38,588 bases of DNA from a virus. Below are positions 1 to 38,588 of this stretch, in pieces (position 1 is the stretch's first letter; each line of letters begins with the position of its first letter). The notes beneath the pieces were generated by a model. It was not told the DNA's origin, made no database searches, and saw only the letters and a list, made by a program, of their open reading frames with translations. Where the stretch lies: positions 1 through 38,588 of IMG/VR virus record IMGVR_UViG_3300001450_000006; one strand, given 5' to 3'. The position numbers were made by a program, and so were the translations under genes.

Positions 1-71
1 TCGTGCTCGAACAACGATTGCCACTTGCCAAAGCCTCCGCTCACTTCTACGATCTGGTAGAAGATGATCAA
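1..71. repeat. Terminal direct repeat, left copy
   Basis: These 71 bases are identical to the last 71 bases of the window (38518-38588). An exact repeat of this size at both ends of a phage contig usually means that the assembly closed into a circle and the overlap was left in. A true short terminal redundancy is the alternative. The holin-like gene reading in frame through the join supports the circle. Confidence 0.93.
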
Positions 72-341
72 TGTCGTGGCAGCTACAGAAGCATACGCCG
101 CACTCGACTTTTCCTTGCTTTTTGCGTGTTCGCTTTTAGTCAGTGTAATGACTTGACGCTTTGCTTTCTTAGCTTCCTCCTTGGCACCGCGCACCTCGCC
201 CGTACGATAACGCAATGCCTCGTTCGTCATACCTTTCATCTTGTGGCATTCCTCAAGCATACTGTAGAGGACTTTGTAGTGTGACCTCAACTCAGCAAAG
301 GAACCCACTGTTGCAGGATCTTTTGGAGGACGAGGTGGCAT
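1..341 (-). CDS. Holin-like membrane protein, 5' part; continues across the circular join
   Basis: The gene starts with ATG at 341, overlapping the stop of the upstream gene by one base (TAATG), so the two are probably translationally coupled. It runs off the left edge. When the terminal repeat is joined it continues to a TAA at 38448, giving 136 aa. The N-terminal two thirds are charged and likely coiled-coil (residues about 15-75, rich in K, E and A). Two hydrophobic stretches follow: one around residues 80-97, and one in the last 25 residues starting at EAVIGVLQV and ending in a short RPLH tail. The size, the two membrane segments and the place among small membrane proteins at the end of the late unit fit a holin or spanin-like lysis protein. 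I recognise no specific family. The membrane topology is inferred and the function is tentative. Confidence 0.75.
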   Translation of the reverse strand, partial: MPPRPPKDPATVGSFAELRSHYKVLYSMLEECHKMKGMTNEALRYRTGEVRGAKEEAKKAKRQVITLTKSEHAKSKEKSSAAYASVAATTLIIFYQIVEVSGGFGKWQSLFEH

Positions 342-649
342 TACACCAAGTCGCTCGGACTTGCAACAGCAGATTGCGTCTTGAGGTCTGCATACGCCAC
401 CGCATACGGATCGCTCGGTTCAGTATCACTGATTAACCAGTAACGGCCCACTTGTTTTGCGGCAAGAGTTTGTGGATTGTCTTTTGCTCGCTCATCAGCA
501 CTGACGTAACAATCCACGCCGTACTGTAAACGCCATTTGTTTTTGTTGAGGCCTTCTGTGATTTTCGTAATTATCACATCGCTGATCCGCAAATACGCAC
601 CCGCTGCAACGAGGTTGCCCTGTGTTACAATGTCTCCGCTAATAGCCAT
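341..649 (-). CDS. Hypothetical protein, 102 aa, between tail fibre and holin-like gene
   Basis: The protein is 102 aa, begins MAISGDIVTQ and ends PSDLV. A TTG two codons upstream could extend it, but the ATG at 649 has a GGAG box at the right distance (GGAG, 8 nt, ATG), so I chose it. It has no membrane segment or signal peptide and is a mixed, moderately polar sequence. It lies just downstream of the tail fibre and is coupled to the holin-like gene by a one-base overlap. That would fit a tail-tip accessory or fibre-associated protein, but this is inferred from position only. Its leucine codons include no CTA (0 of 8), unlike most of this genome. Confidence 0.72.
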   Translation of the reverse strand: MAISGDIVTQGNLVAAGAYLRISDVIITKITEGLNKNKWRLQYGVDCYVSADERAKDNPQTLAAKQVGRYWLISDTEPSDPYAVAYADLKTQSAVASPSDLV

Positions 650-672
650 TTTCAATTCTCCAATTTTTAATA

Positions 673-3600
673 TTACGCAGATTCCAGCACTGCAATTTTA
701 GCCTCTGTCGCCTCAACGCGCTCAAGTAATTCTTGAACGGCAACCAGTGCCACGCCGCTTAAGTCTTTTGGTGCGATACTTGGATTAAGAATTTGCTCGC
801 CTTCAGCATTCAGCACCTCGCGCCTTGGGTCTTGGCCGATCTGAAAAGCGTCCCAAAAGTCTTCGGCTGTTGGCGAGACATGCGTTTCAGTGACAGGTTT
901 ATTATCGGGTATATTAGCCTGTTTGTATTTCGATACGTTTAGTGTTTTAAGAGAACCCAAAATACCATCGGGCCAAACCTGTTGGCGTGTGCCGTAATAC
1001 TCTTTGTTTGCCGCCGCAGATGAATCAGTCCAGACGCCAGATCCCGACAATGTGCCAGCCACTGCTGAACTGTTAGCATACACTCGGCAATAGAAATTAC
1101 TATCAATAGTTCCAGCAGTAACATCATTAACGAACCAACCCATCATCCCTACTTGTACTCTATTAGCTCCAGAGTCTTTATATTCTGCGGCATATGCTCC
1201 TGCAAAATCGCCATCCGCCGGAGAAGACGAGTTTTGATACGACAGCATTACAGTTCCCGTTACGCCGCCATGCGTCCCCTCGGCTTGAATATTGTAGGTC
1301 CCGACTGTAGTTTTGAAACTACCCGCAAACGTGTTCGTGACATTTCCAGCGGTTTCGACCTCAAATTGATGATCTGGCGAAGTCGTGTTTATGCCAAAAT
1401 CGCCATCTGAGTTCAAAACCATTTGTTGGGCGTCATCGCGGCCCCAAAACATCTCCTCGTTGCCTTGATGATACCCAAACTGACCCAGATTATTATTACC
1501 TGCATCACCAAAGACAATAACACCCGCTTGACCTGAACCGGATAAGATTGTCATTCCAGTATTAGCCTCACCCTCTATCACAAACTCATCAGCATTTGAA
1601 TCGGCAGTTACTGTACCTGCAGACGCACTCATAATGTGCAACGGGCCATCGGGTGCCGTAGTGCCAATGCCGACATTGCCCGTATCGCCCTCGACCACCA
1701 ACTTGTCGGTTCCAACCAGCAGATCATCACCAGCATCCGTGCCAAGTGTTATTGCAATAGAGGTACCTGCATCGGACGATACAGAGTCAAGCGCGATGTT
1801 ACCGACATTGGTAATGTTTTGGTCGTTATTGCTAAACCCGCTGGTAAACGTAGCAGCTTGCGGAAACGTAACGCCACCACCATCAGCAATAGTCATCGCA
1901 TTATCGCCATCGGTGTAGCCGATATTGGCAGTTTGCACTTCACCACCAACTTTTAGATCACCCGATACATCGACTCGCGTTGAAGCATTAAGGTCAATGA
2001 TGGCCTCACCATCTATACGCAAGGTGCCATCTGCTGATTGCTGTATAAAACTCGCAGCATCACCGAAGGTCAGCTTATTCGTGCTATTAAGCGTTAGCCC
2101 AGTACCATCTGTATGCGTTAGTGTAGTATCCAGATCCGTGCCAAACTCAAGCAATGCACCATCAGATTTTAACTGAACATCATTAACAAATATCGCATTG
2201 CCTTCATCGGAACCGTCGAATGTTACTGCTGTGACTGCTGACCCATTATCGTCAACTTTAATAATTACATCAGCGTCATTCGCCTGAGCATCTATGGTAA
2301 TGTTGCCACTCGTTGTCTCTATACTAACTGCACCATCACCAGCAGATATATCATCCGCAGCAGTTGAACTACCCGAACCTGCACCTCCAATATCACTGAG
2401 TACTTGGGCTCCTGTGCGATAGTCTACATTGCCGCTCCCATCGAGTACCAAGAATTTATCGGTGTCTGAACCCGCTGCCGCGACAGTGCCAATGGTCAAC
2501 GTACTCGCAGTAGTAACACCTCCACCATCAGCGATAGTAATAGCATCATCACCGTCTGTATACGCTATCTTTGTGGTCTGGACTTCACCTGGAACATTGA
2601 TACCTGCCGCGGCATCAAGGATCTTCATATTCGTAGCATCACCATTGTCGGTGAATACTAGATCCTTAGCGTTAGTTGCTAACTTAATAGTAACATCACC
2701 ACTATTGCCCTCGGTGAACCTTAGCACTTCCGTTCCAGCATCCTTAAACACAAAGATACCAGTGTGTGCATCGAGCGTTAGTGCATCACCCGAATCCACT
2801 ATAATAGGATTAGCCGCAATCGTAACTCCAGTAGTGCCATCGTGCGTCAATGTAGCATCAGACCCTACACCCAGTGACAACACAGAAGCGTCGGTAAGTA
2901 GCTTAACGTCATTACCTGCAATAACATCTAAAGCTACACTAAGCCCACCATCCGTCTGCAACGATCCATCAGTGGTACTCGTAGCGTCAGTGGTAGATTC
3001 AGTCTTCAAGATACCATCAAATGTACCTGCACCATCAGTAGTAATAGTAGCTCCGGCTGACCCAGTACCTCCTCCAAACGTAGCGGCAGCAGTACAAATC
3101 AAACTTGCTAACGTAGAGGCTCCTGCGGCTAACGTACCAGTAACAGTAGCATTATCCGCGATAGTAGTCTCAGACGTAGTATGTCCAATCGTAACCGCAA
3201 TACCACTAGTCTCAGTTGCGACTTTTAACGCTCCCGTAGCATTAGTAATATAACTATTAGTACCATCATGGTAAAGAGTAAGATCGTCACCAGTACCCAG
3301 TAGTAACTTATCACTATCACCTATATCAAACGCACTAGCTCCATCTACCGTCACACCTCCAGTTACCGTAAGATTCCCACCCACGGTCGCGTGCCCAGCA
3401 ATTGCAGTAGTTGAGCTCGCTACAGTAGCGTGTGGCGTAAGCGTAAGTTGGGTAACATACGTACCCTTAGAAGCCAGATCATTACCAAAGGTTAGCACAC
3501 CCGCAGATGCCGCTAGATTAACTTTCCACGCGTCACCCGCGTCATCTCCCTGGTCTGCCTTAAGCACTATAGCTAAAGGCGCACCTTCTACACCTGTGTC

Positions 3601-3894
3601 AATGCGTAGTGCATCGTCAGTGGTTTCATCGTATCTTATCTTAATGTCACTATCTGTGCCAAATATAAGATCGACATCGTTAGTCATTGTCAACGCACCA
3701 GAGTGTGACCTAGTGCCCGAAACAGTCTGATTAGCATTAAGAACACTCACACCATCAGACGATGTGGTATCTACATTGTTTGTGTCTATCTGACCTGAGA
3801 TGAGCGTGAATAATTGATCTATATCAACATTCCACTCACTTTCCGTAGGTTTCTCGCCAGATACAAACGAATGCGATCTAGTTATTGATCCCAT
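673..3894 (-). CDS. Tail fibre / receptor-binding protein with repetitive shaft
   Basis: This 1073-aa protein is low in aromatic residues and very rich in G, D, T, A and V. It has recurring beta-structured motifs: a TL.HDGT type unit near residues 205, 350 and 590, and a YTDGD.A.TIADGGGVT unit near residues 450 and 666. Such repeats are typical of trimeric phage fibre shafts. The last 100 residues look like the C-terminal tip/assembly domain of many tail fibres: a charged segment, then PKDLSGVALVAVQELLERVE and a coiled-coil end. That tail resembles the end of S74-type intramolecular chaperone domains, but I see no catalytic Ser-Lys pair and do not claim self-cleavage. The start codon follows directly on the stop of the upstream gene (TAA then ATG). 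It should bind the host receptor on the virion surface. Confidence 0.85.
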   Translation of the reverse strand: MGSITRSHSFVSGEKPTESEWNVDIDQLFTLISGQIDTNNVDTTSSDGVSVLNANQTVSGTRSHSGALTMTNDVDLIFGTDSDIKIRYDETTDDALRIDTGVEGAPLAIVLKADQGDDAGDAWKVNLAASAGVLTFGNDLASKGTYVTQLTLTPHATVASSTTAIAGHATVGGNLTVTGGVTVDGASAFDIGDSDKLLLGTGDDLTLYHDGTNSYITNATGALKVATETSGIAVTIGHTTSETTIADNATVTGTLAAGASTLASLICTAAATFGGGTGSAGATITTDGAGTFDGILKTESTTDATSTTDGSLQTDGGLSVALDVIAGNDVKLLTDASVLSLGVGSDATLTHDGTTGVTIAANPIIVDSGDALTLDAHTGIFVFKDAGTEVLRFTEGNSGDVTIKLATNAKDLVFTDNGDATNMKILDAAAGINVPGEVQTTKIAYTDGDDAITIADGGGVTTASTLTIGTVAAAGSDTDKFLVLDGSGNVDYRTGAQVLSDIGGAGSGSSTAADDISAGDGAVSIETTSGNITIDAQANDADVIIKVDDNGSAVTAVTFDGSDEGNAIFVNDVQLKSDGALLEFGTDLDTTLTHTDGTGLTLNSTNKLTFGDAASFIQQSADGTLRIDGEAIIDLNASTRVDVSGDLKVGGEVQTANIGYTDGDNAMTIADGGGVTFPQAATFTSGFSNNDQNITNVGNIALDSVSSDAGTSIAITLGTDAGDDLLVGTDKLVVEGDTGNVGIGTTAPDGPLHIMSASAGTVTADSNADEFVIEGEANTGMTILSGSGQAGVIVFGDAGNNNLGQFGYHQGNEEMFWGRDDAQQMVLNSDGDFGINTTSPDHQFEVETAGNVTNTFAGSFKTTVGTYNIQAEGTHGGVTGTVMLSYQNSSSPADGDFAGAYAAEYKDSGANRVQVGMMGWFVNDVTAGTIDSNFYCRVYANSSAVAGTLSGSGVWTDSSAAANKEYYGTRQQVWPDGILGSLKTLNVSKYKQANIPDNKPVTETHVSPTAEDFWDAFQIGQDPRREVLNAEGEQILNPSIAPKDLSGVALVAVQELLERVEATEAKIAVLESA
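927..954. repeat. 28-bp dispersed repeat, copy 1 (inside tail-fibre gene)
   Basis: Bases 927-948 match 28116-28137 exactly, and the match extends to 954/28143 with a single mismatch (A versus G). The core is CGATACGTTTAGTG. Here it lies antisense within the tail-fibre coding sequence, which reads LKTLNVSKY on the minus strand. The other copy is sense in an early gene, so shared protein sequence cannot explain the match. Confidence 0.8.
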
Positions 3895-5991
3895 TTAATA
3901 ACGCTCCTCCAGTTGCGGATGTGCGGCATTGTAAGATTGAATTTTATCTAATGCGGTTCCCATAGACCATATACTTCTTTTAGATGTGTTTAATATCTGA
4001 CCTACAGGATGTTTTCCCATATGCCTAGTTAATGCTTTGGCATAATCTACAGATCTTTGAGATAAGCCTATAGTACTTAGTATTGAGCCTACAACTCTAG
4101 GACTGGCAAAGGGTATAAAAAAGATTAATGCAGGATTAAAATGTACCGCTCCAAGAGCCAAAGCTCCTTTCGCGGCTCCTATAGCACTCCCACGAGCTAC
4201 TAAAGACGAAGGAGTAATCTTACGTGCTATAAGACCTGCTATTCCTGCATGTACAGACTCGCCTGTGATTTCCTCTAGTTCATCTATAAGCTGTTTTTTA
4301 ATACCTGAATCCCCATCGCGTAACGTGCGTATATAATTATGTAACATAGCCGCATCGTCACCTTTGCCGTTCTTCATGCTAATATAATCTTTGTCTATGT
4401 CCTCCCTAAACTTCTGCATCCGCATAGCATGTCCCCACATGTTATCGCTAGTGGGGTCTTTCATGATTTTAGTAAGCTCCCCAGACTTAGGAAGTATTTT
4501 ATCTAAGCTAGTTTTATACACATCAGGTGTCATTTCATCTATGTGATCGCGTAACACATCATAAAATGCATCTACAATCTCTGCATTACCAGCTTGACCT
4601 TTATACTGGTTTAATTTCTGCAGAATCCCTGCCTGTTCTGCTAGCTCATTACCTATCAGAGCGTTCTTAAGATTACCTAAGTTAGATAAATCAGTATCGA
4701 GTGTTGCTTTAATCCAGTTCACAAGTCCTATAGTATCGGTACCTGTTAATAATGTCCCTGCATCTGGTATAGTATGACCATGAGACATTTCGACTTTATT
4801 GCCAGATGAGCCCGCAAGCCTATTCTCACTAGTAAATTTAAAGCCTAAATCTTCTATTTTTTTATTTAATTTACCTACCAAGGATTTACTAACAATTTCT
4901 GGATTTTTGAGAGTTCTAAGGTCGAATTGAATTGCCATAGCACTCTGATTACCACTTTTCGCTAATTCCTCTACATTGTCCAACCCTTCAAATATCTCAG
5001 TTAGCATATTTTGATTCTGCTTTAAAATCACATTTTGAGACTTTAATACTACAGAATCAAGATGCATTATAATAGCAGCCTCGTCTCTAAAACCCCCTAC
5101 CATGTCCTTGGACTGTTTGCCTCCTGATCGTGCAGTTTTAAAATGCTCATAGGGAGTAGGCCCAAACTCAGCTTTTTTAGCTTCATCGGCAAATTCACCC
5201 ATCCAATGAAACGGATTTAACCCAATCATATCCATTTGCTTCTGTGTAAGCCTGCCAGACTTCTGCATAGCTTCAAGAGATTGAACAGACTCACCTGTAA
5301 TAAATTCTAATGCTATACGACCTGCGGCTCCGCCACCAGTCATAGAAGACTTAGCAAATTTAAAAGCTGCGTTAGTTACAGCACCTACAGGGTCTATAGC
5401 CATATCAAGTACAGGCTTACCTATTGTTGTAGCAGCTCTTGCGGCTAGGCCGCCCATAGGAGATGTTACGGCACGTACAGCGCCAGGTACATTTTGGTAT
5501 GCCTTAGATGCTCCTTGAGCCAACTTTCCCGCCGCTTTGCCTAATCCAGCAGCTTTACCTAACGCTCCAACACCTTGAGCACCTGGAGCAAGCATCCCTA
5601 ACTGCCCAACTGGATCTGTTGCTATGGTGCGTTTTATATTCTCCCAACCATCGTATTGAGACTTTAAGGTATCGACCAGACCGTCAATGCCAGCTTCATA
5701 TACATCTTCGGCTGTATCTATAGGATTCCAAAATACTTGCCCAAGACCTGTAATCATAGAGACTGTCGAAGGTATAATGTTACTAGCTACAGCACCTGCG
5801 TAATCAGCCGAAAAGAAATCCATCTTCCCAGGATCAGTTTCGGCAGGCATTTTAAGCTCTCTAAAGTTATTTTTGTATCTAGACTCCCCATAGAGCTTTA
5901 GTAACGTTGCTGTGTCTTCTAGTTCTTTGTTCGTGTATCGTTGCCTAAGCTGGGCCGTAGACAACGAAAAATCATCAGGATTTACTGGCAT
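3895..5991 (-). CDS. Probable internal virion / ejection protein (698 aa)
   Basis: This 698-aa protein lies between the tail fibre and two other large virion-type proteins, where podoviruses carry genes for proteins ejected into the host. The N-terminus is polar. Residues about 135-215 are rich in A and G (GALGKAAGLGKAAGKLAQGA and similar), with amphipathic or weakly hydrophobic helices of the kind seen in membrane-active ejection proteins. A hydrophobic stretch near residues 610-635 (around NPALIFFIPFASPRVVGS) could span or insert into a membrane. I see no lysozyme or transglycosylase motif. The start at 5991 has a GGAG-type ribosome site (AGGAGGAATTAAATT upstream). The role comes from gene order and composition and is not proven by homology. 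Confidence 0.72.
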   Translation of the reverse strand: MPVNPDDFSLSTAQLRQRYTNKELEDTATLLKLYGESRYKNNFRELKMPAETDPGKMDFFSADYAGAVASNIIPSTVSMITGLGQVFWNPIDTAEDVYEAGIDGLVDTLKSQYDGWENIKRTIATDPVGQLGMLAPGAQGVGALGKAAGLGKAAGKLAQGASKAYQNVPGAVRAVTSPMGGLAARAATTIGKPVLDMAIDPVGAVTNAAFKFAKSSMTGGGAAGRIALEFITGESVQSLEAMQKSGRLTQKQMDMIGLNPFHWMGEFADEAKKAEFGPTPYEHFKTARSGGKQSKDMVGGFRDEAAIIMHLDSVVLKSQNVILKQNQNMLTEIFEGLDNVEELAKSGNQSAMAIQFDLRTLKNPEIVSKSLVGKLNKKIEDLGFKFTSENRLAGSSGNKVEMSHGHTIPDAGTLLTGTDTIGLVNWIKATLDTDLSNLGNLKNALIGNELAEQAGILQKLNQYKGQAGNAEIVDAFYDVLRDHIDEMTPDVYKTSLDKILPKSGELTKIMKDPTSDNMWGHAMRMQKFREDIDKDYISMKNGKGDDAAMLHNYIRTLRDGDSGIKKQLIDELEEITGESVHAGIAGLIARKITPSSLVARGSAIGAAKGALALGAVHFNPALIFFIPFASPRVVGSILSTIGLSQRSVDYAKALTRHMGKHPVGQILNTSKRSIWSMGTALDKIQSYNAAHPQLEERY

Positions 5992-6005
5992 AATTTAATT
6001 CCTCC

Positions 6006-8171
6006 TTATCTACGGCCTGTAGTATATACAGACCTTAACGATGGACGGCCACGCTGAAATTGTTTAGCAGCATCCAAAGTAGGATTACCAAGCCAAGGCC
6101 GTTTCTGGTCATATGTGTTAGGTGTGAACCCACTTCCAACACTAGTTAATGCTGGAGCTGTGTCGGTATACAAACCTCCAAGACCAAAGAAATTCAATAC
6201 CCCTGCTTTGCCCGCAGCTGTATTTGGATTAGTTCTTGACGATGGGAGATAATCACCTGCAGAGCTTTCCGCGGCTAATCCGATATCAGAAGGCAACCTA
6301 TTATTACCCCAAGCGTAATTAGAATCTAATACAGATTGTTGCATTCTATCTACGCCATCTTTGTAATTTAACAAAGTCTTCTTATTCTGGGCTAACCAGT
6401 TTGTAGCCTCTCGGCCAGAAGAACTTGTGAAAGCCTCTCGGCCACTGCGAGATTGCCCAGTTATCAAAAAGTCTTCCGCTATAGCTAATGTTACAGTATC
6501 ACTTATTTGAGGATTTCTTAGTACAGGTTCTCCATATGCATACAAATATGCATCAGGCATAGTTGAGGTGTACGGCCTATCAGCAAAGCTCCCCATAGCC
6601 CTCGCAGCCGAAGGCCACGTACTAGTGTTTAGCGTGGCATTGATTTTATTCAGGGCCTCACCTTTAGTACCTTGGGTCGGTTTAAATATATCAGTCACAT
6701 TATACAGGTTGTCGAATTTCTCAGTATAGTAATTTGTAAACTGTTCTTGGTCTGTAAAACCTAACATCTTCATCCCGCCAGCCCATTTATAATTACTGGC
6801 TTCGTACGCTACATGTCGTCCAATTAATGCTTGTAATTCTTTGGTCGTATGCTGGTTATTCTGTAGCACTGTATTGAACATATTTTGTACAGTGCCGTTT
6901 TCAAACATTTTCCGATTTGTAAGTACCTCATCTAGCGGCACGTCCACACCGTCCAGAGTTATATTATTACTACTGAAAAGGTTATGCCAAGCAATTCTCC
7001 CCTCGCCTACCATCCCTGTAGAAATCTTATTTAAATTAATGAAATCACCTTCATGTATAGCTTCATCACTACCTGCCCTAAACCACAGTTGTAAAAACCG
7101 AAACATCTTACCACTAGTTAGAGGTGCGTTAGCATCAGATGAAATATCTATCTTAGCCTCCATAAGCCCTGTTTGTTCATTCGGTACAAAGGATAGTCCA
7201 GGCAAGTCTTTGAACATAGCTATTAATTCATTTTGCTTCTGCACCTTTTCGGGCAATTCCGACTCAACAATAGCCGTGTTAATATTTGTACGAATACCCT
7301 CACGAAAATCAAATACTTGCTTCAGCTTTTCCTGAGTATCTTTTTTCTTGTTAAACTCTTTCAGAAGTCTTTGTTCTTCTTGGCCTGCATCAAACACCAT
7401 ATTTCGATACGCTTTTGTATCTGCCATATGATCTAGATTAGCATTATCCATTTTAGTCTGACGAGCTCTATTAGTAACTCGCTCTATAGCTTGAGCTAGT
7501 TTTGTATTCTCTTTCTCTACCGTAGCTCCTAGAGCTGCTCTATATGCAGTATCATAGGCTTCATTTTGAGTATTTCCAAATATACCCCCATAATTAGCTA
7601 TATTCGTAGCCTTAGTATCATCTAATAAATGCCTAAGTACTTCTCGGTGATGTTGTACAGAGTTATCCACCGTACTAATACCAGGGTTGATTACAGCATC
7701 ACCAAATCTTGACGCCACCTCTGTTCCAGGAACTTGATCTATAACCGCAGATGAGGAGTCACCTACAGCTTCCATAAATCTAGCTGCACCTGCTTTAGCT
7801 CCTGCGGCTTCAGCGCGAGCCGTCAATACTTGGCTCGCTGAGTCATACGCACCTAGAGCGGTAGATGCATACCCTAGACCTGTACCTAAGCCCCTCCACA
7901 AAGTACCAGCTCCTGAGCTTTCGTACGGATCTATATCGGGCTCTTCTTGGTACAAAGGCTTCATCTGCTGACGTCCGGCTAGCCCAAACCATATATTGGC
8001 AGCACCCGCGGCACCTTCAGCTTTTTGGCGTCTAGAAGAAGCCTCCTGCTGCATACGCATAACTCTTTTAGAGTATGATTCTTGGTTCTTACCTTCTAGG
8101 TAGTTACCAATACCTGAAGCAACCATGCTACCGCCTTTTAAAGCAAACGGTAGCCAAACTGGGATCGCCAT
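6006..8171 (-). CDS. Probable internal virion protein (721 aa)
   Basis: This 721-aa protein starts MAIPVWLPFALKGGSMVASG, a short hydrophobic N-terminus. An alanine-rich segment follows (residues about 85-150) and then a long charged, helical middle (residues about 195-330) with many K, E and Q. The C-terminal region is polar and ends in basic residues (TTGRR). It sits within the block of three large late genes upstream of the fibre and is most likely a second ejection or internal core protein. It has no recognisable enzymatic motif. The upstream 43 bases contain one copy of the ATTAATTCAC inverted-repeat element, which may regulate this gene. Function is inferred from context. Confidence 0.72.
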   Translation of the reverse strand: MAIPVWLPFALKGGSMVASGIGNYLEGKNQESYSKRVMRMQQEASSRRQKAEGAAGAANIWFGLAGRQQMKPLYQEEPDIDPYESSGAGTLWRGLGTGLGYASTALGAYDSASQVLTARAEAAGAKAGAARFMEAVGDSSSAVIDQVPGTEVASRFGDAVINPGISTVDNSVQHHREVLRHLLDDTKATNIANYGGIFGNTQNEAYDTAYRAALGATVEKENTKLAQAIERVTNRARQTKMDNANLDHMADTKAYRNMVFDAGQEEQRLLKEFNKKKDTQEKLKQVFDFREGIRTNINTAIVESELPEKVQKQNELIAMFKDLPGLSFVPNEQTGLMEAKIDISSDANAPLTSGKMFRFLQLWFRAGSDEAIHEGDFINLNKISTGMVGEGRIAWHNLFSSNNITLDGVDVPLDEVLTNRKMFENGTVQNMFNTVLQNNQHTTKELQALIGRHVAYEASNYKWAGGMKMLGFTDQEQFTNYYTEKFDNLYNVTDIFKPTQGTKGEALNKINATLNTSTWPSAARAMGSFADRPYTSTMPDAYLYAYGEPVLRNPQISDTVTLAIAEDFLITGQSRSGREAFTSSSGREATNWLAQNKKTLLNYKDGVDRMQQSVLDSNYAWGNNRLPSDIGLAAESSAGDYLPSSRTNPNTAAGKAGVLNFFGLGGLYTDTAPALTSVGSGFTPNTYDQKRPWLGNPTLDAAKQFQRGRPSLRSVYTTGRR

Positions 8172-8180
8172 AAGTCTATT

Positions 8181-8201
8181 CCTTCACAATGTGAATTAAT
8201 G
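8181..8201 (-). promoter_or_regulatory. Inverted-repeat element, copy 1
   Basis: On the minus strand this reads CATTAATTCAC, then ATTG, then TGAAGG. The inner part TTCAC-AAT-GTGAA is a perfect palindrome. Related copies lie at 24423, 28562 and 37451. It sits in the 43-base gap just upstream of the 721-aa virion gene. A protein-binding operator is the simplest reading; an RNA hairpin is possible. Confidence 0.6.
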
Positions 8202-8214
8202 AGCTTGGTATGTA

Positions 8215-10593
8215 TTAAATTTTTTGGTTTGTACGGCCACCACCTACATTCTGGTCTGACTGATCGAAACGGCCATCACCTACACCTACAGGTGTTGCAG
8301 GCTGAACTGGACCTCCACGTAGCAAATAACTGATAAGAGCGGCTTCTCTGTCATCAGTTTCATAGCTAGGATCAGATTGTTTCAAAGCATCTATAGCCCT
8401 GTTAGCGGCCAAACCTTCAAATTGCCTCTGGAGAGCATCTTGTTGATTACGCCTAGATATCTCAGACGCATAATCACCACGTTCAGTCTGATACCTCTCA
8501 GCCTCTAAGGTAGTAGCGGCGCCAAAACGCTCTTGCTCCTCGGCAGCTAGACGACTCTGGAGTGTTTGTTCACCTTGAGTGCGTTGTGCAGATCCATAAA
8601 GCTCTTCACGCGCCAAGCCACGATTCCTCTGACCTTCTGCAGTTGTAACACCACGATCTAATGCGCGTTCACCTCGCTCGAACGTACGACCTGCAGCAGC
8701 TTCCGAAGCAGCCAATGTACTCATTCCACCCATCTGGCGTTCGTAGTCGTTCAACTGACGGCCAAATACCTCGGCTTCTTGTAACCTAGACGTATCAGCA
8801 CCAGCACGTTCCATCTCACTAAGCCTACGTCCTTCCATGCCTAACTGCCCTCGGCCTAGCTCACCTCTTAAAGCTCTATCTTGTTCTTGTTGTACACGAT
8901 CTACGTTAGCTAGATAACCCTGCATTTCACGTGCTTCTGCTGATTCATCACGCGTCAAGCCTCTGTCTAACGCCCGTTCACCCCTCTCAAATCCTTGACG
9001 TGCGCCTTCCATTTCTATATTGAATCTATTCATACCCGTATCACGACTAATATCCTGCCTACCAGACTGAGCTAATAGATCTGCCTGAGATTGCCTATCT
9101 AATGCGGCTTCAGACTCACGTTGGGTGAGTTCCTGCGCGCCTAGAGTACCTCCACCATATCTACCAGCCTGAGCTTCGCCCTCAGTCATAGCACGACCGT
9201 ATAACTGTTCACGATCTAACAATCTCTGAGCTTCTGCTAATTTACCCCTTTGAGTAAGCTCACGATCTGCTAGATCTCTTTGAGATACACCAGCAGTCTC
9301 CATCTCCGCAAGCCTGCGATTCTCAGCAGCTATATCAGCCGCTTGGCCTGAAGATGCTAAAGTCTTGGCTCCCATAGCGCGTTCATAATCTGTAGTAACC
9401 CCACCATACAACTCTTCACGAGCTAACTTCCGAGCTTCATCTGCTTGTACTCCCTGAGCCTCAAGTTCAGAAGCTCTCATTTGCATTTGAAACTCACGGT
9501 CCCTTGTAGATTCAGTCTGCTGAAACTCACGACCTCTAGCATCTTCGCCAAACTGAGCTTGTTGCATACCTTCACGTGAAGTACGATCTGCAGTAGCTAA
9601 GTTAAATTGTTGTTGTGATTGTATAGCTCGTAGCTCTCTGTCGGACTGAGTTTCACCTAGGCGAGCTTCACGATCTAAAGCCGCTTCACTAACCCTTGTA
9701 CCACGTTCCGCAGTTTGCTGGTTAATCTGAGCTTGGCCCAATATAGCTTGTAAATCACGATCTTCTCGCTGAGCTTCTCGTGCTAAGGTATCTTGACCAT
9801 CTATCGTACCTAGAGCTTGACCTTCCTGTAAGTCTAATGTTTGAGCGGCTAGAGTATCCTCAGCTCCATACCTACCTGTAAGTTCAGCTTCGGCTAGACT
9901 CCTTTGAAGAGTGTCCTTTTCATCAAAAGTACCCGTAATTCCGGCGCGTTGAAAATCTTCTTGCACACCTTGGGCTCTACGAGCTTCAGTTTGTCGTGAT
10001 GTATCATCACCTCCAAGATCAGTGCCAAATGTCTGCGCTAATCCAGTACGATATGCTAAATCTTGACGCTGCTGATCTAGAGTCCTACTACCATCATAAA
10101 TACCAGTTAACGCTCCACGTTGCATACCTTCTTGAGCTAACGCAGACCTCTCAGACTCACGTTGCTGATCACGCCTTAGAGCATCCTGAGACTGAAACTC
10201 CCTAGTACCTAAATCCCTAGAGAACTGCCCCATACGTTCAGCTTCGCTCTGCTGCCTACCTGCTAATCCAGCCTGTTGATTAGTCCCATACAGCCCAATC
10301 CCTTGCTGTATAGCTTGCCCCACACCAGCATCTCGTTGAGCCTCAAACTGAGCATCTATGGATTGCTGACCTCTAAGTACACCAGACTCAAATTCACCAA
10401 ATTGCGAAGCCGTAGCTCCACCACCACGCAACACTCCGAGCCTATTCAAACGCTCAGATAGATCCTTACGCGATTTCGAGGCTTGATCTTGATAACTTCC
10501 CATAGCAGCTTGACGGCGTTTCTCATATGGATCTCCCGCCAACCTGCCAGAGATAGCACTTTCTAACTGTCCTCCAAAACTTCCTGTAGCCAT
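8215..10593 (-). CDS. Repetitive Q/R/E-rich coiled-coil virion protein (792 aa)
   Basis: The composition is extreme: mostly Q, R, E, A, G, D and L, with no hydrophobic domain, predicting very long helices. Degenerate repeats are visible. A G.(Y/F)....TL unit occurs at residues 164-172, 221-229, 240-248 and 262-270. AREELYG occurs at 391-397 and 661-667. FERGERALDRG occurs at 535-545 and 638-648. Proteins with similar repeats lie beside internal virion proteins in several environmental podovirus genomes (recollection, not a search). It could be a rod-like internal core or ejection protein that unfolds through the portal. The ATG at 10593 overlaps the upstream stop by one base. The C-terminal 50 residues are glycine-rich and non-repetitive. 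Confidence 0.75.
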   Translation of the reverse strand: MATGSFGGQLESAISGRLAGDPYEKRRQAAMGSYQDQASKSRKDLSERLNRLGVLRGGGATASQFGEFESGVLRGQQSIDAQFEAQRDAGVGQAIQQGIGLYGTNQQAGLAGRQQSEAERMGQFSRDLGTREFQSQDALRRDQQRESERSALAQEGMQRGALTGIYDGSRTLDQQRQDLAYRTGLAQTFGTDLGGDDTSRQTEARRAQGVQEDFQRAGITGTFDEKDTLQRSLAEAELTGRYGAEDTLAAQTLDLQEGQALGTIDGQDTLAREAQREDRDLQAILGQAQINQQTAERGTRVSEAALDREARLGETQSDRELRAIQSQQQFNLATADRTSREGMQQAQFGEDARGREFQQTESTRDREFQMQMRASELEAQGVQADEARKLAREELYGGVTTDYERAMGAKTLASSGQAADIAAENRRLAEMETAGVSQRDLADRELTQRGKLAEAQRLLDREQLYGRAMTEGEAQAGRYGGGTLGAQELTQRESEAALDRQSQADLLAQSGRQDISRDTGMNRFNIEMEGARQGFERGERALDRGLTRDESAEAREMQGYLANVDRVQQEQDRALRGELGRGQLGMEGRRLSEMERAGADTSRLQEAEVFGRQLNDYERQMGGMSTLAASEAAAGRTFERGERALDRGVTTAEGQRNRGLAREELYGSAQRTQGEQTLQSRLAAEEQERFGAATTLEAERYQTERGDYASEISRRNQQDALQRQFEGLAANRAIDALKQSDPSYETDDREAALISYLLRGGPVQPATPVGVGDGRFDQSDQNVGGGRTNQKI

Positions 10594-12107
10594 TAGTGTA
10601 CTCCTAGCTTACGTACAGTTTCATTCCCGATAGGTTTATACATCAACATCGAGCGGCGCACTGTAATAGGTTGATCTAAGGTACTATTCTCATATCTTAC
10701 CTGACTCACAGGACTATACCCATGCAAATCAGTATCATTCACAAACGCTGTAGTTGCCGATCTAATACTCGAAGATCCTATAGTAAATGCAGTTTCCAAA
10801 GCATCTGTAGGATCACCTACTTGAAACGTATCACCCTTTGTAACAATCCCTGGACCTGTTTGATACACCGATGTATCGTATGCTACGTCAGCAGCATTGA
10901 ACTCATGCCTAGCGTATAACCATCTAACTCTTGTAGCCACGGACACAGGAGGCGTAGCAGCAGTAGTAGCTTTAACTGTAAATGCCACCGCAGCGTCATT
11001 AGTTCCTGTATTATGCTTAAACAACAACCCATCTGCGTTCCCTCCTAGATGTGGCAGATCTTCAAAATACGCACCACAAATACGAGTGTTCCCTGTGTAC
11101 ACACCTACCCATTGACGTAGTTTGTAATTCCATACTATAGCGACATTCATATACTGTTGATTAGTACCATACGGTATCCAAAACCATACTTGATCGTCTG
11201 AAGTCACTAAATGCGCGAAACTATAGCTTAATCTGTCTTTGTTAATATTCTCCCAAAACTCTGAGCCATCAAAATTACCCGATACCTTCTGAGGCGGTTC
11301 AGATCCTCCCCATTCGTATATGCCATCACGCCGCATAAATAACTGATTACCGTATTCATCAGTGACTAAGCTACGTCTCGAGATCGTCCCTCGATCTGCA
11401 CGTCTTTGAATACTATATGGTATGTCAGCATTACCCGTGGGAAACAAACCCCAGATGCCATCCTCATTATGGAGTCCTAGGAAGCTCTTAATGGGTGCTA
11501 CACCTGTGATTTGACCATCTGTGATATAATAATCATTAGCCCCAAATGATGTTATATCTGTGGTTGAAGAGTAATGAGCTAACCGCTCACCTTGGTTGGT
11601 GCTGACATACCAAAGTCTATTATCCCAGAATATAGTCGAATCCGCAGAAGTAACCCCACTAGATCCCATACCTGCGGCTGCTATATTACCCCCTGCAGCA
11701 GTCCACTTAATAGGTGCATCGTTACCTATACCATTGACGCCTATTAACGTCCCACCTGCATTAGTCGTAACCCAATACTTATCTATATGTGATGTAATAG
11801 TAATCGAAGCTGTGCGATCTGTCCATGTGCCATCTACATCCTCATAGAGCTTAGTGCCTGCAATAACAAACACCGCACTTGAAGATGCCGTAAATCTCTG
11901 TTTGCCCGTAGCTACAACAGACGGGGAACCAGACAAAGCACTAGATATGTACTTCGCTGTTCCCCGCCGAGTATTCAATGATCCTGCGTTATCTAGGTAC
12001 ATATTCTCAATCCTAGACAACACGTTAGGTGCTAGATCAATGGCAGGGACAGAATAATTTACTGTCTGCCACGGGCCAAATTGAATACCTTCCGCTTGTA
12101 TCGCCAT
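10593..12107 (-). CDS. Tail nozzle / head-stabilisation-like protein (504 aa)
   Basis: The protein is 504 aa and mainly beta-structured, with many short strands and W/Y residues (for example residues 100-300). The N-terminus contains a NMYLDNAGSLNTRRGTAKY segment like the start of P22 gp10-type stabilisation and T7 gp12-type nozzle proteins, in which a 'Nxxxxxx-G-xxxxRxG' pattern precedes a beta-propeller. It lies directly after the adaptor-like gene, as in P22 (gp4 then gp10), and overlaps both neighbours by single bases (TAATG). Likely role: the short tail tube or nozzle that plugs the portal and carries fibres. The family assignment is by eye and moderate. Confidence 0.6.
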   Translation of the reverse strand: MAIQAEGIQFGPWQTVNYSVPAIDLAPNVLSRIENMYLDNAGSLNTRRGTAKYISSALSGSPSVVATGKQRFTASSSAVFVIAGTKLYEDVDGTWTDRTASITITSHIDKYWVTTNAGGTLIGVNGIGNDAPIKWTAAGGNIAAAGMGSSGVTSADSTIFWDNRLWYVSTNQGERLAHYSSTTDITSFGANDYYITDGQITGVAPIKSFLGLHNEDGIWGLFPTGNADIPYSIQRRADRGTISRRSLVTDEYGNQLFMRRDGIYEWGGSEPPQKVSGNFDGSEFWENINKDRLSYSFAHLVTSDDQVWFWIPYGTNQQYMNVAIVWNYKLRQWVGVYTGNTRICGAYFEDLPHLGGNADGLLFKHNTGTNDAAVAFTVKATTAATPPVSVATRVRWLYARHEFNAADVAYDTSVYQTGPGIVTKGDTFQVGDPTDALETAFTIGSSSIRSATTAFVNDTDLHGYSPVSQVRYENSTLDQPITVRRSMLMYKPIGNETVRKLGVH

Positions 12108-12814
12108 TAGGAAGCTACCTGTAATGAGCCTTCTTGAACCACGAAACTAAATTGACCGGGCCTAGAATCTCTACGCCCCATACGGAATTTGCGATCTGAA
12201 CTAAAATTACGATTGTACATTAATCCTGTTTGTACGTAGCTTTGTTTATACTGGTTTTCCTTAAGCGCCCCATCAGCATCACCCTTCTCAGAATGATACA
12301 GTTCTGATATACCATGCATTATAGCCGCTTGGAACCATACAGGAGCGTATATATCATAGTCAGTAGTAAGATTAGTAGTCGTTATATCAGGCACGTTAGC
12401 TACGTATTCGTAAGTAATTGTAGCCGTGGAATCTGGCTGAGGATACAAAGTAACCTGAGTTTCGCCCTCAGATGCCTCGTTCACACCACTGTAGAACAAA
12501 AACCTAGGATCGCCAGTTTCTGACCTGTCTATGTCTAGCTCGTCTATATAACTCTCAGTTATGATTTTAATCGGGTTATCATTAGTTGTGTCTTTAAAAT
12601 GCCTAGTATGGGCTACATCAGATGCTAGATCATACTCAGACGTACCAGAAGACGTAGTAAACGTACCTTGCTTATGCCTAAATACCCAAGGCATAGACAA
12701 TAACTCTGCCATTGTCATATTTGCATAATCTATAGCATTATCACGATAGGTTTGATTAGTAATCGTCAAACCTGCGCGTCGTAATGCTATGTCTAATATA
12801 GTCTGTGGAGTCAT
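12107..12814 (-). CDS. Probable head-to-tail adaptor (P22 gp4 / gp6-like)
   Basis: This 235-aa protein starts MTPQTILDIALRRAGL, a helical N-terminus typical of phage adaptor proteins that bind below the portal. The middle has beta-rich segments (EYDLASDV, VTLYPQPDSTATITYEYVA). A helical region follows (PVWFQAAIMHGISELYHSEKGD) with an arginine-rich tail (RKFRMGRRDSRPG). The pattern of helix bundle, PxP/YPxP strand and C-terminal arm is what I associate with P22 gp4 or tail tubular A proteins. It lies between small head proteins and the nozzle-like gene, the expected place. The stop codon overlaps the next ATG. Confidence 0.55.
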   Translation of the reverse strand: MTPQTILDIALRRAGLTITNQTYRDNAIDYANMTMAELLSMPWVFRHKQGTFTTSSGTSEYDLASDVAHTRHFKDTTNDNPIKIITESYIDELDIDRSETGDPRFLFYSGVNEASEGETQVTLYPQPDSTATITYEYVANVPDITTTNLTTDYDIYAPVWFQAAIMHGISELYHSEKGDADGALKENQYKQSYVQTGLMYNRNFSSDRKFRMGRRDSRPGQFSFVVQEGSLQVAS

Positions 12815-12816
12815 AG

Positions 12817-13284
12817 TTACTCACCGCCCCAACGACGTCTACGTGCGCGTCGTTGAGCCTCACTAGTATAAACTTCTTCATCCATAGATTTGGCAGGTCC
12901 ATACTGGCGCTCTCGATCCTGTCGTGCTATTTCGCTACCGAATCCAAATTGGAAATCTAAAGGAATAGTCACACCTGGCTTAGGAGCCATACTAACTTCG
13001 CCTGAACTACGATCAATTTGATAACGATGATTACCTACATCAGTATATCCATTCTGCATCAATTCCATCTCTTGCCCACCGCTAAGATTTAATCGTGTAA
13101 TGGCCTCGCTCCATGGGTAATTAGTAGTTCTAGATGGATTACTAACATTACGACTAGTACTTGCCGCAGGTCTTTGAGACATCTCACGTCCATACTGAGT
13201 GCCTCTTGCAGGCGATCTCTGCTCTTCTTTAGTCATATAAAGATCAGCATCTTCATGTTTATTTCGTCTATCTCTAGTAGGCAT
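12817..13284 (-). CDS. Hypothetical protein, 155 aa, basic and acidic-rich
   Basis: This highly polar protein has an arginine-rich start (MPTRDRRNKHEDADLY), a disordered middle and an end with consecutive basic residues (AQRRARRRRWGGE). It has no membrane segment or known motif. A short folded part may lie at residues 60-115 (ITRLNLSGGQEMELMQNGYTDVGNHRYQID). It is separated by two bases from each neighbour in the late unit, between head proteins and the adaptor. Its position suggests a small structural or assembly protein; no function can be named. Confidence 0.7.
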   Translation of the reverse strand: MPTRDRRNKHEDADLYMTKEEQRSPARGTQYGREMSQRPAASTSRNVSNPSRTTNYPWSEAITRLNLSGGQEMELMQNGYTDVGNHRYQIDRSSGEVSMAPKPGVTIPLDFQFGFGSEIARQDRERQYGPAKSMDEEVYTSEAQRRARRRRWGGE

Positions 13285-13286
13285 AA

Positions 13287-13667
13287 TTACTCACTCGCGG
13301 TTAGAGCCAAAGCCTCAAAATCTTCATCGTACTCAACACCCGTGCTACTTACCTGATCTCCTTCGAGCCATTTCTTCTGCCATAGCTCTACAGCACGCTC
13401 GCCTTTAAGTGCAATCGCCTCTGGAGCTACAGGCACAAAATTCTCACCGTGATACGCTTCTCCGAAAGTACGCATATTCTGGAGCGCATCAATATTACCC
13501 TTACGCCGTTTCTTCGTAACTGTCGATACACCAAGAGCTTTAGCCATAAGACTCTTAGTCTCAGCAGACGATCCCTGGATAAGCTGTACTAGTGCATCCG
13601 CGGTAAGCGCGTCTTTCGGGACTGCACTGTCCGTAACGGCTTTGGTAGTTTCAGTTAATTTATTCAT
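13287..13667 (-). CDS. Hypothetical protein, 126 aa
   Basis: The N-terminal half is helical (residues 1-50) with a run KKRRKGNID at about residues 52-60. Its C-terminal half is acidic and aromatic and ends YDEDFEALALTASE. Its ATG overlaps the stop of the 42-aa basic protein (ATGA), so they are likely co-translated. No family is recognised. It belongs to the small-gene group between the capsid genes and the adaptor. Confidence 0.68.
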   Translation of the reverse strand: MNKLTETTKAVTDSAVPKDALTADALVQLIQGSSAETKSLMAKALGVSTVTKKRRKGNIDALQNMRTFGEAYHGENFVPVAPEAIALKGERAVELWQKKWLEGDQVSSTGVEYDEDFEALALTASE

Positions 13668-13792
13668 TTGGATTTAGCTTTAGGTTTAGTCTTACGCTTA
13701 GTAACAGTTTTTCCTGTGGACTTAGCGTAGGACTTGGCAGCTTTCTGACCTGCCTTGGAATATGAGAACTTCTTACCACCGACTTTAGGCAT
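13664..13792 (-). CDS. Small basic protein, 42 aa (MPKVGGKKF type)
   Basis: The protein is 42 aa, about one third K or R, starting MPKVGGKKFSYSKAG and ending KPKAKSK. Very similar short basic proteins with an MPKVGGK start recur in many environmental podovirus genomes near capsid or connector genes (recollection). Such a protein could neutralise DNA or act as a minor virion component. It starts at 13792 with AAGGAGC upstream and overlaps the next gene by the ATGA arrangement. It lies just after the terminator hairpin at 13811-13845, so its expression should be lower than that of the capsid genes unless there is a local start. Confidence 0.75.
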   Translation of the reverse strand: MPKVGGKKFSYSKAGQKAAKSYAKSTGKTVTKRKTKPKAKSK

Positions 13793-13810
13793 ATGTAAGC
13801 TCCTTGTAAA

Positions 13811-13845
13811 TAAGGTGAGGGTACCGCCTCGATACCCCCACCTTA
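13811..13845 (-). terminator. Hairpin terminator after capsid/decoration genes
   Basis: TAAGGTG (13811-13817) pairs with CACCTTA (13839-13845) and GGGTA with TACCC, with one A-C mismatch between and a 9-base loop. Reading leftward the stem is followed by TTTAC, giving a TTATTTAC U-rich end. It directly follows the stop of the decoration-like gene. It is probably a partial factor-independent terminator that lets the capsid and decoration genes be made in excess over the genes beyond it. Confidence 0.65.
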
Positions 13846-13851
13846 GTAATA

Positions 13852-14628
13852 CTACGGCAGTTGTAACGCGATACCCATGTAGCCAGTATCATCTGCTTCG
13901 TGCAAGCAAAAACCTACTAACGGATGCGTATTGTCAGCTACTTCAACTGCGCCTGCCTGCGCGTCACCACACATAACAGGTACACCAATACCAATAGCTG
14001 AGTCATCGGTAAGAATTACCGCAACACCTCGCGTCTGAATCCACCCATAATAAGCAGACGTAAACGCGATAGGAGTAACACCAGAAACAATATAATCAGT
14101 GGTACCAATAGCAGGACGCACTTGATTATAAAGATTCCCTGTGATAGCAAAATCAGTATCAGTAGTCATCGTAACTACGATAGGATCATAGAGAACAATA
14201 TCTACTTTACCGCTAGTAGTAGCACCAGTAGCACTATTAGACTTAATGCGATAATTATGCCCTTCACCCGCATCATCGGTACTGTGAAAATACCCACCTT
14301 GATACTGATTAAGGGTCGCACTAGCTAACGTAATCTGAAACTGCGAAGAACCCGCAACAGGACTATAATCACCTGCAGCGCCAAGTACAGCACCATCAGT
14401 CTCTACAACAGCAGTTGCTGATATATCTTGCGATACAAGAATGCCAGCACCAGTGGCAGCGGCAAAACTTGCATAGCGAAACACACGACCATCAGCCAGC
14501 TCTAGTTTCTCGCCAATAGCAAACTTAGGCGTAGAGGACTCGGTATAAATACCTTGCCCAGCTTTACTTCCAATACCTCCGCCACCAACACGATTATTAG
14601 CGAAGTTATTATTAAGATACGTTGACAT
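13852..14628 (-). CDS. Probable head decoration / minor capsid protein (258 aa)
   Basis: This 258-aa protein follows the major capsid gene immediately. It is beta-rich, with an N-terminal glycine run (VGGGGIGSKAGQGIY) and many short strands (GRVFRYASFAAATGAGILVSQD and so on), resembling the small-barrel decoration proteins that sit next to HK97-fold capsids. It has a good ribosome site (GGGAAAGGAATTTAAAATG, start 14628). A hairpin lies between it and the capsid gene and another follows it, so the pair probably forms a high-expression segment. It could instead be a fibre-like head protein. I do not recognise an exact family. Confidence 0.6.
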   Translation of the reverse strand: MSTYLNNNFANNRVGGGGIGSKAGQGIYTESSTPKFAIGEKLELADGRVFRYASFAAATGAGILVSQDISATAVVETDGAVLGAAGDYSPVAGSSQFQITLASATLNQYQGGYFHSTDDAGEGHNYRIKSNSATGATTSGKVDIVLYDPIVVTMTTDTDFAITGNLYNQVRPAIGTTDYIVSGVTPIAFTSAYYGWIQTRGVAVILTDDSAIGIGVPVMCGDAQAGAVEVADNTHPLVGFCLHEADDTGYMGIALQLP

Positions 14629-14660
14629 TTTAAATTCCTTTCCCTATGGGCAGGGGTAAA

Positions 14661-14678
14661 CCTCCATTGGCTTGGAGG
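14661..14678 (-). terminator. Intercistronic hairpin between capsid and decoration genes
   Basis: CCTCCA (14661-14666) and TGGAGG (14673-14678) form a 6-bp stem with a 6-base loop. Reading leftward it is followed by TTTACCC. It is too weak to be a full terminator; attenuation or protection of the capsid mRNA 3' end are plausible roles. Confidence 0.4.
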
Positions 14679-14685
14679 CAGGATA

Positions 14686-15651
14686 TTAGGTTAGCGCAGT
14701 GGCGACACCATGACGCCGTGCGTTGTTGATAACAAGCTGGCAACCAAACACGATATACGCAACCATCGCGAACTGATTAACAGGTTCCTTGAACGCAGTC
14801 TTCGCAAAGTTCTTACCCTGCTGTATCTTCAACTTGAGATACTTGCTGTTGATAAGATATGCGTGCTGCGACGGACAATCACGATCATACTGGATCGTGG
14901 CACCACGGAAGATAGGCGAACCTGCGTCAGCTTTGCCAGTCTCACCAGCGGCCAAACGAGCATATCCAGTACCTTCGAAAAGGTTCTGCATGTCACCGAA
15001 CACCGTCAAAGTAGTAAAGATATGCGAAGGCGTATCGTTACCCTCAGAGCAGCTATTCCAGACAGCACCCAAACGCTGAGTACCGACATTGATATTACTC
15101 GAAATACTATCTACATCCGAAGACGTAGTATCAGCCTGGTTCCTCCACCAAGACTCAGTAGCACGATTAATACCCATAACCGTACCGGTCGTTGGCGCAT
15201 CAGCAATCAAATCCTGCAAGCCTAGAGTAGACTTACCAGTCTGTGCGCTAAAAAAAGCCGCGTTGACACTATCACGAGCCGTCAACATAGACTGCTGAGT
15301 CTTAGCTTCGAGGATCTTCTTAGCGGCATCACTCAACCGACCTTCATCACGCTCCGTCATCGAAATAGTGATAGGAGTAGCAGTATAACGCCAGGGTGCA
15401 TACCCCATCGTGATACCATCAACAGCATCGGTATTAACCGTGTCATATCCATCAAACCAGGTAGCAGAGTTCTTACCATACAGCAAGTCCTCTTGAATTT
15501 CCTTGCCTCCGGCTTCGACCTCAGCATTAGCCGACAGCATTTTCAACAACGGATATTCGTCAAAAATATTATCCGTAAGACGTTTGCGCTTGGAACGCAT
15601 CGTGAGAGTCCACGCCGCATCCCATGTTTCAGTAGTGCTAGTAGCAGCCAT
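14686..15651 (-). CDS. Major capsid protein (HK97-fold type)
   Basis: This 321-aa protein is preceded by a scaffold-like gene and the portal, the standard place for the coat protein. It begins MAATSTTETWDAAWTLTMRSKRK and contains features usual in this fold: an N-arm, a segment around residues 40-110 with many aromatic residues, a long helix near residues 100-145 (DEGRLSDAAKKILEAKTQQSML) and a C-terminal strand region (FGCQLVINNARRHGV). Length and position fit the 300-350 aa coat proteins of many podo- and siphoviruses without a protease domain. Its ribosome site is AGAAGG before TAATTTATT. Assembly would use the protein encoded upstream as scaffold. The assignment rests on gene order plus general resemblance. 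Confidence 0.8.
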   Translation of the reverse strand: MAATSTTETWDAAWTLTMRSKRKRLTDNIFDEYPLLKMLSANAEVEAGGKEIQEDLLYGKNSATWFDGYDTVNTDAVDGITMGYAPWRYTATPITISMTERDEGRLSDAAKKILEAKTQQSMLTARDSVNAAFFSAQTGKSTLGLQDLIADAPTTGTVMGINRATESWWRNQADTTSSDVDSISSNINVGTQRLGAVWNSCSEGNDTPSHIFTTLTVFGDMQNLFEGTGYARLAAGETGKADAGSPIFRGATIQYDRDCPSQHAYLINSKYLKLKIQQGKNFAKTAFKEPVNQFAMVAYIVFGCQLVINNARRHGVATALT

Positions 15652-15664
15652 AATAAATTACCTT

Positions 15665-16552
15665 CTAAGTAAATCCTAATTTTTTAAGCCCTGTGAGAAC
15701 TTCAGTATCAGACAGATTTCCATTAGACTGTCCCATACCACCTCCTCGCGGAGCAACACTTTGCTGTGCATTACGAATTATGTCCCTAGAATTAACATTA
15801 CCTTCCGATCGGCGACCAGACGCCATCTCGTATGCCGTACGTACTGTGTGAGGTTGACCGGTCTCACGGTTAGGTAATCCTCTAAGTCTAGAAATTTCCT
15901 CATGGTAATCCCTTAACGCTTCCTGGCTATGACCCGATTGGACAGCTTCCTGAATCTCTCCAGAAACTTTGTCCTCGACTCGGTTCTGTTCTCCACCGCT
16001 GAGATACTGAACATTTTGCTGAAGATTACCAAGTTCTTGCTGTAAGGCTTGAACCTGACCTAGTAGCGGGTTTATGACGGCATTTGCAATACCCTCGACT
16101 ACTACTGCTTCATCATACCCGTTGTTGCCGGGAGTGAATCCAAAATTCTCTAGTACGGACGGTGACGCCTGGGCCTGCGCGTTAGGATCTTGGTTTTGTG
16201 GTGTAGGATTTTGTGCCTGATTTATCTGTTGCGTTGCGCCTAGTGCGTTACTGTATTGTGACGTAACATCTTCCATCTGCTTTTGCGTATCACGTAAATC
16301 CATATTGGTCTTATTGACCATACCGTATATGTTACGCATAGTGCGTAATTGCGGTTTCCACTCTTCGGGAACTTCTTCCTCGCGAACAGTAGCCCAATTT
16401 ACATTATACGGATCAAAACCTTCTTGGGGAGCCTCAGACTGGTTAGGATCGCCCATACCTGCATCTTCCAAAAGACCCGAAGTGTCCTCTGTAAGATCGG
16501 CACCGACAATTCCTAGTTCTTCTTGTTCTGGGGCTTCTGCCATTTCGGTCAT
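15665..16552 (-). CDS. Probable scaffolding protein (295 aa)
   Basis: This acidic, helical 295-aa protein has an E/D-rich N-terminus (residues 1-60), a Q/N-rich helical middle (residues 95-200, NPTPQNQDPNAQAQ and LQQELGNLQQNVQYL) and a more basic C-terminal 60 residues ending TEVLTGLKKLGFT. Acidic helical proteins with a short basic C-terminal coat-binding end, encoded between portal and major capsid, are typical internal scaffolds. It has no protease motif, so the shell probably matures without a fused protease. It should act transiently inside the procapsid. Confidence 0.72.
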   Translation of the reverse strand: MTEMAEAPEQEELGIVGADLTEDTSGLLEDAGMGDPNQSEAPQEGFDPYNVNWATVREEEVPEEWKPQLRTMRNIYGMVNKTNMDLRDTQKQMEDVTSQYSNALGATQQINQAQNPTPQNQDPNAQAQASPSVLENFGFTPGNNGYDEAVVVEGIANAVINPLLGQVQALQQELGNLQQNVQYLSGGEQNRVEDKVSGEIQEAVQSGHSQEALRDYHEEISRLRGLPNRETGQPHTVRTAYEMASGRRSEGNVNSRDIIRNAQQSVAPRGGGMGQSNGNLSDTEVLTGLKKLGFT

Positions 16553-16563
16553 ACGTTACCTCT

Positions 16564-16713
16564 TTACGAAGCTATTCTAGTCTGAATAGCGATAATTAAA
16601 TCAGCTTGTTCCTTAACACGTGTAGAAGCAACTAGAGCTCCTGAGGCATCATACACCTTATAAGGACGATGCTGACCTGCGACAGTACGAATCTCGTACT
16701 TATTCGAATCCAT
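16564..16713 (-). CDS. Small protein, 49 aa
   Basis: This 49-aa protein begins MDSNKYEIRTVAGQHRPYKV and ends AIQTRIAS. It has a GGAG ribosome site 8 bases before ATG at 16713 and overlaps the end of the zinc-ribbon gene by 14 bases. The sequence suggests two or three beta strands and a helix (VYDASGALVASTRVKEQADLIIAI), like a small single-domain fold. It lies 11 bases before the scaffold gene. No function is recognised; the tight spacing and good ribosome site make it a likely real gene. Confidence 0.6.
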   Translation of the reverse strand: MDSNKYEIRTVAGQHRPYKVYDASGALVASTRVKEQADLIIAIQTRIAS

Positions 16714-17119
16714 GCTTTTTCTCCAGTTGTTTTAAGTCTTCCATACTACTAATGAACTCTGTGTCACCTGAGCCTCGTTTCTTCCGAGGAGTGTAACCTT
16801 TACCGCCATGATCTGGACCCTGATACTCTTCTGGATATTCATGAGTCTTAGAACCACCCACACTATCCGCGGCTTCTATACAATTATACTTCCTAAGTAA
16901 CCGCTGCTTGTGCGAGTAGCTTTCTACAACCTCACCAAACCCAGGGTGGTATTTACCGTACATACCAGGATTATGAGGATTGAAGTCAACCATACCTCTT
17001 ACACGCCCAAAATGAATCTGCATTTCGGCATTACAATGCACGCACTTAGGTTTAACATCCGATACAATGTCTAGTAACTCGTGACCGCAGTCGCAATAAT
17101 AATCATGATTAACAGCCAT
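16700..17119 (-). CDS. Zinc-ribbon protein next to portal (139 aa)
   Basis: The N-terminal 40 residues hold a zinc ribbon of the FmdB kind: C9-x-C11 and C26-x2-C29 (YYCDCGHELLDIV ... KPKCVHCNAEM). The remaining 100 residues are polar and basic, with GKYHPGFGEVVESYSHKQRLLRKYN, a segment that recurs in phage proteins encoded after portals (recollection). It could help head assembly or bind DNA or a host protein, but the role is unknown. Its ATG overlaps the portal stop by one base, so it is co-translated with the portal. Confidence 0.72.
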   Translation of the reverse strand: MAVNHDYYCDCGHELLDIVSDVKPKCVHCNAEMQIHFGRVRGMVDFNPHNPGMYGKYHPGFGEVVESYSHKQRLLRKYNCIEAADSVGGSKTHEYPEEYQGPDHGGKGYTPRKKRGSGDTEFISSMEDLKQLEKKHGFE

Positions 17120-19191
17120 TAGCCCGTCATACCTCCTTGACCTGTTAAGGATGCTACATCGGCCGTAGCCGCTTGTTGAGTTTTCTGCGCGTTAGACCTA
17201 ACCTGACCTACGATACCTTCCTCACTATTTAGAAGCCTGCCATCTACTGAAGGTTGACTCCCTCCCCCACCTCCCCCGCTAGACATAACAGCTTGTAACA
17301 TCTGCTCATGCTGTGCAGCATGTTGCTGTACAATCTCTAATATCTGCTGTTGCTGCTGTGGTAACATCTGTTGTAACTGTGGCAATCCCATGACAACATT
17401 AGGATTCTGTTGTTCCATGTGTGCCATATGATCCATGCCTTCTTCTACTGGAGGCATCTGACCTTGTAGCATTAGACTTAGCTCTATCTGGATCAACGCG
17501 TTAAGATCACCGTCAGAACCTTTGAATAGCTTATCTACAGAGCGTTTCCTAAAAGACTTAATCAAATCCCTAGTAACCTGAGCTTGATCAATCATAGGAT
17601 TACCCATAAGACGATCATACAACATAATCGAGTTTTCTTGCTCTAGTTCCTCAACCAACGGATGCATAGAGCCAGCGTCTAGATCTAAGATAAAATCAAA
17701 GTTAAAGTCTTGACTTGTAAGTACACGATACTCCATGCCCGCAGCATCCTTAGCTACATTAAGCATAAAGCTATTCGGTATATACCTTACATCCTGAAAC
17801 ATCCTGAACATGTTACCGACAATAGTAGTATATACATCTGCGATCTTAGACTGCATCCACTGACGGTTCAGTGACCCTTGAGATGCTATTAATGCACTCT
17901 CTGTAGCAGTCTTGCGACCTTCCGAACCACCTGCGAGATCACTTACATGTAGACTTTGTTCCTCGTAGTTACGTGCATCACCTTCGATACCTAGCTGATC
18001 ATTAGGCACCTGACCCCAATTAGCTTCTCGGATACTACTGATGTCATGCAACCCAATGACATCACCATCTTTAGCATCTCGTACGTTATCTACAAGATTA
18101 GCATTACGCTGAAGTTCAGTTTCATTAGCCCATACAACACGAGGAAACCTGCGTAGAATATCTACACGCCGACTCATCGACTCTACAATAACATTCTGTA
18201 GATCCTCAACATACTTCATAGGAGGTTCTGGAAAATACGAACTCTCCACAGTATCAAACTTAATAGGAATATACTGAAAGCCCTTAGACATAATAAACCC
18301 AGGAGCCTCCTCAAGTCCTATGAGATCCTCACCCTGGTACATAGCCTTAGTCTTAACAAAAGGATGAGTCTCCGAATGTATCTCTTTTTCGTGACCATCT
18401 AAGAACGTGATAAGTCTACGATTCAGCCTATCGTGGACCTCGTATAATACTACTATGTCACGTTCGGCTTTGGCTCCCTGAACATTCTCATCACCATCAT
18501 CGGCATCATACTCATCGCCATAGTTGAGCAACACAGAGTCCGAGGAGTTCGGAGTATCTGAAGACCCCATAAAATCCTTGGGAATCTTATACCTAGAGTC
18601 ATCTTTTAGTATATCAAACGGGACTTCGATACGTTCAATTATATACTCAGCGTAGCCTAAGTTCTGAGGCGGACACTTAGGATCTACAAACACATTAAAG
18701 GGTCTGACACGCATTACACACGGAAAGTCATCTTTGAATGCATCGTTTGTAACATAGGGAGGCATAGAGTCGTCACCAGATGGATTATACCCCATCTTGA
18801 CCCATCCTACACCACAGAACAACGCATCAAACATAGCTTGGTGTATCTCAGCTTTAGCTCCCATGAGATCCAAGCCAACATTACCAGCCCGTTCCATAAT
18901 CAACGATATAGCGTCTAACTCACCTGCCATACGTTCTGCGTTAGGCTTAGCATTAACAAACACCTCAGGGTAATGAAATGCCACAGACGATAAGATCTGC
19001 CTAACAAGAGGGTACATACGAGACACATGGATAATCTCATCCTTATCGAGACCTGGAATATCCATCTTCAGCTCATACGATGCCAAGAGCTTTTCCCAAG
19101 ACTTATGCTTAGGTTCCATAACTCTCTGGACCCTATCAATTGTCTTGCGCCAATACTCACGTTCTTTATTATTTAATTTTATATCAGCCAT
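17119..19191 (-). CDS. Portal protein (690 aa)
   Basis: This 690-aa protein directly follows the large terminase. Its N-terminus (residues 1-60) is helical and charged. The sequence then follows the usual portal layout: EIIHVSRMYPLVRQILSSVAF, a region with repeated receptor-like strands, QAMFDALFCGVGWVKMGYNP near residues 125-145 and a stem/wing region. The C-terminal 130 residues are M/Q-rich and low in complexity (LQQMLPQQQQQILEIVQQH, then a run of glycines), typical of portal barrel ends in podoviruses. Twelve copies should form the DNA entry ring. It starts two bases after the terminase stop and overlaps the zinc-ribbon gene. Confidence 0.85.
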   Translation of the reverse strand: MADIKLNNKEREYWRKTIDRVQRVMEPKHKSWEKLLASYELKMDIPGLDKDEIIHVSRMYPLVRQILSSVAFHYPEVFVNAKPNAERMAGELDAISLIMERAGNVGLDLMGAKAEIHQAMFDALFCGVGWVKMGYNPSGDDSMPPYVTNDAFKDDFPCVMRVRPFNVFVDPKCPPQNLGYAEYIIERIEVPFDILKDDSRYKIPKDFMGSSDTPNSSDSVLLNYGDEYDADDGDENVQGAKAERDIVVLYEVHDRLNRRLITFLDGHEKEIHSETHPFVKTKAMYQGEDLIGLEEAPGFIMSKGFQYIPIKFDTVESSYFPEPPMKYVEDLQNVIVESMSRRVDILRRFPRVVWANETELQRNANLVDNVRDAKDGDVIGLHDISSIREANWGQVPNDQLGIEGDARNYEEQSLHVSDLAGGSEGRKTATESALIASQGSLNRQWMQSKIADVYTTIVGNMFRMFQDVRYIPNSFMLNVAKDAAGMEYRVLTSQDFNFDFILDLDAGSMHPLVEELEQENSIMLYDRLMGNPMIDQAQVTRDLIKSFRKRSVDKLFKGSDGDLNALIQIELSLMLQGQMPPVEEGMDHMAHMEQQNPNVVMGLPQLQQMLPQQQQQILEIVQQHAAQHEQMLQAVMSSGGGGGGSQPSVDGRLLNSEEGIVGQVRSNAQKTQQAATADVASLTGQGGMTG

Positions 19192-19192
19192 T

Positions 19193-20596
19193 TCAATTCA
19201 ATACATGATAGCGACCGGAATGGGCTGGCCGTCCAGGTAAGGCATCTAAGATATTCTGCCCACTTCCCACGATTGGGTCGTCCTTATGTTCTGCATGACG
19301 ATACAAATGTACCATACCATAACGCCATTCATCTGCGGCATGGTCTTCAGCGTGCGTGTCTAGATCTTCGGGGTTCTTATCCGCGCGAGGCAGCGCAGGC
19401 ACCGAACGCATGAAGTTATCATTCCATCCTTCGAAAGTGTAAAACTGCTCGTGTAACAACGAGTCACGACAAATACGCCATCCATTTATACGATCATTGT
19501 TCGCGCGTGTGATAGGTAATTCATAATCCGTAAATACATCAGCAGCACTTTTAGTCATTTGCTCGGTGAGCCTACGCTTAACCCACATACTAGGATCAGC
19601 ATAAATCATAATAGGCATACGACCAGCAGTATACGGAAATCCTTTTATTCTATTTACAATTTCCTCTGCGTGTTGTGACGCGGATCTATCACCTTGATAA
19701 TACTCCATGAGCCTGTATACATTACCATCAAAGTCTACCGTGTATAAGCCAAAACTAGTAGGAGCCATTTCACCGTAATCTAATGCTCCATACAAAGGCC
19801 ATGATGCTGGTATCTCGAAGCTCTTCGTTTCAATCTTAGCTTTATCCCACTGAGTAAAGAACTGTCCTTGGTATATATCCCAATCGCCATTTAGATACGC
19901 CTTACGCAACGACTCATCTTTAATGTTCTTGAGTGACATCACATACCTAGGGTCAGCTTCCATCAGCGCTGGGTTATCAAATACCTTAGCAGATATAAAG
20001 GAATAATCATCCGCTTCTTCAGCACCCTCGAATCTACGGTCCACCCATAACCTCTTTGCCCATGCATGTCCTACACCACCAGGGTTTCCTGTAGCCCACA
20101 TCACAGGCTTAATGGCTTTGTTTGCTGTACGGCATGAGCTGCATATATACTGCCACTGGAACTCTGTGAATTGTGTTACCTCTTCGACTGCTACGAAATC
20201 AAACTCCTGACCCTGGTAGTTAAATACATCATCCTCGTGTTCTGCATGACCAAACATCAACTCACTACCATTAGGCAAATACATCACGCCTTCACTCTTG
20301 TTGTACCAAGACCTAATCTTCGGAAATTGCCGGAACAATGGACGGATATGATTACCATCTAGTTGCTTAAATGTCCTACGAATCAAAAGCCCCGTAGACC
20401 CAGGATTCTCCATTAACATGATGAGCATTATGATTCTAGATGCGTAACTCTTCCCCCCACCCCTAGCACCCCCGTAGAACGGATACCGCACCCCACTCCT
20501 AACAGCCTCCAGAAGTTTAAATTGCTTAGGCTGCAGGGCAACATTAAACTCTAGATCTTCTAGACTTTCTGTATGAACCCTACCGCGTGTTGGCAT
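19193..20596 (-). CDS. terL: Terminase large subunit (packaging ATPase-nuclease)
   Basis: This 467-aa packaging motor has a Walker A motif at residues 42-50 (GGARGGGKS), a Walker B at 132-139 (FDFVAVEE) and a coupling-motif candidate MWATGNPGG near 166-173. A C-terminal RNase H-like nuclease follows, with acidic residues at ALDYGE (D273), IYADPSMW (D334) and the late segment EDHAADEWRYG. It cuts concatemeric DNA and drives it into the procapsid through the portal encoded next. Length is normal for this family. It overlaps the preceding 220-aa gene by 17 bases. The type of end (pac or cos) cannot be told from the sequence; the circular contig favours headful packaging. Confidence 0.93.
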   Translation of the reverse strand: MPTRGRVHTESLEDLEFNVALQPKQFKLLEAVRSGVRYPFYGGARGGGKSYASRIIMLIMLMENPGSTGLLIRRTFKQLDGNHIRPLFRQFPKIRSWYNKSEGVMYLPNGSELMFGHAEHEDDVFNYQGQEFDFVAVEEVTQFTEFQWQYICSSCRTANKAIKPVMWATGNPGGVGHAWAKRLWVDRRFEGAEEADDYSFISAKVFDNPALMEADPRYVMSLKNIKDESLRKAYLNGDWDIYQGQFFTQWDKAKIETKSFEIPASWPLYGALDYGEMAPTSFGLYTVDFDGNVYRLMEYYQGDRSASQHAEEIVNRIKGFPYTAGRMPIMIYADPSMWVKRRLTEQMTKSAADVFTDYELPITRANNDRINGWRICRDSLLHEQFYTFEGWNDNFMRSVPALPRADKNPEDLDTHAEDHAADEWRYGMVHLYRHAEHKDDPIVGSGQNILDALPGRPAHSGRYHVLN

Positions 20597-21242
20597 GTTT
20601 TTTAGTTACCGATGCAAAGGATGTCTGTAAAAACCTACCCATAGCTTGTTTCTTCCGAGCACTCTCGTCATACTGGGGTAGGACTAGTAGTTCTATGTCG
20701 GGCTCTGATATACCTATGCTACGTTCATCGTTCGCAATAGACTTTGCTACTTCTATAGCCTGTTCTGGTTCTATATCGAGCATGTCTAAGTACGGCCTAG
20801 CATCTTCAGACATCAACCACGCTATGGGATCATACTTCCAGTCCTTAGCGTAGTCATAATATAAATCTCTCACCTCTAGTATAGTCATGTCTTGTGATTT
20901 TGACAAGTCCTTAAAACTAAGTTTCTTCGATTTTACTTTCTCGTATGCCCCATGCAGCCACTCATGGTCTTTCCATTTATACTGTAATCTAATAACATCA
21001 TTTAAAGCTTGCATAAATACCACAAACGCTAGTCTGCGATACGATGAGAACTCCCATGCTCTCGTAGCATCTACAGTACCATTGATAGTACTAAAATGCA
21101 AATCCACAGATACCGCGTCGGGATCTTGCTTAGGTGGTACAGGGATCTGTTTCCTATGCTTGCCTGACCTGCGTACATACTTCGTACTCTCCTTATTGTC
21201 AGCTTGTTGCAGCGCTAGGTAGATGTCTTGTAGTTCGCTCAA
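20580..21242 (-). CDS. Hypothetical protein between terminase genes (220 aa)
   Basis: This helical, charged 220-aa protein starts at a TTG (21242) that overlaps the upstream gene by 44 bases, with GGAAG five bases before it. The next internal Met is only at about residue 77, so the TTG start is preferred. The first 35 residues are polar with K/R (VRRSGKHRKQ), followed by aromatic-rich helices (RAWEFSSYRRLAFVVFMQALN, HEWLHGAYEKVKSKK) and a basic end. It may be a second terminase-associated or DNA-recognition subunit because it lies between the two terminase genes. No family is recognised. Confidence 0.7.
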   Translation of the reverse strand: MSELQDIYLALQQADNKESTKYVRRSGKHRKQIPVPPKQDPDAVSVDLHFSTINGTVDATRAWEFSSYRRLAFVVFMQALNDVIRLQYKWKDHEWLHGAYEKVKSKKLSFKDLSKSQDMTILEVRDLYYDYAKDWKYDPIAWLMSEDARPYLDMLDIEPEQAIEVAKSIANDERSIGISEPDIELLVLPQYDESARKKQAMGRFLQTSFASVTKKHANTR

Positions 21243-21672
21243 CGGCTTCCGCTACTTCCACAGCCTCTACAGGGGACTCATCACCTTTGAAGCTAGTTAT
21301 GTTTACTACAAACTGCGGCTTAGAGTTTTCTGATGTTTCTACGCGCACGAGCTTAGTTTCTTCACGAGCTGCCGTAAGGGTCTTCAAACACATAGCATAA
21401 TCTTCCATGCTCTCGTTGACTTTATATATCTGCTCTAGTCTGCTGAGCCTAGTGGCAAAGTTCGCTATAGGTATGTGAGCTACTAGCGCGTGACGTTTCT
21501 CCTGAGCTTCATCAATCATAGACTGCACCTTAGTACTCTCAAGATGCTCTATAATCTTAGGACGTGTAGTGCTAAGAGCTTTCGCTATTTCTCCGGCGGT
21601 TTTACCTTCGTAGATCAGCATCGACACTACGCGAGCAGAATCTAACGCCCTGTCATTTACTAGAGTTGTCAT
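21199..21672 (-). CDS. Probable terminase small subunit (HTH protein, 157 aa)
   Basis: Residues about 18-45 form a helix-turn-helix (YEGKTAGEIAKALSTTRPKI), followed by a long helical region (residues 50-115) with EQIYKVNESMEDYAMCLKTLTAAREET, as in small terminases where the DNA-binding domain precedes an oligomerisation coil. It is two genes upstream of the large subunit, the usual place. It would recognise the phage packaging site. Its ATG overlaps the stop of the 644-aa gene (ATGA). The acidic C-terminal 40 residues are variable. A transcriptional regulator is the alternative. Confidence 0.55.
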   Translation of the reverse strand: MTTLVNDRALDSARVVSMLIYEGKTAGEIAKALSTTRPKIIEHLESTKVQSMIDEAQEKRHALVAHIPIANFATRLSRLEQIYKVNESMEDYAMCLKTLTAAREETKLVRVETSENSKPQFVVNITSFKGDESPVEAVEVAEAVERTTRHLPSAATS

Positions 21673-23603
21673 TGAATGTTAAATCCTATACCTTCTAAGC
21701 CACTTTTAGCTGGTCCAGATACCATTGTTTTATATAAATCTTCAGCCATAGAACTTAAGTTACGCCTACTGGGGTATGCTTTCGCTTGGTCTAAGACCCT
21801 AGCTAGCACTGTTATCTCGTCAGTATTTAAATTATGCTTGGGGTGTGCCATACGTGCAAAAAACCCATTAAGATCAAATACGCCTACATCTGGATCTACA
21901 GGAAAATGCCACATATTACGATTAGATACAAACTTAGCATTTTCTAAGATACGCGGAACATTACCTATGTCTGCACCTGCATGGAAGTTTTCTATGTTAT
22001 ACGCTAACTTACCTATTGCTCCGCCTTTCATGTCAGGTAAATCTGCGGGAACTTTCCCAGACTGCTGTATCATCTGCTCTATAGAACCTTGAGCTTTCTG
22101 CGCTCCTGCAGAACCTCCACCACCGCCTTTTTTACGTCTGTTACGTTCTTTTACAAGTTTTCGGAGTTCATCCGCAAAATCCGCTAGTTTCTGTTGCCTA
22201 GCAAGTTCTGCCTTATCTACCGGGCCTGAACCAAAACTAGGATTGTCTAGCTGCTGTGCCGTAGTATTTGTTTTATATATTTCTATGTCTAAAGCATCAT
22301 CTGACAAAGCCAAAATTTCATCGTCTGACAAAGCCTTAAACTTAGGCTCCAATACTTCTCCCCCTTCTCCCCCACTCTTCTCCAGAGAATATCCATAAGC
22401 CACACCACTGTCACCCTTGGCCTTACGTCTACGCCTACGCTCCTTAACGAGATTCTGTAGATGCTCCTTGTATGACGATTCCCCCATCCCCTCCACATCC
22501 CCGCTATTCAGGATCTTATTAAATTCCATGATCTCAGCGTCTAAAGCATCGTCAGTCATGGTTTGTAGGCTATAGTTTGGAGGCTTTGCGTCCTCTCCTG
22601 GTTCTAAGTCAGCCATATCTTTCATTACGGCATCGTGCAAAGGCGCTTGACGCTTACGTAACTCATCTTCAGCCATAGCTAGATGCTTCAGGTTTGTATC
22701 ATGGTCTGATACGGTCTGACCCTTCTTGTCCCACTTCTTCAACGAAAGCGCATCTATAAGATCCTCTAGCTTCTCATCTGCTAGACCATCTAACTTTTGT
22801 GTGAAGTCAGGATCTACGTATGTCTGATAACCACCTGGGTTTATGCTTTCATCGTGATCTAGAAACTTAGCAAACTCTGTGTCTGACCCACCTTCCCAAT
22901 CCGGCAACGGCATGTCTTTACGAGGAGGCGCATCAGCCATAGCATCCGAAAACTCTGGAGCGACATCACGATCTGGCATACCCAGCTGCTTGCCACCCCC
23001 AGACTGCAACAGGTTCCCTAGCACCCTTGGGCCCGTAGCTAAGAATGCTCCTCCTGGGGCTCCGAAATCTTCTAACGCTGCTAACGGTCCGTCATCACCA
23101 CCATACTTAGCTTTAAGGCTTTGTCCTATACCTTGTAATAGCTCTAACTGCGCCTGTGGATCATTACCTAGATCCTTCACTGTCCGTGCGGTTGACATAA
23201 GATCCTCGGCAGTCATACCCAACGCCTGACCTATATCATCCACCGCATTACCAGTCCACTTACCTATTAAGCCACCTACACGGTCGAGCTTTGTCGGATC
23301 TGACTTACCTGTAAACCACTCACGTTCTTTCGATGTTTGTGTGCCCTGTCCCGACGCACTATCCATAATCATACGTGCTAATTCTTGAACCTGCCCGCCT
23401 AACGCTGGGTGTACCGGAAACACCTTACCCATGAGGTCATACAACGCCTGCGTATTAGACTCCTCTTGCATGCGTGTGAAGTCATTATTATACGGGTCTA
23501 TGGGAGGGTATGCGGATGCTAAGGATGCTCCTGATGCTCTTGATGCTCCTGAGGCTACACCCCCTTCGCTCCTACCTGTATAATCATGTATTGGCTGATT
23601 CAT
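21669..23603 (-). CDS. Large unknown protein with three internal repeat modules (644 aa), first gene of late unit
   Basis: I do not recognise this 644-aa protein. The first 35 residues are low-complexity Ser/Ala/Gly, encoded by imperfect 9-base repeats of the GATGCTCCT kind at about 23520-23560. Residues about 274-318, 348-396 and 425-493 look like three related modules. Each has an acidic helix start (LADEKLEDLIDAL, MTDDALDAEIMEF, LSDDALDIEIYKT), and each of the last two ends in a basic cluster (KERRRRRKAKG, KERNRRKKGG). The C-terminal 150 residues may be a separate folded domain. As first gene after the late promoter it could be a packaging or virion-associated protein. Confidence 0.72.
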   Translation of the reverse strand: MNQPIHDYTGRSEGGVASGASRASGASLASAYPPIDPYNNDFTRMQEESNTQALYDLMGKVFPVHPALGGQVQELARMIMDSASGQGTQTSKEREWFTGKSDPTKLDRVGGLIGKWTGNAVDDIGQALGMTAEDLMSTARTVKDLGNDPQAQLELLQGIGQSLKAKYGGDDGPLAALEDFGAPGGAFLATGPRVLGNLLQSGGGKQLGMPDRDVAPEFSDAMADAPPRKDMPLPDWEGGSDTEFAKFLDHDESINPGGYQTYVDPDFTQKLDGLADEKLEDLIDALSLKKWDKKGQTVSDHDTNLKHLAMAEDELRKRQAPLHDAVMKDMADLEPGEDAKPPNYSLQTMTDDALDAEIMEFNKILNSGDVEGMGESSYKEHLQNLVKERRRRRKAKGDSGVAYGYSLEKSGGEGGEVLEPKFKALSDDEILALSDDALDIEIYKTNTTAQQLDNPSFGSGPVDKAELARQQKLADFADELRKLVKERNRRKKGGGGGSAGAQKAQGSIEQMIQQSGKVPADLPDMKGGAIGKLAYNIENFHAGADIGNVPRILENAKFVSNRNMWHFPVDPDVGVFDLNGFFARMAHPKHNLNTDEITVLARVLDQAKAYPSRRNLSSMAEDLYKTMVSGPAKSGLEGIGFNIQ

Positions 23604-23629
23604 ACATACAACCTTTTTTAAATTTGTGT

Positions 23630-23658
23630 ATTGTACCGCTCAGGTGCTATGTAGTACC
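23630..23658 (-). promoter_or_regulatory. Candidate leftward late promoter (weak)
   Basis: Reading leftward, TACAAT at 23635-23630 is a fair -10 box 27 bases upstream of the 644-aa gene. At 17 bases further upstream there is only GGTACT, part of the palindromic repeats, rather than TTGACA. If this is the late promoter it probably needs an activator bound at those repeats. Nothing else between 23604 and 23796 looks like a promoter for the late unit. Confidence 0.35.
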
Positions 23659-23763
23659 AAGTAGTACTAAGTGGTAGGGCCCCCCACTATGTAGTACTAA
23701 GTAGTACGTGTTAGTAGTGGCACGGTTCTTGCTTACGGTACATATGGTACTAAGCAGTACTTG
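23648..23763. repeat. Divergent-promoter palindromic repeats (left array)
   Basis: Two direct copies of a unit starting CTATGTAGTAC(C/T)AAGTAG lie at 23648-23667 and 23687-23707, and a GGTACTAAGCAGTACTTG unit lies at 23746-23763. Each contains the palindrome GTACTA-NN-TAGTAC or a one-base variant. The same unit recurs five times at 24494-24647. The sequence between the first two holds a GC-rich palindrome (23671-23687). The array lies between the leftward and rightward promoters, where a regulator could control both. Confidence 0.8.
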
Positions 23764-23796
23764 TAACGTTGGCACGGTATTTGATCGAGAAAACTC

Positions 23797-23825
23797 TTGA
23801 CATAACGCAAATATATGGCTATATT
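23797..23825 (+). promoter_or_regulatory. Sigma-70 early promoter, rightward
   Basis: TTGACA at 23797-23802, a 17-base spacer and TATATT at 23820-23825 match the host sigma-70 consensus closely (perfect -35, five of six at -10). It points into the early genes, and the first ribosome sites follow at 23836 and 23863. It is the strongest promoter seen in the window and probably starts early transcription by host polymerase. Confidence 0.8.
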
Positions 23826-23841
23826 TATAAGGTTGGAGGGA

Positions 23842-23928
23842 ATGAACCTTCTGACTACCAAGGGAGGCCAACCATGGCCACATTGCACAACGCACCATAT
23901 CGCAAGTATGAAGATCGTCCCGAGCTAG
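23842..23928 (+). CDS. Possible leader peptide, 28 aa
   Basis: An ATG at 23842 follows a very good ribosome site (GGAGGG) just after the early promoter and opens a 28-codon frame ending at TAG 23926-23928. It overlaps the start of the 80-aa gene in another frame. The peptide starts MNLLTTKGGQPWPHC and has several His residues. It could be a leader that couples to the gene below, or the ribosome site could be fortuitous. Confidence 0.3.
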   Translation: MNLLTTKGGQPWPHCTTHHIASMKIVPS

Positions 23929-24116
23929 TCGATAGATTCGAGACTGCGATCACCGCCGAGGGTCTGATCGCTAATGCCCGCGAAGCGGTCAGCCTCTTGA
24001 CCATACTGTCTAAAGCCGAGGCAAACAACGCCAGCGAATGCAGCGGTGTTAGAGCTATACTCGAGCAAGGCATAATCAATAGGCTGCAAAGCACCATGAA
24101 CCCCACACAAGACTAG
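23874..24116 (+). CDS. First early gene, hypothetical 80-aa protein
   Basis: ATG at 23874 follows AAGGGAGG with 6 bases spacing. A longer frame reaches back to 23769 but would include the promoter itself, so I chose 23874. The 80-aa protein is helical (residues 18-75: VDRFETAITAEGLIANAREAVSLLTILSKAEANNA...). It has no membrane segment and two half-hydrophobic helices, like a small dimeric protein. Phages often place host-takeover proteins first in the early unit, but no specific function can be assigned. Confidence 0.7.
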   Translation: MATLHNAPYRKYEDRPELVDRFETAITAEGLIANAREAVSLLTILSKAEANNASECSGVRAILEQGIINRLQSTMNPTQD

Positions 24117-24124
24117 AAAGGATA

Positions 24125-24150
24125 GGGGTGGTGCTACCATAGGCCACCCC
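24125..24150 (+). terminator. Intercistronic hairpin after the first early gene
   Basis: GGGGTGG (24125-24131) pairs with CCACCCC (24144-24150) over a 12-base loop. There is no U-run after it. It lies in the 43-base gap before the 65-aa gene, which has no clear ribosome site of its own. It may tune translation or be an attenuator. Confidence 0.45.
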
Positions 24151-24159
24151 AACCATATC

Positions 24160-24357
24160 ATGCACTACGAAATCAAATTCAACAATGACCGTGACGCGCT
24201 CCTAGAAGTGCTAGCGTGGCTAGGACCCCAGCGTTACAAAGTCTTAGCAAGGGCTGCACGCACAGAAAAAGTTGAATACATCGAGCTTCTAATGAACATC
24301 GCAGGTATTCAAGGATTCCCAATCAACGCGATATTCAGGCGATACCACACTAACTAG
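24160..24357 (+). CDS. Hypothetical early protein, 65 aa
   Basis: This 65-aa protein starts MHYEIKFNNDRDALLEVLAWLG and continues with a basic helix (RYKVLARAARTEKVEYIELL) and a short end. The start at 24160 lacks an obvious Shine-Dalgarno sequence; the hairpin at 24125-24150 lies where one would be expected. The protein looks folded and coding, and it is followed directly by the strong hairpins at 24356-24410. Function unknown. Confidence 0.6.
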   Translation: MHYEIKFNNDRDALLEVLAWLGPQRYKVLARAARTEKVEYIELLMNIAGIQGFPINAIFRRYHTN

Positions 24358-24410
24358 CCCTCCCTTGGGCTCTGAGACCCTGGGTGCCACCCTACGGCAT
24401 CTGGGGTCTC
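24356..24410 (+). terminator. Strong tandem hairpins after 65-aa gene
   Basis: A small stem AGCCC/GGGCT (24356-24371) overlaps the stop codon. It is followed by a 15-bp stem: 24374-24388 with 24396-24410, three of the pairs wobbles, and a 7-base loop ACCCTAC. The outer seven pairs are GAGACCC/GGGTCTC. It is not followed by a T-run (TCTATGTC), so it may need Rho or be a processing/stability hairpin rather than a simple terminator. It separates the first two early genes from the rest. Confidence 0.6.
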
Positions 24411-24422
24411 TCTATGTCTGCC

Positions 24423-24447
24423 CATTAATTCACAACCTGAATCAATG
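24423..24447 (+). promoter_or_regulatory. Inverted-repeat element, copy 2
   Basis: A 25-base near-palindrome with half-sites CATTAATTCA and TGAATCAATG around a 5-base centre. It is the best preserved of four copies (8181, 24423, 28562, 37451). Here it is not next to a gene start; it lies just after the strong hairpin and before the repeat array. Confidence 0.65.
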
Positions 24448-24493
24448 ACCCCCTTACATACTCGTTTAACCCTTTACGCTTTACCCTTTATGC

Positions 24494-24647
24494 GGTACTA
24501 AGTAGTACTTTATGATAACACATAAATGCGGTATCACTTAGTATCGTATTTATGTGGTACTATATAGTACTTTATGTCGTACTAAGTAGCTTTACTTGGT
24601 ACTAAGTAGTACTTTGAAGCCGTTAACTTGGTACTATGTAGTACTTT
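24494..24647. repeat. Array of 18-bp palindromic repeats (right array)
   Basis: Units of consensus GGTACTAWGTAGTACTTT start at 24494, 24556, 24598 and 24630 (complete) and at 24579 (truncated after GTACTAAGTAG). Each core GTACTA-NN-TAGTAC is a palindrome, and the flanking GG...TTT gives them a common direction. Similar but weaker motifs (GGTATTATTTAA, ATACCAAGTAATACC) continue to about 24860. This array and the left one flank the first two early genes. Binding sites for a regulator, initiator or partition-type protein are possible. Confidence 0.8.
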
Positions 24648-25022
24648 GCTTCATACATATGGTATTATTTAACATTATAAGGTATTGTGCGGTATAAAAC
24701 GTAGCTTTTCTTTGATACTACTTAATATAAGGTATGACCATGTGCTTGTCAAGAGGCACAAGTGTGCAGTAGTAATACCAAGTGATACCAACCGTGTGCC
24801 AATCCATGACATTTAATGCCAATACGACAGTATGACAATACCAAGTAATACCAAGTATGTAACTATGTCACAATTTCATGCCGATATGGCGCAAGCACAT
24901 ACAAAGTAGTAGGTAGTAGTAAGTAGTTAGGTCACATAGTAATAGGTTCATAAGTGTAATATTAACAAAGGCTTAGGAGAATAAAAATAATCTCTACATA
25001 TGGAAAGCAATGGCATAGGATT
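24648..25022. other. AT-rich non-coding stretch with degenerate repeats
   Basis: No open frame with a plausible start is seen here. It holds degenerate relatives of the 18-bp repeat (ACCAAGTAATACCAAGT near 24840-24856; GATACCAA near 24783), a simple GTAGTA-rich stretch at 24905-24927 and AT-rich DNA. It could belong to a replication origin or promoter region with the array to its left; I see no defined promoter with both boxes. Confidence 0.55.
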
Positions 25023-25100
25023 TGCTTATATATAGGTGTGGCCATTGGGTCACAATCGGAGAATTTTCTCCATAGCCCCATAGTAGGAGATACAAGAATC

Positions 25101-25529
25101 ATGCCAGCATATGCAGAGTTAGACGAGGTATTAGTTACGGATACATTCGAGATTAGGGTGCATAGCGTCAATCGTCAGGACGATAGTAAGTCCTCCTATG
25201 ACTGGCCTAAGCTCAAGATCACAAGCAATAGCGTAGACATAGCAGACATGCTCGCAGAGTGGTATCATGCTGTAGGTGGTGAGGCCAATGGAAGCCTGAC
25301 GGATTTACTCCAAAACGGTCTTAACCATGCAATTTCAGTGGCAAAAGATCCTAATCGCGTCAGCGCAGACCCTCGCATTAAGGAATTTAAAGCATCTTTC
25401 CGCAAGGCCTTAGGTGCTGGAGATGGCGAGACACTCGCAGCATTGAAAGCCGAAGATACCGGTATGTTCGAGGCATTGAAAGAAGATCATATTGCGAAGC
25501 TGGCCGCAAAGGCTGACTTGTTGGGCTAG
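25101..25529 (+). CDS. Hypothetical early protein, 142 aa, C-terminal DLL tail
   Basis: ATG at 25101 follows AGGAGA with 10 bases spacing. The frame is open back to 25038, but that start has no ribosome site and lies in an AT-rich leader with a GGAGAA/TTCTCC hairpin. The 142-aa protein has a beta-rich first half (ELDEVLVTDTFEIRVHSV, YDWPKLKITSNSVDIADML) and a helical second half ending AKLAAKADLLG. The DLL at the very C-terminus is shared with three other early proteins. A TG-C-TTATAT extended -10-like sequence lies about 75 bases upstream. Function unknown; DNA metabolism is a guess from context. Confidence 0.68.
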   Translation: MPAYAELDEVLVTDTFEIRVHSVNRQDDSKSSYDWPKLKITSNSVDIADMLAEWYHAVGGEANGSLTDLLQNGLNHAISVAKDPNRVSADPRIKEFKASFRKALGAGDGETLAALKAEDTGMFEALKEDHIAKLAAKADLLG

Positions 25530-25541
25530 TCACAAACATAG

Positions 25542-25574
25542 GGGGGTGTGTAGACATAGAGTCTATGCACTCCC
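25542..25574 (+). terminator. 14-bp hairpin plus CTTATA...ATAGG leader
   Basis: GGGGGTGTGTAGAC (25542-25555) pairs with GTCTATGCACTCCC (25561-25574), three pairs being wobbles, with a 5-base loop. It follows the stop of the 142-aa gene by 13 bases. It is followed by CCTTATAAACATAGG and then ATG 25596. The arrangement is repeated after the next gene (25921-25965). It could be a terminator/promoter pair or a processing site. Confidence 0.55.
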
Positions 25575-25595
25575 TTATAAACATAGGGTAACATC

Positions 25596-25916
25596 ATGAA
25601 ACTAAGACCAAACAAAGCACACAAGCTAGACCTTGATAATGATACATGCTATATGCGAGAATTAGAAATGACCTTAGACATAGGGTCCACAGAGCAATCC
25701 TTAGTGTTACAATTTTTCAAAGATTTCCAACTATACGGATTAAAAGAAGCTCTTATGTTCCTCAAGAATTACGAAGAAAGACGCGAAGTAAAAGAAGGAA
25801 CATACGCAAAAGCTCGCGTAATAACTGATAAGATGTTCCAAGCAAACGCAAAACACGAGCACGAGTGCGGAGCAAACGAGCCTATAGATTCAGAAGCAAA
25901 AGTATTGCCTTGGTAA
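25596..25916 (+). CDS. Hypothetical early protein, 106 aa
   Basis: This 106-aa protein starts with ATG at 25596 after ATAGGGTAACATC (weak TAGGG ribosome site). It is charged and mostly helical: MKLRPNKAHKLDLDND, then LQFFKDFQLYGLKEALMFLKNYEERREVKE and a His/Glu-rich segment AKHEHECGAN. It has two Cys and three His but no clear metal site pattern. It is flanked on both sides by long hairpins with a similar leader. No family recognised. Confidence 0.66.
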   Translation: MKLRPNKAHKLDLDNDTCYMRELEMTLDIGSTEQSLVLQFFKDFQLYGLKEALMFLKNYEERREVKEGTYAKARVITDKMFQANAKHEHECGANEPIDSEAKVLPW

Positions 25917-25920
25917 ATCT

Positions 25921-25965
25921 AAGATAAGGGGCATAGGGTAAAATATACTCTATGTCCCTTGTCTT
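25921..25965 (+). terminator. 20-bp hairpin after 106-aa gene
   Basis: Bases 25921-25940 pair with 25946-25965 over a 5-base AAATA loop. All 20 positions pair, three of them G-U. This is the longest unbroken stem in the window. It is followed by ATACATAGG and ATG 25984. Without a T-run it is more like an RNase III-type processing site or stabiliser than a simple terminator. Its partner is at 25542-25574. Confidence 0.6.
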
Positions 25966-25983
25966 ATACATAGGACGATACAA

Positions 25984-26442
25984 ATGACAAATAACGAACT
26001 TTGGGACCGTATAGTCGCTCTCGAGTATGAGGAAAAAACCCTCAGAAACGAGCGCACGGAGTTAAGGTGCGAATATACCCGCAGGACCACGAGTCCTTTA
26101 TGGGGTATCGGAAATATTTTGCTTTGGAAAGCTTTGGATAGAAAAGAATCCAAGGTAGTTAAGATAGTTGAACGCATACCAAATCCGCGCGAGTGGGTTT
26201 ATAAAGTAAAGTATGAGTTAAGCAATGGAGCAGAGATTACCCCCAGCGTGTTAGCACACCAAGAAGATTTAGTCAAGCCTCGAGGTGTGGAGGAAAAGTA
26301 TCACGCTAAGGTCAACCGTAAGCCTAAGCTTAAGACATGGGCAGAGCGAGGACAGAAGAAAGAAAAGAAAGTCAAGACCGCACGAGAGCCTAAACCTACG
26401 ATAGATCTAAGCGCACAGATGGACCTATTAAATAGTATATAG
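25984..26442 (+). CDS. Hypothetical early protein, 152 aa, with clamp-motif-like C-terminus
   Basis: The first 30 residues are a charged helix (NELWDRIVALEYEEKTLRNE). Residues about 55-100 look like a small beta barrel (KVVKIVERIPNPREWVYKVKYELSNG ... HQEDLVKP). Residues 100-135 are lysine-rich and likely disordered, and the last residues are AQMDLLNSI. QMDLL matches the bacterial sliding-clamp binding pattern QL(S/D)L(F/L) (known motif; match by eye). The 115-aa protein encoded at 28822 ends ATLDLLNSI after a similar barrel and basic linker, so the two may be distant paralogues. The putative origin follows 5 bases after the stop. Confidence 0.68.
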   Translation: MTNNELWDRIVALEYEEKTLRNERTELRCEYTRRTTSPLWGIGNILLWKALDRKESKVVKIVERIPNPREWVYKVKYELSNGAEITPSVLAHQEDLVKPRGVEEKYHAKVNRKPKLKTWAERGQKKEKKVKTAREPKPTIDLSAQMDLLNSI

Positions 26443-26446
26443 GGTA

Positions 26447-26800
26447 TGTAATGACAAACTTACACAACGTAAGTCAAGTAAAAACAAGGGTTTATGACAA
26501 ACTTAAACGAAACTTACACAAACTTCTACACTCTAAACCCTTTAAAAACAACACTTTAGAAACTTCTACAAACTTCTACACCCCCCTTGCCATTGCCCAG
26601 AGAGAGGTATAATAATATATATATATAATATATATATATATAACAAAACCCCTTCGCCAGCGAGATCATAGGGGGTATGTAGAAGTATGCAGAAGTTTGC
26701 TAAGTGTAATAAAAACAAGCACTTAGGTCGTAGAAGTTTGTAGAAGTTTGGTAGAAGTATGCATAAGTTTGGCCTAAGTACAGTAAAAACAAGGGGTTAT
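26447..26800. other. Putative replication origin: inverted iteron clusters around a (TA)n tract
   Basis: To the left, ACTTCTAC occurs exactly at 26522, 26562 and 26572, with AAACTTACAC-like variants before. To the right, its complement GTAGAAGT occurs at 26679, 26730, 26740 and 26751, with variants GCAGAAGT (26689) and GCATAAGT (26761). Between them lies a TA-repeat tract at about 26611-26643. GTAAAAACAAGGG-type direct repeats bracket the region (about 26477 and 26782; a weaker one about 26709). No coding frame is evident. Iterons in opposite orientation around easily melted DNA are what an initiator-dependent origin looks like. Confidence 0.6.
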
Positions 26801-26820
26801 GGCATGGGAAAAATATTCCC

Positions 26821-26848
26821 TTGACTTCACCCCTAAATGTATTATATT
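26821..26848 (+). promoter_or_regulatory. Sigma-70-like promoter for the 26915 gene set
   Basis: TTGACT (26821-26826), a 16-base spacer and TATATT (26843-26848) form a good promoter at the right edge of the putative origin. A small palindrome CACCT-TTT-AGGTG follows at 26863-26875 and could be an operator or hairpin near the transcription start. The first gene follows at 26915 with CAGGAG as ribosome site. Confidence 0.65.
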
Positions 26849-26914
26849 ATACTATACAATTGCACCTTTTAGGTGTAAACATACACCACACAAAACATAC
26901 AGGAGCCCACACAC

Positions 26915-27304
26915 ATGCAGACATTCTTACCATACGAGGACTTTGAAGCCAGCGTAGAGGCATTAGATTATCGAAGACTAGGGAAGCAGCGAGTGGAGGC
27001 GAGACAGATACTCAAGGCCCTAGAGACAGGCGGAGGATGGAGTAATCACCCAGCGACCAAGATGTGGGCAGGATACACGAATGCATTAAAACACTATAGT
27101 AATGTATGTATCAAGGAGTGGATCAGCAGAGGTTACAACAACACTATGGTATGCTTAGACACCGCATGTATAATATATCCTTGGTGGCTAGGCGGTGAGA
27201 TACACACCACACACCGCGCGGCATTGCTACATAAAGATCCAGCGTTCTACGGAGAGTATGAATGGACAGAGAGTCCAGAGTTAAATTACCATTGGCCTAT
27301 ATAG
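26915..27304 (+). CDS. MSMEG_6728 / pyrimidine-dimer glycosylase-related protein (129 aa)
   Basis: The sequence has the hallmarks of the small MSMEG_6728-type family, related to T4 endonuclease V-like (DenV) annotations: start MQTFLPYEDFEASVEALDYRRLGKQRVEA, then GGGWSNHPATKMWAGYTNALKHY, then a C-terminal HTTHRAALLHKDPAFYGEYEW segment and a final YHWPI. Members are found in many phages and bacteria and are thought to act in DNA repair or processing, though function is mostly untested. Length 129 aa fits the family. It has its own promoter and ribosome site and heads a run of small genes. Confidence 0.82.
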   Translation: MQTFLPYEDFEASVEALDYRRLGKQRVEARQILKALETGGGWSNHPATKMWAGYTNALKHYSNVCIKEWISRGYNNTMVCLDTACIIYPWWLGGEIHTTHRAALLHKDPAFYGEYEWTESPELNYHWPI

Positions 27305-27312
27305 GGGATATT

Positions 27313-27504
27313 ATGAGTAATGATAGCTTAGACAGACTAGACGTACGAGTAATAAAGGAGCTGTTAGAATCTATAGCAATAGAGCTAGACAGCATCAAGG
27401 AAACCGTAGAAAGCCTCGAACAATCGAGCGAAGACGTAGACACGAAGCTAAACGACATAAGTAGTAGCTTAGAAATACTACTACAAAACGCGGAGATGGA
27501 TTAG
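27313..27504 (+). CDS. Small coiled-coil protein, 63 aa
   Basis: ATG at 27313 has AGGGGA seven bases upstream; a longer frame starting inside the previous gene lacks support. The 63 residues form an almost continuous acidic heptad pattern (LDRLDVRVIKELLESIAIEL, then VESLEQSSEDVDTKLNDIS). It is probably an oligomerising helix, and nothing indicates a specific role. It is followed one base later by the 100-aa gene. Confidence 0.65.
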   Translation: MSNDSLDRLDVRVIKELLESIAIELDSIKETVESLEQSSEDVDTKLNDISSSLEILLQNAEMD

Positions 27505-27505
27505 G

Positions 27506-27808
27506 ATGGCTAATAGAAACATAGGAGCGTTCGATCTAGCATACAAGAACGGTGGCGTAGAGTTCCGTAGGGTAAGTATGAGTAGCGGTAAAAGCAACAG
27601 CATGATGGTGGATCTTCCTATGATGCAATTTACCCTGGGACTTCAGAAGTGGCTCAGACGCGAAGGGCTCATACAAGACATATTCCCCACACTAGACGCA
27701 GACACTAGGGAGTTCATACAGAGTGGTATAACCCCTAGCGAGTGGGCGGAGATGTTCGCACCAGACGAAGATGTAGACACCGAGCTTAACAATCCAGAGG
27801 TGGCGTGA
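27506..27808 (+). CDS. Hypothetical protein, 100 aa
   Basis: This 100-aa protein starts with ATG at 27506 one base after the preceding stop, inside a GGAGATGGATTAGG context that supplies the ribosome site. It has a beta-like start (IGAFDLAYKNGGVEFRRVSMS), an amphipathic helix (FTLGLQKWLRREGLIQDIF) and an acidic end (FAPDEDVDTELNNPEVA). No family is recognised. Its stop overlaps the next ATG (GTGATG). Confidence 0.66.
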   Translation: MANRNIGAFDLAYKNGGVEFRRVSMSSGKSNSMMVDLPMMQFTLGLQKWLRREGLIQDIFPTLDADTREFIQSGITPSEWAEMFAPDEDVDTELNNPEVA

Positions 27809-27933
27809 TGGCAGATGCATATGACATATGGCTAGCTACTGATCCGTGGTGGGAGGGGAAGTGTGGGGAATGTGAGGAGTGTGAACAGGACGAAGACGAA
27901 TGTGAATGCGAAGAGGAGGAGGAGGAGGAATAA
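27808..27933 (+). CDS. Very acidic cysteine-rich miniprotein, 41 aa
   Basis: This frame of 41 codons starts with ATG overlapping the previous stop. After a W-containing N-terminus (MADAYDIWLATDPWWEG) come KCGECEECE, several acids, CEC and seven Glu in a row. Five Cys in 16 residues suggest metal binding or disulfides; the acidic end could mimic DNA. The GAG codons of the final Glu run (27911-27930) also serve as the ribosome site of the next gene. Translational coupling and tight packing support it being real. Confidence 0.55.
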   Translation: MADAYDIWLATDPWWEGKCGECEECEQDEDECECEEEEEEE

Positions 27934-27937
27934 TAAT

Positions 27938-28186
27938 ATGAATGTTAGCGTAGAAGCAGAAGTGGATGTAAGAGATCTGATGGATCAAGTGTTCCGAGTC
28001 GCGGATTATAATGTGGTGATGGACTTGATACTCGACAGCATGGAAGAGAGTACAGTCCCTAGTGTGTTCCCCTCTAATTGCTATCAACTCATTAAGCAGA
28101 TTAACGCGCGGCGTAATTTCGATACGTTTAGTGTTTTGAGAGATACGCCCGAAGAACAGGAGGGCGAGGATTCAGATGATATCTAA
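27938..28186 (+). CDS. Hypothetical protein, 82 aa
   Basis: I chose ATG at 27938: it follows the GAGGAGGAGGAA tract (a near-perfect ribosome site) at 7 bases. An upstream start at 27863 would overlap the acidic miniprotein out of frame. The 82-aa protein (MNVSVEAEVDVRDLMDQVFRV ... EEQEGEDSDDI) has strand-helix pattern and an acidic C-terminus. Its codons contain copy 2 of the 28-bp repeat (28116-28143) encoding FDTFSVLRD. It overlaps the next gene by 11 bases. Confidence 0.66.
   Translation: MNVSVEAEVDVRDLMDQVFRVADYNVVMDLILDSMEESTVPSVFPSNCYQLIKQINARRNFDTFSVLRDTPEEQEGEDSDDI
28116..28143. repeat. 28-bp dispersed repeat, copy 2
   Basis: This matches 927-954 with one mismatch in 28 bases (22 exact from the start). 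Here it is sense-coding (FDTFSVLR). Its partner lies antisense in the tail-fibre gene 11.4 kb away across the circular join. No stem-loop or promoter boxes are evident in it. Confidence 0.8.
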
Positions 28187-28340
28187 GATAGAGACAGCCG
28201 CAACCATATCAGAGAAAATAGCTCTCATAGATACCATGACGCAAAAACATCGTGAGGCATTGCAACTTCTAAATGACCTCAGAATAACACTAATCATAGA
28301 AGACGCAGAAGCAAAACACGGAGAACGTGATGACACGTAA
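28176..28340 (+). CDS. Small helical protein, 54 aa
   Basis: ATG at 28176 lies in the last codons of the preceding gene, with GAGGG-type ribosome sites upstream (AGGAGGGCGAGGA at 28158-28170). The 54 residues are one or two helices (MISKIETAATISEKIALIDTM ... LQLLNDLRITLIIEDAEAKHGERDDT). The stop overlaps the next start (GTGATG...TAA, overlap 11 bases). Function unknown. Confidence 0.6.
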   Translation: MISKIETAATISEKIALIDTMTQKHREALQLLNDLRITLIIEDAEAKHGERDDT

Positions 28341-28533
28341 AGACTATCGCTTACTCGCAGACGTAGTAGTGGATTTATACAAACAGGGGCTCGAAGAAGA
28401 CAACCACGTCAAGCGTAGTATCGATGTAGAGATGGCATTAGGCGAAGCGTTAAACCGAGCATACACAAACTTCGATAAATCCAAGTGGCATCTGTATATA
28501 CAGCGCCACGCAAACCTAACGTGTAAGAAGTAG
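28330..28533 (+). CDS. Hypothetical protein, 67 aa
   Basis: ATG at 28330 (GTG at 28327 is also possible) with GGAGAA 6 bases upstream. The 67-aa protein is helical and basic at the end: MTRKDYRLLADVVVDLYKQGL, then VEMALGEALNRAYTNF and WHLYIQRHANLTCKK. It is the last of five overlapping small genes. No motif is recognised. Confidence 0.64.
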   Translation: MTRKDYRLLADVVVDLYKQGLEEDNHVKRSIDVEMALGEALNRAYTNFDKSKWHLYIQRHANLTCKK

Positions 28534-28561
28534 GTAGTAATAAACTCACACATAGTAACAT

Positions 28562-28586
28562 CATTAATTCACAACACGAAACAATG
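28562..28586 (+). promoter_or_regulatory. Inverted-repeat element, copy 3
   Basis: Left half CATTAATTCAC is intact and the right half degenerate (CGAAACAATG). The last three bases are the ATG of the 28-aa frame. The element lies 85 bases before the ribbon-helix-helix gene, so it is a candidate operator for that protein. Confidence 0.6.
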
Positions 28587-28670
28587 GAACGTATACATAT
28601 GAACGGCTTAGACCTAGCATTATTATTAGCATTTCTACTGCTCCTATATTGGGGGCGTAAGAGAGATTAA
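28584..28670 (+). CDS. Tiny membrane protein, 28 aa
   Basis: A 28-codon frame encodes MERIHMNGLDLALLLAFLLLLYW followed by GRKRD: one hydrophobic helix and a positive C-terminus, so it would sit with the basic end inside. The second ATG at 28599 has a better ribosome site (GGAACG), giving 23 aa. The stop is immediately followed by the ATG of the next gene (TAAATG). Small single-span proteins like this in phages sometimes affect host membrane or superinfection, but nothing proves a role. Confidence 0.5.
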   Translation: MERIHMNGLDLALLLAFLLLLYWGRKRD

Positions 28671-28865
28671 ATGAAACGTATGTACGTGAACCTAGATATC
28701 GAGCTAGAGCGTGACCTAGCTCGATATCTAGAGCGGGAAGGCAATCACCACGGCAAACGAGCCGAAGTATTACGCAGGGCTTTAAGAGAGTTCTTACATA
28801 AAGGAAAGGCTGCGGTACCTATTGACAAAAGTACTACCAGGCGGTTACGTATACTGGAACGGTGA
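28671..28865 (+). CDS. Ribbon-helix-helix DNA-binding protein (64 aa)
   Basis: Residues 3-11 (RMYVNLDIE) form the DNA-contacting strand, residues 12-22 (LERDLARYLER) helix A, and residues 28-43 (GKRAEVLRRALREFLH) helix B, as in CopG/Arc-type dimers. Such proteins bind short palindromes and often repress their own genes. A 25-base inverted repeat of the kind found four times in this genome lies just upstream. It is therefore a candidate regulator acting through those repeats or the TAGTACTA arrays. ATG at 28671 directly follows the previous stop. Confidence 0.75.
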   Translation: MKRMYVNLDIELERDLARYLEREGNHHGKRAEVLRRALREFLHKGKAAVPIDKSTTRRLRILER

Positions 28866-29169
28866 CATTAAGGTAGTAGACGCCGAAGCATCAGACACCC
28901 ACGTATGGCTCCGTGGAAGTAATATTAACCCCAATCGTGCAATGGCTCCCATAGCAGATCTCGAGCCTGTACCTATGGACTACGAGTTACTATTACGGGA
29001 CGTGCGGGAACTCAGCGACACCGAGCTTAGTAATGCTTTAGATTTCTTAGAAAACGCTAAGTTAAATCAAAGTGACAGACCACAAGCTACCAAGAAACGC
29101 GCAGTTAAGATAAAAGAAGACATAAAACTAGGATCCAAAGCAACCTTAGACTTACTAAACAGCATATAG
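28822..29169 (+). CDS. Hypothetical protein, 115 aa, SH3-like fold and DLLNSI tail
   Basis: The start is TTG at 28822, inside the previous gene, with AAGGAAAGG about 12 bases upstream. Residues 5-52 look like a small beta barrel (GGYVYWNGDIKVVDAEASDTHVWLRG ... PIADLEPV). Residues 53-85 form a helix (LLLRDVRELSDTELSNALDF) and residues 90-105 a Lys-rich linker, ending ATLDLLNSI. The last six residues equal those of the 152-aa protein at 25984 although the codons differ, so the tail is conserved as protein. A partner-binding tail is likely; the partner is unknown. Confidence 0.68.
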   Translation: MTKVLPGGYVYWNGDIKVVDAEASDTHVWLRGSNINPNRAMAPIADLEPVPMDYELLLRDVRELSDTELSNALDFLENAKLNQSDRPQATKKRAVKIKEDIKLGSKATLDLLNSI

Positions 29170-29186
29170 ACAAGGAGGTAGTAACG

Positions 29187-30083
29187 ATGAGAGCAGGTAT
29201 ATATCCAGACGAGCGTGTAATAAAAGTAGACAATTATGCTTTAGGTGAGTTCCGCACATGCCCGCGTAAGTTCCAGCATCGCATAGGACAGAGCCTAGTA
29301 CCAGGCGGCTTTATGGCTGACCCCCATAGCATCAAGATACCAGACGCACCGTTACTCTTTGGTATCGCAATCCATAAAGCTTTAGACGCTATGTTTATGC
29401 AGGAGTCCTTAGAAATAGCACAAGAGGAGTTCCTAGAAGCATACCAGCCTGTACCAGAAGACATCAGACGTACACCAGGACGCGGCCTTAGATTACTAGA
29501 AGCATACTGGAAACGCTGGCATGAAGACGATAGCAGATACGACACAGTAACAAGTGAGTTGTATTTCGAGTTCGAACTAGGCTCAATGCCCGTGTATGGA
29601 GAAACCTGGAAGGTAGTATACGGTGGCCTAGTAGATAAGATCCTTGCGGTAGATAATAAACTCCTATGTATGGACCACAAAACCTCCACATGGGAGTCGC
29701 AGTACCTAGTGCCAAGCTTCCAACTCAGCAACCAGTTTATCGGTTACGTATGGGCCACACAACAAATACCAGAGTACGAACAGTGTAATGATTTCATAGT
29801 GGATGTACTACTAATCTCACCCAAAAACGATAGTTTCTTTCGTAGCGAACTTAACATGTCACAGGACATAATAGATGAATGGAAACGCGGCATAATCGTA
29901 ACATGTAAGCAGATACTATCCATGCATAAAGATGAGTTCTTTCCTATGTATGGCAAAGACGCATGTACATCATGGAATCGGCTTTGTCCATATTTCGATA
30001 TATGTGGAGCATCACACGGATTCCGAGACACGGTACAAAACACACAATACTCCAAACTGGTCTGGGATACCTCAGCCCGCTAG
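29187..30083 (+). CDS. PD-(D/E)XK nuclease with iron-sulfur cysteines (Cas4/RecB-like, 298 aa)
   Basis: The fold motifs are in order: SxL-type start LGEFRTCPRKFQHR (C25), GIAIHKALDAMF with H63, VYGGLVDKI with D150, the D-x-K pair in CMDHKTS (D163, K165) and QFIGYVWA (Q183, Y187). Three Cys at 260, 267 and 273 (CTSWNRLCPYFDIC) plus C25 match the four-Cys 4Fe-4S cluster of Cas4/AddB-type nucleases. Phage members process DNA ends during recombination or replication. It is followed by a Sak4-like ATPase and an SSB-like gene, so the three likely work together. It has a strong ribosome site (AAGGAGG). Confidence 0.85.
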   Translation: MRAGIYPDERVIKVDNYALGEFRTCPRKFQHRIGQSLVPGGFMADPHSIKIPDAPLLFGIAIHKALDAMFMQESLEIAQEEFLEAYQPVPEDIRRTPGRGLRLLEAYWKRWHEDDSRYDTVTSELYFEFELGSMPVYGETWKVVYGGLVDKILAVDNKLLCMDHKTSTWESQYLVPSFQLSNQFIGYVWATQQIPEYEQCNDFIVDVLLISPKNDSFFRSELNMSQDIIDEWKRGIIVTCKQILSMHKDEFFPMYGKDACTSWNRLCPYFDICGASHGFRDTVQNTQYSKLVWDTSAR

Positions 30084-30098
30084 AAAGGCAGCAATAAC

Positions 30099-30830
30099 AT
30101 GCCACAGCACATAGACATGGGTACAAAACGAGATGACGCACCTAAGAAGACTCTCATATACGGCGATGTCGGTAGCGGGAAAACCTTCTGTCTTCGCACG
30201 TTACCTGAGAGAGCTTTACCTGCGTTCATCATAGACATAGACGAAGGCAGTGAAGCCCTTGAGGGTGACTTTGCCGAAGGTACATTCAAAGGTCTCATAC
30301 CTGACAGGCTAGTCACGGACAAAGGCAAAGAGAAACCAGCGGCGTATGATCAAATCAAGCAGGCTTTACAACGTATGCATAAGGCGGAACCTGAGTCTCA
30401 GCCTAACACAATAATCATAGACTCCATGACAAGACTCTACGGTGCAATCATGGATCACACTATGGCGTCTAATAACAAACCATTGGATGCTGCGCCCACA
30501 CAACCAGACTACGGCATCGCAATGCGCTTAACCATAAAGTTCATTGAAGCCTTAATCATGATGCAGAAGAACATAGTAGTGATATGTCACGAGGACACCA
30601 AAGAAAACGAGACTACAGGCATAGTAAAGATAGTCCCGTCACTCACAGGTAAACTCGCAGGTATCATCCCATCGTACTTCGACTATGTACTTCATGCAGT
30701 AGTTAAAGGTAAAGGAGACAAAGCATCGTATCTATGGCAAACCCGTCCAAGTGGCGTATACACAGCACGTGTACGTAATCCTAATCTTGATCCTGAGATG
30801 CCACAAAACTTTGACCTATTACTTCCATGA
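30099..30830 (+). CDS. Sak4-like RecA-fold ATPase (243 aa)
   Basis: The Walker A is at residues 22-29 (GDVGSGKT), after KKTLIY. A strand with acidic end (AFIIDIDEGSEAL) and Walker B TIIIDS (D108) follow. The length and single-domain RecA core fit phage Sak4 proteins, which support single-strand annealing with an SSB partner. It ends PQNFDLLLP, one of four early C-termini with DLL. Its stop overlaps the next ATG (ATGA). The neighbouring nuclease and SSB-like genes support a recombination/replication role. Confidence 0.78.
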   Translation: MPQHIDMGTKRDDAPKKTLIYGDVGSGKTFCLRTLPERALPAFIIDIDEGSEALEGDFAEGTFKGLIPDRLVTDKGKEKPAAYDQIKQALQRMHKAEPESQPNTIIIDSMTRLYGAIMDHTMASNNKPLDAAPTQPDYGIAMRLTIKFIEALIMMQKNIVVICHEDTKENETTGIVKIVPSLTGKLAGIIPSYFDYVLHAVVKGKGDKASYLWQTRPSGVYTARVRNPNLDPEMPQNFDLLLP

Positions 30831-31069
30831 ATCCTAAATCAGACTTCAACCTTCTAGGTAACATAAACAAAGGGTATACGAAAATGCCAGAAGACGATAC
30901 AGTATATATACCCCTCACAGAAGATGACGGATATGTACTACAGAAAATTATCATAGGCGAGATTGATCGTGCAAGGTTCATGGGGTTTAAAGAAACCAAG
31001 GATGTCTTGACTCGTATCAACATCGCTTTACAACACAGCCTAGCGGCAGCTCAAGACAAAGGAGAATAA
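30827..31069 (+). CDS. Hypothetical protein, 80 aa
   Basis: ATG at 30827 overlaps the Sak4-like stop, so the gene is translationally coupled. Residue 20 is another Met preceded by no ribosome site. The 80-aa protein has an N-terminal polar stretch, then DDTVYIPLTEDDGYVLQKIIIGEIDRARFMGFKETKDVLTRINIALQHSL, a strand plus two amphipathic helices. Function unknown; coupling suggests it assists the ATPase. Confidence 0.66.
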   Translation: MNPKSDFNLLGNINKGYTKMPEDDTVYIPLTEDDGYVLQKIIIGEIDRARFMGFKETKDVLTRINIALQHSLAAAQDKGE

Positions 31070-31077
31070 GAGCTAAT

Positions 31078-31125
31078 GTAGCAAAGTAGCAACGTAGCAC
31101 TCACGTATGCACACGCATACATTTT
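31078..31125 (+). terminator. Tandem 8-base repeats and terminator-like hairpin
   Basis: Three direct units of GTAGCAAA type run from 31078 to 31101. They are followed by GTATGC (31105-31110) pairing with GCATAC (31115-31120) over a 4-base loop, then ATTTT. The stem is short but followed by T's, so weak termination before the SSB-like gene is plausible. The SSB-like gene may have its own start. Confidence 0.5.
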
Positions 31126-31155
31126 ACTAAACTCAACATAAGGAACAAAAACATC

Positions 31156-31638
31156 ATGTCTGAAGTTTATCAAGACCTACAGTTCGGTAGCCTCGAGACT
31201 GAAAAGAAGCAACTCGATCGTACTCTAGATCCTGGACAGTACGAACTCGCATTCAGCAAGTGGACATACCGCGAGTCCCGTGCGTCTTCTAAGCCTGGTA
31301 TTAATTTCGAGTTCAAGGTTATTAATTCAGAAGACGCAGACGCTAATGGATTCACGGTTTTTCACTGGTGTTCGTGGGGTACTTGGTTCTTTAACCAAGC
31401 AGTGCTGGCTATTTTCTCTGACCGTCTCTCTGAACTGAACAGCCTTGATCCTGACAGTGACGAGTACGAACAGAAGAAGTTGAACCTAAGCTTCATGGAT
31501 ATCCAGGAGAACATCTCAGAGGACCTAGACGAAGCTATTGGTAACGAGTGTGTTGCCAAGATCAAGTCTGAAGACTGGTCCAATGAGACTACTGGAACAT
31601 CTGGTACCTCCATTAAGATCGAGCGTTTCGTAGTATAG
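31156..31638 (+). CDS. SSB-like protein, DUF669 type (160 aa)
   Basis: The protein begins MSEVYQDLQFGSLETEKKQLDRTLDPGQYELAFSKWTYRESRASSKPGINFEFKV, which follows the DUF669/phage SSB pattern: acidic start, then a strand with K/R and a 'GKPGINxEFKV' element. The middle is WCSWGTWFFNQAVLAIFSD, and the last strand is KIERFVV. In phages these proteins accompany Sak4-like ATPases and nucleases and are thought to bind single-stranded DNA. There is no acidic DDIPF tail. Ribosome site AAGGAAC. It is followed by a large hairpin (31669-31719). Confidence 0.6.
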   Translation: MSEVYQDLQFGSLETEKKQLDRTLDPGQYELAFSKWTYRESRASSKPGINFEFKVINSEDADANGFTVFHWCSWGTWFFNQAVLAIFSDRLSELNSLDPDSDEYEQKKLNLSFMDIQENISEDLDEAIGNECVAKIKSEDWSNETTGTSGTSIKIERFVV

Positions 31639-31668
31639 GGTAGTACTCACGTACCTTTAACCCCACGG

Positions 31669-31719
31669 GACAGGCAGGGCATTGAGTAGTGTCGTAATGC
31701 TACTCGTGCCTTGCCTGTC
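31669..31719 (+). terminator. Long hairpin between SSB-like and ParB-methyltransferase genes
   Basis: GACAGGCAGGGCA (31669-31681) pairs with TGCCTTGCCTGTC (31707-31719), one pair being G-U. GAGTAG pairs with CTACTC inside, after a small asymmetry, leaving a 10-base loop. About 19 pairs in all. Only TTAGTTA follows, so a processing site or Rho-dependent stop is as likely as a simple terminator. It could set the SSB-like mRNA apart from the downstream genes. Confidence 0.55.
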
Positions 31720-31737
31720 TTAGTTAAGGATATTTAG

Positions 31738-33144
31738 ATGCCTGAATTCATGCCTCAAGAAGATGATGCTCATGTGTTAGCAGAAATGGCTACACATGAC
31801 GACATCAGATCCATAGATCCTTTTGAGATAAAGACTCCAGCCATGCGGCAACGCAAGGAGTTCGCACCAGCGAAACTCAAAGAACTAGCGAATAGCATCT
31901 ACGAAGTAGGTCAGATACAGCCTATTGTAGTAGACTCGAATTTCGTACTAATCGCAGGTGAGCGTAGACTTATGGCTATCAAGTCCATACTCCAAAACCG
32001 TGAAGCCTACGAGAACTGGAAAGATTTCGAACACGTAAAGATCTCGATCATAGACCCCACAGATGACTGGCACCGACATACCATAGAACTCCAAGAGAAC
32101 ATTAAGCGTGAACCATTGACTCCTGCAGAAGAATCTCGTGCTGTCGATGATTACGAGCGTTTGATGGAGAAACTCAAAGGTAAGTCTAAGCGAGGCATGG
32201 GAGCAGTCGAAGGTGGTCACTCACAAAAAGACACGGCTAAGGATCTCAACATGTCCCAAGCCAGCGTAAGTGATCACCGTAAGGTAGCGCGTGTACTAGA
32301 CATAGCTCAACACATCCCAGACCTAGCAGACCTCGAGAACGAGACATCAAAGAGCGGCATCCTAGGCAAGTTCAAGGCATACAAGGTCAAGGAAATACGT
32401 GCCGAGATAGCCCGTAGAGCAATGGAATCCCATAGGCAAGACCTAGAGGGAGTAGTAGTCCTAAGTGATGCCTTAGACTTCCTCGATACACTAGAAGAAG
32501 AAAGTGTAGATCTAGTGCTAACCGATCTACCCTTTGGCATAGAGGTCTTCGACTCGAACACACTAGCCAAATCCTCACACGGCACCCAATGGCAGGACGA
32601 CGAGGAATCCATCAAGGCATTCGTACAACAGCTAATCCCTAAGTTGTACCTAGCCCTGAAGCCTAACGCCCACATGTGGATATTTAGCTCCTGGATAGAG
32701 ACATTCTGGATCGAACGTGCATGTACCTTGATTCCAGACCTAGAGTTCGAATACCCACCTTGGATATGGAACAAGGTAAAATCCACTCCTGCAATCAATG
32801 GAGCTGCCACAGGTGATCAAACCTATGAGTATATCTGCCATCTACGTAAGGGTACTGTATCTATGCCCGAACGTCTTGGCCCTAATCTTGTATCATATGC
32901 TAGACCTAGTGCTACTAAGTACCCGACAGAGCGGCCACTAGACATACTAAAGTTCTTCATAGAAAACTGTACCCTTGAAGGCGAGTTAGTAATAGACCCG
33001 TGTTGTGGCTCAGGTGGTCACTTAGTAGCTGCCATACAAACCAACCGTAGAGCTTTAGGCTCAGACATAAACCCTGAAGCAATTAAAGTAACCAAGTCTA
33101 GACTTGTATTGGAGACTTCCTATGAAACAAGCCAAGATACATAG
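31738..33144 (+). CDS. ParB-like domain fused to DNA methyltransferase (468 aa)
   Basis: Residues about 40-125 form a ParB/Srx-type domain: LKELANSIYEVGQIQPIVV, GERR at 74-77 and ELQENIKREPLTPAEE at 118-132. A helix-turn-helix follows at about 161-183 (HSQKDTAKDLNMSQASVSDH). Residues about 240-468 are a DNA methyltransferase with motif IV DLPFG (263-267, a variant of DPPY) and motif I DPCCGSG (420-426), motif IV coming first. Phage ParB-methyltransferase fusions modify phage DNA, probably against host restriction. The site is unknown. It ends overlapping the 82-aa gene. Confidence 0.85.
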   Translation: MPEFMPQEDDAHVLAEMATHDDIRSIDPFEIKTPAMRQRKEFAPAKLKELANSIYEVGQIQPIVVDSNFVLIAGERRLMAIKSILQNREAYENWKDFEHVKISIIDPTDDWHRHTIELQENIKREPLTPAEESRAVDDYERLMEKLKGKSKRGMGAVEGGHSQKDTAKDLNMSQASVSDHRKVARVLDIAQHIPDLADLENETSKSGILGKFKAYKVKEIRAEIARRAMESHRQDLEGVVVLSDALDFLDTLEEESVDLVLTDLPFGIEVFDSNTLAKSSHGTQWQDDEESIKAFVQQLIPKLYLALKPNAHMWIFSSWIETFWIERACTLIPDLEFEYPPWIWNKVKSTPAINGAATGDQTYEYICHLRKGTVSMPERLGPNLVSYARPSATKYPTERPLDILKFFIENCTLEGELVIDPCCGSGGHLVAAIQTNRRALGSDINPEAIKVTKSRLVLETSYETSQDT

Positions 33145-33370
33145 CGCACGTTTTAGTGCAAACCAACAAAAGGTAACAGTGTATACATCTTCTGGTAGGG
33201 TCCAGATAACAATACAGAACAATAACATCCAGGTTCATCTACGCCCACATAAATCCAAGACCTTAATGGACCCTAGGGGATGGATGAAAGCTGCATACAA
33301 CACGGTGTTATTTATGCCGAAGAGAGTTTATAAGGCTGTGAGGACCACAAGGAACCTAGGTAGTAAGTAG
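33122..33370 (+). CDS. Small basic protein, 82 aa
   Basis: ATG at 33122, with GGAG 9 bases before it, lies within the end of the methyltransferase gene. The 82 residues are basic: MKQAKIHSARF, then strands KVTVYTSSGRVQITIQNNNIQVHLRPHKS and a helical end PRGWMKAAYNTVLFMPKRVYKAVRTTRN. It could bind nucleic acid. No family recognised. A GTAGTAAGTAGTACTAAGG sequence at the stop resembles the TAGTACTA repeats. Confidence 0.62.
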   Translation: MKQAKIHSARFSANQQKVTVYTSSGRVQITIQNNNIQVHLRPHKSKTLMDPRGWMKAAYNTVLFMPKRVYKAVRTTRNLGSK

Positions 33371-33404
33371 TACTAAGGATTTAAGGGGTATAGGAGAGTG
33401 GTGG

Positions 33405-35804
33405 ATGGGAGGGGATCTCAAGTTGGACCTAATGGTCCAGTCAAAAACCAAGTGCCTTAGAAAGCGAGACGCATACATGAATATACAACCAGATGGTGCA
33501 GAAGACGCGCAGATTGTAATCATAGGAGAGTCACCATCCAAAGATGATATTATCTCTGGAGTGCCATTCTCAGGATCTCAAGGAGAATTATTATTCGATG
33601 ATATATTAGCCCGTGCAGGTATCTTCCGCAAGGATTGCTTGGTGCTACATACCTATACCAAGCAAGCTCCTGGGAATAAGCTAGACATAGTAAGTGATCC
33701 CTTCGAGCGTAGTGCGGAACACTGGAAGCTTATACAAAAACACCCTCGTAAGTTAATCATAGCAGTAGGTGAGTACGCACTTAGATTCTTGTGTAACGAG
33801 TCGGGTATTACTAAATGGCGTGGGTCGTTGTTGTATTCTAACAGAGGAAAAATCCCTGTTATACCTATGATCGCTCCTGTAAGTATCATACGCCAGTATT
33901 CTTGGTTGGTACTTTGCCGTAAGGATGCACTAAAAGCCAAGCGTGTGCTGACGGATTTTGATTCCATCGTAGACCACAAGCGTACCATAGTACACTACGG
34001 CCAGATCAAGAAAGATCACGCCACCGAGGAGTCAGGTCTCATAACAAAAATCCTCATAGAAACCCTTAAGTCATATCACGATGCCCCATGTCTGGCGTTT
34101 GACATTGAGACATATGCAGAATGCATAACATGCATAGGAGTCGCTAGGTCTGCTACTGAAGCCGTAGTGATACCGTTTACTACACACCTAAGCCACGAGG
34201 ACAGGATAGCACTCATACGAGAGCTTAACATACTCCTTAGTAATAATGCCTTAAAGGTAGGGCAGAACTTGGATTACGATGCCCAGTACCTAGCTAAGAA
34301 CTTTGGTATATGTGTACGTAACGTATGGATGGACACTATGGTTGCACATTCGGTAATGCATCCCGAGATGGGTCATAGCCTAGACCTCCTAGCATCCATA
34401 TACACCAATAAGAACTTCTATAAGGAAATGCGTAAAGAAGCAACCAGTGGTAATTATAACAATACCTTATGGGAATACAATGGTATAGATTGTTGCGTTA
34501 CGTATGAGGTAGCAGTAAAACTCTCACATGAGTTAATATCTACACATGCATGGGAGTTCTTTCACAATGTAGCCATGCCAGTGACTAAGACATTGATTCG
34601 CATGGAACATAAAGGAGTACACATAGATGAAAATCTTAGGTCGAAACGCAAAGAAAGCCTTAGCAACGAAATGGCTGATCTGCTTGCCGATGATGCTTTG
34701 TGTGGGGTTAATCCTAACAGTCCTAAACAGGTGCTGGACTACTTCAAGTCCAAAGGAGTTCGACTGCCCATAAGTAGAGGCCGTAAAACAGCATCCACGG
34801 ACGTGCATACACTTAAGCTCCTACGTCCTAGACAGCCTAAGCACCATGCGTTCATAGACAAGTGTTTAGCAGTACGTGACAGACGTAAGATCATAGGAAC
34901 GTATCTTGAAGCCAAGGTACACAAAGACGGTAGAATGCGCACATCGTATCGTACATCAGCTACAGACACAGGTCGTATATCCAGCTCCAAGGATGTGTTT
35001 AATAAAGGTATGAATCTTCAAAATATCCCAGGAGATCAGCGTGATTGGTTTGTGCCAGACCCAGGTCTAGTGTTCTGGGAAGCTGATGGATCACAGATCG
35101 AGGCTCGCATAACAGCCTACGTAGCAGGGGATGTGAACTACAAACAGGGCTTCATAGAAGGCAGGGATATTCACAGCGAGAACGCTATAGCTTTGTTTAA
35201 AATCCCAGCGAGTGATGTGCGTAATCCCGTAGTAGGCACACACTACACATACCGTGACATAGGCAAGAGGGCTTCACATGCGATCAACTACATGGTAGGT
35301 CCAGGTAAGCTCAAGGATCTTATGAACGAGTACGTGCCTAATATGAAGTTCTCGCTTAACGATGCCCGTAGGTTCATAGACAGCTTTAAGACTCTAAGAC
35401 CTGGCATACATAAGTGGTGGATCAGCACCATACAACACCTCAAGACTAATCGTGTGATGCGTACACCCTATGGCCGACAAAGAGTGTTTTTAGATCGTTG
35501 GGGTGATCAACTCCATAGGGCTGCTGTAGCATTTGTACCACAGTCCACCGCGGCAGATCATATCAATGCTGCATTAGCTCGTATAGAACTTAGGCTAGAA
35601 TCCCTACCTGAAGCATCTGTTTTGCTTCAGGTCCATGATTCCGTAGCAGGCCAATGCAAACCAGAGGATCTGGAACATGTCCGTAGTATCGTATGTGAAG
35701 AAATGGAGAAGCCTATACCAAAGGGGTTCGGGTATTACTGGGAAGATGAGCTAGTAATTCCTGCAGACTTTGCCTCTGGATCTAACTGGAAGTCTTGTAA
35801 ATAA
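33405..35804 (+). CDS. polA: UDG-like domain fused to family A DNA polymerase (799 aa)
   Basis: Residues 1-190 resemble a family 4/5-type uracil-DNA glycosylase: GESPSKDD at 41-48 and GVPFSGSQG at 52-60. The cluster Cys are mostly missing, and the usual HP motif is APVSII at about 157-162, so this domain is probably inactive. Residues 228-380 are the 3'-5' exonuclease (D233/E235, N288/D292, Y358/D362). Residues 390-799 are the polymerase, with motif A DGSQIEAR (D561), the O-helix KRASHAINYM (H625, Y629) and motif C QVHDS (D745). It is the replicative polymerase. Phage SPO1 has a similar fusion. Start 33405 has AGGAG upstream. Confidence 0.9.
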   Translation: MGGDLKLDLMVQSKTKCLRKRDAYMNIQPDGAEDAQIVIIGESPSKDDIISGVPFSGSQGELLFDDILARAGIFRKDCLVLHTYTKQAPGNKLDIVSDPFERSAEHWKLIQKHPRKLIIAVGEYALRFLCNESGITKWRGSLLYSNRGKIPVIPMIAPVSIIRQYSWLVLCRKDALKAKRVLTDFDSIVDHKRTIVHYGQIKKDHATEESGLITKILIETLKSYHDAPCLAFDIETYAECITCIGVARSATEAVVIPFTTHLSHEDRIALIRELNILLSNNALKVGQNLDYDAQYLAKNFGICVRNVWMDTMVAHSVMHPEMGHSLDLLASIYTNKNFYKEMRKEATSGNYNNTLWEYNGIDCCVTYEVAVKLSHELISTHAWEFFHNVAMPVTKTLIRMEHKGVHIDENLRSKRKESLSNEMADLLADDALCGVNPNSPKQVLDYFKSKGVRLPISRGRKTASTDVHTLKLLRPRQPKHHAFIDKCLAVRDRRKIIGTYLEAKVHKDGRMRTSYRTSATDTGRISSSKDVFNKGMNLQNIPGDQRDWFVPDPGLVFWEADGSQIEARITAYVAGDVNYKQGFIEGRDIHSENAIALFKIPASDVRNPVVGTHYTYRDIGKRASHAINYMVGPGKLKDLMNEYVPNMKFSLNDARRFIDSFKTLRPGIHKWWISTIQHLKTNRVMRTPYGRQRVFLDRWGDQLHRAAVAFVPQSTAADHINAALARIELRLESLPEASVLLQVHDSVAGQCKPEDLEHVRSIVCEEMEKPIPKGFGYYWEDELVIPADFASGSNWKSCK

Positions 35805-35831
35805 CACATGCCATTGGAGGGGTTGGGAGCT

Positions 35832-35944
35832 GGGGAGTCTCTTATTGTACATATCAGATGTTGGGCCTGGATAGTCCAGGTCATATGTACAACTGTAGGA
35901 ACCATAGGGAGTACCTACAGACTCCTCCTTTGGCTTAAAAGGAG
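35832..35944 (+). ncRNA. Candidate riboswitch-like three-helix junction in 5' UTR
   Basis: The 146-base gap after the polymerase can fold with P1 35832-35839/35920-35927 (8 bp). P2 is 35845-35854/35883-35892 (10 bp, perfect), continued by 35864-35871/35875-35882 after a 9-base bulge (one U-G, tri-loop TAG). P3 is 35893-35899/35914-35920 (7 bp). P2, P3 and P1 abut with no bases between; only J1/2 (35840-35844) is single-stranded. The 3' side of P1 overlaps CTCCTTT (35925-35931), which pairs with AAAGGAG (35938-35944), the ribosome site of the next gene. The two foldings exclude each other. I recognise no known class. Confidence 0.55.
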
Positions 35945-35950
35945 AAAGCT

Positions 35951-36163
35951 ATGCATATCCATATCAAGAACAGTGTAGAAGATAACGTAAGCGTGTATGA
36001 CTCAGACAATGACGACAGCGTAGTAATAGCAATACTAGACGATAGTATCGTAACTGCGATTGTGTTAGACCTAGCCCATGAGTCAGCAGTTAAGTTACAC
36101 TCTGAACTAAGCAAGCTTTTACAAGGCTACCAGCCTCCTGAAATAGAAGTAATATCGGAATAA
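35951..36163 (+). CDS. Hypothetical acidic protein, 70 aa, downstream of RNA element
   Basis: This 70-aa protein is acidic: MHIHIKNSVEDNVSVYDSDNDD, strand VVIAILDDSIVTAIVLDL, helix SAVKLHSELSKLLQGY and an acidic end. It looks like a small alpha/beta fold. Its ribosome site (AAAAGGAG, 6 bases to ATG) can be hidden in the 35925-35944 hairpin, so translation is probably controlled by the RNA upstream. It is followed after 24 bases by the helicase. No family recognised. Confidence 0.66.
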   Translation: MHIHIKNSVEDNVSVYDSDNDDSVVIAILDDSIVTAIVLDLAHESAVKLHSELSKLLQGYQPPEIEVISE

Positions 36164-36187
36164 CCCACAACCTAGGAAGGATTTACT

Positions 36188-37456
36188 ATGCTAGAAGAAT
36201 CCTCACTAGGGTCAGAAAAGGAATACCAAGATGATTTTATTGACTTATATCTTGACTACACTAAAGGTCAAGAATCGCCAAGGGACTTTCATTTCTGGAC
36301 AGCTGTAAGTCTGATAAGTGGAGCTGTAGGGAGAAAGATATGGCTTCCACGCGGACATGACATGCTATACCCAAACCACTATGTGATACTCGTGGCAGGT
36401 TCAGCGATGAGCCGTAAGAGTAGTGCTATAAACATAGGGGTAGGATTACTTAGACGAGCGACACAAAACAAAATAGACTCAGGATTAACGCACGGCATAA
36501 GCACAATACTATCAGGTAAGATGACTCCAGAGGCATTGTGCAGGGCTATATCAAGTCGTGGTCTAGAAGGTATGCTAGAGACAGACGCTAAGCCTATAAT
36601 AGCAGACCAAACCTCTAGACCATGTTATTTGTTTAGTTCCGAACTAGGTGTGTTTTTATCCAAAGCCGCGCAATCTAACGGTCTTGTGGATTTACTCATA
36701 GACTGGTATGATTGCCCAGACGTATTTGAATACATAACTAAAACATCAGGATCGGATTATGTCTATGAGGTCTTTATATCGTTACTCAGTGCAACGACTC
36801 CAGACTGGATCGCTCAAAACGTCACGTCGTCTGTGTTCAACCAAGGGTTCGTGGGTAGGGTCATATTTGTGCACAGTGAGCGGTCTGGTATTCGTATTGC
36901 TCATCCTGTGGTGGATAGCGTCTTAGAAAAACTCCGAGATAGGTTAGTCACTCATATAGAGCATCGTATGGGTATGGAGGGTGAGATGGAACTTACCAAA
37001 GATGCGTGGGATTACTTCGAGGCATGGTATAACAAACGCGAGGAACTCCCAGGGTTAGACAATGTACAAAGTGGGTTCTTTGGACGGGAGCATACACATG
37101 TGTTGAAGTTAGCTATGACGTTTTCGATCGCCAGACGTAGGACACTCAAGATCCATGTAGTGGATATACAAGATGCGATTGATAAGATCGCACATACATT
37201 TGATGGCTTAACTTCTATCTTCAAGGAGGTCAGGTATGCTAATGAGATATTTGAAACTAAGATCGTAGAAGGTATAATCAAAGACGCGAAAACCATAGAT
37301 AGATCTACACTACTACGCAATGTCTACCGTAAGATGAACAAGGATAAACTAGACGAGTGCTTGAGTATACTTAAAGCAGCAGGTGTAATAAACGAAGACG
37401 TTAAGACACGTAAAGGTGGGGGCCGCGCTAAGGTCACATACACCTCAACTCAATGA
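36188..37456 (+). CDS. Replicative helicase-like ATPase, DUF3987 type (422 aa)
   Basis: The protein follows the DUF3987 pattern: DFIDLYLDYTKGQESPRDFHFWTAVSLIS at 16-44, a basic strand GRKIWLPRG, then PNHYVILVAGSAMSRKSSA. The P-loop at 71-78 is G-SAMSR-KS, with Arg where the family often has Gly before Lys. The middle contains a Walker B-like strand. The C-terminal 80 residues are likely a winged-helix (TLLRNVYRKMNKDKLDECLSILKAAGVINED). DUF3987 proteins replace DnaB-type helicases or primase-helicases in many phages. I see no separate primase in the window. Ribosome site AGGAAGG. Confidence 0.72.
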   Translation: MLEESSLGSEKEYQDDFIDLYLDYTKGQESPRDFHFWTAVSLISGAVGRKIWLPRGHDMLYPNHYVILVAGSAMSRKSSAINIGVGLLRRATQNKIDSGLTHGISTILSGKMTPEALCRAISSRGLEGMLETDAKPIIADQTSRPCYLFSSELGVFLSKAAQSNGLVDLLIDWYDCPDVFEYITKTSGSDYVYEVFISLLSATTPDWIAQNVTSSVFNQGFVGRVIFVHSERSGIRIAHPVVDSVLEKLRDRLVTHIEHRMGMEGEMELTKDAWDYFEAWYNKREELPGLDNVQSGFFGREHTHVLKLAMTFSIARRRTLKIHVVDIQDAIDKIAHTFDGLTSIFKEVRYANEIFETKIVEGIIKDAKTIDRSTLLRNVYRKMNKDKLDECLSILKAAGVINEDVKTRKGGGRAKVTYTSTQ

Positions 37457-37475
37457 TTCACAAGGTGAATTAATC
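37451..37475 (-). promoter_or_regulatory. Inverted-repeat element, copy 4
   Basis: On the minus strand it reads GATTAATTCAC, CTTG, TGAATCATTG, 20 of 25 positions matching copy 2 (24423). It covers the helicase stop codon (37454-37456) and lies 13 bases before the peptidase start at 37488, so it could control the endolysin gene. Confidence 0.62.
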
Positions 37476-37487
37476 AAGGGGATACAT

Positions 37488-38012
37488 ATGAGCAAGTTGT
37501 GGGGACACCCGAATATCGCACGCGAGGAATTTAATAATCCAAACAAGATGGATGCTGAGCTCGTGTATGCATTACAAGACACACGAGACTGGATCTCGCG
37601 TCCTATGACATTTACGAAATCCAGCAGTGGCGTAGTTTACCATCCACATGGCGATGCCGTAGAACTATGGAGTACGTCACACGCTAAAGGGTCGCTACAT
37701 AAGTTCGACTGCAATCATGACGCTTCTGCAGAGTCGAATACCACTGTAAGATTAATCGGAACAAGAGGTCTAGCGCAAGACTGGGATTGTGGTGTAGAAA
37801 CACCTGAAGAACTCTTCGATGTATACCTAAAGCTCGAACGTATGAATGCCTGGTCAGGTATAGGACTGTACCCACATTGGCATAGGCCAGGATTCCATAC
37901 AGACCTTAGAGCTAAGACGCATCCAAACACCCGTGCAAGGTGGTTTCGGATCCAAGATGGAACCTACTACCCCCTTACATGGGCGAATTGGAAAGCTCAG
38001 GTTATGAGTTAA
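37488..38012 (+). CDS. M15-like peptidase, candidate endolysin (174 aa)
   Basis: ATG at 37488 has AAGGGG 6 bases before it; a longer frame begins in the helicase gene and is not needed. The N-terminal 40 residues follow the M15A pattern (HPNIAREEFNNPNKMDAELVYALQDTRDW). Possible zinc ligands are H65 in SHAKG, D98 in GLAQDWD and the last His in PGFHTDLR (H137, with D139). The usual SxHxxGxAxD spacing is broken by an insertion. M15 enzymes cleave peptidoglycan cross-links in host lysis. No signal peptide is seen, so it would need a holin; two holin-like genes lie on the other strand beyond it. Confidence 0.6.
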   Translation: MSKLWGHPNIAREEFNNPNKMDAELVYALQDTRDWISRPMTFTKSSSGVVYHPHGDAVELWSTSHAKGSLHKFDCNHDASAESNTTVRLIGTRGLAQDWDCGVETPEELFDVYLKLERMNAWSGIGLYPHWHRPGFHTDLRAKTHPNTRARWFRIQDGTYYPLTWANWKAQVMS

Positions 38013-38202
38013 GCTGGGCGTTTAGTCCACGTAGTACTTCAAGCCGGCCTTGGATTCTAGATGCCGTTGGATCATTAGCAATCAGTTGAGCTAGGCGTTC
38101 GTTAAGAGCAGCCTCGTTCTGAGCTATCATATCCGATGTCACATCTTCAACTTCAAGTGCCGGCTTTTTCGTATCAGGCATCTTCGTGATTTTATCACTC
38201 AT
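38002..38202 (-). CDS. Hypothetical protein, 66 aa, coiled-coil
   Basis: This 66-aa protein is charged and helical (MIAQNEAALNERLAQLIANDPTASRIQGRLEVLRGLNAQLNS). ATG at 38202 has AGGAG 5 bases upstream; it overlaps the previous stop closely. It is the last gene of the leftward unit and overlaps the end of the peptidase gene tail to tail by 11 bases. No function can be given; it might be a small lysis or internal protein. Confidence 0.64.
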   Translation of the reverse strand: MSDKITKMPDTKKPALEVEDVTSDMIAQNEAALNERLAQLIANDPTASRIQGRLEVLRGLNAQLNS

Positions 38203-38203
38203 G

Positions 38204-38437
38204 TCAATCTCCTAAATTAGCAACAAACTGACGTACAGCATTAATAGCTACCGTCAGCCCTGCAATGGCATAGGGCATAAGGTCGGGGTCTGAGGCTATC
38301 TCAGGCATATACCCTATCTTTGATATGAGGTCAAATGCAATAGCACCAACCCCACCTACGGCTAAACTCTTACCTGTCTTAGATGCTTCTTTTTTACCGA
38401 ATCCTAATTTGATATTACTTTTTAATAAGTTTAACAT
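38204..38437 (-). CDS. Small two-helix membrane protein, holin-like (77 aa)
   Basis: After a basic start (MLNLLKSNIKLGFGKKEASKTGKS) there are two weakly hydrophobic segments: LAVGGVGAIAFDLISKI and DLMPYAIAGLTVAINAVRQFV. This is the size and topology of class II holins or small membrane proteins next to phage lysis genes. Its ribosome site AAGGGGAC follows the stop of the holin-like gene (TAAGGGGAC). Two candidate holins side by side could be a holin and a regulator of it. The assignment is by topology only. Confidence 0.62.
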   Translation of the reverse strand: MLNLLKSNIKLGFGKKEASKTGKSLAVGGVGAIAFDLISKIGYMPEIASDPDLMPYAIAGLTVAINAVRQFVANLGD

Positions 38438-38447
38438 ATTAGTCCCC

Positions 38448-38588
38448 TTAGTGTAGTGGTCGCATTGCAGCCGCTATGACCGTACCTATCAGCACTTGCA
38501 ATACGCCAATGACTGCTTCGTGCTCGAACAACGATTGCCACTTGCCAAAGCCTCCGCTCACTTCTACGATCTGGTAGAAGATGATCAA
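38448..38588 (-). CDS. Holin-like membrane protein, 3' part (joins 1..341)
   Basis: This is the 3' end of the 136-aa holin-like gene whose 5' part is at 1-341; bases 38518-38588 are the repeat of 1-71. It codes for the second membrane segment (VIGVLQVLIGTVIAAAM) and ends with TAA at 38448-38450. Only 70 bases (38448-38517) are new coding sequence. Confidence 0.75.
   Translation of the reverse strand: MIIFYQIVEVSGGFGKWQSLFEHEAVIGVLQVLIGTVIAAAMRPLH
38518..38588. repeat. Terminal direct repeat, right copy
   Basis: Identical to 1-71. See the left copy for the reading as circular overlap. The true genome would then be 38,517 bases. Confidence 0.93.

Follow-up and report, generated by a model that had tools for sequence, protein, structure and literature searches.

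The locus and its genes

The window, by which we mean the whole stretch of DNA analysed, is a virus record of 38,588 bases whose replication genes lie on the + strand and whose head and packaging genes lie on the − strand. The element described here occupies a gap of 146 nt between the gene of a family A DNA polymerase and a small gene encoding a 70-aa protein, which is followed in turn by a DUF3987 gene. The polymerase (33405–35804) comprises, according to Pfam, a UDG-like N-terminal domain (PF03167), a 3'–5' exonuclease (PF01612) and a family A polymerase domain (PF00476); its stop codon, TAA at 35802–35804, lies 5 nt 5' of the first helix of the element, P1. The features of the region are as follows:

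33405–35804, + strand: DNA polymerase gene (799 aa; PHROG 17), upstream of the element
35810–35823, + strand: 5' strand of helix P1, GCCAUUGGAGGGGU, purine-rich; in the minimum-energy fold of all homologues and in covariance models R1 and R2
35824–35844, + strand: hairpin P2, loop CUGGGGAG, with the first GGGGAG site at 35832–35837; compensatory change in 5 of 8 pairs, GGGA exposed
35845–35892, + strand: long hairpin P3; compensatory change in 8 of 9 outer and 4 of 6 inner pairs
35893–35920, + strand: hairpin P4 (CUGUAGG...CCUACAG), with the second site, GGGAG at 35907–35911, in its loop; covariation and site exposure
35921–35934, + strand: 3' strand of P1, ACUCCUCCUUUGGC, pyrimidine-rich and complementary to the ribosome site as well; covariation
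35925–35944, + strand: competing anti-SD hairpin CUCCUUU-GGCUUA-AAAGGAG, 7 bp, which excludes P1; −9.3 kcal/mol in the window
35939–35944, + strand: ribosome site AAGGAG, at near-constant spacing in relatives
35951–36163, + strand: gene of the 70-aa acidic protein (MHIHIK...), to which no function is assigned; found only together with the element
36188–37456, + strand: DUF3987 primase/helicase-like gene, downstream of the 70-aa gene

The uracil-DNA-glycosylase-like domain spans residues 30–166 of the polymerase and is fused to the 3'–5' exonuclease and family A polymerase domains. Elsewhere in the window, positions 31738–33144 encode a ParB N-terminal domain fused to an N6/N4 DNA methyltransferase, and a DNA repair gene of the early region (26915–27304) encodes a pyrimidine dimer DNA glycosylase (Pyr_excise, E = 4e-22).

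A four-helix cloverleaf fills the gap

The whole gap folds as a four-helix cloverleaf (35810–35934) in which P2, P3 and P4 meet at a junction closed by P1, with zero unpaired bases in the window. P1 consists of 12 bp with a UU/UU loop (35810–35823/35921–35934), P3 includes a 5' asymmetric internal loop (35855–35863) and an inner helix (35864–35882), and P2 and P4 each expose a loop of the GGGGAG type. P1 is followed on its 3' side by UUAAAAGGAG and then by the ATG. Measured against dinucleotide shuffles, the stability of the window's cloverleaf corresponds to z = −5.0, with 0 of 200 shuffles as stable, and the folds of the six relatives tested in this way lie between z = −3.4 and −7.4.

The initial annotation had described positions 35832–35944 as a three-helix junction with exactly abutting helices. 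Two of its helices are right, as is their abutment at 35892/35893: the one that it called P2, ending at 35892, is the true P3, and its P3 (35893–35920) is the true P4. The junction of the window has four helices, however, and the closing helix was misplaced. The pairing proposed for it (35832–35839, GGGGAGUC, with 35920–35927) displays no compensatory changes across relatives, and 88.0% of its cells are paired compared to 88.0% in shuffles and 90% when the strands are slid by +3 columns. Its 5' strand is in reality the exposed loop of P2, a hairpin that had been overlooked, and its 3' strand forms part of the 3' strand of the true P1, the 5' side of which (35810–35823) lies outside the region annotated.

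Homologues and co-inheritance with the 70-aa gene

Polymerase searches of viral contigs yielded nine loci extending beyond the polymerase end (L001–L009), and the homologue set, including the window, consists of 10 phage contigs, all IMG/VR virus records, in three clades: the window with L001–L003, L005–L007 with L009 (L005 and L006 being almost identical), and L004 with L008. All nine loci possess the 70-aa gene and have the same fold as the minimum-energy structure of the gap, with stabilities of −42 to −61 kcal/mol across members. P1 has 12–13 standard pairs in every homologue, and its inner part retains a purine-rich 5' strand and a pyrimidine-rich 3' strand despite sequence change. It starts 1–10 nt after the polymerase stop codon in all homologues and ends 3–6 nt before the AGGAG core in 10/10, the core in turn being 5–6 nt from the ATG; for the window itself, the distances are 5 nt from P1 to the start of the core and 6 nt from its end to the ATG. 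L004 and L008, the only members with a three-way junction, represent a shorter form of 83–88 nt that lacks a separate P2 hairpin and has a GGGA site placed in the bulge on the 5' side of P3, so that two GGGA sites are still exposed.

The element occurs once per contig; additional copies were sought elsewhere in the window and in 14 related contigs, and none was found. Searches of bacterial and archaeal genomes with the polymerase and with the 70-aa protein gave no relatives, and scanning viral contigs for a pattern of the polymerase C-terminus added no contig. Viral contigs were also scanned for a twin TGGGGAG pattern combined with AAGGAG, and none of the 28 matches folds into a cloverleaf, most of them resembling coding sequence.

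Element and 70-aa gene always co-occur. Both are missing from a sister clade that has the same gene order, DUF3987 proteins 52–60% identical, a small gene of another kind and a gap that is unstructured; nor do three further relatives, cultured or deposited, have such a gap or gene. This joint presence and absence among relatives indicates that the two were gained or lost together. Homologues that keep the gene and lose the pairing, which the initial annotation had named as evidence against the structure, were not encountered: the fold accompanies the gene in 10/10 homologues, and there are no instances of the gene without it. Relatives of the 70-aa protein were sought in phages, genomes, Pfam and the PDB, and none appeared beyond the element-bearing contigs; its predicted structure has a mean pLDDT of 70 and a pTM of 0.37, and only a helix at residues 31–57 is confident.

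The fixed position bears on whether the RNA acts in cis. A compact domain of ~85–125 nt with twin identical loops and one copy per contig might be expected of a small RNA that is cut from the mRNA and acts in trans, such as a component resembling a packaging RNA or a sponge that takes up a host RNA-binding protein. We consider this very unlikely, as the fixed spacing to the SD and the joint loss with one gene point to cis action, and the region has no promoter-like site.

Covariation identifies the + strand RNA as the selected molecule

A covariance model built from L005, L006, L007 and L009 (R1) recovers L001, L002, L003 and the window with E-values of 2.6e-12 to 1.8e-10, its only other hits being mirror images of its own members; the window element was found without other input at E = 1.8e-10. 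In the alignment obtained from the R1 matches, 95.9% of pair cells are standard and 25 of 40 pairs display compensatory (both-side) changes; no shuffle reaches the observed value, and sliding the strands by 1–3 columns leaves 36–51% paired. Because this 40-pair alignment leans to the model, we applied a second test in which the 3' columns were re-paired at random with relatedness kept. None of 5000 re-pairings reaches the observed values, with 307 standard cells compared to a mean of 133 and 70 double-change cells compared to 9.5. Each clade by itself has pairs with compensatory changes (12 and 4), and these hence do not reflect one single event. The search for covariation among relatives that had been proposed at the outset gives a strong signal for the cloverleaf and none for the closing helix of the initial annotation.

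A second model (R2), built from all eight four-way members and run without filters, returned L004 and L008 as top matches at exactly the expected gap (E = 7e-6 and 6e-4). With default filters they were not reported, probably due to the absence of P2.

The same alignment discriminates between the strands. A G-U pair on the + strand corresponds to an A-C mismatch on the − strand, and the + strand contains 28 G-U cells and 0 A-C cells, which implies that the + strand RNA is the molecule under selection; this is the mRNA strand of both flanking genes. The model score is 94 bits on the + strand and 17 bits on the − strand. These values have to be set against a DNA-level role, as a replication origin or as inverted repeats bound by a protein, for which one could cite the location among replication genes, the similarity of the inverted repeats on both strands and the fact that the − strand folds too. 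The strand test excludes that role for practical purposes, and we regard it as extremely improbable. A covarying structure on the coding strand and a fixed position directly upstream of one gene with which it is co-inherited are two marks of cis-regulatory structured mRNA leaders, and both are found here. Comparison of the homologues, with strong covariation, thus supports the assignment of the element as a conserved structured RNA leader abutting the ribosome site of the 70-aa gene.

A pair of GGGGAG-type sites persists as the scaffold changes

In 9/10 sequences a pair of GGGA sites is exposed, typically as CUGGGGAG, and the loop sequences among members are CUGGGGAG, CUCGGGGAG, UUGGGAG or AUAGGGAG. 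The exception is L003, where the P2 loop has drifted to GGGUAG, and the first site is therefore not absolutely required. The starts of the two sites are 69–74 nt apart in the four-way forms and 37–39 nt apart in L004 and L008. The retention of two GGGA sites through the change between four-way and three-way scaffolds hints at which part of the RNA selection keeps, and identical twin loops on differently shaped scaffolds suggest a protein that grips two sites. Only in the window's clade could a G-quadruplex form via GGAGGGGUUGGGAGCUGGGG, so it is not a general feature.

The twin loops point more to a bound protein than to a small-molecule ligand. In a small-molecule riboswitch the P3 internal loop and the junction would serve as the ligand pocket and P1 with the anti-SD hairpin as the expression platform of an on-switch. 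The junction does lie beside the SD with a mutually exclusive anti-SD hairpin, and the internal loop has a related sequence among the four-way members (AAUAUG in 6/8, AUAUG in L007 and AUGUU in the window). Near-invariance is the rule for aptamer cores, however, whereas here the window has a differing internal loop, AGAUGUU, and L008 and L004 have GGGGAG or AUGGGACA in its place; the downstream gene suggests no metabolite and no Rfam riboswitch matches, all of which makes a riboswitch quite unlikely.

A constitutive intergenic RNA that senses nothing, serving in mRNA protection or processing or in holding the pyrimidine strand off the SD, would account for the way in which the element fills the whole gap, from 1–10 nt after the polymerase stop to 3–6 nt before the SD, and for its very high stability. 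It leaves unexplained both the conservation of twin GGGGAG sites on changing scaffolds and the joint travel with the 70-aa gene, and we hold it to be unlikely.

The ribosome site and a proposed translational switch

The 7-bp hairpin over AAAGGAG (35925–35931/35938–35944) that the initial annotation had put forward is able to form by folding. The corresponding anti-SD pairing is possible in 10/10 homologues, with energies of −2.3 to −9.3 kcal/mol; the hairpins are strongest in the window and in L004 (−7.7 kcal/mol) and weak in L008 (−2.3 kcal/mol) and L001–L003 (−3.3 kcal/mol). The pairing is moderately conserved, with 81% of cells paired compared to 47–67% when slid, and any pyrimidine-rich P1 strand would pair with the SD to some extent. 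Folds truncated so as to begin at the 3' strand of P1 have the SD 76–100% paired in 10/10, and in the full-length fold it is predicted to be partly open (0.2–0.7 unpaired).

A closed P1 probably equates to an open ribosome site. Once P1 opened, its pyrimidine-rich 3' strand would be at liberty to pair with the ribosome site and hide it. The earlier proposal that a closed junction frees the site and an open one hides it is retained in this altered form, operating via the true P1 and not via the helix first drawn. The balance between P1 and the anti-SD hairpin would be shifted by a putative trans-acting factor, most likely an RNA-binding protein reading both GGGGAG sites, which would act as at the translational operators of phages and bacteria. 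A scan of early genes found no known RNA-binding regulator. A simpler, factor-free trigger may be the ribosome itself, which on ending at the polymerase stop would cover the first P1 bases in most members, if only for a brief action.

Structure, strand, position, co-inheritance and twin loops emerge directly from the comparison, and from them we infer regulation. On these sequence-based grounds there is about an even chance that the element, as a structured part of a polycistronic mRNA, acts in cis to control translation of the 70-aa gene via a putative factor at the two GGGGAG sites. This reading predicts recognition of the twin GGGGAG loops by a regulator, and a DNA-phage replication operon that contains a translational switch.

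Comparison with known RNA elements

The window has no Rfam matches at gathering thresholds. A relaxed search of the element gave one sub-threshold match, to freshwater-2 (17.7 bits compared to a threshold of 49.9), and the six homologous loci searched, at relaxed E-values too, gave nothing relevant. ARAGORN detected no tRNA or tmRNA genes in the window. An intrinsic terminator was rejected, there being no U-tract after P1; the single + strand match of a terminator scan within the element, at 35907–35926, is a different hairpin with the tail CCTTTGGCTT.

The Guanidine-II (mini-ykkC) riboswitch also has two hairpins with identical loops upstream of the SD; the present element matches no Rfam model and differs from it in its closing P1, its long P3 and its GGGGAG loops.

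Leaders targeted by CsrA/RsmA share with the element two GGA-containing exposed loops near the SD, an arrangement in pairs that suits a dimeric protein. In the CsrA consensus, RUACARGGAUGU, GGA is invariably preceded by ACA, and its hairpins contain few base pairs (PMC7652899); the reported distance between two sites is 10–63 nt. In contrast, the loops here are of the CUGGGGAG type; the sites are 69–74 nt apart in the four-way forms, beyond that range, and 37–39 nt apart in L004 and L008, within it. The ACA before GGA (ACARGGA) is missing from the loops, and a CsrA/RsmA target was rejected on this difference in sequence.

The operators of gene 43 (DNA polymerase) and gene 32 in T4 and RB69 resemble the element in being structured RNA in the mRNA of phage replication genes, near a ribosome site and with a protein as reader, here a putative one. 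The T4 gp43 operator is one hairpin of 16–18 nt with a UAAC loop in front of its own gene, and that of gene 32 is a pseudoknot (PMC3014915), whereas here a cloverleaf with GGGGAG loops follows the polymerase and precedes an unrelated small gene. An operator of the gp43 type was rejected on this position after the polymerase gene and on loops that differ from the UAAC type.

Similar in kind, too, are the orphan cis-regulatory RNAs of metagenomes and phages, covarying structured RNAs upstream of phage genes that were found by comparison, such as manA and wcaG in cyanophages (PMC2864571); unlike these, neither the window nor the six homologous loci match any Rfam model. A search of the open-access literature found no such element described. 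The kind, a cis-regulatory mRNA leader, is known, and the class, as far as we can test, has not been described: a family of structured RNAs that is absent from Rfam, is strongly supported by comparison and occurs in phages that have no cultured close relative. Tentatively, and with rather less than even probability, it may constitute a new class of phage translational operator, in which a four-way (or reduced three-way) scaffold, with the paired display of two GGGGAG sites as its main constant, would serve a putative two-site regulator of phage or host, which exchanges P1 for the anti-SD helix and so times the synthesis of a clade-specific small protein between polymerase and primase.

The small-gene slot in sister phages

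In the sister phages L080–L086 the slot between polymerase and DUF3987 gene (for example L084:2609–2767, upstream of the DUF3987 gene) holds another small gene (MPTNKPYRKISEIEKLHEKIIAEYVEWQ...). The gap here is ~150 nt long and conserved, with AAGCCTTGTTG repeats and with GCATCAACAACGAAAGT just 5' of the ATG. It was considered as a second structured RNA and rejected, folding no better than shuffles in L081–L084 (z = −1.6 to +0.1). The slot between polymerase and DUF3987 gene looks like a site of small-gene exchange.
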